Translations under genes and position numbers: made by a program
In this document: positions 1 through 64,000 of the stretch, piece by piece
Position numbering within the stretch: position 1 is the stretch's first letter
How the letters are laid out: each line of letters begins with the position of its first letter
Notes under the pieces: generated by a model
Databases searched by the model: none
The model's input: only the letters and a program-made list of their open reading frames with translations
Told to the model about the DNA's origin: nothing
Assembly (NCBI GenBank): GCA_947488235.1
Contig: CANLAQ010000001.1
Span: 48,812-112,811 of the forward strand
Reading direction: 5' to 3'
Length of the DNA: 64,000 bases
DNA from: Flavobacteriales bacterium
GTDB lineage: Bacteria; Bacteroidota; Bacteroidia; Flavobacteriales_D; Crocinitomicaceae

Positions 1-1
1 A

Positions 2-871
2 ATGTTAGAAAATTTATATGCAGGACAAGAAGTACAATCGATGCTAGATGTTCATGACAATGTAATGACTCAAAATGGTGGAAGCGTATGGGTTTTGGAC
101 AGTTTAAATGAAAATAGAATTTTTAGCGGTCGCCTAACCTATGACAAAGGTTCCGCAATTATTCATACCATCAGATACATGGTCAATAACGATAGTTTGT
201 TTTTTGCCACACTACGCGACTTTCAAAATACTTATGCCAATTCAACTGCTTACGGAATAGACATTCGAAATATGTTTCAAAGTGCTACTGGAATTGATTT
301 TACTCCATTTTTCGAACAATGGTATTTTGGTGAAGGTTACCCTACCTACTCTGTTAAATGGGAACAAGCTGGCTTAGATGCCTTAGTACAAATCAACCAC
401 AGTACATCGAAACCTGGAGTTACGCCTACCTTTACCAATCCAATCAGTTTAAGATTCTTGAGACAAGGAATGCAGGACACTACCATTACCTTTGACATCA
501 ACAGCAATAGCGACAACTTTTACATTAGTAATCTTGGTCCTATCGGAAATATGATCTATGTAGATCCAGCCAACTGGGTAATAAACAAAGTAGGAACTGT
601 CGTAGAAGACAACTCACTTTCCATTCAAGAGAACGAAACTTTAGAATCTATTCAAGTGGTGCCAAATCCAAACAATGGTCATTTTAAACTTGTTGGATTG
701 AAGGAAGATTCACATTTAGAAATCTATTCTATGAATGGTTTGGTGGTTAAGGAGATGAATTTATCACCTTCTCAAAACATTGATATCAGTTCATTGCCAC
801 AGGGAACCTATTTATTGTCAATTAGCAATTCAAAGGGAAACAAAACATTAAGATTAGTTACACAAAAGTAA
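2..871 (+). CDS. M1-family aminopeptidase, C-terminal part, with T9SS type A sorting domain (5' truncated by window edge)
   Basis: The gene enters from the left edge; the ATG at base 2 is probably an internal methionine because the N-terminal domains are absent. Residues 1-125 resemble the distal catalytic region of M1 (gluzincin) aminopeptidases, with 'YDKGSAIIHTIRY' and 'FFEQWYFGEGYPTYSVKW'; the HEXXH zinc site would lie outside the window. Residues about 215-289 form a type A sorting domain ('VVPNPNNGHF', 'LPQGTYLLSI'), so the product is probably exported by the type IX system and anchored or released at the surface. M1 enzymes remove N-terminal residues from peptides. The family call rests on the remaining part only. 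Confidence 0.8.
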   Translation: MLENLYAGQEVQSMLDVHDNVMTQNGGSVWVLDSLNENRIFSGRLTYDKGSAIIHTIRYMVNNDSLFFATLRDFQNTYANSTAYGIDIRNMFQSATGIDFTPFFEQWYFGEGYPTYSVKWEQAGLDALVQINHSTSKPGVTPTFTNPISLRFLRQGMQDTTITFDINSNSDNFYISNLGPIGNMIYVDPANWVINKVGTVVEDNSLSIQENETLESIQVVPNPNNGHFKLVGLKEDSHLEIYSMNGLVVKEMNLSPSQNIDISSLPQGTYLLSISNSKGNKTLRLVTQK

Positions 872-879
872 AAAGCTAG

Positions 880-919
880 TAACAGTTTCGGGTTTGGTTT
901 TTTAACACTGTTATTTTTT
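880..919 (+). terminator. Possible Rho-independent terminator after the M1 peptidase gene
   Basis: TAACAGT (880-886) can pair with ACTGTTA (907-913), giving a 7-bp stem with a 20-base loop, followed by a run of six T. The long loop makes this a moderate candidate only. Confidence 0.4.
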
Positions 920-940
920 GTTGACTTGCCATCAAAATTG

Positions 941-1486
941 TCAGTTATGTCCGCTAATATTATGTTCCATTTTTTGTCCCATACCACCTGATAGATAACC
1001 AGCAACAAGCTCCTCTTTTTTTAGTCCGTTGGAAAAGTAGTCAATACTTATTGAGCAGTCTCCTGTAATATCAACCCAAACAGTTTCGCTTTGTCCGATT
1101 TCTAATTTGTCAATATGTCCACCACCACAACCAACAATATTTATATTAGTCAAAGTAGTCTGCGTTGAGTTTGTAAATGTTATTCTCATTGTGTCAAGTA
1201 GAATTATTGCAACCCAGCAATAAAATAACATCACTGGAATATTAAGTAACATTATTCCGCAAGTAGTCATTAACCTCTTCCTGTTGTCGACATCTTTAAT
1301 CGCTTTTAATAAAATTGAAGTTAAAATTCCAATATTTATTAGTCCTGTCAATACGATAAAACCATAACCAACGAAAAGCAATTCAAACGATGAAGAAAGG
1401 AAGTAAAGTCCGAAAATAAATGTCCCGAGCAAGAACGAAATTAATGCTGTTTGTAAACCGAGTTTTATGTATCGTTCAGTCTTCAT
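941..1486 (-). CDS. Hypothetical membrane protein with three predicted transmembrane segments
   Basis: I do not recognise this 181-residue protein. Hydrophobic stretches at about residues 8-30, 37-62 and 74-98 look like membrane helices. The remaining ~80 residues are polar, rich in T, N and G, and contain 'GCGGGHIDKLEIGQSETVWVDI', which reads like a small beta-rich domain on the membrane surface. The start is the ATG at 1486. It converges on the M1 peptidase gene and stands alone, 90 bases from the nuclease gene's stop. No function can be inferred from its neighbours. Confidence 0.6.
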   Translation of the reverse strand: MKTERYIKLGLQTALISFLLGTFIFGLYFLSSSFELLFVGYGFIVLTGLINIGILTSILLKAIKDVDNRKRLMTTCGIMLLNIPVMLFYCWVAIILLDTMRITFTNSTQTTLTNINIVGCGGGHIDKLEIGQSETVWVDITGDCSISIDYFSNGLKKEELVAGYLSGGMGQKMEHNISGHN

Positions 1487-1578
1487 ACACTTGAAGTAAA
1501 TTTTTCGATTGGACTTATTTACCTAATCGAGATTAATAAATTAAAGATTTGAGCTTGCCGTTTTGAACAAAAACAAGA

Positions 1579-2586
1579 TTAATCATGCTGGTAGCAATAC
1601 CCGCTTGGATCTTTGGTCATCCGTTTACAACGCGCACCTTTTTTAGTTGTTCCCATGCATTGACTTGAAGTTCCAACATTTTTAGACGAATGATGCGAAC
1701 GACTTCCAGAACTACTTGATGTCCAAGACCAACAGGCAATACAAACCTCTTTTTCTAATGTATTTTCTTCTTTATCAACTAAACCAGGAAAAAAATCAAT
1801 ACCAGTAATGCGCTCTAATTCATCTATCGAGACAACATAACGGGTCAAAGATTCTTTAGAACCTTGATTAGGAAGAATAAAGGCTATCGCTTTTGGATGT
1901 TCATGATAGTCGAGGATTACCTTATAATAATATTTTGGAACGCTTACCTGATTGGATCCTATGGTTGGGAGACCTGCACTTAGAACAGGGCCAGTCACCA
2001 CATAAACAGATTTATAATCTACTGCCCAATCACGAACAAGTTCCTCAAGTTTCTTCCAAATACCCCTATTAAAACTTGGATCTTGAGGACTCATATTACT
2101 ATAATAAAAAGATTCTTGCATGGTATTGGCAGTGGAGGACATATCGGCAGCAGGAGCCAAATGACCTCGATCATATCCAGATCCTTTATAATCACGATCC
2201 GTTGCACTTCCTGTACTTACATTTGGATCAGATTCAAAATCATTAGATCTTTCATACAAACGATTCGTTTCATCAGCTGTTAACTCGTAAGCCACCCAAG
2301 CTGCTTGTTCATATGCTTCACTGTAGCGAATAGTATACGCTAAATGCCTGATGATTTGATCCTTTGAATGAATAAGAGGCAATTCCAAATTTTCTTGTGC
2401 AACCCTTATAGTATCTTCAAGCGCCACATTGGAAACTATTTGTTCTACTTTTGGCTCAGCTTTTTTTTCTGTTGGAGACAGGATATTTCTTTCTTCCTTA
2501 ACCTGATGCTTATTGGATAAGACTTTTACTAAAACTCCAAGACAGAGGAAGAAAAAAATTAAAAAAATTATGGAATATTTTTTCAT
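1579..2586 (-). CDS. DNA/RNA non-specific endonuclease (NUC1-type) with C-terminal Cys/His-rich tail
   Basis: The 335-residue product starts with a hydrophobic signal or anchor ('KKYSIIFLIFFFLCLGVLV'), so it acts outside the cytoplasm. The core carries the beta-beta-alpha-metal nuclease motif 'DRGHLAPAADMS', with the catalytic His, and the downstream 'NMSPQDPSFNRGIWKKLE' containing the metal-binding Asn. Such enzymes cleave DNA and RNA without sequence preference. The last ~35 residues ('CMGTTKKGARCKRMT', 'GYCYQHD') are a separate Cys/His-rich module, resembling the DUF5763 tail found on varied Bacteroidota proteins and possibly zinc-binding. I prefer the ATG at 2586 to the one at 2598, which would overlap the upstream sugar dehydrogenase gene; the two genes are probably cotranscribed. 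Confidence 0.88.
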   Translation of the reverse strand: MKKYSIIFLIFFFLCLGVLVKVLSNKHQVKEERNILSPTEKKAEPKVEQIVSNVALEDTIRVAQENLELPLIHSKDQIIRHLAYTIRYSEAYEQAAWVAYELTADETNRLYERSNDFESDPNVSTGSATDRDYKGSGYDRGHLAPAADMSSTANTMQESFYYSNMSPQDPSFNRGIWKKLEELVRDWAVDYKSVYVVTGPVLSAGLPTIGSNQVSVPKYYYKVILDYHEHPKAIAFILPNQGSKESLTRYVVSIDELERITGIDFFPGLVDKEENTLEKEVCIACWSWTSSSSGSRSHHSSKNVGTSSQCMGTTKKGARCKRMTKDPSGYCYQHD

Positions 2587-2587
2587 A

Positions 2588-4225
2588 TCAATTGACAATT
2601 ATTTTTTTGTTTACCATCATACCATTTTTAAATGCGGCGCTTACTAAATAAGTGCCACAAGACCATTGTGATACATCAACAGAAAGGGAATTCGTTAAGG
2701 AAATAGTTTGATAATAAAGCTCCTTTCCATTAAGATCAAAAACCTTTAAATAATCTAACGCTTTATCCATTCCAAAGACAACCTTAAAATAAGACTCAGT
2801 AGGATTCGGATATATTAAAATTGAATTTTCAGGAATAATAGGATCTTTAGGAAAATTAATCTTCCAAAGAGCACCACCTCTTTCGATGACATACAGATCG
2901 TTTCCAAGCAATTCAGCATCTACAGGCAAATAAAATCCAGAAACAACACTTCTTGTTATCATTTCATAGTTATCAATCGAAGTATTATATTCTAATTTCA
3001 TTTGAATCAAATCGCGAGAAGGGTCAACAAATGGGCAAGGAATACCCCAAGGGGAGATTGGAGAAAATCCAAGACTATCACCCCCGGGCATAAAACTCAA
3101 AACAAAACCATCACCTTTATAGGGAAAAGACAAATTACTATCCGCGTCAAAGACCAATCCTAAAGGGGACCGATGCGCGGTGAAAGAACTCACATAAGTT
3201 CCATTTTGACTTGCTTGCAGAACGCCTCCGCTTATAGCATCACGATAAAAATCTCCAGCAGAACCTAAATTACGAATAGGCTCCATCCAATTTACATTAT
3301 TAGGAATTGAGGGAAATCCTGAAGTGTAATTAAACCATCCTGCAGCAACACCACTTCCATTTGGATTTACAAGGGGATCATTGTGATAATCATAGTTGGG
3401 ATATTGTATAGGATTATCATTTCCACCCATTCTCCATGGAAATCCATAATTCCTACCTTGTCTCAACCAATTCAATTCTTCCGGATCATCTCTTTCACCA
3501 GAATTATCAATGGCAAAAAGGGTATCCTTGCTATCCCAAGCCATGTCGTAAGCGTTGCGCGTACCTGATGCAAATAAATAAGGACTATTAACAATAGAAG
3601 CTGAATCATTGAGCAATAAAACATTCGAACTGTTTATAGGAAAACGAAAAATACGAGAAGTTAAAGGCACTTCTCGAGTATTTGGCCAAGCACCATTATT
3701 ATCATCTAATTCACCTAAATGAGTCCGTGCACCGCTACTAACATAAATATGTGCACCACTAGGATCAACTGCAACACCTGTAAAACCATGATCTCCTGTT
3801 GGACTAGCAGTTGGATAAGGATCCGTACTCACCATGACTTCCCATGTGCGTTGACCATTAAAGAAAGGAGTTCCTTTGACCACATAGCCAACACCAACGA
3901 TTGAGGTCCAATTATTACCCGAAAGATACAGAACGCCATCACGAAAACAGAGCCCTTGGAGACAGGTGATGCCATGATCAGCCGAAGTAAATCGAAGAGA
4001 ATCAGTGGCGCCACCTTGTTCATTTAAAAAAATCTCATAAATATCACCTGTTATTATAGCATAAAAAAGATGACCGCTTACAACATCATAATCTAATTTT
4101 GTTGCATAAGGTTTGGGAGTGAAAATTGAATCAACCGATAAATCATTGTATAGAGGAAAAACACGCTGTTGAGCAATAGCAAGAAAATTTAATCCAATAA
4201 ATGCAATGATTAAAAAATTTCGCAT
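2588..4225 (-). CDS. PQQ-dependent sugar dehydrogenase-like beta-propeller protein with T9SS type A sorting domain
   Basis: A signal peptide ('MRNFLIIAFIGLNFLAIAQ') is followed by a beta-propeller resembling glucose/sorbosone dehydrogenases, with segments such as 'GLCFRDGVLYLSGNN', 'GTRNAYDMAWDS' and 'NYGFPWRMGG'. These enzymes oxidise aldoses using PQQ in the periplasm or outside the cell; substrate and cofactor use are not proven here. The last ~75 residues are a type A sorting domain ('ILIYPNPTESYFKV', 'CGTYLVSAAF'), so export by T9SS is expected. The ORF-track start at 4240 is a TTG; ATGs at 4231 and 4225 fit the signal peptide better. The nuclease gene follows directly. Confidence 0.8.
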   Translation of the reverse strand: MRNFLIIAFIGLNFLAIAQQRVFPLYNDLSVDSIFTPKPYATKLDYDVVSGHLFYAIITGDIYEIFLNEQGGATDSLRFTSADHGITCLQGLCFRDGVLYLSGNNWTSIVGVGYVVKGTPFFNGQRTWEVMVSTDPYPTASPTGDHGFTGVAVDPSGAHIYVSSGARTHLGELDDNNGAWPNTREVPLTSRIFRFPINSSNVLLLNDSASIVNSPYLFASGTRNAYDMAWDSKDTLFAIDNSGERDDPEELNWLRQGRNYGFPWRMGGNDNPIQYPNYDYHNDPLVNPNGSGVAAGWFNYTSGFPSIPNNVNWMEPIRNLGSAGDFYRDAISGGVLQASQNGTYVSSFTAHRSPLGLVFDADSNLSFPYKGDGFVLSFMPGGDSLGFSPISPWGIPCPFVDPSRDLIQMKLEYNTSIDNYEMITRSVVSGFYLPVDAELLGNDLYVIERGGALWKINFPKDPIIPENSILIYPNPTESYFKVVFGMDKALDYLKVFDLNGKELYYQTISLTNSLSVDVSQWSCGTYLVSAAFKNGMMVNKKIIVN

Positions 4226-4249
4226 GAACATAAAAATCAATTTATACTA

Positions 4250-4257
4250 CGAATATA
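4250..4257 (-). promoter_or_regulatory. Bacteroidota -7-like box for the sugar dehydrogenase/nuclease pair
   Basis: On the minus strand this reads TATATTCG, one mismatch from TAnnTTTG, about 20 bases before the preferred ATG. No clear -33 element was identified. Confidence 0.35.
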
Positions 4258-4307
4258 GTAAAATGAGATGAGCGAATTGCCACTTAAAATTAAAATAACA
4301 AAACTGA

Positions 4308-5732
4308 TTAAAGTTTAATATTGTACTTTTCAATTTTACTAATCAGCGTGTTAATAGCCCATCCAATGGCAATAGACGACTGTCTTTTATTCCCTTTGAA
4401 ATACTTAAGAACCCTTTCTATATGTTCTTTTTCAACAAAGGAAATATGCATTGGTTTTTCCATTGGACCTTGCGATAATCGTTTTGGTAAAACTTCAGCA
4501 TTGACTAATTCCTCATTAAAAACATACAATCTTGAGATGATATTTTCTAGTTCCCTAACATTTCCGGGATAAGAATAATTTAATAGCACCTCCAATGCTT
4601 CTTTTTCTAAGATTAATTTTTTGGGACGATTTAATTCTTTTTTCTTTTGATTTAAAAAATACTCCATCATCGCTTTTATATCTTGTTTACCCCTTTCGAC
4701 CAATGATGGTAAATCTAATTCTACTACGGACAAGCGATAATATAAATCCCATCTAAACTTACCTTCCTCACACAACTTCGTTAGACTTTGATTTGTTGCA
4801 GCGATGACCCTAACATTTATTTTCTTAGCTTTTCCTCCAAGAGGCATAACCTCTTTTTCTTGCAAGACACGCAATAAAGCTTGTTGCATATAAGGAGAAA
4901 TATCCCCGATTTCATCTAGAAAAATAGTGCCTTCATTAGCTTCTTCGAATAAACCTGTGGTGTCCTTATCGGCACCCGTAAAGGCGCCTTTTTTATATCC
5001 AAACAAGCGAGATTCTAATAATGAATCACTAAATGCAGAGCAATTAACCGTAACATAAGCTTGTTCTGATCTAATTGAATTTTTGTGAATGTATTTAGCT
5101 AAATTTTCTTTTCCCGTTCCACTCGCTCCTAAGATTAATACCGTTACTAAATCCGTTTGAGCAACCTTTTCTGCATTGTTATAAATCCACTTTATTTGAG
5201 GCGTTATAAAATAATCATCAGACACATTGCTTCTTTTAACTTGCTCTTGATGATAAATGGCTGTAACAGGAAGTGATGATTGTTCTAATTCAATCTTAAT
5301 TAATTCCGGTTTATCTTTGGTTTTAGTATACTTTGCTTCTCTTGTTTGAAAAAGAGTTGTGTTTAAATTTAATCCAAGGTGACTTAAATACCACACCACT
5401 TGCATTGAAGGAGTTCCAGGAGTTATAAAAACATCAATTTTATCCTCTTTTAGACTTGTTAGTAATGGATCCACTTTTGATTGAATTTCCCGATGATCAA
5501 TGGGATCATTAATCCCCATATAAATAGGTTCAATGATACGATCAGGGTAAGTTCTTTTTAAGAAATTCACCAAGAGTTCCGTTCTTAGATCACTTTCTTT
5601 AGCACTTGAAAGCAATAAATGTTGATCTTGTTTAAAGAAGAATTTGTGATAATTTGCCGTTGGTCCATTTTCGAGTACTTTACCTTCGTAAAAGTCATTA
5701 TTATAAGCCACCCAAGAAACCAAAGTCTTCAT
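4308..5732 (-). CDS. Sigma-54-dependent activator with RtcR/CARF-like N-terminal sensor
   Basis: The 474-residue protein has three parts. Residues 1-160 resemble the CARF-like sensor of RtcR, with 'DVFITPGTPSMQVVWYLSHL' in the place of RtcR's nucleotide-binding loop. Residues ~180-405 are a complete AAA+ sigma-54 domain: Walker A 'GASGTGKE' (202-209), 'GAFTGA' contact loop (249-254), Walker B 'GTIFLDE' (268-274), arginine-finger region 'FRWDLYYRL', and 'YPGNVRELEN'. The C-terminus (~435-474) looks like a Fis-type helix-turn-helix. E. coli RtcR controls the RNA-repair operon rtcBA in response to RNA-end signals; no rtc gene is present here. The gene lies 116 bases downstream of the retron reverse transcriptase on the same strand, suggesting it regulates that locus. 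The ligand is unknown. Confidence 0.88.
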   Translation of the reverse strand: MKTLVSWVAYNNDFYEGKVLENGPTANYHKFFFKQDQHLLLSSAKESDLRTELLVNFLKRTYPDRIIEPIYMGINDPIDHREIQSKVDPLLTSLKEDKIDVFITPGTPSMQVVWYLSHLGLNLNTTLFQTREAKYTKTKDKPELIKIELEQSSLPVTAIYHQEQVKRSNVSDDYFITPQIKWIYNNAEKVAQTDLVTVLILGASGTGKENLAKYIHKNSIRSEQAYVTVNCSAFSDSLLESRLFGYKKGAFTGADKDTTGLFEEANEGTIFLDEIGDISPYMQQALLRVLQEKEVMPLGGKAKKINVRVIAATNQSLTKLCEEGKFRWDLYYRLSVVELDLPSLVERGKQDIKAMMEYFLNQKKKELNRPKKLILEKEALEVLLNYSYPGNVRELENIISRLYVFNEELVNAEVLPKRLSQGPMEKPMHISFVEKEHIERVLKYFKGNKRQSSIAIGWAINTLISKIEKYNIKL

Positions 5733-5848
5733 ATATCAATTTTTGACATAAATATAAGAATATTTAGGTAGTAAATCCATCAACATTAAATTTCATCTTA
5801 CTTAATTCACCTCATAACATTATCACAAAGAGCCTTAAACCTAATCGC

Positions 5849-6970
5849 TTATTTTTGTGTCTTAGATTGATAAGATAGCCAAGGAATCAAATCATTATAC
5901 ATTTTTTGATAAAGAAAATCATCTTTCCCTCTCACTTGACCGATAAAATTAATGTGTCCTGTTAATGAATTCAAAAATCGAATGTTTCGTTGTATAACTG
6001 AATGTGAAAAATCACCTGCATTTCTGCTTGAAGCATGATCAATTCCATTAGTATTTAAATCATGGAGCATTGCTCGTACCTTTTTGAGCATCTTACGATC
6101 AATATTTACTTTTTCATTAACAATTATCCCTGTCACCACTTGTTTTTTATTTTTGGACCTCAATCTAAATTTTTTATCATTCAGAGAAAAACCATGCGTC
6201 ATAAGTATGTGTTTTAAGTACTGAACTTGAATTTTAGTGATAAATTCATTCGAAGAAAAACTCAAATCATCTGCATATCTTGTGTAAGTTATCCCTTCTT
6301 GCTCACAATAATTTAAAAGAGCATTATCGAGAGGTAAACAGATTAAATTGGAAAGTACAGGCGAAGTTGCAACACCTTGTGGTAAAACGCCATTATAGGT
6401 TAAAAGATAGGTTAAGGCTTCCGAAACAGATTCATCAAATCCAAAGGGAGGAGATCTAAAAAGCGAGTAAACCTTTTGGGCTGGAATTGAACTAAAAAAA
6501 TCTTTTAAATCTAGATTAAGAAGATACCTTTTACCTACATGAGGCAGGGCATTCTGTACAATATTAGCATTTTGAGAATTATGTTTTACCCGTAAAACAA
6601 AGCCATGAACAGAGGGATGTTTTATACACGAATACACTCCTTGCAAATGACTGTTAATTTTCTTTTGAACTTTATTCAGCCTCCCTTGCGGCGCATTAAT
6701 GACACGGAAACCTTTTTTCCTTTTTGGAATAGAATAATTTAAATAATTCGGATAATTCAACATTAATTCCAATTCAGTCCAGGACAATCTAAGAAAAAGA
6801 CATAAATCTAAAGTTGATTTTATGCCTAACATTCTAAGTGCATATTTTTCAGCTGTATTCAAAAAAGTAAATGGAGTGGTGCGTAATGAATTATTAGGAT
6901 AATAAATAAATTTCCAACATTGATCTTTAAAAATCTCTTTTTTTATCGATAAATCCTCTATTTTATTCAT
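5849..6970 (-). CDS. Retron-type reverse transcriptase
   Basis: The 373-residue protein is almost entirely a reverse transcriptase domain. It has the retron hallmarks 'NALPH' (140-144, region X NAxxH), 'LNLDLKDFFSSI', 'LPQGVATSP' (196-204), catalytic 'YTRYADDLSFSS' (YADD at 232-235) and 'QVVTGIIVN' (VTG at 279-281, region Y). Retron RTs copy part of their own structured RNA into msDNA, primed from a 2'-OH of a conserved G. All catalytic Asp residues are present, so it is probably active. There is no maturase or endonuclease domain, arguing against a group II intron. The ATG at 6970 lies 17 bases past the a2 repeat of the msr-msd RNA, the standard arrangement. The upstream DnaB-like gene and downstream CARF-sigma-54 gene share its strand. 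Confidence 0.95.
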   Translation of the reverse strand: MNKIEDLSIKKEIFKDQCWKFIYYPNNSLRTTPFTFLNTAEKYALRMLGIKSTLDLCLFLRLSWTELELMLNYPNYLNYSIPKRKKGFRVINAPQGRLNKVQKKINSHLQGVYSCIKHPSVHGFVLRVKHNSQNANIVQNALPHVGKRYLLNLDLKDFFSSIPAQKVYSLFRSPPFGFDESVSEALTYLLTYNGVLPQGVATSPVLSNLICLPLDNALLNYCEQEGITYTRYADDLSFSSNEFITKIQVQYLKHILMTHGFSLNDKKFRLRSKNKKQVVTGIIVNEKVNIDRKMLKKVRAMLHDLNTNGIDHASSRNAGDFSHSVIQRNIRFLNSLTGHINFIGQVRGKDDFLYQKMYNDLIPWLSYQSKTQK

Positions 6971-6987
6971 AATTATATTTTAAAAAA

Positions 6988-6997
6988 AGCCGTTGAT
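6988..6997 (-). repeat. Retron a2 repeat
   Basis: Plus-strand AGCCGTTGAT is the exact reverse complement of bases 7130-7139. It closes the 3' end of the retron RNA 17 bases before the reverse transcriptase ATG. Confidence 0.88.
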
Positions 6998-7129
6998 CCT
7001 TATCTCAAATTTGCATGCATTCTTTCGAGCGAAGCGAGCAAGAATGGAGGCAAAGCCCCTAATTCCACTCAACTTCTAAATGGGTTGCGAGAACACAACC
7101 ACAAGTCTATAAATGACTCATAAGTTCTA

Positions 7130-7139
7130 ATCAACGGCT
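7130..7139 (-). repeat. Retron a1 repeat
   Basis: Plus-strand ATCAACGGCT pairs perfectly with 6988-6997. It starts the retron RNA only nine bases after the stop of the DnaB-like gene, so helicase gene and RNA are probably in one transcript. Confidence 0.88.
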
Positions 7140-7148
7140 CTTATACTA

Positions 7149-8189
7149 TTAAAAAGGATTATCCTCCTCATCCAAATTCAGTTTTCGATCTTTTCTAATT
7201 TGAAATCTACTTTTTCCTTCTTCAAAAGGAGCCAATTTGCTTTTTGCAAAATCGACATTGAATTTAAGTGTAGTTACGGAACCAAATCTATTTTTAGCTA
7301 AAATCAATTCCATCATAGCCAAAGTAGATTCATTATACTCATCGATTAATAAACCGTAATACTCGGGTCTATATACAAAGAATACCTTGTCTGCATCCTG
7401 CTCTATGCCACCGCTTTCTCTAAGGTCAGTTAGTACAGGCCTTCTATCCCCCCCCCTCATTTCAACACTTCTGCTCAGTTGACTTGAAGCAATTATACAC
7501 ACCTTCAATTCAAGCGCAATCTTCTTCAAAGTCCGACTAATGTATCCCACCTCGAGAACACGACTGTTTCGATAGCGCTTAGAAGAAAGCATTTGCAAAT
7601 AATCAATAATAATTACCTTAATGCCCTTTTCTCTAACCATTTTCTCACAATAATGGAACAATTCGGTCATCGATTCGATTTGTCGATCGTAAAATGAAAG
7701 ATGAAGAGCAGAAAAATACGATTTCAATAACTTTATATCATCCGCATTCACTCTTTTAAAATCAGCCGGATTATGCAGCGGAATCGGTCGCTCTAGAAAA
7801 CCATTGGCAATCCTATACATCAAGGCAGTACTCGTCAAGTCAAATGAAAAATAGAGCACCTGAGTTTGCAAAGAAATCCTAGTCGCAAGATCTAACAGAA
7901 CTAGTGATTTACCCATACCGGGTCTTCCGCCAACTATTATATATTCCCCTAGACTGAGTCCACCTAGTTGACTATCATAATTCGACCAACCAGTGGGAAT
8001 AAGTTCATTAGAATTTCCCTCGCTATCGTCAATGGTTTCCTCTAAACAATTTAAAATGGTTCTAGAGGTATAGTCATCGGTTTCACTTAAACTAGGTTTC
8101 GCTATGAGCTCCTTCAATCTATCAAGTAAAATCCCGTTCTCTGGAGGAAAATCTATTAATATATTCTGTATTTTATCTTGAATTGTCAT
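7149..8189 (-). CDS. DnaB-like helicase (RecA-fold domain only), candidate retron-associated protein
   Basis: The 346-residue product carries the full DnaB C-terminal ATPase: Walker A 'GGRPGMGKS', 'LYFSFDLTSTAL', Walker B 'VIIIDYLQML', the 'SSQLSRSVEMRGG..RP' and 'DLRESGGIEQDAD' region with the arginine finger, and 'AKNRFGSVTTLKFN'. The usual ~150-residue N-terminal domain that contacts primase is replaced by only ~60 residues, so it is unlikely to be the replicative DnaB. The ORF-track start at 8276 is a TTG; the first ATG is at 8189. The stop lies nine bases before the retron a1 repeat. It may act on msDNA or invading DNA, or be the effector restrained by the retron; this is inference. A phage-derived or recombination helicase unrelated to the retron is the alternative. 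Confidence 0.9.
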   Translation of the reverse strand: MTIQDKIQNILIDFPPENGILLDRLKELIAKPSLSETDDYTSRTILNCLEETIDDSEGNSNELIPTGWSNYDSQLGGLSLGEYIIVGGRPGMGKSLVLLDLATRISLQTQVLYFSFDLTSTALMYRIANGFLERPIPLHNPADFKRVNADDIKLLKSYFSALHLSFYDRQIESMTELFHYCEKMVREKGIKVIIIDYLQMLSSKRYRNSRVLEVGYISRTLKKIALELKVCIIASSQLSRSVEMRGGDRRPVLTDLRESGGIEQDADKVFFVYRPEYYGLLIDEYNESTLAMMELILAKNRFGSVTTLKFNVDFAKSKLAPFEEGKSRFQIRKDRKLNLDEEDNPF

Positions 8190-8212
8190 AAAACTTTGAT
8201 TTGCACTTGATA

Positions 8213-8229
8213 GACAATTATGAAGCCAA
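8213..8229 (-). promoter_or_regulatory. Candidate sigma-54 (-24/-12) promoter upstream of the DnaB-like gene
   Basis: The minus strand reads TTGGCTTCATAATTGTC. It matches the TTGGC of the -24 element and TTG of the -12 element with correct spacing, but the -12 dinucleotide is GT rather than GC. Initiation about 12 bases downstream would give a short leader before the ATG at 8189. No 'CAAA' occurs between 8190 and 8433 on the plus strand, so an exact TAnnTTTG box is absent for this gene. Confidence 0.45.
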
Positions 8230-8299
8230 CTTAAAAACACCCTATTTATCTCAATATATTTTAAATAATATATCAATTTTTGAAAAACATAATATATTT

Positions 8300-8324
8300 T
8301 GATATTATAAATACTTTTATATCA
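8300..8324. promoter_or_regulatory. Imperfect palindrome, possible activator site
   Basis: TGATAT (8300-8305) and ATATCA (8319-8324) flank an AT-rich centre, about 70 bases upstream of the -24-like element, a position where sigma-54 enhancers occur. The AT-rich background makes a chance match quite possible. It also lies in the divergent region before the FAD-linked oxidase gene. Confidence 0.25.
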
Positions 8325-8432
8325 GCACTAAAACACTCCTATTTGAATTAATATTTCTAAAATCAATATCTTCCTGATTCACTTTCTAAATAATTAGTAT
8401 TTTCGTCCTGTTGAATTTATTAATCCACCATC

Positions 8433-9818
8433 ATGTTATCAAATGCTGCTATTGCTTTTTTCAAATCCATTGTTGGTGATGAAATGTCAATTTCCCAGGA
8501 AGATCTGTTACATTATGGCCATGATGAGACCGAAGATTTATCTTTCCCTCCTCATGTAGTATTAAAACCTACTATTCCTCAAGAAATATCAAGCATCTTA
8601 AAATATTGCAATGAGCATAAAATTCCAGTAACACCAGCAGGCGCACGAACTGGACTTAGTGGTGGCTCCTTACCGATTTATGGTGGGGTGTTACTTTCCA
8701 TGGAAAAATTCAATAAAATATTAAATATTGATGAGAAAAACCATCAAGTAATTACAGAACCTGGAGTCATCACCGAAGTACTACAAAATACTGTCAAGGA
8801 GAAAGGACTCTTCTACCCTCCGGATCCTGCGAGTAAAGGCTCTTGTTTTATTGGAGGAAATGTGGCTGAAAATTCTGGAGGTCCAAAAGCGGTGAAATAC
8901 GGTGTAACCAATGAATATGTCCTCAATCTAGAAATTGTTTTGCCTACAGGAGAAATTATTTGGACCGGCGCTAATGTTTTAAAAAATGCCACAGGATATA
9001 ATCTAACTCAATTAATTGTCGGTTCTGAGGGTACGCTGGCAGTTGTTACGAAAATTGTCTTAAAACTCTTACCACACCCCACGCACAATCTTTTAATGTT
9101 AGTTCCTTTTTACGATGCAGGTCAAGCATGTGAGGCAGTAGCGGCGATATTCCAAGCTGGAATAACCCCCAGTGGTCTTGAATTCATGGAACGAGACGCA
9201 TTAATTTGGACGCAGAATTTCATTGGAGAAACCACTATTCCCATTGCGGATAACCATGCAGCACATCTATTGATTGAGGTCGATGGTTTTGACACTGAAA
9301 TTTTAATGAGCGACTGTGAAAAAATCATGACCGTGCTAGAAGCCTATCCGCACGATGAAATATTATTTGCTGAATCAGAGGCTCAAAAAAATACCTTATG
9401 GACCTTGCGCAGAAAAGCAGGAGAAGCTGTAAAGTCTCAATCAATTTATAAGGAAGAAGATACGGTAGTACCCCGATATCAATTGCCTGAATTACTTTAT
9501 CATATCAAAAAAATAGGCGCTAAATATGGATTTCAATCTGTTTGCTACGGACATGCGGGAGACGGAAATCTACATGTCAATATCATTAAAGGGAAACTAA
9601 GCGATGCTTTTTGGAACGATGAATTACCCATTGCTATTAGAGAATTATTCACGGAAGTTGTTCGTTTAGGCGGAACCATCTCTGGTGAGCACGGAATCGG
9701 ACTTGTGCAAAAACCCTACATGGATATTGCTTTTTCGGAGGTGAGTTTAAATTTAATGAGGGCGATTAAAAAGGTGTTCGATCCAAACAATATTTTAAAT
9801 CCTGGTAAAATATTCTAA
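8433..9818 (+). CDS. FAD-linked oxidase, glycolate/D-lactate dehydrogenase (GlcD-like)
   Basis: The 461-residue protein fits the VAO/PCMH flavoprotein family in length and motifs. The N-terminal FAD-binding region has 'TPAGARTGLSGGSLP' and 'GGNVAENSGGPKAVKYGV'; the C-terminal domain has 'CYGHAGDGNLHVNI' and ends 'GTISGEHGIGLVQKPYM' then 'FDPNNILNPGKIF', all typical of GlcD/D-LDH-like enzymes. It probably oxidises a 2-hydroxy acid such as glycolate or D-lactate and passes electrons to the quinone pool; the exact substrate is not decided by sequence. It diverges from the retron locus and its 3' end overlaps the convergent SDR gene by four bases. Confidence 0.9.
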   Translation: MLSNAAIAFFKSIVGDEMSISQEDLLHYGHDETEDLSFPPHVVLKPTIPQEISSILKYCNEHKIPVTPAGARTGLSGGSLPIYGGVLLSMEKFNKILNIDEKNHQVITEPGVITEVLQNTVKEKGLFYPPDPASKGSCFIGGNVAENSGGPKAVKYGVTNEYVLNLEIVLPTGEIIWTGANVLKNATGYNLTQLIVGSEGTLAVVTKIVLKLLPHPTHNLLMLVPFYDAGQACEAVAAIFQAGITPSGLEFMERDALIWTQNFIGETTIPIADNHAAHLLIEVDGFDTEILMSDCEKIMTVLEAYPHDEILFAESEAQKNTLWTLRRKAGEAVKSQSIYKEEDTVVPRYQLPELLYHIKKIGAKYGFQSVCYGHAGDGNLHVNIIKGKLSDAFWNDELPIAIRELFTEVVRLGGTISGEHGIGLVQKPYMDIAFSEVSLNLMRAIKKVFDPNNILNPGKIF

Positions 9819-10867
9819 TCAATGCCACTGGCTAGGATTAGATCAATCATCTTGTCGTCCATATCTAGTTGTAATTCCTCACTATCCTTAAGCAGAACTT
9901 GGGTGTGACGATCATCAAAACTTTTATCTGTTGCAAGATATGGCTTGTAAATCCAAAGCAATTCATTCAACATGCGTTCTTTAATCGTTAAATCATGCAT
10001 TCCAATCAAGGGATCAGTTGTTATTGTTAATTGATCATATTGCATTAAAAACTTAATTCTACTTAGAATGTATTGATTTGTAGGAGGATTTGGATTCGTA
10101 ACATGGAAAATCTGTTCATTTTCTCCAAGAGCATGAACTGCCAAAAGTACTTTTACAACATAATCAATCGGCACCAAATTAGAGGTCCCTTTTGCTGAAG
10201 CAATAATCCTGAATAATTCATTTGAACAACCATCGCGCAAAGCCCGTTTTTTGAATACTGATAAGGCTCTTAAGAAACCATAAATAGCAAAATTAGAGTC
10301 TGCACGACCTGTTTTGGAATCGCCAACGATGATGGAAGGACGCACAATATTAACTTTCATTTTATCCTTATAGGACATTACTTCTCGTTCAGCATAGACT
10401 TTAGAAAGCTCGTATGGATTGTGGCAATCTTGATTTTCAGAATACAATTCCTCTACCCCTTTCATTTCCTTACCTAAAGTATAAGCAGTACTCACTTGAA
10501 TGAATTGCTTAAGCCCTAATTTCTCAGATAATTCTAAGGTATTTTTAGTTCCTTGAAGATTGATTTTCATTAATTCATCCGCCAATTCTTCATCAAACTT
10601 AACCATAGCGGCTAAATGATATACCGTATCAATGGAACCCTTGTTTTCATCAATAAATTCAAGAGATTGACCCAAATTTATGAGCGTAACATCCCCTTTT
10701 ATTATAGAAATCCTTTCGAGCTCTTCTGAATTAAACTTAGATAGTAGTTGTTTAGCTTTTCGATCGCTTCTCGCTAATACCATTACCGAATGACCTTGTC
10801 GAATCAATTCACTTACGAGAATCCCTCCTAAAAAACCAGTACCACCTGTGACTAAAAAGCGTTTCAT
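9815..10867 (-). CDS. SDR-family NAD(P)-dependent oxidoreductase/epimerase (thioester reductase-like fold)
   Basis: The N-terminus is a Rossmann fold with 'VTGGTGFLGGILVSEL'. Later come 'VYHLAAMV', 'FIQVSTAYTLG' and 'NPYELSKVYAEREVM' (catalytic Y-x-x-x-K), then 'VNIVRPSIIVGDSKTG', giving an extended SDR of the NAD-binding_4/male-sterility type. Such enzymes reduce acyl-thioesters or modify sugars or lipids; the substrate is unknown. The ORF-track start at 10876 is a TTG, so I use the ATG at 10867. It is the last gene of a minus-strand run from fabG and shares a tail-to-tail overlap of four bases with the FAD-linked oxidase gene. Confidence 0.82.
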   Translation of the reverse strand: MKRFLVTGGTGFLGGILVSELIRQGHSVMVLARSDRKAKQLLSKFNSEELERISIIKGDVTLINLGQSLEFIDENKGSIDTVYHLAAMVKFDEELADELMKINLQGTKNTLELSEKLGLKQFIQVSTAYTLGKEMKGVEELYSENQDCHNPYELSKVYAEREVMSYKDKMKVNIVRPSIIVGDSKTGRADSNFAIYGFLRALSVFKKRALRDGCSNELFRIIASAKGTSNLVPIDYVVKVLLAVHALGENEQIFHVTNPNPPTNQYILSRIKFLMQYDQLTITTDPLIGMHDLTIKERMLNELLWIYKPYLATDKSFDDRHTQVLLKDSEELQLDMDDKMIDLILASGID

Positions 10868-10895
10868 AAATTGCAAATTATTTTTCTAAGCTTAA

Positions 10896-11411
10896 TTATT
10901 TCAAAAAAGTTAGATTTCTTGAGTACATCAAGATAAAAATAAATGCAAAAAAAGCATTTATCACCACCATCTCCGTAGGAACAAATGCTGGATTAACAAA
11001 TAAATAAGTTTGTGCTAAATATACTAAAGAATATACGATATACAAATGAAAACCCAATCGTTTTCCTTGAAACATAAATAATGCAGCAACAGAACCGATG
11101 GCCGCAACTGTTAAAGAAACCAGGTGAAATCCAATAAAATTGGCATACATAGCATCTGTTAAATATTGTATTTTTTGCATCAAATTCGCTAAATAATACA
11201 TTTTTATCTCTAACATTTGATTCATTGATGTTGCTAGCACAACCTTAGATTGCTTAATTTCTTCTAAAGAAGGTTTTCCCATCAACAAGGTAAATAAACT
11301 ACTCATTATTGCAAGACCTGTATTACACCAAGTTAAAATAATTAAGGCAAACAAAAATCTAGGAGGCCTCGATTTCACAACTGATTTATCCGACTGTTCT
11401 GTGTTACTCAT
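10896..11411 (-). CDS. Hypothetical multi-pass membrane protein
   Basis: This 171-residue protein has about four hydrophobic segments (roughly residues 20-44, 92-113, 118-136 and 145-165) and a polar loop after the first. I do not recognise a family. Its ATG overlaps the end of hutH by four bases, so translation is probably coupled, and the SDR gene follows 28 bases later. Its place in the run fabG-hemB-hutH gives no firm functional clue. Confidence 0.7.
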   Translation of the reverse strand: MSNTEQSDKSVVKSRPPRFLFALIILTWCNTGLAIMSSLFTLLMGKPSLEEIKQSKVVLATSMNQMLEIKMYYLANLMQKIQYLTDAMYANFIGFHLVSLTVAAIGSVAALFMFQGKRLGFHLYIVYSLVYLAQTYLFVNPAFVPTEMVVINAFFAFIFILMYSRNLTFLK

Positions 11412-12898
11412 ATTTTCATTTTATTACTAACAAAATTTTTCGCGTTAACCATATCAATATGGCAATTCCGATCAACCTTTAAAAAACGCACCTCTTTTCT
11501 GAATTGAGAAAACAAATCTTCCAATTTAGGAGATGATGTCATCGGGCGTCTAAACTCCAATGCTTGCGCAGCATTAATAAGTTCAATGCCCATAATAGCA
11601 TAACAATTATCAATGATGCGATGCAGTTTTGTAGCGGCATTGGCACCCATACTCACATGATCTTCTTGTCCATTACTTGAATCAATAGTATCAACAGAGG
11701 CCGGAGTACACAATTGTTTGTTTTGGCTCACCATTGCTGCACAGGCATAATGAACTATCATTAACCCAGAATTCAATCCAGCATTTTCAATTAAAAAAGC
11801 AGGCAATGCTCTGGTTCCAGAAATTAACTTGTAAGTTCTTCGCTCAGAAACACTTCCCATTTCAGCAAGAGCAATGGCTAAAAAATCCAAGGATAAGGCC
11901 AAAGGTTGGCCATGGAAATTTCCTGCAGATACCACATCATCGTCATCAGGGAAAATGGTAGGATTATCCGTTACAGCATTTATTTCTCTTTCAACTATTT
12001 TGGCGCAATGATCAAATACATCCTTTGATGCCCCATGAACTTGAGGGATACATCTAAAAGAGTATGGGTCTTGAACATGTGCTTTTGGCCGATTGAGCAT
12101 TTCACTTCCCATCATAATTTGACGGAAATAAGAAGCTGTTTCAATTTGACCCACTTGATTCCTTATTTCATTAACATTTGACTGAAATGGCTCTTTTCGA
12201 CCATCAAAGGCATCCAAAGATAAGGCCGCAATGTTGTTGAATTTAAGCCAAATATTGGAACAATGATGCACTGCATAACTGGCATAGGCACTCATAAACT
12301 GAGTCCCGTTCAATAGCGCTAAACCTTCTTTTGACTTTAAAACTAAAGGAGAAATCCCCAATTGAAGATGTAAATCTTTAGCCGACATTTTAAGTCCTTT
12401 ATAATACACTTCACCCTCACCAATTAAAGCCAAAGAAATATGTGCTAGAGGCGCTAAATCACCCGATGCTCCTAAACTTCCTAACTCGAATACTAAAGGT
12501 AAAATGTCATTATTATAAAAAAACAAGAGACGCTCAACCGTTAATAGATCAACGCCAGAATTCCCATGCGCTAAGCCAATAGCTTTAAGCAGTAAAATGC
12601 GTTTAATAATTTCATTTGGAATTTCAGCTCCCATTCCACAAGCATGAGAAACAACAAGATTTCTTTGAAGTTCGCCTAAATCAACCGATGAAATTGCTGT
12701 ATTGCATAAAGACCCAAATCCTGTGTTAATACCATAAATTAATTGATCTGAATTGGCTATTTTTTCATCTAAATAAGAGCGACACTTATTAATCGCCTCC
12801 TTAGCTGACTCATTTAATTCAACTTGGCAATTAGACGCTAAAATCTCTTCAAATTTATTTAGACTTATCCATTGATTATCAATGTAGTAAATAGACAT
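11408..12898 (-). CDS. hutH: Histidine ammonia-lyase (HAL/PAL/TAL family)
   Basis: The 496-residue enzyme has the MIO-forming triad Ala-Ser-Gly at 144-146 ('GSLGASGDLAPLAH'). The substrate-selectivity pair is Ser-His ('NLVVSHACGMG', 84-85), the pattern of histidine rather than tyrosine or phenylalanine lyases. 'QVHGASKDV', 'DNPTIF' and 'NFHGQPLA' are further family signatures. It deaminates L-histidine to urocanate in the cytoplasm. The rest of the hut pathway is not next to it: urocanase and imidazolonepropionase are not in the window, and a formimidoylglutamase lies 44 kb away. It sits between hemB and a membrane protein in one operon. A related aromatic amino acid lyase of pigment pathways is the alternative. 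Confidence 0.85.
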   Translation of the reverse strand: MSIYYIDNQWISLNKFEEILASNCQVELNESAKEAINKCRSYLDEKIANSDQLIYGINTGFGSLCNTAISSVDLGELQRNLVVSHACGMGAEIPNEIIKRILLLKAIGLAHGNSGVDLLTVERLLFFYNNDILPLVFELGSLGASGDLAPLAHISLALIGEGEVYYKGLKMSAKDLHLQLGISPLVLKSKEGLALLNGTQFMSAYASYAVHHCSNIWLKFNNIAALSLDAFDGRKEPFQSNVNEIRNQVGQIETASYFRQIMMGSEMLNRPKAHVQDPYSFRCIPQVHGASKDVFDHCAKIVEREINAVTDNPTIFPDDDDVVSAGNFHGQPLALSLDFLAIALAEMGSVSERRTYKLISGTRALPAFLIENAGLNSGLMIVHYACAAMVSQNKQLCTPASVDTIDSSNGQEDHVSMGANAATKLHRIIDNCYAIMGIELINAAQALEFRRPMTSSPKLEDLFSQFRKEVRFLKVDRNCHIDMVNAKNFVSNKMKI

Positions 12899-12908
12899 AT
12901 TTAATGTA

Positions 12909-13880
12909 TTACTTTTTATTAAATTTAGCGAAATCTTTAGCGAAATAAGTCAGAATTCCATCTGCTCCTGCCCTTCTTATACTCAACAATATTTCAGCAA
13001 CTGCTAATTCATAATTCAACCATCCTTTTTCAGCTGCTGCAATCACCATAGCACATTCTCCGCTTACATTATAGGCGGTAATTGGAATTGGAAAATTTTC
13101 TTTCATCAAATGAATAATGTCCAGATAAGCCAATGCTGGTTTAACCATTAACATATCTGCTCCTTCTTCCATATCCAATTGACCTTCAAGAAGGGCTTCT
13201 CTTTTATTGGCAGGATTCATTTGATATGTTTTTTTATCACCTGATTTAGGCGCTGAATTCAAAGCGTCTCTAAAAGGACCATAAAAAGCACTTGCATATT
13301 TTGCAGTGTAAGACATGATGCTTGTATCAGTATATCCTGCAATATCTAACGCTTCACGAATAACACCCACCCTACCATCCATCATGTCTGAGGGACCAAT
13401 GATATCAACTCCAGCCTGTGCTTGCGCTACAGCCATTTTAGCCAAAATACCTAAAGTGTCATCATTTACTATTTTACCGTCTATTACCAAACCATCATGA
13501 CCATCAGATGAATAAGGATCCATAGCAACATCACTCATGATCACCATTTCAGGAAATCTTTCTTTAAGTTCACGAATAGCACTGAGATAGAAATTATCTT
13601 GTGCATAGCTATAACTAGCTATCTTATCTTTTAAAGATTCATCAACTGCTGGAAATAGATCATAACTATAAATTCCTAAATTCATACACGCTTCCACTTC
13701 TGGAATTAGCGTATCTATGGACCATCTGAAATTATTGGGCAAAGAAGCTATTTCTTCTTTTACACCTTTACCATCTTTTAAGAAAATGGGATAAATAAGA
13801 TGTTGAACTCCTAATTGAGTTTCCTCTAACATATTACGAATAGCACTAGACTTTCGATTTCTTCTTGGACGAATATTCAT
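12909..13880 (-). CDS. hemB: Porphobilinogen synthase (delta-aminolevulinate dehydratase)
   Basis: The 323-residue length is standard. It condenses two 5-aminolevulinate molecules to porphobilinogen in heme synthesis. Recognisable segments are 'MSDVAMDPYSSDGHDGLV', 'AGVDIIGPSDMMDGRVG', 'YTAKYASAFYGPFRDA' with the first Schiff-base Lys, and 'GADMLMVKPALAYLD' with the second. The Asp/Ser-rich metal loop lacks the Cys triplet of zinc enzymes, suggesting a magnesium-type enzyme. It lies eight bases after fabG and ten before hutH. A second heme gene, hemF, lies at 38.5 kb. Confidence 0.95.
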   Translation of the reverse strand: MNIRPRRNRKSSAIRNMLEETQLGVQHLIYPIFLKDGKGVKEEIASLPNNFRWSIDTLIPEVEACMNLGIYSYDLFPAVDESLKDKIASYSYAQDNFYLSAIRELKERFPEMVIMSDVAMDPYSSDGHDGLVIDGKIVNDDTLGILAKMAVAQAQAGVDIIGPSDMMDGRVGVIREALDIAGYTDTSIMSYTAKYASAFYGPFRDALNSAPKSGDKKTYQMNPANKREALLEGQLDMEEGADMLMVKPALAYLDIIHLMKENFPIPITAYNVSGECAMVIAAAEKGWLNYELAVAEILLSIRRAGADGILTYFAKDFAKFNKK

Positions 13881-13888
13881 TTCAAAAA

Positions 13889-14635
13889 TTACATTAACAT
13901 CCCACCACAGACATGAAGGGTTTGACCCGTAATATAAGCAGACATATCAGAAGCTAGAAAAACAGTAGCATTAGCAACATCTATTGGTTGCCCACCTCTT
14001 TTTAATGGAATTGAATTTCTCCAAGTTTCTACCACTGTTTGATCTAATACTTCCGTCATTTCTGTTTCGATAAACCCAGGTGCGATAGCATTACATCTAA
14101 TATTCCTTGAGCCTAATTCAGCCGCAATAGACTTAGTAAATCCAATTAATCCTGCTTTAGATGCTGCATAGTTAGACTGACCGGCATTTCCTTTAACACC
14201 AACAACGGACGACATATTAATAATAGAACCACTTCTTGCTTTGAGCATAGGTCTTTGAACTGCCTTGGTCATGTTAAAAGCTGATTTCAAATTGGTATTA
14301 ATTACTTCATCCCATTGTTCTTCAGTCATGCGCATCAACAAAGTATCTCTTGTTATTCCTGCATTATTAACGAGAACATCAATGGTTCCATATTCCGCTA
14401 CAATATCATCAACCAATTTTTGCGCGTCATCATATTTAGAAGCATCAGACTTAAATCCTTTTGCCTTACCACCGTTTGCCGTTAGTTCATTTACTAAGGC
14501 ATTAGCTTTTTCTTCAGAAGAAAGATAAGTAAATATCACTGTAGCTCCTTGTTGTACACATTCCGTAGCAATAGCTTTTCCAATGCCTCTTGATGCACCG
14601 GTTATCAATACAATTTTATTTTCTAAAAGTCCCAT
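13889..14635 (-). CDS. fabG: 3-oxoacyl-[acyl-carrier-protein] reductase
   Basis: The 248-residue classical SDR carries 'LITGASRGIGKAIA' for NADP(H) binding, 'LVNNAGITRDTLLMRM', the catalytic Ser in 'INMSSVVG', and 'YAASKAGLIGFTKS'. 'RCNAIAPGFIETEMTE' and the C-terminal 'ITGQTLHVCGGM' are strongly FabG-like. It reduces 3-oxoacyl-ACP in the fatty acid elongation cycle. The ORF-track start at 14650 is a GTG; the ATG at 14635 gives the normal N-terminus. It heads the minus-strand operon fabG-hemB-hutH and is preceded by a TATCTTTG box. Confidence 0.93.
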   Translation of the reverse strand: MGLLENKIVLITGASRGIGKAIATECVQQGATVIFTYLSSEEKANALVNELTANGGKAKGFKSDASKYDDAQKLVDDIVAEYGTIDVLVNNAGITRDTLLMRMTEEQWDEVINTNLKSAFNMTKAVQRPMLKARSGSIINMSSVVGVKGNAGQSNYAASKAGLIGFTKSIAAELGSRNIRCNAIAPGFIETEMTEVLDQTVVETWRNSIPLKRGGQPIDVANATVFLASDMSAYITGQTLHVCGGMLM

Positions 14636-14652
14636 ATTTATATTTTTCACTA

Positions 14653-14660
14653 CAAAGATA
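14653..14660 (-). promoter_or_regulatory. -7 box (TATCTTTG) of the fabG operon promoter
   Basis: The minus strand reads TATCTTTG, an exact TAnnTTTG match, 17 bases before the fabG ATG. It is set back to back with the box of the divergent YiiX-like gene at 14692. Confidence 0.65.
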
Positions 14661-14691
14661 AAGATAATGTTTTTTAGCAGCAGTAATTCCT

Positions 14692-14699
14692 TATTTTTG
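14692..14699 (+). promoter_or_regulatory. -7 box (TATTTTTG) before the YiiX-like gene
   Basis: Exact TAnnTTTG match five bases before the ATG at 14705, implying a very short or absent leader. Confidence 0.6.
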
Positions 14700-14704
14700 A
14701 TCTT

Positions 14705-15403
14705 ATGATTTTCGGTCCAAAAGATATAAATTTCAAGATTTACAAAGTAATTTTCTTTGTAATCATCATAACTGGCTTAGTTTACAGCTTTTCATTTGTT
14801 TATAAGAACAATAAGCAAAAACAAGAATTATTTTCTAAAAATAAAAAAAGTAATTATTCTGTTCAAGATGGTGATGTTATTTTTCAATCCTCTTATTCGA
14901 AACAAAGTCAAGCAGTTGAAATTGCCACCAATTCAAAATATTCCCATTGTGGAATTATATTTATAGAAAATAATGTCCCTTATGTATACGAAGCAGTTCA
15001 ACCGGTTGGTAAAAGAAAGCTAGAAGACTGGATCAGTAGTGGTGTAGATCAAACTTGTGTCATCAAAAGATTTAAAGGTATTGATACGCTTGACAAAAAA
15101 TCACTTTTAAAAATGAAAGAATACGCAGCAGCACAATTCGGAAAAAATTATGACGGCTATTTCTCTTGGTCGGACAAAGAAATGTATTGTTCCGAACTGG
15201 TGTACAAGACTTATAAAAACTGCATTAACTTCGTTTTAGCCCAACCGAAAACACTTAGAGATTTTAATATTGATGCCCCTGTAGTTCGAAAAATAATGAA
15301 GGAACGGTATGGAGATGATATTCCTTATGACGAGCTTATGATTTCTCCTGGACAAATATTTGATGCACCTTCTTTATACACAATATTCAGTAATGAAAAA
15401 TAA
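14705..15403 (+). CDS. YiiX/YebB-like NlpC/P60-superfamily hydrolase, membrane-anchored
   Basis: An N-terminal hydrophobic segment (about residues 12-32) is followed by a permuted papain-like fold: 'VQDGDVIFQSS', 'SKYSHCGIIFIENN' with the Cys next to a His, and 'YCSELVYKTYKN'. This matches the YiiX/YebB group of the NlpC/P60 superfamily, thought to hydrolyse amide or lipid-type bonds; the substrate of these proteins is poorly known. The 232-residue length is normal. It is the first gene of a plus-strand run with cysC, a rhodanese and a DedA protein, and overlaps cysC by 11 bases. Confidence 0.8.
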   Translation: MIFGPKDINFKIYKVIFFVIIITGLVYSFSFVYKNNKQKQELFSKNKKSNYSVQDGDVIFQSSYSKQSQAVEIATNSKYSHCGIIFIENNVPYVYEAVQPVGKRKLEDWISSGVDQTCVIKRFKGIDTLDKKSLLKMKEYAAAQFGKNYDGYFSWSDKEMYCSELVYKTYKNCINFVLAQPKTLRDFNIDAPVVRKIMKERYGDDIPYDELMISPGQIFDAPSLYTIFSNEK

Positions 15404-15941
15404 TAGCGCATCTTTCACTATTTGGCTTACAGGGATTTCTGGTGCAGGTAAGACAACACTCGCTAATGCTCTTCAAAATAAATTAAAAGAAAATAATATT
15501 ACTGGTTTTTGCATCGATGGTGATGTACTAAGAAATGGAATCTGCAAGGACTTAGGTTTTTCAGATTCAGATCGAAAGGAGAACATGCGTAGAGCTTCTT
15601 GCCTGGCTAAAATGATCAACGACCAAGGTCACACCGCTATAGTGTCCTTAATTTCACCTTTTAAAGCAGAAAGAGAAATAGCACAGCATTATATTGGCGC
15701 CGATAAATTTCTAGAAGTATTTGTTGACTGTTCCTATGAAGAATGTGCAAAACGCGATGTTAAAGGATTATATGAAAAATTTGAATCAGGATCGCTAAAT
15801 CAATTTACTGGAAAAGACAGCATCTACGAGGCACCTGAAAATGCTGCGGTTCATATAAAAACAAATGAGCTTGATCTTGAAGTATGTTTACAAACAATCG
15901 TTTCTCAAATTGAAGCTAGATTTCAACTTCAATTATCTTAA
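15393..15941 (+). CDS. cysC: Adenylylsulfate kinase
   Basis: From the ATG at 15393 the product has 182 residues. It carries the P-loop 'LTGISGAGKTTLANAL', 'FCIDGDVLRNGICKDLGFS', 'DRKENMRRASCLAKM', and 'VFVDCSYEECAKRDVKGLYEK', all APS-kinase signatures. It phosphorylates adenosine 5'-phosphosulfate to PAPS in sulfate activation. I reject the 15360 start because it would extend 44 bases into the YiiX-like gene. cysD/cysN are not in the window, and the neighbouring rhodanese suggests a sulfur-related group, although this is only positional. Confidence 0.92.
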   Translation: MKNNSASFTIWLTGISGAGKTTLANALQNKLKENNITGFCIDGDVLRNGICKDLGFSDSDRKENMRRASCLAKMINDQGHTAIVSLISPFKAEREIAQHYIGADKFLEVFVDCSYEECAKRDVKGLYEKFESGSLNQFTGKDSIYEAPENAAVHIKTNELDLEVCLQTIVSQIEARFQLQLS

Positions 15942-15946
15942 TTTAT

Positions 15947-15954
15947 TAACTTTG
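15947..15954 (+). promoter_or_regulatory. -7 box (TAACTTTG) before the rhodanese gene
   Basis: Exact TAnnTTTG match just after cysC, with the rhodanese ATG at 15959. It may be an internal promoter giving a near-leaderless transcript. Confidence 0.5.
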
Positions 15955-15958
15955 CAGA

Positions 15959-16282
15959 ATGTCTATTCAACAATTACCTCCAAAAAACTGTAGTGAAATC
16001 ATCGCTAAAGACACCCAAATTCAATGTATTGATGTTCGTGAACCCTATGAATATGAACTGGGGAATATAGGTTTTGTCAATATCCCTATGAGTGAAACGC
16101 TAATCATCAGCGAGCAATTTGACAAAGAAAAACAAACTATAATTTTGTGTAGAAGTGGCAAAAGGGCCGAAGCAGTAGCAAATTTATTATCAACTGAATA
16201 TAATTTTACTTCTCTTATTATTGTAGCAGGTGGTATTACCGCTTGGAAAGAGACTATTGACAATACCATTCAACTAGACTAA
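15959..16282 (+). CDS. Rhodanese-like domain protein
   Basis: A single 107-residue rhodanese domain. 'IQCIDVREPYEYELGNI' is the typical opening, and 'TIILCRSGKRAEAVANLL' is the active-site loop with a catalytic Cys, followed by 'IVAGGITAWKETI'. It probably transfers sulfane sulfur in the cytoplasm; the acceptor is unknown. It is translationally coupled to the DedA gene through TAATG, and lies 17 bases after cysC. Confidence 0.92.
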   Translation: MSIQQLPPKNCSEIIAKDTQIQCIDVREPYEYELGNIGFVNIPMSETLIISEQFDKEKQTIILCRSGKRAEAVANLLSTEYNFTSLIIVAGGITAWKETIDNTIQLD

Positions 16283-16947
16283 TGGAATTACTTAAAGATT
16301 TTTTAGAATTTTTTTTACATTTAGATAAACACTTATTTACCTTGATTCAAGAGTACGGCACTTGGATTTATGTGATATTATTTCTAATCATATTTACTGA
16401 AACAGGCTTGGTTGTCATTCCATTTCTACCGGGCGATTCTTTACTTTTCGCAGCCGGAACTTTTTGCGCAGGTGTTACTACAAATGGTCAACATGCAGAA
16501 TTGAATCTTTTTATTGTACTTCTTTTATTAATCATTGCAGCAATCTCAGGAGATGCATTGAATTATTTTCTTGGAAAATCAATTGGATCCAAAGCAATTC
16601 GTTGGAAAATTGGCAAAAGACAATTGATACAACAAAAATACATCGATCAAACGCAAGATTTTTTCAACAAACATGGATCCAAAGCAATTGTAATTGCTCG
16701 ATTCGTTCCAATTGTTAGAACTTTTGCTCCTTTTGTAGCGGGAATTGGAAACATGAAATATTTAACCTTTTTACGCTTCAACATCATCGGTGGATTTGCT
16801 TGGGTATTAGGCTTAACCTTACTCGGATATTTCTTTGGTAATTTAGAAATCGTTAAAGCGAATTTTGAAATTGTGATTTCCGGAATTATCTTTTTATCAC
16901 TTCTCCCCATGCTTTTTGAATTCATTAAAGCTAGAAAAAAAATATAA
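16282..16947 (+). CDS. DedA-family inner-membrane protein
   Basis: The 221-residue protein has several hydrophobic segments and the SNARE-associated/DedA signatures 'PFLPGDSLLFAAGTF', 'SGDALNYFLGKSIG' and 'ARFVPIVRTFAPFVAGIG'. Family members are undecaprenyl-phosphate or phospholipid translocases of the cytoplasmic membrane needed for envelope integrity. Its ATG shares a base with the rhodanese stop codon. No terminator-like hairpin was seen right after it. Confidence 0.92.
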   Translation: MELLKDFLEFFLHLDKHLFTLIQEYGTWIYVILFLIIFTETGLVVIPFLPGDSLLFAAGTFCAGVTTNGQHAELNLFIVLLLLIIAAISGDALNYFLGKSIGSKAIRWKIGKRQLIQQKYIDQTQDFFNKHGSKAIVIARFVPIVRTFAPFVAGIGNMKYLTFLRFNIIGGFAWVLGLTLLGYFFGNLEIVKANFEIVISGIIFLSLLPMLFEFIKARKKI

Positions 16948-16980
16948 TTGACTTTTGTTAGTTTAATAAAAATCCAATAT

Positions 16981-16988
16981 TATTTTTG
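16981..16988 (+). promoter_or_regulatory. -7 box (TATTTTTG) of the T9SS type B protein gene
   Basis: Exact TAnnTTTG match 68 bases before the ATG at 17057, leaving a leader of about 60 bases. Confidence 0.55.
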
Positions 16989-17056
16989 CCTTCGTGCAAT
17001 TTTATTTAAATTTATCCCGTCACTAAGGTGATTATAAAAACAAACATACTTACTGA

Positions 17057-19441
17057 ATGAAAAATACCATCAAATTATTACTTGTTTTAGCCTTGACTTT
17101 TAGTGGAAATACTCTTTTTTCACAGGGATGTTTTAATGCTAATTTCTCCGATAATTCCTTTTTAAATTGGCAGGGCTTTACCGGTAATTGTTGTGGAATT
17201 AACACCCCTAATGTTGGAATTGTCCCAGGTCAGCACACCATAATGACAGGAACAGGAGTTGATCCTTGGGCATGTACACCAATAACGGTAGTTGCACCAG
17301 GAGAAACTTACTCAGCCATGCTGGGAAACAGCGCTACAGGTGCTCAAGCAGAACGATTGCGTTATGTTTTCAATATCACGCCTTCATCCAACATGATTAT
17401 TTTTAAATACGCTGTGGTTCTTCAAGACCCTGGACATACCATCGCACAACAACCGCGTTTTGAAGCGCAACTAAGTGATACCGCAGGAAATCCGATTCCT
17501 TGTACTTTCTATCAAGTTACAGCCGGAAGTGGTATACCAGGTTTTCAAGCTTGTGGTCAAATTCGCTCAAAAGACTGGACCACTATTGGTGTAAATGTTT
17601 CTGCCTATTTGGGTCAACAAATTATTCTTGATGTCGCTACTGGTGATTGTTCTTTAACGGGTCATTTTGGTTATGCTTATGTAGTTGCTGATTGCGCTTC
17701 ACTTTACATTGAATCAAGATATTGTGAAAACAGTTTATCTCAAACTGTTGAATTAGAAGCTCCTGAGGGATTTGCTAATTATGAATGGACTGACAGTACT
17801 GGAGCAGTTGTTGGAAATGGTCAAATCATTTCGTTAAACACCACCAACCAACAAATAATTACATGTGCTATTACTTCCGTTAATGGATGTACAGCTACCT
17901 TATCTACAGAGATTTTACCTTCGAATGTTGTGGCACTTTATACTATGGATTCTGTTTGTGCAGGTGGAGTAATTGACTTAAACAACATTTCAGTATTTAC
18001 CAACGCCATCCAAGATACAGTAACATGGAGTTCTTCTGATGGTTATTCAGTTCTTGGAAACACCTTTAGTCATACCTTCCCTGGTCCTGGCGATTACACC
18101 GTTCAGATGATTGTAGAGTCAGATGCTGATTGTCAAGACACAGTAACCAATACCATACATGTTTATGATATTCCAGTCTCAGATTTTAATTTTGCAAATG
18201 TTTGTCTTGGAGAGGAAGCTCAATTGAATGCTACTAGTACTATTGCATCTTTAGACTCCTTATCTAATTTATGGTTGATCAATGTTCAAGACACCTTACT
18301 TGGAGATACTACATTTTATGATTTTACGCAACCAGGCTTTTATAATATCGATTTAATAACTACTTCACAATTTGGATGTGCTGATACGAGTTCGCAATCC
18401 ATAACTGTATTTAATAATCCAACGGCCAACTTTACTTTCACAGAACAGTGTATTGATGTTGCTGTGCCATTCACCAATACTACTTCAAATGTTTCCCCAA
18501 TCACCTCCTTTGTATGGTATCAAAATGGAACATTTTTAGATACTACTATCAATATAAGTTACCTATATAATGCTCCGGGATTAAATACCATGACATTAAT
18601 AGCATTGGATAGTTTTCCTAATAATGTGGTTTGTGATGACACCTTAACCTTAACTTTATTTGTTCATGACAATCCTGTTTTAGCTTATGCAGCAGATACA
18701 GTGCTTTGTGAGGATGTTCCTTTTGCCATAACCTCTAGTTCTACTGTTACTACAACTGAAGTACTCAGTTATAACTGGACCACTGGTGGAAATTCAATTG
18801 GAACGAATAGCAATTTGAACTATGTAATCACCACTCCAGGTATCAGTCCAATTAATTATACTGCTACAACTGCCTTTGGATGTGCTACAGATACCACTTT
18901 CAATTTGTATGTGATGACGACTCCAAATGAACCTATACTCTCTATAACAACTCCAGATTGTCCAGGTGATCCGATCTTTATTACTGCGTTAGGAGAATCC
19001 AATTCAACGATTAATTGGTCCGGACCAAATAATTTTACTTCTACTTCATTTAATGTAATGATGCCAATTACCCAAACAGGAATGGGTGCCTATATTTCCT
19101 ACCTTGTTTCTCAATATGGTTGTATTTCAGACACTGCTTCCATAGTGGCAGATATTGCTAACATTGGAACCTTAAACGATTTTGATTTCCCGAATGTAAT
19201 TACAGCAAATAACGATAACACGAACGATGTTTTAGATTTGAAATCTTATTTCTCAACCTGTGATGCTTATACTTGTTATATATTTAACAGATGGGGACAG
19301 TTGTTATTTGAGCAAGGTCAAGATACACCACAATTTATGGGTAAAAATCAAGACGGCGAAGAATTAGTACCGGGGGTATATTTCTACAAATTAGTTTTTC
19401 AAGATTTTGAAAAACAAGGATATATCCATGTAATTAGATAA
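17057..19441 (+). CDS. Large secreted PKD-repeat protein with T9SS type B (gliding motility-associated) C-terminal domain
   Basis: The 794-residue protein has a signal peptide ('KLLLVLALTFSGNTLFSQG'), an N-terminal carbohydrate-binding-like beta domain with many Cys ('GFTGNCCG', 'CTFYQVTAGSG'), then several PKD/Ig-like repeats of 80-90 residues. The C-terminal ~85 residues ('FPNVITANNDNTNDVL', 'YIFNRWGQLLFEQG', 'PGVYFYKLVFQ') are a CHU_C/type B sorting domain. It is probably carried to the surface by T9SS as an adhesin-like protein. It stands alone and is closed by a strong terminator. Its ligand is unknown. Confidence 0.88.
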   Translation: MKNTIKLLLVLALTFSGNTLFSQGCFNANFSDNSFLNWQGFTGNCCGINTPNVGIVPGQHTIMTGTGVDPWACTPITVVAPGETYSAMLGNSATGAQAERLRYVFNITPSSNMIIFKYAVVLQDPGHTIAQQPRFEAQLSDTAGNPIPCTFYQVTAGSGIPGFQACGQIRSKDWTTIGVNVSAYLGQQIILDVATGDCSLTGHFGYAYVVADCASLYIESRYCENSLSQTVELEAPEGFANYEWTDSTGAVVGNGQIISLNTTNQQIITCAITSVNGCTATLSTEILPSNVVALYTMDSVCAGGVIDLNNISVFTNAIQDTVTWSSSDGYSVLGNTFSHTFPGPGDYTVQMIVESDADCQDTVTNTIHVYDIPVSDFNFANVCLGEEAQLNATSTIASLDSLSNLWLINVQDTLLGDTTFYDFTQPGFYNIDLITTSQFGCADTSSQSITVFNNPTANFTFTEQCIDVAVPFTNTTSNVSPITSFVWYQNGTFLDTTINISYLYNAPGLNTMTLIALDSFPNNVVCDDTLTLTLFVHDNPVLAYAADTVLCEDVPFAITSSSTVTTTEVLSYNWTTGGNSIGTNSNLNYVITTPGISPINYTATTAFGCATDTTFNLYVMTTPNEPILSITTPDCPGDPIFITALGESNSTINWSGPNNFTSTSFNVMMPITQTGMGAYISYLVSQYGCISDTASIVADIANIGTLNDFDFPNVITANNDNTNDVLDLKSYFSTCDAYTCYIFNRWGQLLFEQGQDTPQFMGKNQDGEELVPGVYFYKLVFQDFEKQGYIHVIR

Positions 19442-19465
19442 GCTCATTACAATTTGATATTAAAT

Positions 19466-19497
19466 AAAAAAGGAGCAATTTAACTTGCTCCTTTTTT
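19466..19497. terminator. Bidirectional Rho-independent terminator
   Basis: AAAAAAGGAGCAA pairs with TTGCTCCTTTTTT across a 6-base loop, giving a 13-bp stem with T-runs in both directions. It serves the type B protein gene and the convergent gene at 19521. Confidence 0.85.
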
Positions 19498-19520
19498 ATG
19501 CTTTATATTTTGGCTTATCT

Positions 19521-20042
19521 TTAAAAAAGAGTCTGAAGCTCCTCTTTAAGAAATTCTACTGCGATTTCAGCAGGCAATACCCCTACTTCACTGGTTAAAT
19601 TTAATATTGCTGCACTCAGCATCATTGCATTTGAATCAGCAGCCAAAGAACCGCTAGCAACATTAATTAGTTTGATGGTTTCTTCTTTTGCATCCTTTAG
19701 CATTTTCCATCCTTTAGGTGAAATAAACATTTGTTGGGCGACATTATGTTCATACTCATCGCGAATTGTTTTTAATAAAAGCGCTTGAAAGGCAACACTT
19801 CCCATAGCAGGTTGTTGCATGCGCATAATCAAACTATTGGGATGAATGCGTTCTAAAAACAAAATAGCGCGCTGATAAGCATCGGCTCGATTGGGAAGAA
19901 AGAACTCTTGTCTCTGTTTTTTTAATTCCGAGAAAAGTATTCTATCTTGATCTGTCTTAGTTTTCTTGATAAATATAACTACGACATAAACAAGTGCTCC
20001 TGTAGAAATAAGCAATGCAATTAAGTAAGTAAGGTCTTTCAT
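19521..20042 (-). CDS. Conserved hypothetical membrane-anchored protein (DUF7935-like)
   Basis: The 173-residue protein has one N-terminal membrane segment (about residues 5-26) and a cytoplasmic, mostly helical part containing 'LPNRADAYQRAILFLERI' and 'QALLLKTIRDEYEHNVAQQMF'. It resembles a protein family common in Bacteroidota without known function. It converges on the type B protein gene across a shared terminator and is preceded by an exact TATATTTG -7 box at 20059. No partner gene is evident. Confidence 0.75.
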   Translation of the reverse strand: MKDLTYLIALLISTGALVYVVVIFIKKTKTDQDRILFSELKKQRQEFFLPNRADAYQRAILFLERIHPNSLIMRMQQPAMGSVAFQALLLKTIRDEYEHNVAQQMFISPKGWKMLKDAKEETIKLINVASGSLAADSNAMMLSAAILNLTSEVGVLPAEIAVEFLKEELQTLF

Positions 20043-20058
20043 AAATTAAACTTTGATG

Positions 20059-20066
20059 CAAATATA
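20059..20066 (-). promoter_or_regulatory. -7 box (TATATTTG) of the DUF7935-like gene
   Basis: The minus strand reads TATATTTG, an exact TAnnTTTG match 16 bases before the ATG at 20042. Confidence 0.6.
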
Positions 20067-20107
20067 AACACCTCGCCAAATAAAATAGTGAATTTGCTAT
20101 TTAATCT

Positions 20108-20129
20108 TGTGCAACAGGACTCTTGCACA
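20108..20129. repeat. Short inverted repeat between divergent genes
   Basis: TGTGCAA (20108-20114) and TTGCACA (20123-20129) form a perfect 7-bp inverted repeat with an 8-base spacer. It lies between the DUF7935-like and symporter promoters and could be a regulator site. No T-run follows, so it is not a terminator. Confidence 0.4.
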
Positions 20130-20212
20130 TCAAAACTTATTTCTAGTTCTTAAGTACTGAATAATTTACATGCAAACACTTTTTTAATATCTTTACACTA
20201 ATAAAAATAAGC

Positions 20213-21664
20213 ATGACATCAATTATAATAGCCTGTGTACTCATTGCCTACTTTGGTGTATTATTAGCCATTGCCTATCTTACTTCTCGGAATGCAAGCG
20301 CTAATAGTTTTTTTACTGGCGACAAGAAAAGTCCATGGTATTTAGTTGCCTTCGGAATGATTGGAACATCCCTATCGGGCATTACATTCATTTCAGTTCC
20401 GGGTTCTGTTGGTGATGGAGGTTGGTATTATTATCAAATGGTGATTGGATTTTTTATCGGGTATTTCGTGGTTGCCTATGTCCTTTTACCTTTATATTAT
20501 AAATATAATCTGACCTCAATTTATCGTTATTTAGAGTATCGCTTAGGCTTCAGTGCCTATAAATGGGGTGCTGCTTACTTTATTTTATCAAGAACTTTAG
20601 GAGCAACAGTTAGATTATATCTTGTAATTAATGTACTACAGCTTTTTGTATTTGACCCTCTAGGAGTTCCTTTTTGGCTCGCAACGCTGCTAATAATTGG
20701 AATGATCATCGCGTATACTTTACAAGGTGGTGTGAAAACAATTGTTTGGACTGATACACTACAAACATTATTCATGCTTTTAGCTTTAGTTGTATGTATT
20801 TTTTCTATTCAGTCGGCTTTGCATTTGGAATGGTCTCAGATTTGGACTCAATTAGAAGCAAAAGACATGACGAAATTATGGAATACTGATCCACTCAAAA
20901 AAGACTTTTTTCTTAAACATATTATTGGGGGAGCATTTATTACGATTGCTATGACTGGAATGGATCAAGAAATGATGCAAAAAAACATCAGTGTCAAAAC
21001 ATTGAAAGATGCTCAAAAAAACATGGTGATCTTTAGTGTTGTTTTACTTTTCGTGAATGCGCTATTTCTATTCTTAGGGGGTATGTTGCACCTTTATGCA
21101 AAACAAAAAGGTCTTGACTTACTTCCAGATGATGTGTTCCCTACAATAGTTCAAAAACATCTTCCTTTTGGTATTTTCATTGTTTTCATTATTGGATTGA
21201 TTTCAGCTTTATTTCCTTCAGTAGATGGGGCAATAACCGCATTAACTTCTTCTTTCTGTATTGATATTTTAGGATTCGAAAGAAGAACAGATTTAAATGA
21301 AATGCAGCAGCGTAAATTGCGTAAAACAATCCATCTTTCTTTCGCCTTTGTATTCTTGTTATTGGTCTTCTATTTTAAATGGATGGATAGTAAAAGTATT
21401 GTTACTTTAATATTTCAAATTGCAAGTTATACTTATGGTCCTTTATTGGGATTGTTCTCGTTTGGCATCTTAACCAAAAGAGTGCTGAAAAACTATATGG
21501 TGCCTATTGTGTGCATTGCCGCTCCATTAATCTGCTACTTCATGAATTATTATGCAACGACCTTTAAAGACGGATATACCTTTGGACTAGAAATGTTAAT
21601 CATAAATGGAGCCATCACCTTCAGTTTACTATATTTCACCAGTTCAAAATCTATTAATAATTGA
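20213..21664 (+). CDS. Sodium:solute symporter (SSS family)
   Basis: The 483-residue protein is hydrophobic throughout, with about 13 predicted membrane helices. SSS signatures include 'TGDKKSPWYLVAFGMIGTSLSG', 'YRYLEYRLG', 'GGVKTIVWTDTLQ' and 'MTGMDQEMMQKNISV'. It would import a sugar, nucleoside, amino acid or organic acid with sodium; the substrate is not predictable from sequence. A weak -7-like TATCTTTA lies upstream. The next gene, a GlmU-like protein, begins two bases after its stop, so they are probably cotranscribed. Confidence 0.92.
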   Translation: MTSIIIACVLIAYFGVLLAIAYLTSRNASANSFFTGDKKSPWYLVAFGMIGTSLSGITFISVPGSVGDGGWYYYQMVIGFFIGYFVVAYVLLPLYYKYNLTSIYRYLEYRLGFSAYKWGAAYFILSRTLGATVRLYLVINVLQLFVFDPLGVPFWLATLLIIGMIIAYTLQGGVKTIVWTDTLQTLFMLLALVVCIFSIQSALHLEWSQIWTQLEAKDMTKLWNTDPLKKDFFLKHIIGGAFITIAMTGMDQEMMQKNISVKTLKDAQKNMVIFSVVLLFVNALFLFLGGMLHLYAKQKGLDLLPDDVFPTIVQKHLPFGIFIVFIIGLISALFPSVDGAITALTSSFCIDILGFERRTDLNEMQQRKLRKTIHLSFAFVFLLLVFYFKWMDSKSIVTLIFQIASYTYGPLLGLFSFGILTKRVLKNYMVPIVCIAAPLICYFMNYYATTFKDGYTFGLEMLIINGAITFSLLYFTSSKSINN

Positions 21665-21666
21665 TT

Positions 21667-22794
21667 ATGAAAATTAACTTATCAGATTCCGGACTTCATC
21701 TTTCCTGTGCGCCACTCAGTTTAACAAGACCTATTGGGAGTATACGCTGTGGAGTGTTTACCAATTCGGAACGATGGAATTTTATTTTTCCAGAAGCTCA
21801 AATTGGATTTGAAACTGAAGACTATCTTTCTTCTAAATTCAAAGCTTTAAAAGATGCCGTTGAAATTAATGGGAGTATCATTCCTAATGCTGAATTGGCT
21901 GCTGCTATTCTTCATTTAGAAGAAAATTCAACACTTTATTTAGGCGAGGAAACACTAGCTAAAAAAGGAACTGGAAATCAAAGGATTCAATATACAGGTA
22001 GCAAACCTTTACAATTTAAAAATTGGTGGAACCTACTATCCATAAATGGTGATGCCATAAAAAATGATTTTGAATTGCTCAGAGCATCTACTCATTCGAA
22101 TGATTTATCATCAAGTAATTCGGTTATTGGATCCTCGGAATTGATAATTGTAGAAGATGGTGCAACAATTGAGGGCTGTATTTTTAATACCAATGATGGA
22201 CCAATATATATTGGAAAAGGAGTGGAAATTATGGAAGGCTCTTGTATTCGTGGACCATTTGCGGCCTGTGAAAATAGTGTTGTAAAGATGGCTTCTAAAA
22301 TTTACGGTCCAACTACCATTGGTCCTTATTCTAAAGTTGGGGGTGAATTAAATAATGTTATTTTTCAATCCTATTCTAATAAGGCCCACGATGGTTTTTT
22401 AGGGAATTCATGTATAGGTGAATGGTGCAATCTTGGCGCAGACAGTAATAATTCGAATCTTAAAAATAATTATGGTTTGGTCTCGATTTATGACTACGCT
22501 GCAAAAGACATGATTTCAACTGGATTACAATTTTTAGGATTTTGCATGGGAGATCATTCAAAATGCGGCATCAACACCATGTTCAATACTGGAACTATAA
22601 TTGGCGTTTCCTGTAATCTCTTTGGACCAGGATTTTTCCCTAAACATATCCCTTCCTTTTCATGGGGAGCGCCTGATAATTTAATTCCCTACAAAATGGA
22701 TAAAGCCGTGGAACATTCCAATAAGATGATGGAAAGAAGGAACACTAAGCTTCAAAAAGAAGATCTTGACATTCTTCAAGCAATTCAGGACTAA
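21667..22794 (+). CDS. GlmU-like putative sugar nucleotidyltransferase with left-handed beta-helix
   Basis: The 375-residue product begins 'MKINLSDSGLHLSCAPLSLTRPIGSIRCG', typical of a Bacteroidota GlmU-related family (TIGR03991-like). Residues ~160-330 show hexapeptide-type turns ('IVEDGATIEGCIFNTNDGPIYIG', 'IRGPFAACENS', 'IYGPTTIGPYSKVGG'), so the C-terminal half is a left-handed beta-helix as in acyltransferases. It probably forms or modifies a nucleotide sugar, but the reaction is not established. The ORF-track start at 21661 is a TTG; the ATG at 21667 is better. It follows the symporter gene by two bases. Confidence 0.8.
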   Translation: MKINLSDSGLHLSCAPLSLTRPIGSIRCGVFTNSERWNFIFPEAQIGFETEDYLSSKFKALKDAVEINGSIIPNAELAAAILHLEENSTLYLGEETLAKKGTGNQRIQYTGSKPLQFKNWWNLLSINGDAIKNDFELLRASTHSNDLSSSNSVIGSSELIIVEDGATIEGCIFNTNDGPIYIGKGVEIMEGSCIRGPFAACENSVVKMASKIYGPTTIGPYSKVGGELNNVIFQSYSNKAHDGFLGNSCIGEWCNLGADSNNSNLKNNYGLVSIYDYAAKDMISTGLQFLGFCMGDHSKCGINTMFNTGTIIGVSCNLFGPGFFPKHIPSFSWGAPDNLIPYKMDKAVEHSNKMMERRNTKLQKEDLDILQAIQD

Positions 22795-22797
22795 TAT

Positions 22798-24510
22798 TTA
22801 TTTGGTCTTAAAGAACTTTAAGATAGGCAGTTTCATATAACTAGGTTCAAAATAAGCACTGTGCTCATAAATAAAGTTGAGTTGAAGCGTTTCTGATTCT
22901 CTAAATTCTTGATTATTTTTTTTCTTCTCCTCATATAATTGTTTTAAAGAAGGATCATTGGCTAATATTTCAGCAATTTTATCAATGAATACATAACTCG
23001 AAAAATACTCCTTTTGCTGTAAATAAGAATCGAAAAAATTCCAGGAAAAATAGCTGTCTTCGGCTAAGGGTTCTAAAACAGAGCAAATAAAAAGTCTTTT
23101 GTTTTGCTGGGTTGAAATCACATAATCTCCGACAGAAACACCTCCAAGTATTAATTTTGAATCTACTTCAATCGTATGGTGTTTAAAATGTCCTTCATAA
23201 GGCTTAGTATAACTTTGAAATGATTTAATCTCAACATTTCGAAAATAATTTCGATCTAACCAAGTACTTCCTTTAATTATTCTTTCCAATACCACCTCAT
23301 TTTGTTTGAGACGATTAATAACCTCTAATTCTGATCCTTTCAATATATAAAAGTCAGGAATGCGAATGGAATCCTTGGGGAAATGAAGGTTGTAAAAAGG
23401 AATGTACTGTTCATACATCTGCTTTCTATCATAATTCAATCTTGGTAATTGCGTTACTGGATGTACTGGATAAGTAGCCTTATAACCTTTAAAAAGAATG
23501 GAATCTGCTACACTAGATAAGGTATAATTAAACTTGAAATATTCTTGTTGCTTTTGATATAAGACGGCATGCTCTCGCGCTAACTCAACCTTTTTTGAAT
23601 TTAATTTTAACCACAAATGCAATTCATTAATAAAGTCGTATGTTGATAGAACTCTTTCGGGAAATGGTTTTAACATGTGTGTTTCAACGGTAAAACTAAT
23701 AGAATTGAATAAGTTGGCATATCCCATCGCATAGCGCGGCAAATCATTAAAGGCAACAATTCCATCCTCAGGAGTCCTGCCTTTTAATTCCACATAAGGA
23801 TAAAGAGTTACTTTTTGATTCAATTCCGGCAAAAGCACTCCATAGGTTATTTCTTTAATACTGGGTGCCATGCGCTCTTTCATTGAAGAGATGTATGTTA
23901 AAGTATAGGTATAATCAGCACCATTTGAGACATGCGTATCGACAAAAACATCGGGGTCAAGTGCATGAAATATTTTAGCAAAAGTAAAAGAGTTTTGAGC
24001 ATCCATTTTAATAAAATCACGATTCAAATCGTAATTCCGAGCACTACCTCGAAAACCATAAACTTCTGGTCCATCTTGATTGGCTCTTGAAGTAGAATTT
24101 CTATTCAACATTCCACCGACATTGTAGGCTGGAATGATTGCTATTAATGGATCGTTTACATTTGGCTTTTCCTTCAATAAATTTAAAAGCCACATCGCAC
24201 TCGCATTTACACCATCTGGCTCTCCAGCATGAATAGCATTGTTTACTAAAAGCGTAGTTGATTTTCGAGCTTTTTGGAAGGTTTTAAGAGAATCCCCTGC
24301 CCCATTATAAATACATAAATAAATAGGGATTCCAGCATCCGAATTCCCCATATTATACAACTCAACAGATTTATTTTCCTTCGCACATTTCTTATAAAAT
24401 TCAATTAATTCAGCATATGAAGGTGAAGTATTCGACTTCCAATCAATGTCTTGAGCCTTACAATTAATACAAAGGTTCAGAAGTAAAATAAATATAAGGT
24501 AGTGTCTCAT
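22798..24510 (-). CDS. M14-family zinc carboxypeptidase-like metallopeptidase, secreted
   Basis: From the ATG at 24510 (570 residues) a signal peptide is followed by an M14 peptidase domain. '[17 protein letters not shown]' has the HxxE zinc pair, '[17 protein letters not shown]' the third zinc His, and '[12 protein letters not shown]' the catalytic Glu. The remaining ~220 residues are an uncharacterised C-terminal domain. M14 enzymes remove C-terminal residues or cleave peptidoglycan peptides; the target is unknown. The ORF-track start at 24681 runs into trmD and has no signal peptide. A TAGTTTTG box on the minus strand lies 19 bases before the ATG. Confidence 0.85.
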
Positions 24511-24528
24511 AAAATTATATTTAGGCAG

Positions 24529-24536
24529 CAAAACTA
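24529..24536 (-). promoter_or_regulatory. -7 box (TAGTTTTG) of the M14 peptidase gene
   Basis: The minus strand reads TAGTTTTG, an exact TAnnTTTG match. It lies only 23 bases from the divergent trmD box, so the two promoters overlap. Confidence 0.6.
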
Positions 24537-24559
24537 CACGAAATGTTCCTAAATCAATG

Positions 24560-24567
24560 TATTTTTG
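24560..24567 (+). promoter_or_regulatory. -7 box (TATTTTTG) of trmD
   Basis: Exact TAnnTTTG match four bases before the trmD ATG at 24572. It falls after the track start at 24557 and so supports the later start. The transcript would be nearly leaderless. Confidence 0.6.
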
Positions 24568-24571
24568 TAAA

Positions 24572-25261
24572 ATGAGAATTGATATCCTAAGTCTATTGCC
24601 TGAATTAATGCACAGTGCGTTTTCTGCTTCCATAATGAAAAGAGCGCAAGACAAAGGACTCGTGGAAATACACCTGCACAATATCAGAGATTATTCTGAT
24701 AACAAACATAAAAATGTAGATGATTATCAATATGGTGGCGGCGCTGGAATGGTAATGCGCATTGAGCCCATAGCGACCTTAATGGATAAATTAATGTCCG
24801 AAAGAAACTACGATGAAATTATTTTCATGACCCCCGATGGCGCTATATTAGAACAAGGAACTGTAAATTATTTATCCCTAAAAGGGAATGTAATGATTCT
24901 TTGTGGCCATTATAAAGGAGTTGATAATCGCATAAGAGAACACTATATCACCAAAGAGATTTCAATTGGATCCTATGTCTTATCCGGAGGCGAGTTGGCT
25001 GCAGCTGTTTTGGTAGATGGAATTGTTCGTCTAATACCTGGAGTTTTAAATGATGAGACATCTGCTTTAACAGATAGTTTTCAGGATGATTTATTAGCAC
25101 CTCCCGTTTATACAAGACCTCCTGTTTTTAAAGGATGGACCGTTCCGGAAGTATTACTTTCAGGAAATCAACAAAAAATTGATCAATGGCGTGAAGAGCA
25201 ATCCCTTGAACGCACAAAAATCAGAAGACCAGATCTAATAAAAAAGCAAAACGAAGCATAA
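24572..25261 (+). CDS. trmD: tRNA (guanosine(37)-N1)-methyltransferase
   Basis: The 229-residue enzyme uses S-adenosylmethionine to methylate G37 of tRNAs reading CNN codons, preventing frameshifting. Conserved segments are '[24 protein letters not shown]'-type N-terminal knot residues, '[17 protein letters not shown]', '[14 protein letters not shown]' and '[12 protein letters not shown]'. The trefoil-knot SAM site is intact. The ATG at 24572 ('[11 protein letters not shown]') is chosen over 24557 because of its position relative to the promoter. Divergent from the M14 gene; the aminotransferase gene follows within 60 bases. Confidence 0.95.
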
Positions 25262-25318
25262 AACCGAGCTTTTGATTGGATTTATTTGGTTAATTTTATC
25301 CCTTTAAAAACCAATACA

Positions 25319-26512
25319 ATGATTGAAATATCTGATAGACTGAATGCAATGGTTGAATCGGCAACTTTAGCCATGTCAAGAATTAGCCGTGAATTAAAAG
25401 CTCAAGGAAAAGATGTAATTTCTTTATCACTTGGAGAACCCGATTTTAACACCCCTCAATTCATCAAAGACGCTGCTCTTGAGGCAATGAATAATAATTT
25501 TACCCAATATACACCAGTACCAGGTTATGATGATTTAAGAGAAGCGATTTCTTTTAAATTCGAAAGAGACAATCATTTAAAATATTCCAAAGACCAAATT
25601 GTTGTTTCAACAGGTGCCAAGCAATCCATAGCAAATGTTGTTCTTAGTCTTATCAATCCAGGAGATGAAGTCATTATCCCTGCTCCTTATTGGGTTTCTT
25701 ATTTTGAAATAGTAAAAATGGCTGAGGGAATCCCAGTAGTTATTGAAGCGAATATTGATCAAAATTTTAAAATTACAGCGGAACAATTTGAAAATGCGAT
25801 CACCAGCAAAACAAAACTGATGATTTTCTCTACTCCATGCAATCCAACAGGGTCTGTATATTCAAAAGAAGAATTATCAAGTTTAGCAGATGTACTCAAA
25901 AGACACCAACAAGTAGTTGTTTTGTGTGATGAAATTTATGAGCATATTAATTTTATTGGTAAACACGAAAGTTTAGCCCAATTTGATGCCATTTATGATC
26001 AAGTTGTCACCGTCAATGGAGTGTCAAAAGCTTGGGCAATGACTGGATGGCGCTTAGGATATATAGGTGCATCAAAAAAAATTGCTGACGCTTGTAATAA
26101 AATTCAGGGACAATTTACTTCTGGAACTTGCTCTATAACTCAGAAAGCTGTTATTCCTGCTATGTATGCCGACCCAAGTGAATTAAATGAAATGGTGCAT
26201 GCCTTTCACAAGCGTAGGGATTTAGTGGTGAGTGCTTTAGAAACTATGCCAGGAGTAAGAAGTAATGTACCTGAAGGTGCTTTCTACTTATTTCCGGATG
26301 TATCGAGTTTCTTTGGAAAACAATATTTAGAATATAAAATTGAAGACGCTCAAGATCTATGTATGTATTTACTAAGTGAAGCGCAAATTGCTTTGGTAAG
26401 TGGTGAAGGCTTTGGTAGTCCTAATTGTATTCGTATATCTTATGCAGCATCTGAAGACACTTTAATCGAAGCAATGAAACGCATGAAAGAAGCGCTTGCA
26501 AAACTCAACTAA
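25319..26512 (+). CDS. Class I PLP-dependent aminotransferase (aspartate aminotransferase type)
   Basis: From the ATG at 25319 the product has 397 residues, normal for class I aminotransferases. 'VISLSLGEPDFNTPQFI' and 'PVPGYDDLREAI' are the N-terminal substrate region, 'FSTPCNPTGSVYSKEEL' holds the PLP-contacting Asn, and 'GVSKAWAMTGWRLGYIG' the Schiff-base Lys. It probably exchanges an amino group between aspartate (or an aromatic or other amino acid) and 2-oxoglutarate. The track start at 25286 adds 11 residues with no family match. It abuts the hldE-like kinase gene. Confidence 0.9.
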   Translation: MIEISDRLNAMVESATLAMSRISRELKAQGKDVISLSLGEPDFNTPQFIKDAALEAMNNNFTQYTPVPGYDDLREAISFKFERDNHLKYSKDQIVVSTGAKQSIANVVLSLINPGDEVIIPAPYWVSYFEIVKMAEGIPVVIEANIDQNFKITAEQFENAITSKTKLMIFSTPCNPTGSVYSKEELSSLADVLKRHQQVVVLCDEIYEHINFIGKHESLAQFDAIYDQVVTVNGVSKAWAMTGWRLGYIGASKKIADACNKIQGQFTSGTCSITQKAVIPAMYADPSELNEMVHAFHKRRDLVVSALETMPGVRSNVPEGAFYLFPDVSSFFGKQYLEYKIEDAQDLCMYLLSEAQIALVSGEGFGSPNCIRISYAASEDTLIEAMKRMKEALAKLN

Positions 26513-27502
26513 ATGAAATACGACAAAGCATTCGATAAATTCTCCTCCTTTCATGTTCTCGTGATAGGAGATGTAATGTTAGATGCTTACCGAATTGGTA
26601 AGGTAAGTAGAATAAGTCCTGAAGCTCCGGTTCCTGTAGTATTGCTTGAAGAAGAAGACAATAGAATTGGTGGCGCTGGAAATGTTGCATTAAATCTTAT
26701 AGCGCTTGGTGCCAAAGCAACTGTTTGTTCTATCATTGGAGATGACGAGGCAGGAAAGACCTTGATTCAATTATTTGAAAAAAATACCATTTCTACAAAA
26801 GGTATTAAAGCAAGTAAAAATAGGAAAACAACGGTTAAAACTCGTGTAATTGCCAATCATCAGCAGCTGCTTAGAATTGATGCCGAATCAACTGAAGCCA
26901 TCAATGATGAAGATTCAAAAATGCTTTTAAGGCACATCACTGATTTGATTCATGAAGGCGTTGATGCTATTATATTTGAAGATTACAATAAGGGTATCTT
27001 AAGTGAAAATACGATTGGGAAAATAATTTCGTTGGCCAAAGAACATCATATACCCACTTGTGTTGATCCGAAAAAAGATAATTTTCTTTCGTATAAAGGA
27101 GTGGATTTATTCAAACCGAACCTTAAAGAATTAAAGGAAGGATTGAATATTGATTTTGATTTTAATAAAGATGCTCCTGAATTTCTTAATGCAGTCAAGT
27201 CGTTAGAAGAGATTCTTCAAAATAACATTTCACTTATTACACTTTCTGAAAACGGTGTTTTTATAAAAAATGCAACTGCGCAACATTTTCTTCCTGCACA
27301 CATCAGAAATATTAGTGATGTCAGTGGCGCTGGAGATACCGTAATTTCTGTTGCTTGTCTTTGCTTGCTGGCAGAATTGCCTATTGAAGACATTGCAGCT
27401 ATTTCAAACATTGCGGGTGGTATGGTCTGTGAATACTCAGGAGTGGTGAGTATTAAAAAAGAATCATTATTGAATGAAATTCACGAACTTTTAGGTGAAT
27501 AA
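26513..27502 (+). CDS. PfkB-family D-glycero-beta-D-manno-heptose-7-phosphate kinase (HldE kinase domain)
   Basis: The 329-residue protein is a ribokinase-fold kinase: 'VIGDVMLDAYRIGKVSRISPEAPV' is the RfaE/HldE opening, then 'GGAGNVALNLIALGAKA', 'EDYNKGIL', 'DPKKDNF' and the catalytic 'DVSGAGDTVISVACL'. It matches the first domain of bifunctional HldE, without the adenylyltransferase domain. It probably makes heptose-1,7-bisphosphate for lipopolysaccharide core. The gene starts immediately after the aminotransferase stop. A kinase for a different sugar phosphate cannot be excluded. Confidence 0.85.
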   Translation: MKYDKAFDKFSSFHVLVIGDVMLDAYRIGKVSRISPEAPVPVVLLEEEDNRIGGAGNVALNLIALGAKATVCSIIGDDEAGKTLIQLFEKNTISTKGIKASKNRKTTVKTRVIANHQQLLRIDAESTEAINDEDSKMLLRHITDLIHEGVDAIIFEDYNKGILSENTIGKIISLAKEHHIPTCVDPKKDNFLSYKGVDLFKPNLKELKEGLNIDFDFNKDAPEFLNAVKSLEEILQNNISLITLSENGVFIKNATAQHFLPAHIRNISDVSGAGDTVISVACLCLLAELPIEDIAAISNIAGGMVCEYSGVVSIKKESLLNEIHELLGE

Positions 27503-27519
27503 AATGTTGGAAGTATAGT

Positions 27520-28251
27520 ATGGAACAAAAAATAGTTAAGCCTTATTATTCGGAAGATAAAAGCAAAAAAGAAGAAGTTGCAGAAATGTTTAATAATATA
27601 TCTGTTAACTACGATTTTCTGAATCACTTTTTATCTTTAGGAATAGATCATATTTGGAGAAGAAAAGCAATTCATCAGTTAAAAGAAATAGAACCAAAAA
27701 AAATCCTTGATATTGCAACGGGTACAGGTGACTTCGCCATTGCTGCCCTAAAATTAAATCCTTCTGAAATTGTTGGACTTGATATATCATCAGGTATGTT
27801 AGAGGTTGGTAAAAAGAAAATGGTTCACAAGAAAATTGACCATATTATTAATATGCAGCTGGGTGATTCTGAGAGTATTCCTTTTAAAACCGATTATTTT
27901 GATGCCTTAACAGTTGGTTTTGGCGTACGGAATTTTGAAAATTTAGAAAAAGGTTTATCTGAAATGCTTAGAGTAGTTCGAAAAGATGGTAAAATTGTCA
28001 TATTAGAATTTTCGAAACCAAAGTACTTCCCGATTAAACAATTGTTTACTTTTTACTCTAAATATTTTATACCATTTTTTGGAAAAAGAATCTCAAAAGA
28101 TGCAAAAGCATATAGTTATCTTCCAGAAAGTGTCGCTGCATTTCCTGAAGGAAAAGGATTTGAAGATATTTTAAGGAACTTAGGATATAGAGAGGTGAAA
28201 TCCAAATTGGTGAGCGGTGGTATAGCTTCCATATATAGTGGAATAAAATAA
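27520..28251 (+). CDS. menG: Demethylmenaquinone methyltransferase
   Basis: The 243-residue SAM-dependent methyltransferase begins with the typical 'EVAEMFNNISVNYDFLNHFLSLGIDHIWRR'-type UbiE/MenG region. It has motif I 'ILDIATGTGDFAIAAL', 'VGFGVRNFENLEKGLSEMLRV' and 'AYSYLPESVAAFPEG'. It methylates demethylmenaquinone in the last step of menaquinone synthesis; Bacteroidota use menaquinone, so menG is preferred over ubiE. It is followed 41 bases later by porT, an order often seen in this phylum. Confidence 0.93.
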   Translation: MEQKIVKPYYSEDKSKKEEVAEMFNNISVNYDFLNHFLSLGIDHIWRRKAIHQLKEIEPKKILDIATGTGDFAIAALKLNPSEIVGLDISSGMLEVGKKKMVHKKIDHIINMQLGDSESIPFKTDYFDALTVGFGVRNFENLEKGLSEMLRVVRKDGKIVILEFSKPKYFPIKQLFTFYSKYFIPFFGKRISKDAKAYSYLPESVAAFPEGKGFEDILRNLGYREVKSKLVSGGIASIYSGIK

Positions 28252-28292
28252 AATTGCAACTTTCAAGTTAGGATATCGTTTTCAAAATAGAT

Positions 28293-29006
28293 ATGAAAAA
28301 ACATTTGTCTTTCCTCTTATTGATTTTACTGCCGATAATGGCTAATAGTCAGCGCTTTAGGCAAGAAAGATATAAGAATTTTGATAAACGATTATTTCAT
28401 TTTGGTTTTATGCTAGGCTATAACAAATCAGATTTCACTGTTTATCAAGATGTAGATGCTTATGCAAAATATGGATTAAAGACTTTGTCGAATGAAGGTC
28501 AACCAGGTGGACAACTAGGAATTTTGACCACTATGCGACTGGGGACACCCGTTTTAAGGTTGCGTTTTATCCCTACCCTTTCCTTTCAAGAACGACTTTT
28601 AACCTATAGCTTTATTGATCCAAATGGTGGTAAAGATAAAATCAATGAAGAAAGGGTAAATTCAACCAATCTTGATTTCCCTCTGATGTTACAATTTAGA
28701 ACAAAACGCTATAATAATTTCACCGCCTACACCCTACTTGGAGCTCAATACTCGCTCGATCTTCAGTCACAAGAAAAAGCATCCCAAAATTATATTGATC
28801 CTTATGTGAAAATTAAAAGAAGTGATTTTCAAGGTCAAATTGGCGGTGGTGTTGAATTCTTTGCGCCTTATTTTAAGTTTGGACTTGAATTAAAATATTC
28901 CCAAGGAATATCGAATAGTTTTATTCAAGACAATACTTTCGTTGCCAAACCAATTAATTCACTTTTCAATAAGGTATGGTCTGTTTCCATTATCTTTGAA
29001 GGATGA
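28293..29006 (+). CDS. porT: PorT-family outer-membrane beta-barrel protein (T9SS component)
   Basis: A signal peptide ('KKHLSFLLLILLPIMANSQ') precedes a beta-barrel-like sequence of alternating residues. 'KRLFHFGFMLGYNKSDFTVY', 'RLRFIPTLSFQERLL' and the closing aromatic strand 'KVWSVSIIFEG' fit the PorT family. PorT is required for type IX secretion in Porphyromonas and Flavobacterium. The 237-residue length and position after menG support this. Family assignment by outline only; other outer-membrane barrel families of similar size are possible. The stop overlaps the next gene's ATG. Confidence 0.75.
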   Translation: MKKHLSFLLLILLPIMANSQRFRQERYKNFDKRLFHFGFMLGYNKSDFTVYQDVDAYAKYGLKTLSNEGQPGGQLGILTTMRLGTPVLRLRFIPTLSFQERLLTYSFIDPNGGKDKINEERVNSTNLDFPLMLQFRTKRYNNFTAYTLLGAQYSLDLQSQEKASQNYIDPYVKIKRSDFQGQIGGGVEFFAPYFKFGLELKYSQGISNSFIQDNTFVAKPINSLFNKVWSVSIIFEG

Positions 29007-30553
29007 TGCAACTTGTTACTTTCACCTGTTCTCCTGAACAAGCATTGGATGAATCTTATCTACTGCTCGAAATCAAAAATCAACTTAATTTTTCTTCTAA
29101 GAATAAATTATTCTTCCGTTGGAAAAAAAGAAGTTTGGATGCACGCAATAGAACCATAAAAGTAAACTGCAGTTTTGAAGTATCTGAAGAGGTTCTTCCC
29201 AATCTACTTCCTGATTTCGACTTTAAAAGTGTGGGAAATGAAAAACCTATACACATTATCGGTGCAGGACCCGCCGGACTTTTCGCAGCTTTAGAATGCC
29301 TTTTATTAGGATTAAAACCTGTGCTTTTTGAAAGAGGAAAAGAAGTCCGAGCAAGACGAAGAGACTTAGCCCAATTAAACAAAGAAGGATTGGTGAATCC
29401 AGAATCCAATTATTGTTTTGGTGAAGGTGGCGCTGGAACCTATTCAGATGGCAAACTATATACACGATCAAAAAAAAGAGGCGATGTTGATCGGATTTTG
29501 CAATTGCTCGTTTATTTTGGAGCACATGAAAATATTTTAGTCGAAGCACATCCACATATTGGAACCAATAAATTACCTCAAATCATTGAAAAAATAAGGC
29601 AATTTATAATCGAAAAAGGCGGTGAAGTTCACTTTGAATCTAAATTAACAGATTTAAAAGTCGATTCGAAAACAATAACAAGTTTTGAAATTAATGCAAG
29701 TCAATGGATCGAAACTGATTCCCTTATTTTGGCTACAGGACATTCCGCTAGAGATATCTTTTACCTTCTTCAAAAACATAAGATAAGAATTGAAGCAAAA
29801 CCATTTGCCATTGGAGTTCGAGTTGAACATCAACAGTCCTTTATTGATCAACTACAATATCACAATCAATTAAGTGGTGAATTATTACCTCCCGCTTCCT
29901 ATAGTTTAGTAAGTCAAATAGATGGACGAGGAGTTTATTCTTTTTGTATGTGCCCTGGAGGAATCATTGCGCCATGCGCGACAAGTGATGGCGAAGTGGT
30001 TACCAATGGTTGGTCGCCTTCCAAACGCAATAATCCGTATGCAAATTCTGGAATTGTAGTAAGTATTGATCCAAGTGATTTTCCCAATTTTAAAACAAAT
30101 CCATTGGTTTGTCTTGAATTTCAAAAAATGATCGAAGGAAAAGCTTGGGCCGCAGCTGGCAAAAATCAGAAAGTTCCTGCACAAACATTAAAAGATTTTA
30201 TTGATCGAAAAAAATCAACTCATTTCCCTGAAAGTTCTTATTATATTGGACTAACAAGTGTCGAAATGGATGATATCTTTCCTGCTTTTGTAGTAGATCG
30301 ATTAAGAAAAGGTTTTAAGGAATTTGATAAGAAAATGCCAGGATTCATCAGTCAACAAGCCATAGTACATGCTCCAGAATCTAGGACATCTTCCCCTGTA
30401 TTAATTCCTCGAAATCATGAAACAATGGAACATGTTGACATCATTGGTTTATATCCGTGTGCAGAAGGGGCTGGTTATGCTGGAGGAATTGTTTCTGCAG
30501 CTATTGATGGCGCTAAATGTGTCCAAGCCATACACAACAAGATTTCAAAATAA
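29003..30553 (+). CDS. FAD-dependent dehydrogenase (COG2509-like)
   Basis: The 516-residue flavoprotein has a short N-terminal domain (about 85 residues) and then an FAD Rossmann motif 'HIIGAGPAGLFAALECLLLG'. 'CFGEGGAGTYSDGKLYTRSKKRG', 'LILATGHSARDIFYLL' and 'FCMCPGGIIAPCAT' are typical of the uncharacterised COG2509 group. The C-terminal 'YPCAEGAGYAGGIVSAAIDG' binds FAD. The reaction is unknown; an oxidoreductase on a quinone-like or polyunsaturated substrate is plausible. Translation probably couples to porT (ATGATG at the stop). Confidence 0.85.
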   Translation: MMQLVTFTCSPEQALDESYLLLEIKNQLNFSSKNKLFFRWKKRSLDARNRTIKVNCSFEVSEEVLPNLLPDFDFKSVGNEKPIHIIGAGPAGLFAALECLLLGLKPVLFERGKEVRARRRDLAQLNKEGLVNPESNYCFGEGGAGTYSDGKLYTRSKKRGDVDRILQLLVYFGAHENILVEAHPHIGTNKLPQIIEKIRQFIIEKGGEVHFESKLTDLKVDSKTITSFEINASQWIETDSLILATGHSARDIFYLLQKHKIRIEAKPFAIGVRVEHQQSFIDQLQYHNQLSGELLPPASYSLVSQIDGRGVYSFCMCPGGIIAPCATSDGEVVTNGWSPSKRNNPYANSGIVVSIDPSDFPNFKTNPLVCLEFQKMIEGKAWAAAGKNQKVPAQTLKDFIDRKKSTHFPESSYYIGLTSVEMDDIFPAFVVDRLRKGFKEFDKKMPGFISQQAIVHAPESRTSSPVLIPRNHETMEHVDIIGLYPCAEGAGYAGGIVSAAIDGAKCVQAIHNKISK

Positions 30554-30588
30554 GAGCATTTCCCTCTTTCTATTACTTCCATTATTAA

Positions 30589-30596
30589 TACCTTTG
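30589..30596 (+). promoter_or_regulatory. -7 box (TACCTTTG) of mnmA
   Basis: Exact TAnnTTTG match with only four bases to the ATG at 30601. This suggests transcription starting at or next to the start codon. Confidence 0.6.
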
Positions 30597-30600
30597 TAAT

Positions 30601-31779
30601 ATGAAAAGGGTTGTAGTTGGACTTTCCGGTGGTGTAGATTCAAGTGTTGCAGCATATCAATTGATTCAAGAAGGATATGAGGTGATAGGAATGTTTATGC
30701 GAAATTGGCATGATGAATCTGTTACTATCTCCGATGAATGTCCCTGGATAGATGATTCTAATGATGCACTACTTATTGCCAATCAATTAGGAATTCCATT
30801 TCAAGTGATTGATTTAAGTGCTGAATATAAAGAAAGAATCATTGATTATATGTTTACTGCCTATGAGCATGGTACGACACCCAATCCTGATGTGCTGTGT
30901 AATAGGGAAATTAAATTTGATGTTTTTCTAAAAGCCGCCATGGATTTAGGGGCTGATTATGTTGCAACAGGACATTATTGCAGAAAAAAAACTAATGAGG
31001 ATGGAACTTACTCATTATTGGCTGGAATAGACAAAACAAAAGATCAATCCTATTTCTTATGTCAAATAAGGCAAGAACAATTAGCCAAAGCTTTATTTCC
31101 GATAGGAAATTTAGAGAAATCTGAGGTGCGTGAAATTGCAAAAAAACTAGATTTAGTTACTGCAGATAAAAAAGATTCGCAAGGATTATGCTTTGTAGGG
31201 AAGATTAGTTTGCCTGAATTTTTACAACAAAAACTTAAAGCCAAGACGGGGAATGTTCTAGAAGTATTACCAACAGAAGAGCAATACAAAAACTATGATG
31301 CTATTCCTCCTATTTTAGAAAATGTAGTAGCCCTTTCGAAATCCTTTAACTATGAGCCTAATATGGGGATAAAAGTTGCAGAGCATCAAGGCGCACATTT
31401 TTATACCATAGGTCAAAGAAAAGGATTGCATGTTGGAGGAAGACCATTACCTAGTTTTGTTATTGCTACTGACACAGAAAACAATCTTGTATATACTGGT
31501 CAGACCGATCAACATCCTGGATTAAATAAATACGCATTGAAACTTGAAGCTTCAAGTATGAATTGGATGCGTCCTGAACTTAAGTTCAAATTAGAAAATG
31601 GAGTTCTTTTTGATGTTCGAATTCGCTACAGACAAGCACTAAGACCTGCCGTTTTAATCAAAAAAGAAGAAGGGTATTTTTTATTTTTCTCTGAAAAAGA
31701 AAAAGGAATTACGCCTGGACAATTTGCTGCTTGGTATCTTGGAGATGATTTGATTGGATCTGCAGCAATTATGCATTAA
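30601..31779 (+). CDS. mnmA: tRNA 2-thiouridine(34) synthase
   Basis: The 392-residue enzyme adds sulfur to U34 of Glu, Gln and Lys tRNAs. The PP-loop '[17 protein letters not shown]' binds ATP. The two active-site cysteines lie in '[12 protein letters not shown]' and '[11 protein letters not shown]'. 'ATGHYCRK', '[10 protein letters not shown]' and the C-terminal '[13 protein letters not shown]' are further signatures. It is about 20 residues longer than many bacterial homologues, mainly in a linker before 'GAHFYTIGQ'. It overlaps the convergent small ORF by four bases. Confidence 0.95.
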
Positions 31780-31970
31780 TTCATATTAACTGAGAAGAAT
31801 AGAGAATTTACCTCTACTTCATTCGTATTAGCTTTTTTTATCTTATCTAATAAATCAGCTACTTCAAATACATTTAAATTGCTTAATTCACCAAGCTCAC
31901 GGTGTTTTGATAATTTTAATTGTGCCTGATGAATTGTTTTTGTTCTGAGTGATTGCATATAAATTGTCAT
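31776..31970 (-). CDS. Small hypothetical protein
   Basis: A 64-residue ORF from the ATG at 31970 (the track start at 32003 adds 11 residues). The sequence '[20 protein letters not shown]' then '[18 protein letters not shown]' is charged and probably helical, with no membrane segment or recognised family. It overlaps the 3' end of mnmA by four bases. Only a weak -7-like sequence is seen upstream. It may be a genuine small protein or a chance ORF. Confidence 0.35.
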
Positions 31971-32115
31971 TATAAATAAATTAACTATGCACTGATACGG
32001 CATGGAATCAAAAAGAGTTTCATTTATAATTATTAATGCAAATCAAATTTTTAAGTGATTTCTTTATTAATCTGTATATCAATAGATTAATAAATATATA
32101 TTTAAAATTGGGATC

Positions 32116-32142
32116 AAAAAAAAGGCGCTAATAGCGCCTTTT
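32116..32142. terminator. Strong Rho-independent terminator of the OmpA/PorP operon
   Basis: AAAAGGCGCT (32120-32129) pairs with AGCGCCTTTT (32133-32142) across a 3-base loop. On the minus strand the stem is followed by eight T, ideal for ending the operon whose last stop is at 32159. Confidence 0.88.
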
Positions 32143-32158
32143 AAAGTAGGTTGAAACC

Positions 32159-34411
32159 TTAATTATCCAATTGATTATTATTCAACTCCTCATTCGTAGG
32201 GGTTAATAATTTTAATTCAGTTCTACGATTTGCTTGATGATCAACTATTGAACAAGGAACATTATCGGAACAATTATTTAAAAGTTTAGTTTCACCATAA
32301 CCTTTGGCAACAATCATCTTATTATTAATTCCTTTGCTAATGATGTAATTAACACAACTTTGAGATCGATTGTTTGATAAAGTTATGTTATAGGCAAATG
32401 AACCTCTTGAATCTGTATGAGAAGACAACTCAACACGCAATTCTGGTCTTTCCTTCATATATGTTACCAATTTATCCAATTCTACCATTCCTTCTGGACG
32501 CAGCGTAGATTTATCAAAATTATAAAGCACCATATCTAGACGAATAAATTCATCTCCCATTTTTGTTTTCATTTGAACAGGAAGTGCAATTGTATCAACA
32601 CAATTACCTGTTAATTTATTCTCAATAAACAAGAACCCATCTTCATGATTAATAAGATTCATACGAACTGAATCAATCAAATCAACACCTTCATTTCTCC
32701 AAGAATAAGATCCATTTGCATCTGTTAGATATTTAAATATCGTGCCATCATGCTTATAAAGATTCATCATTACTCCAGATAAACTTTGACCAGTTTCATC
32801 TTGAGCAATTAATTTACTTACATTTTTCTTAAAGTAAGAAGTTAAATCAATCTTAAATTCACCATCTGTCTCAGCGGTAAAGAAAGCCGAATCTCCAACA
32901 TTAACTTCGTCACCTTTGTAGAATATTTTATACTTTCTACCTTTAGTTAAGATATAACTAGTTGTCTCTCCTTTTGCATTTGTTTTTAATGCTTCAACTT
33001 TCTTTTTCTTGATATCTAAAATATAAACCTTTTGACCTTTCATCGGAGTCCCTTTACATGACTTAAGATTTACAATTAATTGTCCATCATAAACAGGAGC
33101 ATCAAAAGAATAAATTTGATCTACCCAATTTTCTCTATTAGAGGCGAAATAACCTTTCGCAGTTTCTTCATTTACATAATATGCAAAATCATCACTATTT
33201 GAATTCAATGGAACTCCAAGATGTATAGGTGCTTCATCATCAAATTCAGTAGCGAAAATATCTAAACCTCCCAATCCGTACCAACCATTAGAGGAGAAAT
33301 ACAAGATTCCTTTAGAAGAAATAAAAGGAAAAGACTCATCCCCTGAACTGTTAATATTTTCACCTAAATGTACAACATCAGACCATTCGCCGTCAATATA
33401 GGTTGTTTTGTAAAGATCAGAACTATAATCCTTACCTCCAGCTGTGTATGGAATACTTCCAGGACGGTTGGACACAAAATAAACAGTTCCTGTAGAATCG
33501 ATTGTTGCATGTCCAGTTGAATAAGAAGGGCTATTGAATGGGAAATCAATTTCCGTCCAAGTATCTCCTGAAATTTGATAAACAGATATTTTTAATTTAG
33601 AAAATTTTGTTTTGCCAATCGTATCCACTTCACTTTGATTCGTGGTTAGAAATGCTAATGACTTGTCTGCATTAAATGAAATCGGTCCATCATGAACGGA
33701 ATTTTGCTTAAATTCTCTAAATTTTCCTTTATAAAAGAAGTCTACCCAGAAAGGTTTTTGATAAAACTTAGGTTTAACTTTATCAGGATTAGCGTCAAAA
33801 TAAGCTAATTCAGTAAAATTCTGATTGGTTCTATCATATTCTCTTGTGCGTGCACCATGCATATAACCAGTGGAAACATATAAGATTCCACTTTTATAAG
33901 GAACTGCACCAAACTCTTCAGCTTTATGGGCTTGCTTAAATAGTTTAATTTTATAATCTGTACTGAAGGTAGTTCTGAAATTAATTGTTTCAATGTTTTT
34001 CTTAAAAGACATTAAGTTTTCATTTCCAGGAAAACGCATTAAGGCAGTATCAGTTAAATTATCCAAACGCGCATATTGTTTGGTCATACATAGCAAATTC
34101 AAAGCATTGATAAAATCTTTTTCAGTTGCTGTATTTTTATTAATCTTCACTTGATTCCAATATAAGGACCGTTCATAATGCTCAGAATAAAAAGCAGCTT
34201 CAGCAGCATTAGAAACATAAGACCAATCGCCTATTTTTTTGGATTTTTTCTTTGGACTAACGAAAGAAGTTGCTAATTCATCCCAAACAGGAAATGCATC
34301 TGCATACTTTAATTGGCTGGACAATTTGGTGGCGTAAACAACTTTTCCGCTTTGAGAAAAACCTAAAGCAGAAATGAATACGGTTGAAATAAAGGAAAAT
34401 AGTATTTTCAT
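32159..34411 (-). CDS. OmpA-family protein with PD40/WD40-like repeats (T9SS/gliding-associated)
   Basis: The 750-residue protein has a signal peptide, an N-terminal helical/TPR-like region (to ~165), a PD40-type beta-propeller ('SDLYKTTYIDGEWSD', 'GLGGLDIFATEFDDE'), a carboxypeptidase-regulatory-like segment (~430-590), and a C-terminal OmpA domain. The latter has 'LYNFDKSTLRPEGMVELDKL' and 'LSSHTDSRGSFAYNITLSNNRS', which anchors proteins to peptidoglycan. The layout matches OmpA proteins encoded next to PorP/SprF and a giant type B protein. It is the third gene of that operon, one base after porP/sprF, and ends at a strong terminator. Confidence 0.88.
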   Translation of the reverse strand: MKILFSFISTVFISALGFSQSGKVVYATKLSSQLKYADAFPVWDELATSFVSPKKKSKKIGDWSYVSNAAEAAFYSEHYERSLYWNQVKINKNTATEKDFINALNLLCMTKQYARLDNLTDTALMRFPGNENLMSFKKNIETINFRTTFSTDYKIKLFKQAHKAEEFGAVPYKSGILYVSTGYMHGARTREYDRTNQNFTELAYFDANPDKVKPKFYQKPFWVDFFYKGKFREFKQNSVHDGPISFNADKSLAFLTTNQSEVDTIGKTKFSKLKISVYQISGDTWTEIDFPFNSPSYSTGHATIDSTGTVYFVSNRPGSIPYTAGGKDYSSDLYKTTYIDGEWSDVVHLGENINSSGDESFPFISSKGILYFSSNGWYGLGGLDIFATEFDDEAPIHLGVPLNSNSDDFAYYVNEETAKGYFASNRENWVDQIYSFDAPVYDGQLIVNLKSCKGTPMKGQKVYILDIKKKKVEALKTNAKGETTSYILTKGRKYKIFYKGDEVNVGDSAFFTAETDGEFKIDLTSYFKKNVSKLIAQDETGQSLSGVMMNLYKHDGTIFKYLTDANGSYSWRNEGVDLIDSVRMNLINHEDGFLFIENKLTGNCVDTIALPVQMKTKMGDEFIRLDMVLYNFDKSTLRPEGMVELDKLVTYMKERPELRVELSSHTDSRGSFAYNITLSNNRSQSCVNYIISKGINNKMIVAKGYGETKLLNNCSDNVPCSIVDHQANRRTELKLLTPTNEELNNNQLDN

Positions 34412-34412
34412 C

Positions 34413-35324
34413 TTAAAAATATCTTGGGCTTAAATAAGCGTTATTTTTTGTTCTAATATCGAATCTCAGCATAAACTCGTGACTTCCCCATTGATTAACT
34501 AATTTTCCATTGACAGGAAAGTCGTAAGCATAACCAATCATACAGAAGTCTTTTACTTGATAAGAAGCATTAAATCCTACAGCATCATTGATACGGTAAA
34601 GTACACCAAACCAAATTTGATTGTACAAATGAGCAGATACATTTACATCAAGTACAAGTGGTCCATTCGCAGTATATTTCAAAAGTAAAGACGGCTTAAG
34701 GTCTAAAACACTATTTACTTTATGAACATAACCAGCCATAGCATATAAATGGCGCTGAGCAACTGAATTTCCTGTATTGTTGTCGATAGATCTTTTAACG
34801 AGTTGCGGCACTGATACACCAGCATAAAATCGTTTTGCATATAAATAAGCACCAAATCCAAAATTAGCTTTCAAGATAGAATTAGATTGCAAAAAGTTAG
34901 GATCCGTATTATCCGTTACATTTAGACCAGAAAAGTCATACTGATTTTGTTGAATTCCTGCTGAAGCTCCAAGAGACAATCTCATGTCATCATCATTCAA
35001 TTGAATATGATAAGCAAAAGTACCCATTGCATTTACTCCAGAGCGAGATCCTATACGATCATAACTTAAATTTCCTCCAACACCAATATGCTTTTGCGCA
35101 ATTGGAGCATGAATTGAAAAGAATTGCGTTTTAGGCGCTCCTTCCCATCCTACCCATTGTGCTCGAGTAACTCCTGTGATGGTTAAATTATTAGTACTAC
35201 CCGCATACCCAGCATTAAATTGCAAAGGATTGAAGAAGTACATTGATGTTTGCGCATCTTGCTGAGCCATTAATGGCAGCGCTGACAAACAAATTATTGC
35301 TATTAAATTAATCGTCCTCATCAT
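34413..35324 (-). CDS. PorP/SprF-family outer-membrane protein
   Basis: The 303-residue protein has a signal peptide and the family opening 'AQQDAQTSMYFFNPLQFNAGYAGS'. Glycine- and aromatic-rich beta strands follow ('NLSYDRIGSRSGVNAMG', 'LRFDIRTKNN' near the end), consistent with an outer-membrane barrel. PorP/SprF proteins attach or deliver large type B T9SS cargo. Its partner is almost certainly the giant protein encoded directly upstream (five-base gap), and the OmpA gene follows directly. Start 'MMRTIN' has two adjacent ATGs; either may be used. Confidence 0.92.
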   Translation of the reverse strand: MMRTINLIAIICLSALPLMAQQDAQTSMYFFNPLQFNAGYAGSTNNLTITGVTRAQWVGWEGAPKTQFFSIHAPIAQKHIGVGGNLSYDRIGSRSGVNAMGTFAYHIQLNDDDMRLSLGASAGIQQNQYDFSGLNVTDNTDPNFLQSNSILKANFGFGAYLYAKRFYAGVSVPQLVKRSIDNNTGNSVAQRHLYAMAGYVHKVNSVLDLKPSLLLKYTANGPLVLDVNVSAHLYNQIWFGVLYRINDAVGFNASYQVKDFCMIGYAYDFPVNGKLVNQWGSHEFMLRFDIRTKNNAYLSPRYF

Positions 35325-35329
35325 ATCTA

Positions 35330-38300
35330 TTAAGGTTGAATTTCTAGGTATCCTGTGTAAGGATCTTGTGACTTTTTATTGGTATCTATTACATAAAAAT
35401 AAGTAGAAGCAGGTAATGAATTTGCTGCAGTTCCCTTATAGTGACCATTCCAATCATTTTGATAAGGTTGCGCTTCAAACACAACACTTCCCCATCTATT
35501 ATAAACGGTAACATGAATGTCTGGATATTGAGAGGCTAAATACTCTATTATCCAAAGATCATTCTTTCCATCATTATTTGGAGATAAAAATTGATTGATT
35601 TCAACCTCAGTTAATTCAGTACATCCTATATCAAATGTAGCTGAAACCACACATCCTGCAGCATCAGTAACTTGAACTGTATGATTTCCAGCATCAATAT
35701 TATTAGCTACCGGACCATTTTCTCCAGTTTCCCAAACATAAGAATAAGCAGATTGACCGCCTTGCGCTAAAACAGTTAAGCTACCATTAAATTCTTTACA
35801 TTCTGAACCAACTGAATCAATCTGAACTACAGTTAAAGGAAGTGGTTGTGTAATCGTTATACTCGTATCTGCTGTACAACCATCGTTGTTCTCTACTTGA
35901 ACAGTATAAGTTCCAATAGACAAACCAGAAACGGATGGAGAATTTAATTGACTTGGCGCCCAGTTGTAAGTTAAGACACCTGAATTGTCAGTTGTAATTG
36001 AAATAACACCATTAGAACCACCGTAACAAGAAACATTGGTCACACTTACTCCTGTAATATTAATTGGTGTAGGAGGATCGATTTGAACCATATCAGTGGT
36101 AATACAACCATTAATATTATCGGTAACCGTTACAAAATACTGACCTGGACCACCAACAACTGGCGAAAGCGTATTAGCACCGGAAACAATTGTTGGACCA
36201 GACCAACTAACTGAAGAATTCACCGGATTCACCGTTCCCAAAATAACACCAGTATTGGTAATACAATCTAATCCTGTTGAAGGAGAAAGTGTGTAATTAA
36301 ATACAGGAGAAGGCAATATATTAACAACAAATTGATCTTGAACACCTGGACAAGCGCCTAATTGCGCAGATACATCAATAGTACCTGATATAGTTGACCC
36401 TGTTGCATTTGAAGCTCCATTCCAAGTTGGAATTTGACCGTTACCTGAACTTCCAATTCCGATATTAGTGTTGTTATTCGTCCAAGAGATCGTTGCTCCG
36501 GTTGGTGTCGTAAAATAATCATTTGGATTAATTTGCGCGCCTGGACAAACAGTAAAATCAGTATTGCTATTCATTGTAATTTGTGGTTGAACCGCAACAT
36601 TTACAATAATATCAGGACCAGGACATAAAATTGTTCCGATTGAAATCGTATAAACTACAGTATCAACTGTTGTTCCTGTATTGGTCAATACCTGAGCAAT
36701 TGAATTTCCTGAACCAGCACTTTCACCTCCAATGGTTGCAGGAGCGGAAGCTGTCCAAGTAAAAGTAGCATTACTTAGGTTGGAACTAATAGCTATACTT
36801 GTAGCATCGCCACTACAAATCGTTTGAGCAGTAGGATCTACATTTAAATTTCCTTGTGGATTAACCGTAATGGTATGCACCACTGGAGCAACATTCGTAC
36901 ATCCAACACTTGCACTGATTTCTACAGTACCTGCTTGCGTTGTTGTATTAAATAAAGTAAGGGGATTAAAAGTCACTGGACTCACACCAGAACCTGTCAT
37001 GGTAGTTACACCTGTTACATTGGTAGTGTCTGTGATTTCCCAAGTAATAACATATCCAGGAACCGTGGATGTCATAATGAATAGCGCTGATGAATCACCT
37101 GAACAAATCATTTGATTGTAAAAAGTCATATTAACAGAAGCTGTTGGATTGATCGTTACCACTTGCATGATAGAATCCACACCACAGAAATTAGCAGCAT
37201 ACATCCAAACATTATAGTCTCCTGGATTTGAGAATGTTATTTCCATATTATCAGTTCCATTGGTCCATTGGGTATAATCATATTGATTACCCACAAAACC
37301 ATTACTTGAACCTAAACTTCCAGCAGTAACGGTGTAACCAGAGGTTTGATCTACTTGCCAATAATAAGAATAAGTAGAATCACATCCAGTAGAAGTCACA
37401 TTTTCTCCACCTGAAGATTGATTATCAAATGTAACTGGTTCCCCTTGACAAATTGGAGAATTAGGATTATAATCAAACGCCGCTGAAGCCCCAGTGTTAA
37501 TAGTGATAGGTCCAACAGTAATTACCGTAGGCAAACCATTATTGGAACAAATGTTCTGAGCAATTATAGTTGCAGAAAAAGCATTTTGAATTGGAGGGAA
37601 ACCAGGCGCAAAAACATAATCAACACCACAAGACGAACTTACGAAAATATGAGAAACGGTAGTGTCATTATTTGTTGTAAACACAAGTGATGGAGATCCA
37701 TCAGAAAAATTAACTGTGTAGTTAATTGGAACATCATTAGATAGAATATCTATAGAGTAAGGTGAAGGCAAACAAGTTGTTTGACCAGACCCAGAGACCG
37801 TTACTACCGGAGCATTACCGTTGAATACAATATAATTCTTTGAAGTTGAACAACCATTTATAGTTACTGTATGCGTAAGAGTATACTGACCTAAAGGATA
37901 AATATGACTTATTTGGGAGCCTGTCATATTGGTTTGATTCGAAGTTGCTCCATCACCCCAAGTAAAAGTTTGGGTAACACCACTATTATAAGTCGAATTG
38001 AAATTAAATAAGGAAGAATCAATAGCTCCACAATTTTTAAAGAAAATTAAGCCATTTTGTATTGTTGTACCATAACCTCCACCAACACTAGCGAGCGTAA
38101 GATTTGACACCGGAGTAACATTAACATCAATACCAACTGAAAATACTGACTGCTGACCATTGTTATTGTTAACTGTTAAGGTAGCCGATGTAGTTGGTGC
38201 TGTAGCTGTCGAATAAGTCACAACATGAGGTCCAATTCCTACTGCAGTAGCAGGAGAAGCTCCTGTGCCAAAATTCCAAGTATAGGTTGCACCTGCAGTG

Positions 38301-38461
38301 GTTTGAGAAGAAGTGTTATTATAAGTAATAGTACTTCCTTGACAAATTGTAATTAAACCACCAGAAACACTTGGAGATGTATTGAAACTTGCGGTTGGCG
38401 CCTGAGCATAAACCATATTGGTAAGGATCAAAAGCGCGAATGCGTAAATAATTTTAGACAT
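35330..38461 (-). CDS. Giant PKD-repeat surface protein with T9SS type B sorting domain (SprB-like organisation)
   Basis: The 1043-residue protein has a signal peptide, multiple PKD/Ig-like modules rich in T, S, N and G, and SprB-repeat-like segments around residues 790-920 ('GVSVTNVSCYGGSNGVISI', 'TYTVQVENNDGCTADTSITI'). The C-terminal ~90 residues ('FLSPNNDGKNDLWII', 'VTVYNRWGSVVFEAQ', 'ASTYFYVIDTN') are a type B sorting domain. In the family such proteins are surface adhesins exported with a cognate PorP/SprF. It heads the operon and is preceded by an exact TAGTTTTG box. Few Lys/Arg and high Thr/Asn mark it as a cell-surface protein. Confidence 0.88.
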   Translation of the reverse strand: MSKIIYAFALLILTNMVYAQAPTASFNTSPSVSGGLITICQGSTITYNNTSSQTTAGATYTWNFGTGASPATAVGIGPHVVTYSTATAPTTSATLTVNNNNGQQSVFSVGIDVNVTPVSNLTLASVGGGYGTTIQNGLIFFKNCGAIDSSLFNFNSTYNSGVTQTFTWGDGATSNQTNMTGSQISHIYPLGQYTLTHTVTINGCSTSKNYIVFNGNAPVVTVSGSGQTTCLPSPYSIDILSNDVPINYTVNFSDGSPSLVFTTNNDTTVSHIFVSSSCGVDYVFAPGFPPIQNAFSATIIAQNICSNNGLPTVITVGPITINTGASAAFDYNPNSPICQGEPVTFDNQSSGGENVTSTGCDSTYSYYWQVDQTSGYTVTAGSLGSSNGFVGNQYDYTQWTNGTDNMEITFSNPGDYNVWMYAANFCGVDSIMQVVTINPTASVNMTFYNQMICSGDSSALFIMTSTVPGYVITWEITDTTNVTGVTTMTGSGVSPVTFNPLTLFNTTTQAGTVEISASVGCTNVAPVVHTITVNPQGNLNVDPTAQTICSGDATSIAISSNLSNATFTWTASAPATIGGESAGSGNSIAQVLTNTGTTVDTVVYTISIGTILCPGPDIIVNVAVQPQITMNSNTDFTVCPGAQINPNDYFTTPTGATISWTNNNTNIGIGSSGNGQIPTWNGASNATGSTISGTIDVSAQLGACPGVQDQFVVNILPSPVFNYTLSPSTGLDCITNTGVILGTVNPVNSSVSWSGPTIVSGANTLSPVVGGPGQYFVTVTDNINGCITTDMVQIDPPTPINITGVSVTNVSCYGGSNGVISITTDNSGVLTYNWAPSQLNSPSVSGLSIGTYTVQVENNDGCTADTSITITQPLPLTVVQIDSVGSECKEFNGSLTVLAQGGQSAYSYVWETGENGPVANNIDAGNHTVQVTDAAGCVVSATFDIGCTELTEVEINQFLSPNNDGKNDLWIIEYLASQYPDIHVTVYNRWGSVVFEAQPYQNDWNGHYKGTAANSLPASTYFYVIDTNKKSQDPYTGYLEIQP

Positions 38462-38501
38462 ATAGTAGTAATTAAAAACTCTAATTATGTGTATTAAAGT
38501 A

Positions 38502-38509
38502 CAAAACTA
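38502..38509 (-). promoter_or_regulatory. -7 box (TAGTTTTG) of the type B/PorP/OmpA operon
   Basis: The minus strand reads TAGTTTTG, an exact TAnnTTTG match about 40 bases before the ATG at 38461. Confidence 0.6.
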
Positions 38510-38529
38510 AGGAAAAAATATTTAATATT

Positions 38530-39423
38530 TTAATCAATCCAGTTTATACCTTTTAGTAGTTTTTTTTGGGTTCGAATTGCATTTGAATCATCATTGGGTT
38601 GAAAATCGTATTCCCAAGAAGCCATTGGAGGCATACTCATTAAAATAGATTCAGTTCTGCCATTGGAATAGATGCCGAATTTGGTGCCCCGATCATGCAA
38701 TAAATTAAATTCAACATAACGAGACCGTCTGTGTAATTGCCATTGCCGCTCCTTTTCAGTGGACTCATGAAGCTCTTGAAGATCAACTTGTTTCTTGTAA
38801 ATACCAGGGAATGAAAGTGCTAATTCCTCACAAAAAGAAAAGAGTTGTTGCTTTGAAATTCCAGATGATTCATTTTGATGATCAAAAAATACCCCTCCTA
38901 TTCCTCGTGTTTCATTGCGATGAGGTAGAAAAAAATAATCATCAGCCCAATCTTTAAATTTTTGATAAAAATCAGGATGATATTTATCATTAATTTTTTT
39001 TAGGTCTTTATGAAATTCAGTGGCTAAGGAATCATTAATATAATGTGGTGTTAAATCAATGCCTCCACCAAACCAATAGGTATTACCATCGATTTCGAAA
39101 TATCGGACATTCATATGAATAATAGGATGTAAAGGATGTTTAGGGTGCAAAACAATCGAAACGCCAGTTGCATAAAAAGAATCTCCTTCCAGTTGAAGTT
39201 GTTTTCTCATCGCAGCACTTACTTTTCCATGAACAGCAGAAAAAGCAACGCCACCTTTTTCAATAACCCTTCCATTTTTAATGGTCCTTGTATAACCTCC
39301 ACCACCTTCGGCTCTTTCCCATGCGTCTTCAATAAAAGAAGCGCCTCCATCCCACTCCTCTATTTCTTTAGTGATGAATTGTTGACAAGCACGAAAAGCA
39401 TCACTAATTTCCTTGGCCTTCAT
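38530..39423 (-). CDS. hemF: Oxygen-dependent coproporphyrinogen III oxidase
   Basis: From the ATG at 39423 the product has 297 residues, normal for HemF. 'GGVAFSAVHGKVSAAM', 'HPIIHMNVRYFEIDG', 'YWFGGGIDLTPHYIN' and 'GIGGVFFDHQ' are family signatures, including active-site His and Arg. It decarboxylates coproporphyrinogen III to protoporphyrinogen IX using O2, indicating aerobic heme synthesis. The track start at 39444 is a TTG. The start overlaps the 3' end of the LysM gene by about 20 bases, so it is probably the last gene of the guaA operon. Confidence 0.94.
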   Translation of the reverse strand: MKAKEISDAFRACQQFITKEIEEWDGGASFIEDAWERAEGGGGYTRTIKNGRVIEKGGVAFSAVHGKVSAAMRKQLQLEGDSFYATGVSIVLHPKHPLHPIIHMNVRYFEIDGNTYWFGGGIDLTPHYINDSLATEFHKDLKKINDKYHPDFYQKFKDWADDYFFLPHRNETRGIGGVFFDHQNESSGISKQQLFSFCEELALSFPGIYKKQVDLQELHESTEKERQWQLHRRSRYVEFNLLHDRGTKFGIYSNGRTESILMSMPPMASWEYDFQPNDDSNAIRTQKKLLKGINWID

Positions 39424-41167
39424 TGTTGTAAATGGTTGATTCAAAATCTTGATATCTGATCATATAATGAGCGTTATTTTCTTTCATCGGAAGGGAATTT
39501 GTGATGATCGAAAAATTAATTTTTGTCATAACCCCTTCTGCACTTCCATTAGAGATAAAAATTAATTTAGGAACTACTGAAAGCATATCATAGCCCAAAC
39601 AAGCCATTTTTGTAATATCAGCATTGTATTTTAAACGATATTTTTTATGCAAATTAATTACAGGCTGGGAATGATAGTTGAAACAACTTGAACTTAAATA
39701 ATTAAAAGAAAAGCCATTTGAAGCAATCAAATTTAATTCTTTAAATTCCAACCAATCTTTTATTCCATATAATTCAGCGTTTTCACGATCCACCAATTTA
39801 GATAATATTTTTATTACCTCATCCTTTGAAGTGGAGAAACTAAGATACCTTGTTTTCTTATCCGACTTACTGAATAAAATGAAATCATTTGAATTACTTT
39901 CAATTATTTTTGGAGACTGGGCTTTTGAAATATTCCTGTATTGAGCCAAAAAGGACTCTTCCATTTCTAAATCCACTTTATTTTTAGATCTAATGAATAC
40001 AATTTGTTCATTAGAATTATTCGACTTAAGATAGTTCGCCATTTCCACTGCAACGAGTGCATTTGAGCTTGGGATTTGATATACATATGGATTTTGCTTT
40101 AAAAGCTCTGAATTTAAATTAACAGGAACAACATCTATTATTTCATGCAGCGCGCAAAATTTAGCAACTTCTTCAGCTTGTTGTTTGTGCAAAGGAGAAA
40201 TAACCAAATTGACATTTAACAATTCTTTACTTGCTAAAATTGAAGTTAAACTTTTACTAGCACTCGAATAATCATAAAAAGTCACCTCACCTTCCATACC
40301 CCATTTCTTTAAAGAATCAATTGCTAGTAAAGCACCCATATAATATTCCGTTGAAATCTTTGACATTCCTCTTAGTGGATATTTTACAGTATCTAATCCA
40401 AAAGGAAGGAACACCGCTATGTTTATGTTTTTATTAGGCGTGAATGCAAGCTTTGTAGTGAATTTAAATGGCTCAGATAACTTTGGGGGGATTTCACGAT
40501 TTAGTTCTACCGCATCATTCGAATTATTCAAAGGAATTTTAATTATCGCTCCAGTTTTAAGCGATCCACTTTTTAATTTATTAATTTCTTTTAATTGCTC
40601 CGCTGGAACCATAAATCTCTTAGCAATCGTATATATGGTCTCGCCACCTTTTACAGTATAGTTAAGGACTGAATCTGTAAACTCAAAACTTCTAAGAATA
40701 ATAACGGAGTCTTTTGGCGGATTTACAATTTCATTTTCTGGCTTTTCATCCCAAATCGGCAATCTTAAGGCTGCATTTTTTATGGTCAAAATCTGCCCGA
40801 TTTTGATTCCCAAGTCAACACCTGGATTCTCAATAATTAATGAATCAACTTTAACAAAATACTGACTCGCGATCCTAAATAATGTTTCTTTAGCAATAAC
40901 AGTATGCTTAATTGTCCCTCGTTTAATGGGTAAATATAACTTCTGTCCAACTGTTAATGAAAAATTATTGCTTAAAGAATTTCTTTTTGCAATTTCTTCA
41001 CTGCTGTAATTTGTTTTTTGAGCAATGGAATAAAGGGTCATTCCAGAGGTAACCTCAACAACATGACACAATACCTTTTCATGTTCTAGCACAGGGATTA
41101 ACTGTTGAGCACTTAAAAAATGGGACAGCAGTAAGGTGAGCGCTAGAAAAGTATTTTTAATTCTCAT
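39404..41167 (-). CDS. LysM-repeat protein with PBP1-like (amino acid-binding) domain
   Basis: After a signal peptide the 587-residue protein has three LysM modules: 'HVVEVTSGMTLYSIAQKT', 'IKHTVIAKETLFRIASQY' and 'LNYTVKGGETIYTIAKRF'. From ~245 on it resembles a periplasmic-binding PBP1 fold ('NINIAVFLPFGL', 'EYYMGALLAIDSLKKWG', 'LVISPLHKQQAEEVAKFC'). LysM binds peptidoglycan; the C-terminal part resembles a receptor or amino acid-binding domain common in Bacteroidota. Its ligand is unknown. It begins three bases after guaA and overlaps hemF. Confidence 0.82.
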   Translation of the reverse strand: MRIKNTFLALTLLLSHFLSAQQLIPVLEHEKVLCHVVEVTSGMTLYSIAQKTNYSSEEIAKRNSLSNNFSLTVGQKLYLPIKRGTIKHTVIAKETLFRIASQYFVKVDSLIIENPGVDLGIKIGQILTIKNAALRLPIWDEKPENEIVNPPKDSVIILRSFEFTDSVLNYTVKGGETIYTIAKRFMVPAEQLKEINKLKSGSLKTGAIIKIPLNNSNDAVELNREIPPKLSEPFKFTTKLAFTPNKNINIAVFLPFGLDTVKYPLRGMSKISTEYYMGALLAIDSLKKWGMEGEVTFYDYSSASKSLTSILASKELLNVNLVISPLHKQQAEEVAKFCALHEIIDVVPVNLNSELLKQNPYVYQIPSSNALVAVEMANYLKSNNSNEQIVFIRSKNKVDLEMEESFLAQYRNISKAQSPKIIESNSNDFILFSKSDKKTRYLSFSTSKDEVIKILSKLVDRENAELYGIKDWLEFKELNLIASNGFSFNYLSSSCFNYHSQPVINLHKKYRLKYNADITKMACLGYDMLSVVPKLIFISNGSAEGVMTKINFSIITNSLPMKENNAHYMIRYQDFESTIYNNEGQGN

Positions 41168-41170
41168 ATT

Positions 41171-42703
41171 TTATTCCCATTCAATAGTAGCTGGAGGTTT
41201 TGAACTTATATCATAAGTAACTCTATTGATACCTTTAACTTGATTGATGATTTTATTTGAAATAGAGGCAAGGAATTCATAAGGAAGATGACACCAATCC
41301 GCTGTCATTCCATCGGTTGAAGTCACAGCTCTAAGCGCTACTGCGTTTTCATAAGTGCGTTCATCTCCCATTACCCCTACAGTTTGAACAGGAAGGAAAA
41401 TACTTCCGGCTTGCCAAACATCTTTATACAAATCAGCTTCTTTCAAGCCATTAATAAATATGGAATCCACTTCTTGAAGAATGGCAACCTTTTCTTTGGT
41501 CACCTCTCCCAAAATTCTTATTCCTAATCCAGGACCTGGAAATGGGTGTCTGCTTAATATTTTATCATCGATGTTTAATGCTGCACCAATTCTTCTTACT
41601 TCATCCTTAAACAACAAACGCAAGGGTTCAACTACGCTTAATTTCATGTAATCTGGTAATCCACCTACATTATGATGTGACTTAATGGTTTGTGATGGAC
41701 CTCCAGTACCTGAAACGGACTCAATTACATCTGGATAAATGGTACCTTGACCCAGCCATTTTGCATTTTCCACTTCTTTTGATGCTTCATTAAAAACATC
41801 TATAAATACTTTTCCAATTGCTTTCCTTTTTAATTCAGGATCGGTCAAGCCTTTCAATTCAGCATAAAACAATTCAGAAGCATTGATACCTTTAACATTT
41901 AACCCCATTCCTTTATAGGATTCTAATACTTCAGCGTACTCATTCTTTCTTAGCAATCCATTATCAACAAAAATACAATGTAAATTTTCTCCAATGGCTT
42001 TATGAAGAAGTACCGCAGCAACAGAAGAATCTACCCCTCCAGAAAGGCCTAAAATAACACGGTCGTTTCCTAGTTGTTCTTTCAATTTAGCTACACTTTC
42101 ATCGACAAATAAAGCGGGGGTCCAATCTGCTGAGCAAGAACATACATTGTAAATAAAATTCTTTAACAATTGCGTACCTTCTAAGGAATGATAAACTTCC
42201 GGGTGAAACTGAACACCAAAAGTATCCTCTCCTAATATTTCATATGCTGCAATGGCAACATCAGCAGTACTTCCAACTACCATGTAATTTTCAGGAATAT
42301 CCGTAATGGAGTCTCCATGAGACATCCAGACTTGCGAATCCATTGAAATTCCCTGCATTAATCGAGAATTAGAATTCACCATAGATAAATTGGCTCTTCC
42401 ATACTCTCTTGTATTAGATGATTGTACCTTACCGCCAAACTCCTGTGCTAATAATTGCGCACCATAACACACTCCAAGAAGTGGTAAATGTCCTTTAAAG
42501 ACTCCTAAGTCTGGTTTTGGGGCTGCAACATCTCTCACAGAGAAAGGACTGCCAGATAAAATTACTCCTTTTAAATTAGCGAAGTCCACTGGAATTTTAT
42601 TCCAAGGGTGGATTTCACAATAAACATTTAGCTCTCTAATTCTACGCGCAATCAATTGGGTATATTGTGAGCCGAAATCAACGATTAAAATGGTTTCATG
42701 CAT
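41171..42703 (-). CDS. guaA: GMP synthase (glutamine-hydrolysing)
   Basis: The 510-residue enzyme converts XMP to GMP using glutamine and ATP. The N-terminal class I amidotransferase domain has the nucleophile in '[17 protein letters not shown]' and His/Glu in '[11 protein letters not shown]'. The synthetase domain has the PP-loop '[17 protein letters not shown]' and ends with the dimerisation domain '[17 protein letters not shown]'. The start '[16 protein letters not shown]' at 42703 is preferred; upstream residues in the track lie in the promoter. The LysM gene and hemF follow closely. Confidence 0.96.
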
Positions 42704-42707
42704 AGGA

Positions 42708-42715
42708 CAAAGATA
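42708..42715 (-). promoter_or_regulatory. -7 box (TATCTTTG) of guaA
   Basis: The minus strand reads TATCTTTG, an exact match four bases before the guaA ATG. The longer ORF start would be inside or upstream of the promoter, supporting 42703. Confidence 0.65.
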
Positions 42716-42812
42716 ATTGATATTCCTAAGCACTTACAAAAATTTATTCCTAAGATTTTATTTTTTTAACATGCATTCAGTGTGGATTGATTTTTATAAC
42801 TACTAAATTGAT

Positions 42813-42820
42813 TAACTTTG
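42813..42820 (+). promoter_or_regulatory. -7 box (TAACTTTG) of secA
   Basis: Exact TAnnTTTG match 26 bases before the secA ATG at 42847. Confidence 0.6.
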
Positions 42821-42846
42821 GACTTTAAATTAAGATAACTATTGCA

Positions 42847-45800
42847 ATGATAAGTGACCTAATAAAAAAGATTTTTGGTGATAAGAACGCTAAAGACGAA
42901 AAATTATACCAGCCTTTTATAGTTGATACCAATAATGCATTACAAATAATTCAGAATCTAAGCGATACTGAACTTAGAGGAATGACAAACTCTTTTCAAG
43001 AAAGAATTAAAAATGAAAAGCAACATTTAGAAGACGATTTGAAATCGCTTGAAACAAAAGCTGCTGACAGTGCTACTTCTATTGATGATAAAGAGGATTT
43101 ATTTGAACAAATCGATAAATTATCTAAAGCAATTGATGAACAAATCGAATTGACTTTGTTAGAAATTTTACCTCAAGCATTTGCTGTAGTTAAAGAAACT
43201 GCCAACAGATGGGTGACAAATGGTCAATTGGAAGTTGATGCTTTGGACTTTGACAGAGATCTTTCCTTAAAAAAAGATGGTATCACCATAAACGGTACTA
43301 AAGCTATTTGGCATAATGAGTGGACTGCAGCGGGAACTAAAGTAAAATGGAACATGGTTCATTACGATGTTCAATTAATGGGTGGAGCTGTTTTACACAA
43401 AGGAAATATCGCTGAAATGCAAACAGGAGAAGGTAAAACACTTGTTGCAACACTTCCTGTATATTTAAATGCATTGGCAGGAAAAGGAGTGCATATTGTT
43501 ACCGTTAACGACTATCTTGCAAAACGAGATTCAGAATGGATGGGACCTTTATATCAATTTCATTGCTTAAGCGTAGATTGTATAGATAAGCACCAACCCA
43601 ATTCAAATGAACGCAGATTAGCTTATCAAGCTGATATTACTTTTGGAACTAATAATGAATTTGGTTTTGATTATCTGAGAGATAATATGGCTGGACAAGT
43701 TGATGAATTGGTTCAGAGAAAACATCATTTTGCCATTGTCGATGAAGTCGATTCAGTTTTAATTGATGATGCTAGGACACCCTTAATTATTTCTGGTCCT
43801 ACTCCAAAAGGTGATGAGCATGAATTTCATGAATTAAAACCGAGAATTGAAAGAATAGTTTCTGCACAAAAAGCATTGGTTCAACAATGTTTAATTGATG
43901 CTAAAAGATTACTATCCGTAATTAATACACCTCCAGAAGATAAAAATGAGGCTAAAGTAATGTTGGAAGAAGGTGGAATTGCCTTACTAAGAGCACATAG
44001 AGGATTGCCTAAAAATAAAGCGCTTATTAAGTATTTGTCTGAACCGGGCATCCGCGTTCATCTTCAAAAAACTGAAAATTTTTATATGCAAGAACAAGGA
44101 AAGCATATGAAAAAAATAGACCTTGAATTGTTCTTTGTTATTGAAGAGAAAAACAACACCATTGAATTGACAAGTAAGGGAATTGATTTAATCTCAGGAT
44201 CTGATGAAAGAGATTTTTATATCATGCCTGATATTGGTGCTGAAATTGCCAAACTTCAAAAAGATAATTTAGATAAAGAGCATTTTCTTTCTGCAAAAGA
44301 CGATCTTGTTAGAGAATATTCTATCAAATCAGAAAGAATTCATTCCATCAATCAATTATTAAAAGCATATACTTTATTTGAAAAAGAAGTTGAATATGTT
44401 ATTCTTGACAGTAAAGTGAAAATTGTTGACGAATCAACAGGTCGTATTCTTGAAGGCCGCAGGTATTCTGATGGTTTACATCAAGCTATTGAAGCAAAAG
44501 AAAATGTTCAAATTGAAGCGGCAAGTCAAACTTATGCGACTGTAACGCTGCAGAATTATTTTAGAATGTATCATAAGTTAGCGGGTATGACCGGAACGGC
44601 GGAGACGGAAGCTAAAGAATTTTATGATATTTATAAATTGGATGTCATTATCGTTCCAACCAATAGAAACATCATTAGAAAAGATGATAATGATTTGGTA
44701 TTTAAAACTGCCTTGGAGAAATTCAACGCTGTAATTGATGAAATTGAAAAATTAGTTGCTGCAGGAAGACCTGTACTGGTAGGAACAACAACAGTAGAAA
44801 TTTCAGAATTATTGAGCCGAATGCTTCAATCAAGAAATGTAGTACATCAAGTATTAAATGCAAAATACCATCAAAAAGAAGCTGAAATTGTAGCCAGTGC
44901 TGGAATGGCGGGTTCTGTAACCATTGCAACCAATATGGCGGGTCGTGGTACTGACATTAAATTAGGTCCAAATGTTAAAGAAGCAGGCGGATTGGCGATT
45001 ATTGGTACAGAAAGACATGATTCTCGTCGTGTAGACAGACAGTTAAGAGGTCGATCAGGAAGACAAGGAGATCCGGGATCTTCTCAATTTTTTGTATCCT
45101 TAGAAGATGACTTGATGCGAAAATTTGGATCAGAGCGCATTGCAAAACTTATGGACCGTATGGGACTTAAAGAAGGTGAAGTGATCACGCATGGAATGGT
45201 TTCCAAATCAATTGAACGCGCTCAGAAAAAAGTAGAAGAGAATAATTTTGGCATCAGAAAGCGTTTATTGGAATATGATGATGTAATGAATGCGCAAAGA
45301 AAAGCGATTTACAAGAAACGCAAAAACGCCCTATTTGGTGATCGTTTGGATATTGATGTAGATAATATGTTTTATGAGCATTGCGAAACAACAGTTCTAA
45401 AATCTTCTAAAAGTTCTTTCCAAGAATTTGAGATCGAATTAATTCGTACCATTGGTATTGACTCACCTGTATCAGAGCAAGAATATAAATCTCTAGATCA
45501 AATGGAACTCATCCATAAGGTTTACATTTCTATGATGGAGCAATATAAAAGAAAAGGAGAGAAAATTGCCCTTACTGCAATGCCTCAAATTAAACATGTT
45601 TTTGAGACACTTTCAGACAAATATAAAAATATTGTATTCCCCTTAACCGATGGTAGAAAGGAATTACAACTTATCATTAATCTAGAAGAAGCATATAAAT
45701 CAAATGGTGCGGTAATCAATAAAGCATTTGAAAAAAACATCATTTTAGGAATGATAGACAATGAGTGGAAAGAACATTTAAGAGAAATGGACGATTTGCG

Positions 45801-46188
45801 TTCAGCTGTTAATAATGCCACTTATGAGCAAAAAGATCCATTAGTAGTCTATAAATTAGAATCTTATGAGTTGTTTAAAAACATGCTTGCAAGATTAAAT
45901 GAAGAAGCTATTGAATTATTAATGAAGTTGAATATTCCAGCAGAGCAAGCATTGCAAAGTACCAATAAGGAAGATAATCAAAGTCATTATGATAATGCAA
46001 TGACTAATAATTCTAATGCAACACCACCACCTCAATTTAGAGGAAGTGATGGTTATAGACAAGCAATTGAAAATTCAATGCCACAGCAAGAAAAGAAACA
46101 ACCAGTAATTGCGGAACCAAAGGTTAATCGCAATGATGCTTGTCCTTGTGGAAGCGGAAAGAAGTTCAAACAATGCCATGGAAAATAA
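42847..46188 (+). CDS. secA: Preprotein translocase ATPase SecA
   Basis: The 1113-residue ATPase drives proteins through SecYEG. Motifs include '[20 protein letters not shown]' (Walker A), '[19 protein letters not shown]' (Walker B), '[18 protein letters not shown]' and '[23 protein letters not shown]'. The C-terminus has the zinc motif '[18 protein letters not shown]'. It is about 200 residues longer than E. coli SecA, as is usual in Bacteroidota; extra sequence lies around residues 40-100 and 330-470. The stop shares a base with the DUF2520-like gene's ATG (TAATG). Confidence 0.96.
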   Translation: [1113 protein letters not shown]

Positions 46189-46958
46189 TGAGTAATTGGG
46201 ACAATAAAAGCATAGTTATTATCGGTTCCGGCGCTGTTGCTCATTATTTCACAAATTTATTTATTGAAAAAGGGATTTCTATTTCAGGAATTCACAGTAG
46301 AAATGAAACAAGTGGTAATCATATTGCAAAGCAATATAATATTCCCTTTTTTAATTCAATTTCAGCTTCCAGTGGCGCAGTCTATTTTGTAGCAGTCAAA
46401 GATGATGCTGTGATTGCAATAATTAATGAACTCCCAAAGACTGCAGCAGTTATTTACACTTCTGGAACTATTGATTTGTCTCATATAAACCATCCTAATT
46501 GTTCCGTATTTTATCCCTTACAATCTTTTGATGGAGATCTTTCTATCAAAGCAGACGAAATTCCTATATTATTAGAAAGCAAAAATACTGAGTCGAATAT
46601 AGATTTACAGCAGCTCTGTAAAACGGTAGGACTCCCCTATTTCCAGGTAAATTCTGAAAAAAGAAAAGAAATACATCTTTGCGCAGTTTTTCTAAATAAT
46701 TTCATTATTCACATGGGTAATATTGCTTTTGATGAAATGAAATCAAGAAATATTGAATCTGAAATCCTAAAACCATTACTTGAAAAAACAATGCGTCAAT
46801 TGCTTACAGGAGATTCACTTCAAAAACAGACTGGTCCCGCCAAAAGAAATGACAAAAGCACTATAATTGAACATAAAAAAATGCTTTCGGGAGAAAATTT
46901 AGAAGTTTATAACGCTATGACCAATAGTATTTTAAAAAAGTTTGGATATGAATTATAA
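46188..46958 (+). CDS. Rossmann-like DUF2520 protein
   Basis: The 256-residue product begins with a Rossmann fold ('SIVIIGSGAVAHYFTNLFIEKG'), followed by 'YFVAVKDDAVIAIINELP', 'VIYTSGTIDLS' and 'SVFYPLQSFDGDLSI'. The C-terminal half ('EIHLCAVFLNNFIIHMGNIA', 'GPAKRNDKSTI') matches the DUF2520 helical domain. It resembles F420/NADP oxidoreductases or ketopantoate reductases, but the substrate is unknown. The track start at 46140 would overlap secA; the ATG at 46188 is coupled to its stop. Confidence 0.82.
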   Translation: MSNWDNKSIVIIGSGAVAHYFTNLFIEKGISISGIHSRNETSGNHIAKQYNIPFFNSISASSGAVYFVAVKDDAVIAIINELPKTAAVIYTSGTIDLSHINHPNCSVFYPLQSFDGDLSIKADEIPILLESKNTESNIDLQQLCKTVGLPYFQVNSEKRKEIHLCAVFLNNFIIHMGNIAFDEMKSRNIESEILKPLLEKTMRQLLTGDSLQKQTGPAKRNDKSTIIEHKKMLSGENLEVYNAMTNSILKKFGYEL

Positions 46959-47463
46959 AAATAAACTTAGAGCTATCGACACCTTTATTTTTGATGTTGA
47001 TGGCGTGCTTACCAATGGCCTAGTTCATTTATTTGACAATCAAATTTATAGAAGCTTAAACTGCAAAGATTCTTATGCCATTCAATATGCGCATAAAATG
47101 AACTATAAAGTATTTATTATAACTGGAGGAGATTCTATTGATATTCAAGAAAGATTATTGGAATTAGGTGTAACTGAAGTTAGGCTTAAAAGTCATAATA
47201 AAGTCGCTGTATATAAAGAATTAAAAGAAAAATATCAGCTTGTTGATGCACATGTTTTGTATATGGGCGATGACATTCCTGACATTCCTTTATTGAAAAT
47301 GGTTGGTCTTGCTGCTTGTCCTTCGGATGCTAGTATTGATGTATTACAAAATACGAATTATCAATCTCCTTTAAAAGGTGGTGAAGGATGTGTTAGGGAA
47401 ATCATGGAACAAGTAATGCGTGTACAAGAAAAATGGATGAAAGATTTGGCTTTTGAATGGTAA
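46948..47463 (+). CDS. kdsC: KDO-8-phosphate phosphatase-like HAD hydrolase
   Basis: The 171-residue protein has HAD motif I 'TFIFDVDGVLTNGLVHL', motif II 'VFIITGGDS', the Lys in 'KSHNKVAVYKELKEK' and motif IV 'YMGDDIPDIPLLKMVG'. The lack of a cap domain and the length fit KdsC, which hydrolyses 3-deoxy-D-manno-octulosonate 8-phosphate for lipopolysaccharide. The track start at 46942 is a TTG; the ATG at 46948 overlaps the DUF2520 gene by 11 bases. A related low-specificity C0 phosphatase is possible. Confidence 0.85.
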   Translation: MNYKNKLRAIDTFIFDVDGVLTNGLVHLFDNQIYRSLNCKDSYAIQYAHKMNYKVFIITGGDSIDIQERLLELGVTEVRLKSHNKVAVYKELKEKYQLVDAHVLYMGDDIPDIPLLKMVGLAACPSDASIDVLQNTNYQSPLKGGEGCVREIMEQVMRVQEKWMKDLAFEW

Positions 47464-47464
47464 A

Positions 47465-48322
47465 TTAAACCGCTGATGCTTTCTCCCAATGGGCATTAAG
47501 AAGCACAATTAATTTTCGTGAAATATTATTCATGTAGCGTTTGGTTCTGTATCCTCCTACCCAATTAATACCTCGGATGGCATTTGTAAAAAACATCTCA
47601 TCAGCTGATAGCAGATGCTGAGGAAGAATAGAACATTCGTAAACTTTTATCCCATTATTTATAGCCAAATTGATTATCTGCATACGCATGGTTCCAGCAA
47701 TACACCCTTCGTCTAAACCTGGAGTATACAACACACCATTACTAACAATAAATACATTGCTGCTTGATGACTCGATTACATTACCTTGTTCATTCGTTAA
47801 AAGCATGTCATCTAAACCAACTTCATTGCCATAAATCGCAGCCATTACATAAGTTAAGCCCATTTTTGTTTTAAAATTGGACATGAAATTTTTATACAAT
47901 TTGATATCCTTATAGATATCTACTTCTAATCCTTTAGAATTTAACTCAAAATGGTTGACAATATAAGGATACACTTCGATATAGAAAGTACATTCATTTG
48001 ATTCCGGAAGATAAGCTCCTCCTGTCATTCTATCTAGTGAAATCCTACAACGACCTCCAGTTTTAATACCAGATTTAATGAGAAGTTCAATTATTTTTTC
48101 CTCGAAAAAAGCAGCAGTATAAAAACTTGGTACACGCATTTTCAAAACACGAGCACCTTGCAACATCCTTGTGATATGATGTTCGATATTTAAAGGCTTA
48201 CCTTCCATAACACGAACACTTTCAAAAACACCATCGCCATATAAATGTCCTCGGTTACCAGGATTTATAGTTGGAGCCTCATTGGAGAGCATTGTTCCGT
48301 TGTTATTAATATATAAGGTCAT
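47465..48322 (-). CDS. Class IV aminotransferase (branched-chain/aminodeoxychorismate lyase type)
   Basis: The 285-residue PLP enzyme of fold type IV has 'NRGHLYGDGVFESVRVMEG' (N-terminal substrate loop), a Lys in 'NFKTKMGLTYVMAAIYG', 'EVGLDDMLLTNEQGNVIESSSSNVF' and 'PGLDEGCIAGTMR'. It may act on branched-chain or D-amino acids or be a 4-amino-4-deoxychorismate lyase (pabC), but the sequence alone does not decide. The track start at 48328 is a TTG, so I use the ATG at 48322. It overlaps none of the kdsC gene and begins just after the rhomboid gene's stop. Confidence 0.87.
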   Translation of the reverse strand: MTLYINNNGTMLSNEAPTINPGNRGHLYGDGVFESVRVMEGKPLNIEHHITRMLQGARVLKMRVPSFYTAAFFEEKIIELLIKSGIKTGGRCRISLDRMTGGAYLPESNECTFYIEVYPYIVNHFELNSKGLEVDIYKDIKLYKNFMSNFKTKMGLTYVMAAIYGNEVGLDDMLLTNEQGNVIESSSSNVFIVSNGVLYTPGLDEGCIAGTMRMQIINLAINNGIKVYECSILPQHLLSADEMFFTNAIRGINWVGGYRTKRYMNNISRKLIVLLNAHWEKASAV

Positions 48323-48324
48323 AC

Positions 48325-48939
48325 TCAAAAGAATAAATGTAAGAAAGATTTTCCCTTTTCCAAATTCAAAAGTAGCACAAAAAGAATTCCAAATAAAGCA
48401 CCGCCGATATGAGCATCATGTGCAATTCCTGATTTTACCTTACGCATTGCATAATATTCAATCAATAAATAGATGGGTCCAAATAAATAGGCAGGTATGG
48501 GAATAGGAATGAAGATCAACATTAATTTCATGGTTGGATTCCAAAGAATTGCTGCAAAAATAACAGCAGAAACAGCACCCGAAGCACCCAAAGATCGATA
48601 AGAGCTATTGTCTTGATTTCTTAAATATGGAATTATCGTTGCTGCAACGCCACCTATTAAATAGAGCAAAATAAATAAAGAAATTCCCTTCTCTGGTCCA
48701 TAAATTTCATTCCACTGCTTGGATAAGATTTGTCCCAAAAAGTACAAGGACATCATATTAAACAACAAGTGCTGCCAATCTGCATGAATCCAACTGTGGG
48801 AAAACAATCGGTAACGCTCGTTTAAATGTTTAACATTATAAGGGATAAATAACATTTTTTCTCTAAGCTCATGTTTTTCAAATGCTTGCCATGAAAAAAG
48901 AACATTTAATGCAATTAAAATAATAACTATTGAAATCAT
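48325..48939 (-). CDS. Rhomboid-family intramembrane serine protease
   Basis: The 204-residue membrane protein has about six helices and the rhomboid catalytic dyad: Ser in 'YRSLGASGAVSAVIFAA' and His in 'IAHDAHIGGALFGILF'. 'FSHSWIHADWQHLLFNMMSLYF' is the family's conserved N-terminal helix and loop. It cleaves other membrane proteins within the bilayer; the targets are unknown. It is divergent from the L,D-transpeptidase gene and cotranscribed with the class IV aminotransferase gene. Confidence 0.92.
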   Translation of the reverse strand: MISIVIILIALNVLFSWQAFEKHELREKMLFIPYNVKHLNERYRLFSHSWIHADWQHLLFNMMSLYFLGQILSKQWNEIYGPEKGISLFILLYLIGGVAATIIPYLRNQDNSSYRSLGASGAVSAVIFAAILWNPTMKLMLIFIPIPIPAYLFGPIYLLIEYYAMRKVKSGIAHDAHIGGALFGILFVLLLNLEKGKSFLHLFF

Positions 48940-49007
48940 TTTATTTAATTTATTTACTCTTTACCGTTCAATATCAAATATTTAGAACTTGAACTAGCTT
49001 GTAATTT

Positions 49008-49015
49008 TATTTTTG
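49008..49015 (+). promoter_or_regulatory. -7 box (TATTTTTG) of the L,D-transpeptidase gene
   Basis: Exact TAnnTTTG match 29 bases before the ATG at 49045. Confidence 0.55.
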
Positions 49016-49044
49016 GTTAAAAGTAAGTATATTCACCTTTAAAT

Positions 49045-50625
49045 ATGAAGAAAAAAGCCCTATTTATTTTCTTGTTACTTTTTTTATTTTCTTGTGGATC
49101 AAAGGAAGGAAGTGAAATTTCGTTCTTAAAAGACAAAACATTAAAAGTTTCTGAAAAAATGGAACTCTTAATCGAATCAGATTATCTAAAGAAGCTGGGG
49201 CTTTCAAAAGAAGAAATAGTTTGGGTTCAAGAAATTTATCAAAAAAGAAACTTAAAACCTTTTTTTGCAAATGATTCAAGCCTTAATAAAAAAGGCGAAG
49301 CAATAGAAATATGGCAGAAGCATCCTCTTTATTTCGGGATTCCTCAAAAAAGGTTGGTGAAATTGAAGAAAATTAACTTGCATCCTCTTGAAAAAGATGT
49401 TTTGATGACCCTCAATAACGCAAGAATATTAGAAGATTTAAATAAGGGTATTTTTAATTTTGACAGTAAAACCTTAAAACCTAAAGCGCTACCTACAACA
49501 GAAGCGTATATTTTAACATTGAAACAATTAGACACCATTTCGATAGATCGTTTATTTTTGAAACAAGGTAGTTTAGATAGCAATTATCGATTTCTTGCAC
49601 AGCACCTTTATGATTATTGCATGCGATACCAAATCGACACAACAAATTATCATATAAAAACGCGTTCTGAAGACAGTTTAAGTAAATTTAGTGCTGTACA
49701 AAATGCACTTCAAGGTAAAAATTATTTAAGCCCTGGCGATTGGGATCTTAAGAATGGTATCACGGCCTTAAAATTATTTCAAACACACAATGGCTTATCT
49801 CCTGATGGAATTCTTAATTCCTATACAGCAACAGCACTCAACGAATCAACAGAACATAAAGTCCTTAGAGCTATGCTAAGTCTTGACAAATTGAGACAAT
49901 CAAAAATTCATCAAGAAAAATACATGCGCATTAACATTCCAGAATATCGACTTTATTACTATGCCAATGATAGTTTAAAAAGTGAAAATAGAATTGTTGT
50001 AGGAAAAGTAAGCAATAAAACACCCGAACTAAATTCTATTGTCACGCAAGTGATTGCCCTTCCCTTTTGGAAAGTTCCTTCAGATATTGCGAACCACGAA
50101 GTGTTACCTTCCGTTAAGAACAATAGCGGCTATCTTGCGAAACATCATTATAAAATATACAAAGAAAAGGATATTGAAATAGATCCAAGTACAGTATCAT
50201 GGAAAGGAAAATCAAATTTTTCTTATACCCTTATTCAACAACCTGGAGTCGACAATAGCCTCGGACTGATCAAATTTGAATTTGCAAACAAATTCAATGT
50301 TTATGTTCACGACACACCATCAAAAACCTTATTCAGAAATCCAGTCAGAAGTTATTCCCATGGTTGTATGCGCTGTGAAAATCCAATTGAATTGGCAAAA
50401 ATAGTTTTAGATAATGATAAAATTGGAAAGAAAAGGAATGTTGTAACCAAAGATTCTTTGGATAGCATTATTTCTAGAGGTATTAACTATCCCATCGCAT
50501 TACAAAGAAGTTTCCCAATTTTTGTTTACTATCAAACAGTTGTTGCCTATAGAAATCAATTACTGTTTCATTTAGATATTTATGATAGAGATCAAGAATA
50601 TTTAGATTTGCTGAACAACTATTGA
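49045..50625 (+). CDS. L,D-transpeptidase (YkuD family) lipoprotein
   Basis: The 526-residue protein starts as a lipoprotein ('IFLLLFLFSCGSKEG', lipobox Cys at ~17). A long N-terminal domain is followed by a peptidoglycan-binding segment ('GITALKLFQTHNGLSPDGIL') and a YkuD catalytic domain. The catalytic motif 'SYSHGCMRCENPIELA' has the active His and Cys, and 'ALPFWKVPSDIANHE' is a family loop. It cross-links peptidoglycan through L,D bonds in the periplasm. The layout resembles YcbB-type enzymes. The rpe gene follows 35 bases later with its own box. Confidence 0.9.
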   Translation: MKKKALFIFLLLFLFSCGSKEGSEISFLKDKTLKVSEKMELLIESDYLKKLGLSKEEIVWVQEIYQKRNLKPFFANDSSLNKKGEAIEIWQKHPLYFGIPQKRLVKLKKINLHPLEKDVLMTLNNARILEDLNKGIFNFDSKTLKPKALPTTEAYILTLKQLDTISIDRLFLKQGSLDSNYRFLAQHLYDYCMRYQIDTTNYHIKTRSEDSLSKFSAVQNALQGKNYLSPGDWDLKNGITALKLFQTHNGLSPDGILNSYTATALNESTEHKVLRAMLSLDKLRQSKIHQEKYMRINIPEYRLYYYANDSLKSENRIVVGKVSNKTPELNSIVTQVIALPFWKVPSDIANHEVLPSVKNNSGYLAKHHYKIYKEKDIEIDPSTVSWKGKSNFSYTLIQQPGVDNSLGLIKFEFANKFNVYVHDTPSKTLFRNPVRSYSHGCMRCENPIELAKIVLDNDKIGKKRNVVTKDSLDSIISRGINYPIALQRSFPIFVYYQTVVAYRNQLLFHLDIYDRDQEYLDLLNNY

Positions 50626-50635
50626 GAATTACGCT

Positions 50636-50643
50636 TAATTTTG
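50636..50643 (+). promoter_or_regulatory. -7 box (TAATTTTG) of rpe
   Basis: Exact TAnnTTTG match 17 bases before the ATG at 50661, in the short gap after the L,D-transpeptidase stop. Confidence 0.6.
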
Positions 50644-50660
50644 CTCTATAAAACAAAACC

Positions 50661-51305
50661 ATGATAATCTCCCCCTCTGTTCTTTCTTGTGATTTCGGTA
50701 ATATCGAAAGAGATACTAAAATGTTAGATGCATCTGAAGCCGATTGGCTGCACATAGATGTAATGGATGGTGTATTTGTTCCTAATATTTCATTTGGATT
50801 CCCAGTTTTACAAGCCATTAGAAAACACACCAATAAAACATTAGATGTACATTTAATGATTCAAAATCCAGATAATTATCTGGAAGAATTTAAAAAAGCA
50901 GGTGCAGATATATTAACCGTACATTACGAAGCCTGTACCCATTTACATCGGACCATTTCTCGAATAAAAGAATTAGGAATGAAAGCAGGAGTTGCCTTAA
51001 ATCCACATACGCCTGTTCAAGTTCTTGAAGAGATCATTGGTCAATTAGATTTAGTGCTGATTATGAGTGTAAATCCAGGTTTTGGAGGACAATCATTTAT
51101 TGATGAAAGCATACCAAAAGTTAAAAGATTGTCTGCTTTAATTGCGAAACATCAATCCAAAGCAATTATTGAAATTGATGGAGGTGTTAATCTAGCAACG
51201 GGGAAACTACTTGCAGAGGCTGGTGCACAAGCGTTGGTTGCTGGGAGTTTTGTGTTTAACTCAGCAATACCTAGTGAAACCATCAAAGCGCTAAAACAAT
51301 TATAG
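50661..51305 (+). CDS. rpe: Ribulose-phosphate 3-epimerase
   Basis: The 214-residue TIM-barrel enzyme interconverts ribulose-5-phosphate and xylulose-5-phosphate in the pentose phosphate pathway. 'ISPSVLSCDFGNIERD', 'WLHIDVMDGVFVPNISFG', 'DVHLMIQNPDNYLEEF', 'SVNPGFGGQSFIDE' and 'IIEIDGGVN' are its active-site segments, all intact. It heads a plus-strand run with a secreted hypothetical and a CvfB-like protein. Confidence 0.96.
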   Translation: MIISPSVLSCDFGNIERDTKMLDASEADWLHIDVMDGVFVPNISFGFPVLQAIRKHTNKTLDVHLMIQNPDNYLEEFKKAGADILTVHYEACTHLHRTISRIKELGMKAGVALNPHTPVQVLEEIIGQLDLVLIMSVNPGFGGQSFIDESIPKVKRLSALIAKHQSKAIIEIDGGVNLATGKLLAEAGAQALVAGSFVFNSAIPSETIKALKQL

Positions 51306-51343
51306 CGTAACCTTATGCGTATAGGCGCGTTTCAAAAAAGCAT

Positions 51344-52444
51344 ATGAAATACATATTATTATTTCTTTTTATCTCTATTGGGTTGTTTACTTTAAACAGC
51401 CAGGTTGATCTAGCGCAAAAGGAAATAGAATTAAATGAAAAATTACTAGATTTTCGCTCCGCTAAAACGGATCAAGAAATCAATAAAAAAGGCCTTGAAT
51501 TTAAAAATGCCATGTTGAATTTCTTGAAATTAGACGGAGCATTTACCTATACTTTCACTCAATTAAAAACAGTCGCAATTATAGACAGTCCTGACAAATT
51601 GGTACGCATCGTAAATTGGAATTTAGAATATACTGATTTGTCTTATGCTTACGCAGCTTTTGTCATGAAATTAGAAAGTGAAGACGAGCCGATTAAAATA
51701 ATTGAACTTGTTGATAAACTTGATCCTTATACCGTTAAACCAGAAGGCGTAATTGATGCTAAAAATTGGTACGGCGCCTTATATTATAAAATCATCCCAG
51801 TCGAATATAATGACAAGATAGAGTATACGCTACTGGGTTGGGATGGAGGAACAAGCGGAAGTAACTTCAAATTAATTGATGTGCTTACTTTTACTGCAAA
51901 TTCAGCAAAATTAGGCAGTCCTTTATTTGTCAAGAAGAAAACAACTTCTAAGCGTATTGTATTTGAATATTCTGACAAATCCTCCATGTCATTGAAATAT
52001 GATGATAAATATCAACGCATTGTATTTGACCATCTTTCACCTGAATCAGCAAGTTTGGTCGGCGTGTTTTCCTATTATGTTCCAGATTTTTCATACGACT
52101 CTTATATTTGGGAAGAAGGTAAATGGGTTCTAGAGGAAGATGTAATTGCAGTAAATACAAGTGGAACAAGTAAACATCGAACTATATACACATTAGATCC
52201 TAAAACTGGGAAAACAAAAGAAGAAAAAATAAAGGAAGATTGGGTGAATCCAGAAGATCTAAGTAAAAAAGGCGATATAGGTCATGTCGCTAGAACAGTC
52301 GAAAGCGAAGCCCTATTAAATTCAGATAGCGAAGCGTTAGATGCTAAAGTTAAAAGAAACAAACGCGATCGCCGCACTCCAGATGGACTTTCTGTAACGA
52401 CCGGAAAGTACAAGAAAAAGAACCGTCGTACTACAAAACCATAG
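51344..52444 (+). CDS. Conserved secreted hypothetical protein
   Basis: The 366-residue protein has a signal peptide ('KYILLFLFISIGLFTLNSQ') and a mostly beta, unclassified body with 'YGALYYKIIPVEYNDKIEYTLLGWDGG' and 'KTTSKRIVFEYSDKSSMSLKYD'. The last ~45 residues are very basic ('KVKRNKRDRRTPDGLS', 'KKKNRRTTKP'), perhaps a flexible tail that meets a negatively charged surface. Similar proteins occur in Bacteroidota, but I know no function. It abuts the CvfB-like gene's ATG and follows rpe. Confidence 0.7.
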   Translation: MKYILLFLFISIGLFTLNSQVDLAQKEIELNEKLLDFRSAKTDQEINKKGLEFKNAMLNFLKLDGAFTYTFTQLKTVAIIDSPDKLVRIVNWNLEYTDLSYAYAAFVMKLESEDEPIKIIELVDKLDPYTVKPEGVIDAKNWYGALYYKIIPVEYNDKIEYTLLGWDGGTSGSNFKLIDVLTFTANSAKLGSPLFVKKKTTSKRIVFEYSDKSSMSLKYDDKYQRIVFDHLSPESASLVGVFSYYVPDFSYDSYIWEEGKWVLEEDVIAVNTSGTSKHRTIYTLDPKTGKTKEEKIKEDWVNPEDLSKKGDIGHVARTVESEALLNSDSEALDAKVKRNKRDRRTPDGLSVTTGKYKKKNRRTTKP

Positions 52445-53272
52445 ATGCAATTAGGTATAATCAATAAGTTAAAAATCAACCGAATAACTCCTCCTGGAGC
52501 ATTTTTAGAAGACCTTCAAGGAAACGAAGTTTTACTTCCCACAAAATATCTAACAGAAGATATGGAATTGGATTCAGAAGTAAGTGTTTTTATAATGAAA
52601 GATTCTGAAAATAGAATTGTTGCTACAACAGAAACGCCTCATCTTCTATTAGGTGGATTCAACTATTTGAGAATTGCTGAAGTAAACCCATACGGAGCAT
52701 TTGCCGATTGGGGCTTAGATAAAGATTTATTCGTTCCTTTTCGAGAACAATTACACAAAGTATATATTGACGAAAAATACTTATTTGTCCTAAAGTACGA
52801 CCATGAAACAGATCGCTTATTTGGTAGTATGAAAATTAAAAAGTCTCTTGACCCTTGTTTAAATGATATTACTGGTGAAGAAGTTGAACTTTTAATCTGC
52901 GAGAAATCAGACCTTGGCGTTAATGTCATTGTGAACAATAGGCATGGTGGGTTAATTTATCATCAAGATTTCAATAAACCATTAGAGCGCGGAGAGCGTA
53001 CGGTAGGATTTGTATCTAAAGTGAGGGAAGACGGGAAATTAGACATACGATTCGAACCCTTAACTTTTGAAAAGTATGATCTAGCTACCGAAGATTTATT
53101 AGAAAAATTAAGAGTTGAAAAAACTATTTATCTCACGGATAATTCCAGTCCTGAAGATATTAGAGAATATATGGGAATGAGTAAAAAAACCTTCAAACAA
53201 GCAATTGGGAAACTATATCGATATAGAAAAATAGCGCTGTTTCCCGATAGAATTGAATTTATTGAAAAATAA
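52445..53272 (+). CDS. CvfB/YitL-like S1 RNA-binding protein
   Basis: The 275-residue protein has repeated S1-type OB segments ('RITPPGAFLEDLQGNEVLLP', 'VNPYGAFADWGLDKDLFVPFREQ', 'DLGVNVIVNNRHGGLIYHQDF') and a C-terminal winged helix ('SPEDIREYMGMSKKTFKQAIGKLYR'). This is the CvfB layout; CvfB binds RNA and affects virulence or stress gene expression in Staphylococcus. The target here is unknown. It starts immediately after the preceding stop and is followed by the RluA-like gene 15 bases on. Confidence 0.88.
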   Translation: MQLGIINKLKINRITPPGAFLEDLQGNEVLLPTKYLTEDMELDSEVSVFIMKDSENRIVATTETPHLLLGGFNYLRIAEVNPYGAFADWGLDKDLFVPFREQLHKVYIDEKYLFVLKYDHETDRLFGSMKIKKSLDPCLNDITGEEVELLICEKSDLGVNVIVNNRHGGLIYHQDFNKPLERGERTVGFVSKVREDGKLDIRFEPLTFEKYDLATEDLLEKLRVEKTIYLTDNSSPEDIREYMGMSKKTFKQAIGKLYRYRKIALFPDRIEFIEK

Positions 53273-53287
53273 GGTTCATTAATCATT

Positions 53288-54967
53288 ATGCCAACAGACT
53301 CCTGTTTCATTCGTTTTAGTTCCGAAATTGATGGCATTGAAATGCCTGAAAAATTTGATTATCCTTTTTATTACGACCCTACCCCACTTGCTTTGCTCGC
53401 TGCAAACGAATTAAAGCGCTATTTAAGAACTCAAGAAGATTGGGTGCATAATTTTGGAATAGACCCAGAGCTCAATTCTTTGGTTATTGGAAAAATGTTT
53501 GGCGTATTGGTGGTTAAAAATGAACAGGGTGAACTCGGTTATTTAAGGGCGTTTTCAGGAAAATTAGCAGGTGGTAATCACCATGATCAATTTGTACCTC
53601 CCGTGTTTGATATGCTTAAAGAAGATGGTTTTTATAAAAAAGAAGAAGCCATTGTAAATGAATTTAATGCAAAAATTCTCGCATTTGAAACAGATCCAAT
53701 CTTCATGAGAATGAAAGTGGAATTACAAGTCTTAAAAAAACAAGCTGAAGAATCTATTAAGCAAACAAAAATCGATATTAAGCAAGCGAAATTAGAGCGA
53801 AAAAAACAAAGAACTGAATCATTATCGATGCATCAAGAGGAAATTAATATCCTTCTAAAAAACCTAAGCGAAATAAGTATAAGAGAACAATTTGAATTAA
53901 AAGATCAACAAAAATATTGGAATCATCACCTTACATCACTAGAGGAGAAAATTCAAATTTATGAGGAAAAACTCAACGCATTAAAACTAGAACGAAAAAA
54001 TAAATCCGGAAAAATTCAAGCCCAATTATTTGAACAATATCTTTTTTACAATCAAAATTTAGAATCTAAAAGTCTAGGGAGTATATTTTCAGACACACCT
54101 TTTCATCAACCACCTGCAGGAGCAGGAGAATGTGCAGCACCCAAACTTTTACAGTATGCCTTTCAACATAAGTTAAGTCCTATAACAATAGCTGAATTTT
54201 GGTGGGGCGATGCCCCTAAATCAGAAATCAGAGCTCACGAACAATTTTATCCAGCTTGCAAGGGTAAATGCGAACCCATATTAGCGCATATGTTAAATGG
54301 AATTGAAATCAATGAGAATACTTTACTGCAAAACCCTGGCGAAGGAAAGTCCTTAGAAATAATTTATGAAGATGATGCTATTGCAATCATCAATAAACCC
54401 TTTGAATTTTTATCTGTCCCCGGAAAAAACATCAAAGATTCTGTTGCGGAGCGCATGAAAATATTGTATCCAGATGCGACCGGTCCATTGGTGGTTCATC
54501 GATTAGATATGTCAACATCAGGATTAATGCTGATAGCAAAAACTATTGCGGTACATAAAGTACTTCAGAGACAATTCATAAAAAGGAAAATCGAAAAAGA
54601 ATATGAAGCCTTATTAGAGGGTGAATTACAAACGCATGAGGGCAGTATTAATTTGCCTTTGCGCTTAGATATTGATGATCGACCAAGACAATTGGTTTGC
54701 TTTGAACATGGGAAATTAGCCCAAACAGACTGGGAACTTTTAGAATTAAAGGACGGAAAATCTAAAGTTCGCTTTAAACCCGTTACAGGACGGACGCATC
54801 AATTAAGAGTTCACGCTGCGCACCCGCTTGGACTCCAAATGCCTATTGTAGGAGATGATCTTTATGGTAAAAAAGAAAAGCGTTTGTACCTGCATGCTGC
54901 TAAACTAAGCTTTTATCATCCCATCAATCGTCAGTGGTTGACCTTTGAATTGAAAGCAGATTTTTAA
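53288..54967 (+). CDS. RluA-family pseudouridine synthase with large N-terminal extension and coiled coil
   Basis: The C-terminal ~210 residues are an RluA-type synthase: 'AIINKPFEFLSVPGKNI', 'PLVVHRLDMSTSGLMLIA' with the catalytic Asp, and 'KPVTGRTHQLRVHAAHPLGL'. The N-terminal ~350 residues are not present in classical RluA. They contain a long charged helix or coiled coil (about residues 125-255) and a Cys-containing segment 'PPAGAGECAAPKLLQYAF', 'YPACKGKCEPILAH'. Long RluA forms of this type exist in other bacteria. It isomerises uridine in rRNA or tRNA; the site is unknown. Confidence 0.88.
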   Translation: MPTDSCFIRFSSEIDGIEMPEKFDYPFYYDPTPLALLAANELKRYLRTQEDWVHNFGIDPELNSLVIGKMFGVLVVKNEQGELGYLRAFSGKLAGGNHHDQFVPPVFDMLKEDGFYKKEEAIVNEFNAKILAFETDPIFMRMKVELQVLKKQAEESIKQTKIDIKQAKLERKKQRTESLSMHQEEINILLKNLSEISIREQFELKDQQKYWNHHLTSLEEKIQIYEEKLNALKLERKNKSGKIQAQLFEQYLFYNQNLESKSLGSIFSDTPFHQPPAGAGECAAPKLLQYAFQHKLSPITIAEFWWGDAPKSEIRAHEQFYPACKGKCEPILAHMLNGIEINENTLLQNPGEGKSLEIIYEDDAIAIINKPFEFLSVPGKNIKDSVAERMKILYPDATGPLVVHRLDMSTSGLMLIAKTIAVHKVLQRQFIKRKIEKEYEALLEGELQTHEGSINLPLRLDIDDRPRQLVCFEHGKLAQTDWELLELKDGKSKVRFKPVTGRTHQLRVHAAHPLGLQMPIVGDDLYGKKEKRLYLHAAKLSFYHPINRQWLTFELKADF

Positions 54968-55089
54968 TTTAGAATTGATGTTTTGACTTTAAATCGTTTG
55001 ACCTATAAGATTTCTAAAGGCAGAAATTATATTTTTAAAAGAAATAATAAATCAAAGAGATTTCTATCCTAGAATTAACTACAAAAGTT

Positions 55090-55097
55090 TATCTTTG
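55090..55097 (+). promoter_or_regulatory. -7 box (TATCTTTG) of the phosphoribosyltransferase gene
   Basis: Exact TAnnTTTG match. The ORF-track start at 55095 is the TTG inside this box, so the ATG at 55116 is the sensible start. Confidence 0.65.
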
Positions 55098-55115
55098 TTT
55101 AAACAAACTAGGCGC

Positions 55116-55610
55116 ATGCAAGTTATTTTGAATCATCAGAAAATTCAACAGAAAATAACCCGATTAGGGCATCAAATCATTGAAAATTGCGTCGATGAAA
55201 AAACCATTTATATCGGTGGAATAATAGGTAACGGTTATATCTTAGCCCAATCATTAGCGAAAATAATTAGTGATCATTCAGAGATTAAAGTTCATGTCTT
55301 TGAAGTGAAAATTAATAAAGAAGAGCCTTGGAAATATCCAATAACCTTTTCAATCGATGAGAAATCGCTTAAAAAAGGATTTATTGTTCTTGTTGATGAT
55401 GTAATCAATTCAGGAAAAACAATGCAGTATGCACTTGTTCGATTTCTTGAACAAGCTACTAAATCAATTAAAACTGTCGTATTAGTCGATCGACAACACA
55501 GAAGATACCCCATTAAAGCAGATTTTGCAGGACTAGGCTTATCAACTACCTTAAAAAATAGAGTTGAAATCGACCTTAATGCATTAGATTCGAAGGCCTA
55601 TTTAATATGA
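55116..55610 (+). CDS. Phosphoribosyltransferase-fold protein (PyrR-like)
   Basis: The 164-residue product has the PRPP-binding loop 'FIVLVDDVINSGKTMQYAL', typical of type I phosphoribosyltransferases, and 'KTVVLVDRQHRRYPIKADFAGLGLST', which is PyrR-like. It may be a uracil phosphoribosyltransferase or a pyrimidine regulator; no pyr gene is nearby to decide. The gene starts after its own promoter box, and its stop overlaps the murQ ATG by four bases (ATGA), so they are coupled. Confidence 0.85.
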   Translation: MQVILNHQKIQQKITRLGHQIIENCVDEKTIYIGGIIGNGYILAQSLAKIISDHSEIKVHVFEVKINKEEPWKYPITFSIDEKSLKKGFIVLVDDVINSGKTMQYALVRFLEQATKSIKTVVLVDRQHRRYPIKADFAGLGLSTTLKNRVEIDLNALDSKAYLI

Positions 55611-56422
55611 AAAAAATAACTGAATCAGACTCTAATTATCAGCATCTAGAAAAGATGTCCAGTCTTGATTTGTTGCGCAACATCAACAAAGAAGATCAAA
55701 CTGTTGCCGAAGCTGTCTCTCTTGAAATTCCAAATATTGAAGCCTTTATTGAAGCTTGTTTTGAAAGGATGAAAATTGGCGGAAGACTTTTTTACCTAGG
55801 AGCAGGCACCAGTGGTCGACTGGGTATTGTTGACGCAAGTGAATGTCCACCTACCTTTGGAATTGATCACGGAATTGTAGTTGGTATTATTGCTGGTGGA
55901 GATACCGCCATTCGTAAAGCGGTGGAATTTGCCGAAGATGATCGCGAACAAGCATGGAAAGATTTAGCACCTTTTAACTTAACTAAAAACGATACTATTG
56001 TTGGGATTGCAGCCTCTGGATCAACTCCTTATGTTCTTGGCGCGATTGAAAAAGCTAATGAATTAGGAATACTAACGGCTGGAATTTCTTGCAACCCCTC
56101 CTCCCCACTCTCGGCATTAGCTCAATTTCCAATGGCTCCTGTAGTTGGACCAGAATTTGTTACCGGAAGTACGCGTATGAAATCTGGTACCGCACAAAAA
56201 CTAGTTTTAAATATGATCTCAACCACCCTAATGATCAGATTGGGAAAAGTAAAGGGTAATAAAATGGTTGATATGCAATTGAGCAATCATAAATTGGTGG
56301 ATCGTGGGATCAAGATGATTATTGATGAACTTCAAATTGAACATGAACTGGCAAAAGAATTATTAGAAAAAACGGGGTCTGTTCGCGCAGCAGTTAATCA
56401 CTATAACAACAACAAGATATGA
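55607..56422 (+). CDS. murQ: N-acetylmuramic acid 6-phosphate etherase
   Basis: The 271-residue SIS-domain enzyme splits the lactyl ether of MurNAc-6-phosphate, releasing D-lactate and GlcNAc-6-phosphate in cell-wall recycling. 'GGRLFYLGAGTSGRLGIVDASECPPTFG' is the signature loop, followed by 'GIAASGSTPYVLGAIEKA' and 'VTGSTRMKSGTAQKLVLNMIST'. It is about 30 residues shorter than E. coli MurQ at the C-terminus. It overlaps the PRTase upstream and the formimidoylglutamase downstream by four bases each. Confidence 0.93.
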   Translation: MKKITESDSNYQHLEKMSSLDLLRNINKEDQTVAEAVSLEIPNIEAFIEACFERMKIGGRLFYLGAGTSGRLGIVDASECPPTFGIDHGIVVGIIAGGDTAIRKAVEFAEDDREQAWKDLAPFNLTKNDTIVGIAASGSTPYVLGAIEKANELGILTAGISCNPSSPLSALAQFPMAPVVGPEFVTGSTRMKSGTAQKLVLNMISTTLMIRLGKVKGNKMVDMQLSNHKLVDRGIKMIIDELQIEHELAKELLEKTGSVRAAVNHYNNNKI

Positions 56423-57462
56423 TTCCTTTTGATCCCAATGGTGTAGGAATTGCCAATGGAAATATCTTTGGATTTCCAATTAATGAACAAGAAGCATCGA
56501 TTGTATTGATTCCTGTACCTTGGGACGCAACCGCATCATATGGAAAAGGAACAAGTAATGGTCCCGCTGCAATTCTAGATGCTTCTACGCAGTTAGATTT
56601 TTATCATCCGCAATTGGAACATGCCTTCGATACTCAGATTTTCATGTCCCCCATATCTCAAGAATGGTCCGAAATCAATAGTACTTGTTGTCAAATGAGT
56701 AAAGATTATCTTGCCGAACTTGAAGTCATCGGAGAAGAACAAGCAAGAGAAAAATATGCTGATGAATTAAGTTATATCAATAAAGCACATGAAGCCCTTA
56801 GGTCCAATTTGATGGAACGATCCTTAGACTTAATCAAACAGGGTAAAATTGTTGCTGTTTTAGGAGGAGAGCACTCTACTCCACTTGGATTACTGGAAGC
56901 ATTAAATTCACAACATGATTCCTTTGGGATTTTGCAAATTGATGCCCATGCTGATTTAAGAAATGCCTATGAAGGTTTTGATCAATCACATGCCAGTATA
57001 ATGTATAATGTTTTGGATAGATGTAAAAATCTTGAAAAATTAGTTCAAATTGGAATTCGTGATATTTCTGCCAATGAGGTTGAATTGAGTAAGAGTCATC
57101 CAAAAGTTGTTACTTTTTATGATTGGGATTTGAAATCAGGGAATTTTGAAGGAAAAAAATGGTCCAAACAAGTTCAAGAAATCATTGCTGAATTGCCACA
57201 AAATGTATACATTTCATTCGATATTGATGGTTTAAAACCTGAATTATGTCCCAACACCGGAACACCAGTAGCGGGTGGATTTGAATTGGAACAAATTTCC
57301 TATTTATTATTCCAACTTGTTGCAACAGGAAGAAGGATTATTGGATTTGATTTGAATGAGGTGGCCCCGGGTGAGAACAATGATTGGGATGCTAATGTTG
57401 GCGCAAGAGCACTTTGGCAACTCGTTTGTGCCTGTGAAAAAAGCAGAAGAAATCATGCTTAA
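56419..57462 (+). CDS. Formimidoylglutamase (arginase/ureohydrolase family)
   Basis: The 347-residue protein has the ureohydrolase manganese sites: 'AVLGGEHSTPLGLLEAL', 'GILQIDAHADLRNAYEG' and 'VYISFDIDGLKPELCPNTGTPVAGG'. The N-terminal region of about 30 residues and an insertion around 85-110 fit the Bacteroidota formimidoylglutamase/HutG-like group better than agmatinase. It would hydrolyse N-formimidoyl-L-glutamate to formamide and glutamate in histidine breakdown; hutH is 44 kb away. Arginase or agmatinase activity cannot be excluded. The downstream membrane protein starts within its 3' end. Confidence 0.8.
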   Translation: MIPFDPNGVGIANGNIFGFPINEQEASIVLIPVPWDATASYGKGTSNGPAAILDASTQLDFYHPQLEHAFDTQIFMSPISQEWSEINSTCCQMSKDYLAELEVIGEEQAREKYADELSYINKAHEALRSNLMERSLDLIKQGKIVAVLGGEHSTPLGLLEALNSQHDSFGILQIDAHADLRNAYEGFDQSHASIMYNVLDRCKNLEKLVQIGIRDISANEVELSKSHPKVVTFYDWDLKSGNFEGKKWSKQVQEIIAELPQNVYISFDIDGLKPELCPNTGTPVAGGFELEQISYLLFQLVATGRRIIGFDLNEVAPGENNDWDANVGARALWQLVCACEKSRRNHA

Positions 57463-57991
57463 AAAGTTAGCGCGAAATACTTGGTTTTTATTATGGCTGA
57501 TCTCCATCATGGCATTTGCTTTTAGTATTTACAGAAGTGTTTCTTTCACGGGTTTAAGCACTGCTAAATGGGCGGTTTATGCACTAGGCCCAAGTGTGAT
57601 TATGGGCTTAAGTTTTATACATTTAAATTGGTTTGTGAAATTAGTAAGCATCATTAATATTGCCATCTATTTAAGCATCGCCTCTTTTTTCATGATTCAT
57701 TTAAATGATTTTGAAAATTATTGGCATTTGTTATTACTTCCAATACTCTTTAGCTTTTATTTTACATGGGCTGCTTTGATAAAATCTCTCAGAATTAAAT
57801 GGCGCTACCTTAGTCAAATTACACTGAGTTTGGCTTGTGTTTTTTGCCTTTTAGATATTGGACTAGACTTTAAAATAGAATTAATGAATCAGCTGTTCTA
57901 TTTTAATTTTATAGCCGCTATTGTCTTGCCTTTATTAAGTCCATTCCAAGAGCAAAAAGTAAAGGAATTAACAGAAAACACAAATGAATAA
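57455..57991 (+). CDS. Hypothetical membrane protein
   Basis: From the ATG at 57455 (178 residues, 'MLKKLARNTWFLLWLISIMAF') the protein has about six short hydrophobic segments spread across its length. The track start at 57356 lies deep within the formimidoylglutamase gene and has no membrane-like sequence. I do not recognise a family. It overlaps the preceding gene by eight bases and ends just before the convergent NlpC/P60 gene. Confidence 0.6.
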   Translation: MLKKLARNTWFLLWLISIMAFAFSIYRSVSFTGLSTAKWAVYALGPSVIMGLSFIHLNWFVKLVSIINIAIYLSIASFFMIHLNDFENYWHLLLLPILFSFYFTWAALIKSLRIKWRYLSQITLSLACVFCLLDIGLDFKIELMNQLFYFNFIAAIVLPLLSPFQEQKVKELTENTNE

Positions 57992-58001
57992 GTTTGGATT
58001 T

Positions 58002-58880
58002 CTATTTATTTAGAAAAGTCCCAAAACCTTGTACTCGTTTTTCCCAATAACTAGACCCTGTTATTTTATCAAAAGTAATTCCCTTGCTGCTTGATGCATG
58101 AATCATTACTAAATCTTGGCCTTTTTCAGAGACTAAAATCCCAACATGAGATACTTCTGTACCATTTGAGAAAAAGACTAAATCACCTATTTGAGCTTGA
58201 TCTTTGGTTAATTTAATGGAATTTTCATATTGTTCCTTTGCCCTTCTTGGAACATTAATTCCATAATGTAACAGCACATAGGAAGTGAATCCACTACAAT
58301 CAAATCCCTGTGGACTTTGTCCTGCCCAAACATAGGGAGTTCCTAAGTAGTTTTTAGCATAATCAATTATTCCGGATCTTTCTTTTAATTCAATACTTGC
58401 TGGGGCTACCCATTCGAATTTTCCATCTGTCTCATTAAAATCGATATCAAGAAAAAGTGTTTCAATTTTATTGGAGAAAAAATAGGACAATTCCTTTTCT
58501 TTTCTGCGGTTTAAATCTGCTGTCCAAGCGGCTAAATCCATCTTGAGGGCTACCAACTCAGAATGATGTGCCTCTAAAATTTTTCTGCCTTTTACAGTTT
58601 TTTGAATCTGATCAAAATCTCTTATGGCATCATCAAAAACAGTTGGATGGGACTTTCTCCATGCATCGTCCTTGGCCAATTGCAGTCCACTTATAGACTT
58701 ATAGTATAAGGGTACGAGAGAGTAATCATATGAAGGGTCATTTAACAAACGATTAGCACGACGCTGAACCATTTTAAAATGTTGCTGATCATACAACTGT
58801 TCCATTTTGTCAAATGCAGGCACTTGGGCAAAGGAAAAATTTACTAATAGGATAAAGAAAATTAAAAAACGGAATTTCAT
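58002..58880 (-). CDS. NlpC/P60 (C40) peptidoglycan hydrolase, secreted
   Basis: A signal peptide ('KFRFLIFFILLVNFSFAQ') and a helical N-terminal region (~20-165) precede an NlpC/P60 domain. The catalytic Cys is in 'GQSPQGFDCSGFTSYVLLHYG' and the His in 'EVSHVGILVSEKGQ'; 'QIGDLVFFSNG' lies between. These enzymes cleave peptide stems of peptidoglycan. The 292-residue length is normal. It follows the secreted protein gene at 58886 by five bases and is probably cotranscribed with it. Confidence 0.9.
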   Translation of the reverse strand: MKFRFLIFFILLVNFSFAQVPAFDKMEQLYDQQHFKMVQRRANRLLNDPSYDYSLVPLYYKSISGLQLAKDDAWRKSHPTVFDDAIRDFDQIQKTVKGRKILEAHHSELVALKMDLAAWTADLNRRKEKELSYFFSNKIETLFLDIDFNETDGKFEWVAPASIELKERSGIIDYAKNYLGTPYVWAGQSPQGFDCSGFTSYVLLHYGINVPRRAKEQYENSIKLTKDQAQIGDLVFFSNGTEVSHVGILVSEKGQDLVMIHASSSKGITFDKITGSSYWEKRVQGFGTFLNK

Positions 58881-58885
58881 GGAAC

Positions 58886-59968
58886 TTAGTTCGAATATTT
58901 TTGACCTTTAGAATAAACGATATTGCTTTGATTGAATAATTTAACCAAAACAGAATTACCATAAATTTCAAACTCTGCATCTTGTAAAGATGTTATTGAT
59001 TCTACCTTTCCATCAACCAGAGCAGAAACACCACCCATAATATTTTTGAAGACCAAAGTGTTATTTTTAATCAAATAGGAAGATGGTGTGAAATTAGCCA
59101 CTTCAATTTTGGTGTCGTTTGTATAGGCAAACAAATAAGAGTTTTCTCCCCAAACGATCATATCATCTTTAACATCCCAGAAGGTAGGGGAAAAATTTGA
59201 TAATTGAGTTTTCTCGCCATTTTTATACATCCAAAGATTGCTGTTCAAGTCTTCATAAACGACAAAACCACGACCTGCTTTATACTTTTTCATAAATTGA
59301 CCTTCAATGTCTAAAAATTGACCATTCTCAAACCCAACAAAAGTTCGCGTAGTAGGGTCATTAAAACAAACGATATCAGTTCCCACTTGAAAATCAATAG
59401 CAGATCCATTCCATGCGCCAATTTCAAATATAAGTCCCCTACAAAAAATCTTATAAAGATTCCCATTGTCTTTATAAATCACCATGTTTTCCCCTATCTG
59501 TGTGGGAAGTGCCAAATCCCCTATTATAGTTGCAATGGAAGTTGTTGTTTTATTCCAGTAAACATTGATGGTATTAAAGCGTGTATCTTCATAGACAATT
59601 ATGCTATCTTTTACTAAATAATTTCTGCCAAAATAGGTCAAAGTCTGCAATCTACCGGCATCCCACATATTTAGTGTCGGTCCAATTTTATATCCCAATA
59701 AATGATCCGAAACCTGATACTCAACATTTAAGTTCGTAATATCTTTACGGGCTTTTCCATCATATAAACGCAGATTACCTCTTGTGTCAATATAGGCTAC
59801 CAATTCATCACCGGCCTTGTATTCTTTAACAGGTTGAATTTCAACTTGCTTAAAAAATCCATTTTCAAAACTCAGAAAGAAATTATTAAAATCCATGCAT
59901 GGAATAACCCCTTGCGCAAAAAGGAAATTGAATAAAAAGACAAAAAATAATGTGAATGCTATTTTCAT
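58886..59968 (-). CDS. Secreted hypothetical protein with propeller-like repeats
   Basis: From the ATG at 59968 (360 residues) a signal peptide ('KIAFTLFFVFLFNFLFAQG') is followed by repeated short motifs such as 'ELVAYIDTRGNLRLYDG', 'NMVIYKDNGNLYKIFC' and 'GFVVYEDLNSNLWMYKNGEK', spaced by about 40-50 residues. The pattern suggests a six- or seven-bladed beta-propeller. No catalytic residues were identified. It is the first gene of a pair with the NlpC/P60 hydrolase, preceded by an exact TAAATTTG box, so it may assist cell-wall hydrolysis; this is only positional. Confidence 0.7.
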   Translation of the reverse strand: MKIAFTLFFVFLFNFLFAQGVIPCMDFNNFFLSFENGFFKQVEIQPVKEYKAGDELVAYIDTRGNLRLYDGKARKDITNLNVEYQVSDHLLGYKIGPTLNMWDAGRLQTLTYFGRNYLVKDSIIVYEDTRFNTINVYWNKTTTSIATIIGDLALPTQIGENMVIYKDNGNLYKIFCRGLIFEIGAWNGSAIDFQVGTDIVCFNDPTTRTFVGFENGQFLDIEGQFMKKYKAGRGFVVYEDLNSNLWMYKNGEKTQLSNFSPTFWDVKDDMIVWGENSYLFAYTNDTKIEVANFTPSSYLIKNNTLVFKNIMGGVSALVDGKVESITSLQDAEFEIYGNSVLVKLFNQSNIVYSKGQKYSN

Positions 59969-59974
59969 GGATTT

Positions 59975-59982
59975 CAAATTTA
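59975..59982 (-). promoter_or_regulatory. -7 box (TAAATTTG) of the propeller/NlpC pair
   Basis: The minus strand reads TAAATTTG, an exact TAnnTTTG match six bases before the ATG at 59968. It also supports that start over 60001. Confidence 0.6.
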
Positions 59983-60091
59983 ACCAAATTTCGGACCACA
60001 AAAAATTTAATCTTAATTAATTATCAGATTTAAAGAAATGTAATGCAATTTGAAAAATCTAATGTATTTTCGTACTATCGAAATCACACCT

Positions 60092-61558
60092 ATGAAAAAA
60101 ATATTTTTATCGCTTATTTTAGTCAATTCACTATGGGGGCTAAAGGCACAAAAGAAAATTGACTTTGTTGAATACGACCTATCCAATGGTATTCATGTTA
60201 TTCTTCACGAAGAACACAGTACCCCTATTGTAGCTGTTTCCGTTTTATATCATGTAGGATCTAAAAATGAGATTCCATCTAGAACAGGATTCGCTCACTT
60301 TTTTGAACATTTACTATTTGAAGGATCTCAAAATATTGAAAGAGGAAAATACAGTGAATTAGTAGAAAAGAATGGAGGGGAATTAAACGCAAATACTTCA
60401 CAAGACAGAACCTACTATTATGAAATTCTTCCTTCCAATCAATTAGAACTAGGTCTATGGTTAGAAAGTGAAAGAATGCTTCATGCAAAAGTTGACATAA
60501 AAGGAATTGAAACGCAAAGAAGTGTTGTAAAAGAAGAGAAAAGACAACGCGTTGACAATCAACCTTACGGTTCTTTCTTTACCGAAATGTTTAAAAGAGT
60601 TTTTGTAACGCACCCATACAACTGGGCTCCTATTGGCAGTATGGCTGATTTGGATGCTGCGCAAGAAGAAGATTATGTGAATTTTTACAAAAATTATTAT
60701 GTGCCAAGCAATGCAACATTAACCATTGCAGGTGACATCAATCTTGCACAGACCAAAAAATGGGTTGAATATTATTATGGCTCTATGCCAAAAGGTCAAG
60801 CTTTGAATGTTTACCGTGATTTTATTGGTTTAAGCGATGTTGATTTTGAAAAAAGATATGGACTTTCGAAAACAAAGTTTGATGCCAAGAACTTTATGGG
60901 ATCTACACAGGCGGACGCAAAAAAACTACTTGCCACATACGCTTCAAAACCAATAGAAATTAAAAGAACAGAGAAAGATCATTCTAAAATTGATGCGGTT
61001 ATCAAGGATGTAATTTATGACAACATACAATTGCCTGCGATTTTTATGGGATACAAATTTCCAGAACAAACACATCCTGACACCTACGCACTGCAATTTA
61101 TGAATGAAGTATTATCAGGTGGTCCAAGTTCAAGAATCAATAAAACAATTGTAGAAAAAAAGGAAATGGCCACATTTGCATTTTCATTTAATTATGGATT
61201 AGAGGACGCTGGAATTGGAATCTTTGCAGCGATTGCAGCGAAAGATATAAGTTTAGATTCTATCCAATTTGAATTTGATAAACAAATTGAAATGATTCAA
61301 AATACGCTTATTTCAGATGATGAATTTATGAAAATAAGAAATAAATTAGAAAATAATATGGTAGAAAACACCTCCAGTATCGAAGGTATTGCTGAGAGTT
61401 TAGCTGACAACCATGTTTATTTTGGCTCTGCCGACCGAATCAATACAGAGAAAGATTTATTTATGAAAGTTACAAAAGAAGATATACAACGAGTTGCTCA
61501 AAAATACCTAACTCAAAATTCTAGAGTCATTCTACATTATTTACCAAAAGAAAAATAA
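60092..61558 (+). CDS. M16-family zinc metallopeptidase (catalytic subunit)
   Basis: From the ATG at 60092 the product has 488 residues with a signal peptide ('KKIFLSLILVNSLWGLKAQ'). The inverted zinc motif HxxEH is intact in 'GFAHFFEHLLFEGSQN', and the downstream Glu is in 'VVKEEKRQRVDNQPYG'. It is probably a periplasmic protease degrading small unfolded peptides. About 60 residues ('FEKRYGLSKTKFDAKNF...') separate its two half-domains. A TATTTTCG -7-like box lies at 60064-60071. The partner M16 gene follows nine bases later. Confidence 0.9.
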   Translation: MKKIFLSLILVNSLWGLKAQKKIDFVEYDLSNGIHVILHEEHSTPIVAVSVLYHVGSKNEIPSRTGFAHFFEHLLFEGSQNIERGKYSELVEKNGGELNANTSQDRTYYYEILPSNQLELGLWLESERMLHAKVDIKGIETQRSVVKEEKRQRVDNQPYGSFFTEMFKRVFVTHPYNWAPIGSMADLDAAQEEDYVNFYKNYYVPSNATLTIAGDINLAQTKKWVEYYYGSMPKGQALNVYRDFIGLSDVDFEKRYGLSKTKFDAKNFMGSTQADAKKLLATYASKPIEIKRTEKDHSKIDAVIKDVIYDNIQLPAIFMGYKFPEQTHPDTYALQFMNEVLSGGPSSRINKTIVEKKEMATFAFSFNYGLEDAGIGIFAAIAAKDISLDSIQFEFDKQIEMIQNTLISDDEFMKIRNKLENNMVENTSSIEGIAESLADNHVYFGSADRINTEKDLFMKVTKEDIQRVAQKYLTQNSRVILHYLPKEK

Positions 61559-61567
61559 GAACTTATT

Positions 61568-63652
61568 ATGAAATCAATTTTATATACCCTATTCATTCTT
61601 CTGTCTTCCAATTTATTTGCCCAAATCGACAGATCTGTAATGCCAAAACCTGGCAAAGCACCCATAATTAACATAAATGATTCTCAAGTCTTTACACTTC
61701 CTAATGGAATCACTGTTATTGTTTCTGAGAACCATAAAATCCCTAAGGTTTCGTTTGACTTAAGAATGGGATCTGATCCAAAACTTGAAGGTCGTCTTGC
61801 TGGTTTATCTGATTTAGCTGGATCGCTTTTGCTTTCTGGAACTACAACCAGAACAAAGGATCAGTTTGATAATGAAATTGATTATATCGGAGCTGACCTA
61901 AATGCTGATAAAAATTCGATTTTTCTTTCTTGCTTAACCAAACATGTAGACAATGGTTTATTATTAATGTCTGATGTATTTCTTAATGCCTCATTTCCTG
62001 AGGATGAATTTAATCGCATTAAAAAACAAAATGAATCTGGTCTCATGGCAGCAAAGTCAGATGCTGGTACCATGGCTCAAAATGCAATTTCGAAAATAAA
62101 CTTTCCTCAGCATCCTTATGGTGAAGTAATGACAGAAGCATCATTGAATGCTATTGAATTACAAGATGTGAAAGAGTACTTTAAAAATACTTTTACACCA
62201 AAAGGTGCTTACTTAGTAATCGTGGGTGATTTAAGCCTTCAAGAGGCAAGAAGACTAGCAATTAAGTATTTTGGTTCATGGTCTGGTCCTGAATCCTACT
62301 CAAATCAAACGGAGTCAGGTCAGAAGAATAAAGGTGACCGTGTGATTTTTGTAAACAAGCCAGGTGCGGTGCAATCTGTTGTTTATATTACTTTTCCGGT
62401 TGAAATTCATCCTGGAGATAAAAATCAATTGCCTTTGACTGTTTTAAATGGTATCTTAGGAGGTGGTGGATTTGGAACTCGATTGATGCACAATCTTCGA
62501 GAAGACAAAGCCTATACATATGGATGTTATTCTAGATTAAATATTACTGATAATGGTTCTTGGATCTCAGCAGGTGGTAATTTTAGAAATGCTGTTACCG
62601 ATTCGGCTATTACTGAAATACTAAATGAATTTAAAATCATTTCATCTGAAATAGTAAAAGACGATGAGTTGAACCTAATAAAATCCTCAATGAATGGAGA
62701 TTTCTCTAGATCTCTTGAGAGTCCTCAAACCATTGCGAGATTTGCCTATAATATTATTAAGAATCAATTAGACCCAGATTATTACAAATCCTACTTACAA
62801 CGCTTAGATGCAGTTTCGAAAGAAACTGTTTTGGAAATGGCTAAAACATATTTCAAGCCCTATGCATGTAATATAATTGTAGTTGGAAATGAAGAAGTAT
62901 TATCTAAAATAAAAGTTTTTGATGCGGATGGACAAATTGAATTTTTAGATGCTTTTGGCGAGGAGAAAAAACAAATACTACCTTCAGATATCAGTAAAGA
63001 AGAATTGGTTGAGCGATATTTATCTGCCGTAACCATGACTAAAACTGCTAAGGAAAGAACTAAAAAATTAAAGAAGGTAAAGACTTTCGTTCGCATTACC
63101 GACTTGAGTATTCCTGCAGTTCCAATTCCATTAAAAAGAACAGAATATTGGCTAGCACCCATGGTGGAAGCAGATAAGATGGAAGGGCAAGGAATGATCT
63201 TCCAAAAGTCTTATTTTGATGGTTCAAATGGTTTTAAATTTGACATGCAAGGAGGAAATACTCCATTTACCGAAGCAGAAATTGCTTCTAAAAAATTATC
63301 CTATGGTTTATTTCCTGAAATTAATTATGCTAAAAACGGAACACAATATGAAGTTTTAGGCATTGAAAATGTCTCAGGAAAAGATTGTTATGTTTTGAAA
63401 ACGAAGGACAATACAAGTGAAACATTCTCCTATTTCGAAATAGATACCTATTTAAAAGTAAAAACAATTTCTATCGAAAAGGATGGAGATAAAGTTCAAG
63501 AAGCTACAAGTACTTTTGGAGACTTTAAGTTGGTGAATGGTTTGCTATTTGCACACACTATTAACTTCAGTACTGAACAAGTTAATATTTCAGGTACAGT
63601 TTCTAAGATTGCAATCAATGAGAAAATTGATTTAAAGGATTTTAAAGAATAA
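61568..63652 (+). CDS. M16-family peptidase-like protein lacking HxxEH, with C-terminal extra domain
   Basis: The 694-residue protein has a signal peptide and two M16 half-domains (to ~470). The place of HxxEH reads 'GRLAGLSDLAGSLLLSG', so zinc ligands are missing, but the substrate-binding 'GGGFGTRLMHNLREDKAYTYG' is conserved. This fits an inactive partner that forms a heterodimer with the adjacent active M16 protein. The last ~190 residues add a beta-rich domain ('GMIFQKSYFDGSNGFKFD', 'YFEIDTYLKVKTISIE') resembling outer-membrane lipoprotein-sorting folds. A terminator follows directly. Confidence 0.88.
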   Translation: MKSILYTLFILLSSNLFAQIDRSVMPKPGKAPIININDSQVFTLPNGITVIVSENHKIPKVSFDLRMGSDPKLEGRLAGLSDLAGSLLLSGTTTRTKDQFDNEIDYIGADLNADKNSIFLSCLTKHVDNGLLLMSDVFLNASFPEDEFNRIKKQNESGLMAAKSDAGTMAQNAISKINFPQHPYGEVMTEASLNAIELQDVKEYFKNTFTPKGAYLVIVGDLSLQEARRLAIKYFGSWSGPESYSNQTESGQKNKGDRVIFVNKPGAVQSVVYITFPVEIHPGDKNQLPLTVLNGILGGGGFGTRLMHNLREDKAYTYGCYSRLNITDNGSWISAGGNFRNAVTDSAITEILNEFKIISSEIVKDDELNLIKSSMNGDFSRSLESPQTIARFAYNIIKNQLDPDYYKSYLQRLDAVSKETVLEMAKTYFKPYACNIIVVGNEEVLSKIKVFDADGQIEFLDAFGEEKKQILPSDISKEELVERYLSAVTMTKTAKERTKKLKKVKTFVRITDLSIPAVPIPLKRTEYWLAPMVEADKMEGQGMIFQKSYFDGSNGFKFDMQGGNTPFTEAEIASKKLSYGLFPEINYAKNGTQYEVLGIENVSGKDCYVLKTKDNTSETFSYFEIDTYLKVKTISIEKDGDKVQEATSTFGDFKLVNGLLFAHTINFSTEQVNISGTVSKIAINEKIDLKDFKE

Positions 63653-63665
63653 TTTAAATACTATC

Positions 63666-63691
63666 AAACGCCACTATTTGTGGCGTTTTTT
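63666..63691 (+). terminator. Rho-independent terminator after the M16 pair
   Basis: AAACGCCAC (63666-63674) pairs with GTGGCGTTT (63680-63688) across a 5-base loop, followed by a T-run. It is 14 bases from the M16 stop. Confidence 0.85.
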
Positions 63692-63701
63692 GATTTAACC
63701 C

Positions 63702-64000
63702 ATGATGAAAGAAAGATATTTTTTTATTTTTTTACTTTTAATTGGATCCAAGCTATTCGGACAAAACATATTAGTTTCCAGTGGGAATGTTTTTGAAGGC
63801 GAACCCTATCTGCTTGTAAATCCTCAAAATCAACAACATTTAGTTGCTGCTTGGATGGGTTTTCAATTGAATCAAAAAATAAGTATTAAAACATCTGTAT
63901 CATTAGACGGCGGAATCAATTGGTCAGTACCATCGGCTCAAAGTCACGAAGCACCGAACAATTCATCCGCAGATGTTTCCCTTTCTTTTAACTCATTAGG
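63702..64000 (+). CDS. Secreted BNR/sialidase-like protein, N-terminal part (runs off right edge)
   Basis: The ORF track omits this gene because it is cut by the window edge. From the ATG at 63702 an open frame runs to the end. It encodes a signal peptide ('ERYFFIFLLLIGSKLFGQ') and then 'GEPYLLVNPQNQQHLVAAWMG' and 'SIKTSVSLDGGINWSVP', typical of a BNR/sialidase-type beta-propeller with an Asp-box-like turn. About 99 residues are visible. Enzyme activity cannot be judged; a T9SS-exported surface protein is likely from the context. Confidence 0.65.
   Translation, partial: MMKERYFFIFLLLIGSKLFGQNILVSSGNVFEGEPYLLVNPQNQQHLVAAWMGFQLNQKISIKTSVSLDGGINWSVPSAQSHEAPNNSSADVSLSFNSL

What the first reader, a model, noticed from the sequence alone, without database searches (positions are those of the whole stretch)
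4308..5732. CARF-like sigma-54 activator adjacent to a retron
The sensor domain resembles that of RtcR, which in E. coli senses RNA ends and drives RNA repair genes. Here it sits next to a retron RT and no rtcA/rtcB is present in the window. It may couple RNA damage or cyclic-nucleotide signals, for instance from phage nucleases, to retron expression.
Basis: partly seen in the sequence, partly recalled or inferred. Interest (0 to 1): 0.75.

Follow-up and report, generated by a model that had tools for sequence, protein, structure and literature searches.

The report
CARF–sigma-54 switch controlling a helicase retron
In a freshwater-type Bacteroidota genome, a sensor protein related to the RNA-damage sensor RtcR sits beside a retron (a suspected anti-phage system), and its own DNA binding site plus a matching sigma-54 promoter lie in front of that retron, so this immune system looks switched on by a signal rather than simply always on.

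Summary
ORF 4308-5732(-) is a CARF–AAA+–HTH sigma-54 activator: full-length match to PADLOC RtcR_PspF2, CARF fold confirmed by model and Foldseek, GAFTGA present. It lies 116 bp behind a true retron: RT with NAxxH, YADD and VTG, and a covarying msr-msd RNA between RT and a DnaB-like helicase. A palindrome, TATCAAAnTTTGATA, occurs beside the start of this regulator gene across Bacteroidota. Trained without the window's clade or any helicase promoter, its matrix puts its two best sites of the 64-kb window at the regulator's own start and upstream of the retron helicase. The second is 56 bp from a sigma-54 site; the same 56-57 or 75-77 bp spacing recurs in about 50 promoters. Standalone retrons with a linked regulator have this promoter in 14/14 cases; nine family retrons without a linked regulator lack it. 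All 14 genus genomes with this retron carry the regulator, but the regulator also occurs without it (30/86) and elsewhere controls NTF2-like or R-M genes. So it is a movable defence switch adopted by a retron, not a dedicated retron part. Ligand and anti-phage role are untested.

The parts
4308..5732 (-). CARF-AAA+-HTH sigma-54 activator (RtcR_PspF2 family), 474 aa: CARF domain about 1-150, AAA+ 178-339 with GAFTGA, lid 349-425, Fis-type HTH 432-470
5734..5748 (.). Regulator palindrome TGTCAAAAATTGATA at -16 of the regulator's own start codon; best-scoring site in the 64-kb window; probable autoregulation site
5849..6970 (-). Retron reverse transcriptase, 373 aa, with NALPH (NAxxH), YADD and VTG motifs; no C-terminal effector fusion
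6987..7141 (-). Retron msr-msd RNA: a1 AGAGCCGTTGATT (7141-7129), a2 GGATCAACGGCTT (6999-6987), two conserved msr hairpins, variable msd hairpins
7149..8189 (-). DnaB-like helicase (C-terminal ATPase domain only); probable true start ATG 8189, not the mechanical TTG 8276; inferred retron accessory/effector
8213..8229 (-). Sigma-54 -24/-12 promoter TTGGCTTCATAATTGTC, 40 bp upstream of ATG 8189
8271..8285 (.). Regulator palindrome TTTCAAAAATTGATA (enhancer), second-best site in the window, 56 bp upstream of the sigma-54 site
8290..8304 (.). Weaker tandem palindrome (score 6.8) at spacing 75 bp, about two helical turns from the first

Best explanation
4308-5732 encodes a ligand-gated bacterial enhancer-binding protein of the RtcR_PspF2 (CARF-AAA+-HTH) family. 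Through its Fis-type HTH it binds a 15-bp palindrome (TATCAAAnTTTGATA), once over its own start region (probable autoregulation) and once or twice upstream of the helicase-ncRNA-RT operon. When the CARF domain binds its (unknown, probably nucleotide-like) ligand, the AAA+ ring remodels sigma-54 RNA polymerase at TTGGCTTCATAATTGTC. That raises transcription of the DnaB-like helicase, the msr-msd RNA and the RT, so the retron becomes inducible. The regulator is a transferable defence switch that other genomes use for other target genes. Shown by sequence: domains and fold, retron RNA, palindrome, sigma-54 site, conserved spacing, co-occurrence, absence of the promoter where the regulator is not linked. 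Inferred: DNA binding, activation, ligand gating, the retron's anti-phage role, and the helicase as effector or accessory.
For: Domains. CARF fold. rpoN present. Retron RNA: 98.6% of cells paired, 10 pairs with compensatory change, 0/500 shuffles as high. Palindrome: the most frequent dyad in upstream regions. With a matrix trained without the window clade or any helicase upstream, the top two of all 64-kb window sites are 5734-5748 and 8271-8285. It is present (score >=12) near 51/71 regulator genes and 11/16 helicases, against 0/22 RTs and 10/530 other genes, several of the 10 being divergent neighbours or targets. Spacing to the sigma-54 site is 56-57 bp (16) or 75-77 bp (37) in 72 loci. 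In the window only one sigma-54-like motif of 82 has such a partner, the retron's. Standalone retrons with linked regulator: 14/14 have the promoter; two retrons unlinked but in regulator-bearing genomes (G033, G089) have it too; nine retrons without a linked regulator lack it. Genus: 14/14 retron genomes carry the regulator, against 30/86 overall (hypergeometric 3e-8, not corrected for kinship).
Against: No binding, transcription, msDNA or phage data. The sigma-54 site alone is weak in the window (p about 0.09 over the region); it convinces only together with spacing and relatives. Dyad discovery included the window, though matrix training did not. The regulator is not retron-specific (16 of 30 genus carriers lack this retron). 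G093 has the regulator but an unlinked retron without the promoter. G083 has the promoter and helicase but no regulator was found (fragmented, 86% complete). Helicase lineages share ancestry, so counts are not independent.
Confidence: 0.77

Rival explanations
1. The regulator is an unrelated defence-island neighbour; retron and regulator merely share a hot spot, and the retron has its own constitutive promoter.
For: Regulator often occurs without this retron and next to R-M genes elsewhere; helicase retrons exist without it.
Against: Its palindrome and a correctly spaced sigma-54 site lie in front of the retron in every standalone linked case, and in two unlinked cases within regulator-bearing genomes.
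Confidence: 0.1
2. The regulator binds these sites but acts mainly as a repressor, or keeps a basal, ligand-independent level of retron expression, so there is no inducible signal.
For: The palindrome overlaps its own start region in most members; some enhancer-binding proteins lack ligand control (general knowledge, e.g. PspF has no sensor domain).
Against: GAFTGA and both ATPase motifs are intact in the sequence, a CARF domain is retained and conserved, and the palindrome sits at a phased distance upstream of a sigma-54 promoter, which needs an activator.
Confidence: 0.11
3. It is a plain RtcR-type RNA-repair regulator that has kept that job, and the retron is incidental.
For: Weak Pfam RtcR match; same domain order as RtcR.
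Against: RtcB is absent from the genome; the NCBIfam RtcR equivalog score is 272 against a cut-off of 650; the only canonical enhancer-promoter pair in the window is the retron's.
Confidence: 0.02

Closest known systems
RtcR (E. coli / Salmonella), sigma-54 activator of rsr-rtcBA, sensing RNA 2',3'-cyclic-phosphate ends
   Same: CARF-like sensor + AAA+ + Fis-type HTH; sigma-54 dependent; weak but detectable sensor similarity
   Different: No rtcB in the genome; below the Pfam and NCBIfam RtcR cut-offs; targets are a retron, NTF2-like, DUF3127 and R-M-like genes
RtcR_PspF2 CARF-NtrC-like proteins next to R-M systems (family noted in Makarova et al. 2014, PMC4012209; PADLOC model PDLC01995)
   Same: Full-length family match, 438 bits; distant relatives here sit at HsdM, N6-methylase-HATPase and similar genes
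   Different: A retron as target, and a mapped palindrome + sigma-54 promoter code, were not found described in the papers I could search
Retrons (RT + msr-msd RNA + effector; PADLOC/NCBIfam types)
   Same: RT motifs NAxxH/YADD/VTG, a1/a2-closed structured RNA upstream of the RT
   Different: Best type models (XI, I-C, XII) are single-gene fusions and match only the RT part; here the constant partner is a separate DnaB-like helicase, which hits no retron effector model
BrxR/WYL regulators of defence islands (PMC9122601)
   Same: Transcription regulator travelling with varied defence systems
   Different: Different sensor and mechanism (WYL-wHTH; no AAA+ or sigma-54)

Membership tests
CARF superfamily | Six-stranded Rossmann-like CARF fold | tested here: met
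   Model pLDDT 88; Foldseek top PDB matches Csm6, Can2, Cam1, Csx1, Csa3
CARF superfamily | Binds a nucleotide-derived ligand | not testable with these tools
   No ligand data; no complex predicted
RtcR_PspF2 (PADLOC CARF_AAA_HTH) | Full-length model match | tested here: met
   residues 1-473, model 1-481/481, 1.2e-131
RtcR (RNA repair regulator) | Curated RtcR sequence cut-offs | tested here: not met
   Pfam RtcR 20.8 < 23.1; NCBIfam 271.6 < 650
RtcR (RNA repair regulator) | Controls rtcBA | tested here: not met
   RtcB not found in the held genome (89% complete); RtcA not searched
Sigma-54 enhancer-binding protein | AAA+ with GAFTGA, HTH, palindromic UAS and -24/-12 promoter, rpoN in the genome | tested here: met
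Sigma-54 enhancer-binding protein | Activates transcription in vivo | not testable with these tools
   No expression data
Retron | RT with NAxxH, YADD and VTG | tested here: met
   alignment A2
Retron | msr-msd RNA closed by a1/a2 next to the RT | tested here: met
   covariation in 13 sequences, 0/500 shuffles
Retron | Produces msDNA | not testable with these tools
   Needs cells or purified RT
Retron types XI / I-C / XII | C-terminal protease, Toprim or TIR effector fused to the RT | tested here: not met
   373-aa RT without such a domain; matches stop with the RT part

The most novel reading that the evidence does not exclude
A two-step immune circuit: an infection-derived nucleotide or cleaved-RNA ligand activates a CARF enhancer-binding protein, which through sigma-54 induces a previously undescribed retron type whose accessory protein is a DnaB-like helicase. 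The same CARF regulator controls other defence modules (NTF2-like/vWA operons, methylase-HATPase and type I R-M genes) through one conserved, helically phased enhancer code.
Probability: 0.5. Interest if true: 0.82.

Novelty: new variant of a known kind. Interest (0 to 1): 0.66.

Why it matters
Retrons are usually studied as constitutively poised systems. Here is sequence-level evidence that a retron is under ligand-gated, sigma-54-dependent control, which would add an early signal-sensing layer. The palindrome + sigma-54 code gives a search tool for other targets of the CARF–sigma-54 family, whose link to defence genes was noted in 2014 but whose ligand and regulon I found nowhere described, and it makes the ligand question testable with a simple reporter.

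Tried and rejected
Sigma-54 consensus search of the window alone: not more than chance (147 hits against 177 expected) and a weak site score; kept only because of spacing and conservation. Loose enhancer+promoter pattern over 86 genomes: too degenerate (79/86 match), though it recovered helicase promoters in G083 and G089. Rfam: no hit to the retron RNA. CARF relatives in viral contigs: none; the RT relatives found there are distant, at most 38% identity, and their neighbourhoods were not examined. The other RT types near regulators (L108, L149, L163, L165, L174) show no palindrome upstream, so I do not count them as targets. The high protein identity of the regulator between the window and its sister genome (100%, against 94% for the RT) is only mildly reflected in DNA (98.5% against 94.7%), so I read it as purifying selection, not recent transfer.

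Full report
OBSERVATION. The ORF is exactly at 4308-5732(-), 474 aa. It carries a sigma-54 AAA+ domain, lid and Fis-type HTH, with a weak, sub-threshold Pfam RtcR match for the N-terminus. PADLOC's RtcR_PspF2 CARF_AAA_HTH model covers it end to end at 1.2e-131. The motifs GASGTGKE, GAFTGA and LDEIGD are readable in the sequence. The sensor domain, modelled from 36 relatives (pLDDT 88), has as its best PDB matches Csm6, Can2, Cam1, Csx1, Cad1, ring nucleases and Csa3; an independent profile search of PDB sequences had a CARF nuclease (8bao) as its best, weak hit (E 0.008). So it is a CARF domain.

RETRON. The neighbour RT (5849-6970) keeps NALPH, YADD and VTG. Between it and a DnaB-like helicase lies an RNA with a1 AGAGCCGUUGAUU and a2 GGAUCAACGGCUU (7141-6987). 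The window RNA folds better than shuffles (z -3.9). In 13 relatives the a1/a2 stem and two msr hairpins are 98.6% paired, with 10 pairs changed on both sides, 0/500 shuffles as high and far above slid controls. The helicase accompanies this type of RT in every locus where the contig allows. PADLOC's closest retron types are RT–effector fusions that match only the RT part, so this is a retron with a separate DnaB-like partner; I found no description of one in the papers I could search.

CO-OCCURRENCE. In the genus (86 genomes; relatives recovered by name are Crocinitomicaceae/Flavobacteriales MAGs) the regulator is in 30 and the helicase-type RT in 14, all 14 of them regulator-bearing. Ten are on one contig within about 5 kb; G103 is split by a contig break inside the gene between; G033, G089 and G093 are on separate contigs. 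The regulator usually stands beside a 155-aa gene 'cl1' (29/86 genomes), which folds as an NTF2-like protein. The window's clade (G000, G065, G108) lacks cl1 and, where I read the neighbourhood (window and G065), has helicase–RNA–RT–regulator in one direction. Outside the family the regulator sits at R-M-like genes in Fodinibius, Spirosoma and others, as Makarova et al. 2014 noted for this family (PMC4012209). It was not found in viral contigs.

THE REGULATORY CODE. Upstream of cl1 a -24/-12 promoter (TTGGCAY-N5-TTGNC) lies about 50 bp from the start in most loci. The helicase operon has the same kind of site 40-56 bp before its aligned start. In the window this shows that the called start (TTG 8276) is too early: the start that aligns with relatives is ATG 8189, and TTGGCTTCATAATTGTC (8229-8213) lies in front of it. 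A dyad count over all upstream regions put TATCAA-N3-TTGATA and its nested forms first. A matrix trained on regulator and cl1 upstreams only, without the window clade or helicase promoters, ranks 5734-5748 (at -16 of the regulator) and 8271-8285 (retron promoter) first and second in the 64-kb window. Across the 72 loci the palindrome lies 56-57 or 75-77 bp before the sigma-54 site, two helical turns apart, and seldom at another distance; the window has a weaker second palindrome at the other phase. Of 82 sigma-54-like motifs in the window only this one has a partner at canonical spacing. Background: palindrome near 51/71 regulators, 11/16 helicases, 0/22 RTs, 10/530 other genes. A blind pattern scan of the genus also hit helicase promoters in two further genomes, G083 and G089.

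NATURAL CONTROL. An order-wide RT search found the same retron in other genera of the family (31/399 genomes). Retrons with a linked regulator and no cl1/vWA operon in front have palindrome + sigma-54 site in 14/14 cases. G033 and G089, where the retron is on another contig but the genome has the regulator, have it too, consistent with action in trans. Nine retrons with no regulator on the fetched stretch (L328-331, L333-336, L339) lack it, although they keep the retron RNA (Fisher 1.5e-4 on [[14,0],[4,9]], not corrected for kinship). L339 belongs to G093, whose regulator is on another contig. Whether the other eight genomes have a regulator elsewhere was not tested, except that L336 is a second, promoterless retron of G766, a genome whose other retron (L326) has both regulator and promoter. 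Two (L323, L327) have the promoter but no regulator on short contigs. Three linked retrons (L139, L140, L141) stand behind vWA genes and have no promoter of their own; for L139 and L141 the upstream cl1 promoter can serve. L131 is cut at the contig end.

MECHANISM. rpoN is present. The best reading is ligand-gated activation: CARF occupied, AAA+ ring active, sigma-54 promoter of the helicase–msr-msd–RT operon opened, with the palindrome at -16 of the regulator's own gene giving autoregulation. Binding, activation, ligand and phage defence are inferred. RtcR's known signal is RNA ending in 2',3'-cyclic phosphate (PMC9879122). RtcB is absent here and the family falls below RtcR's curated cut-offs, so the ligand may be the same or another nucleotide derivative.

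NOVELTY. The protein family and its R-M association are known. The retron association, the mapped enhancer–promoter code, and the helicase retron are what I found no report of in the library searched; key subscription papers (Makarova 2020; Mestre 2020) were not held, so prior mention there cannot be excluded.

Noticed in passing
window 7149-8189 and relatives (alignment A3): The retron helicase lacks the DnaB N-terminal domain and ends in an acidic tail with an invariant final PF, resembling the SSB C-terminal tip; possible docking motif, or simply inherited from chromosomal DnaB.
   Followed up: no
L024:11113-11580 and about 30 other loci (cl1): A 155-aa NTF2-like protein of unknown function is the commonest gene behind the regulator's sigma-54 promoter.
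   Followed up: partly
L150:7025-9865, L153:7120-9864, L159:7102-9864: Large N6-methylase proteins (a C-terminal HATPase domain found in the two scanned, L150 and L153) behind the same palindrome + sigma-54 promoter in Fodinibius-type genomes.
   Followed up: partly
L122:9521-9868, L125:9522-9869: A DUF3127 gene stands behind the same enhancer and promoter, divergent from the regulator.
   Followed up: no
L108:5824-7113, L149:18471-19676, L163:7494-8708, L165:1844-2959, L174:1529-2566: RTs of other kinds, without the helicase, lie 1-7 kb from the regulator and have no palindrome upstream.
   Followed up: partly
window 1579-2598: DNA/RNA non-specific endonuclease with a C-terminal DUF5763-like piece just beyond the locus; a relative directly follows the regulator in L127 (2653-3654).
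   Followed up: no
L030, L031, L032, L027 (cl7): A vWA-like protein recurs in the regulator's neighbouring operon, in L030/L031 between cl1 and the retron helicase.
   Followed up: no
L205:211-1293 (G083:C67): Helicase with the full enhancer + promoter in a genome where no regulator or RT was detected (fragmented assembly).
   Followed up: partly
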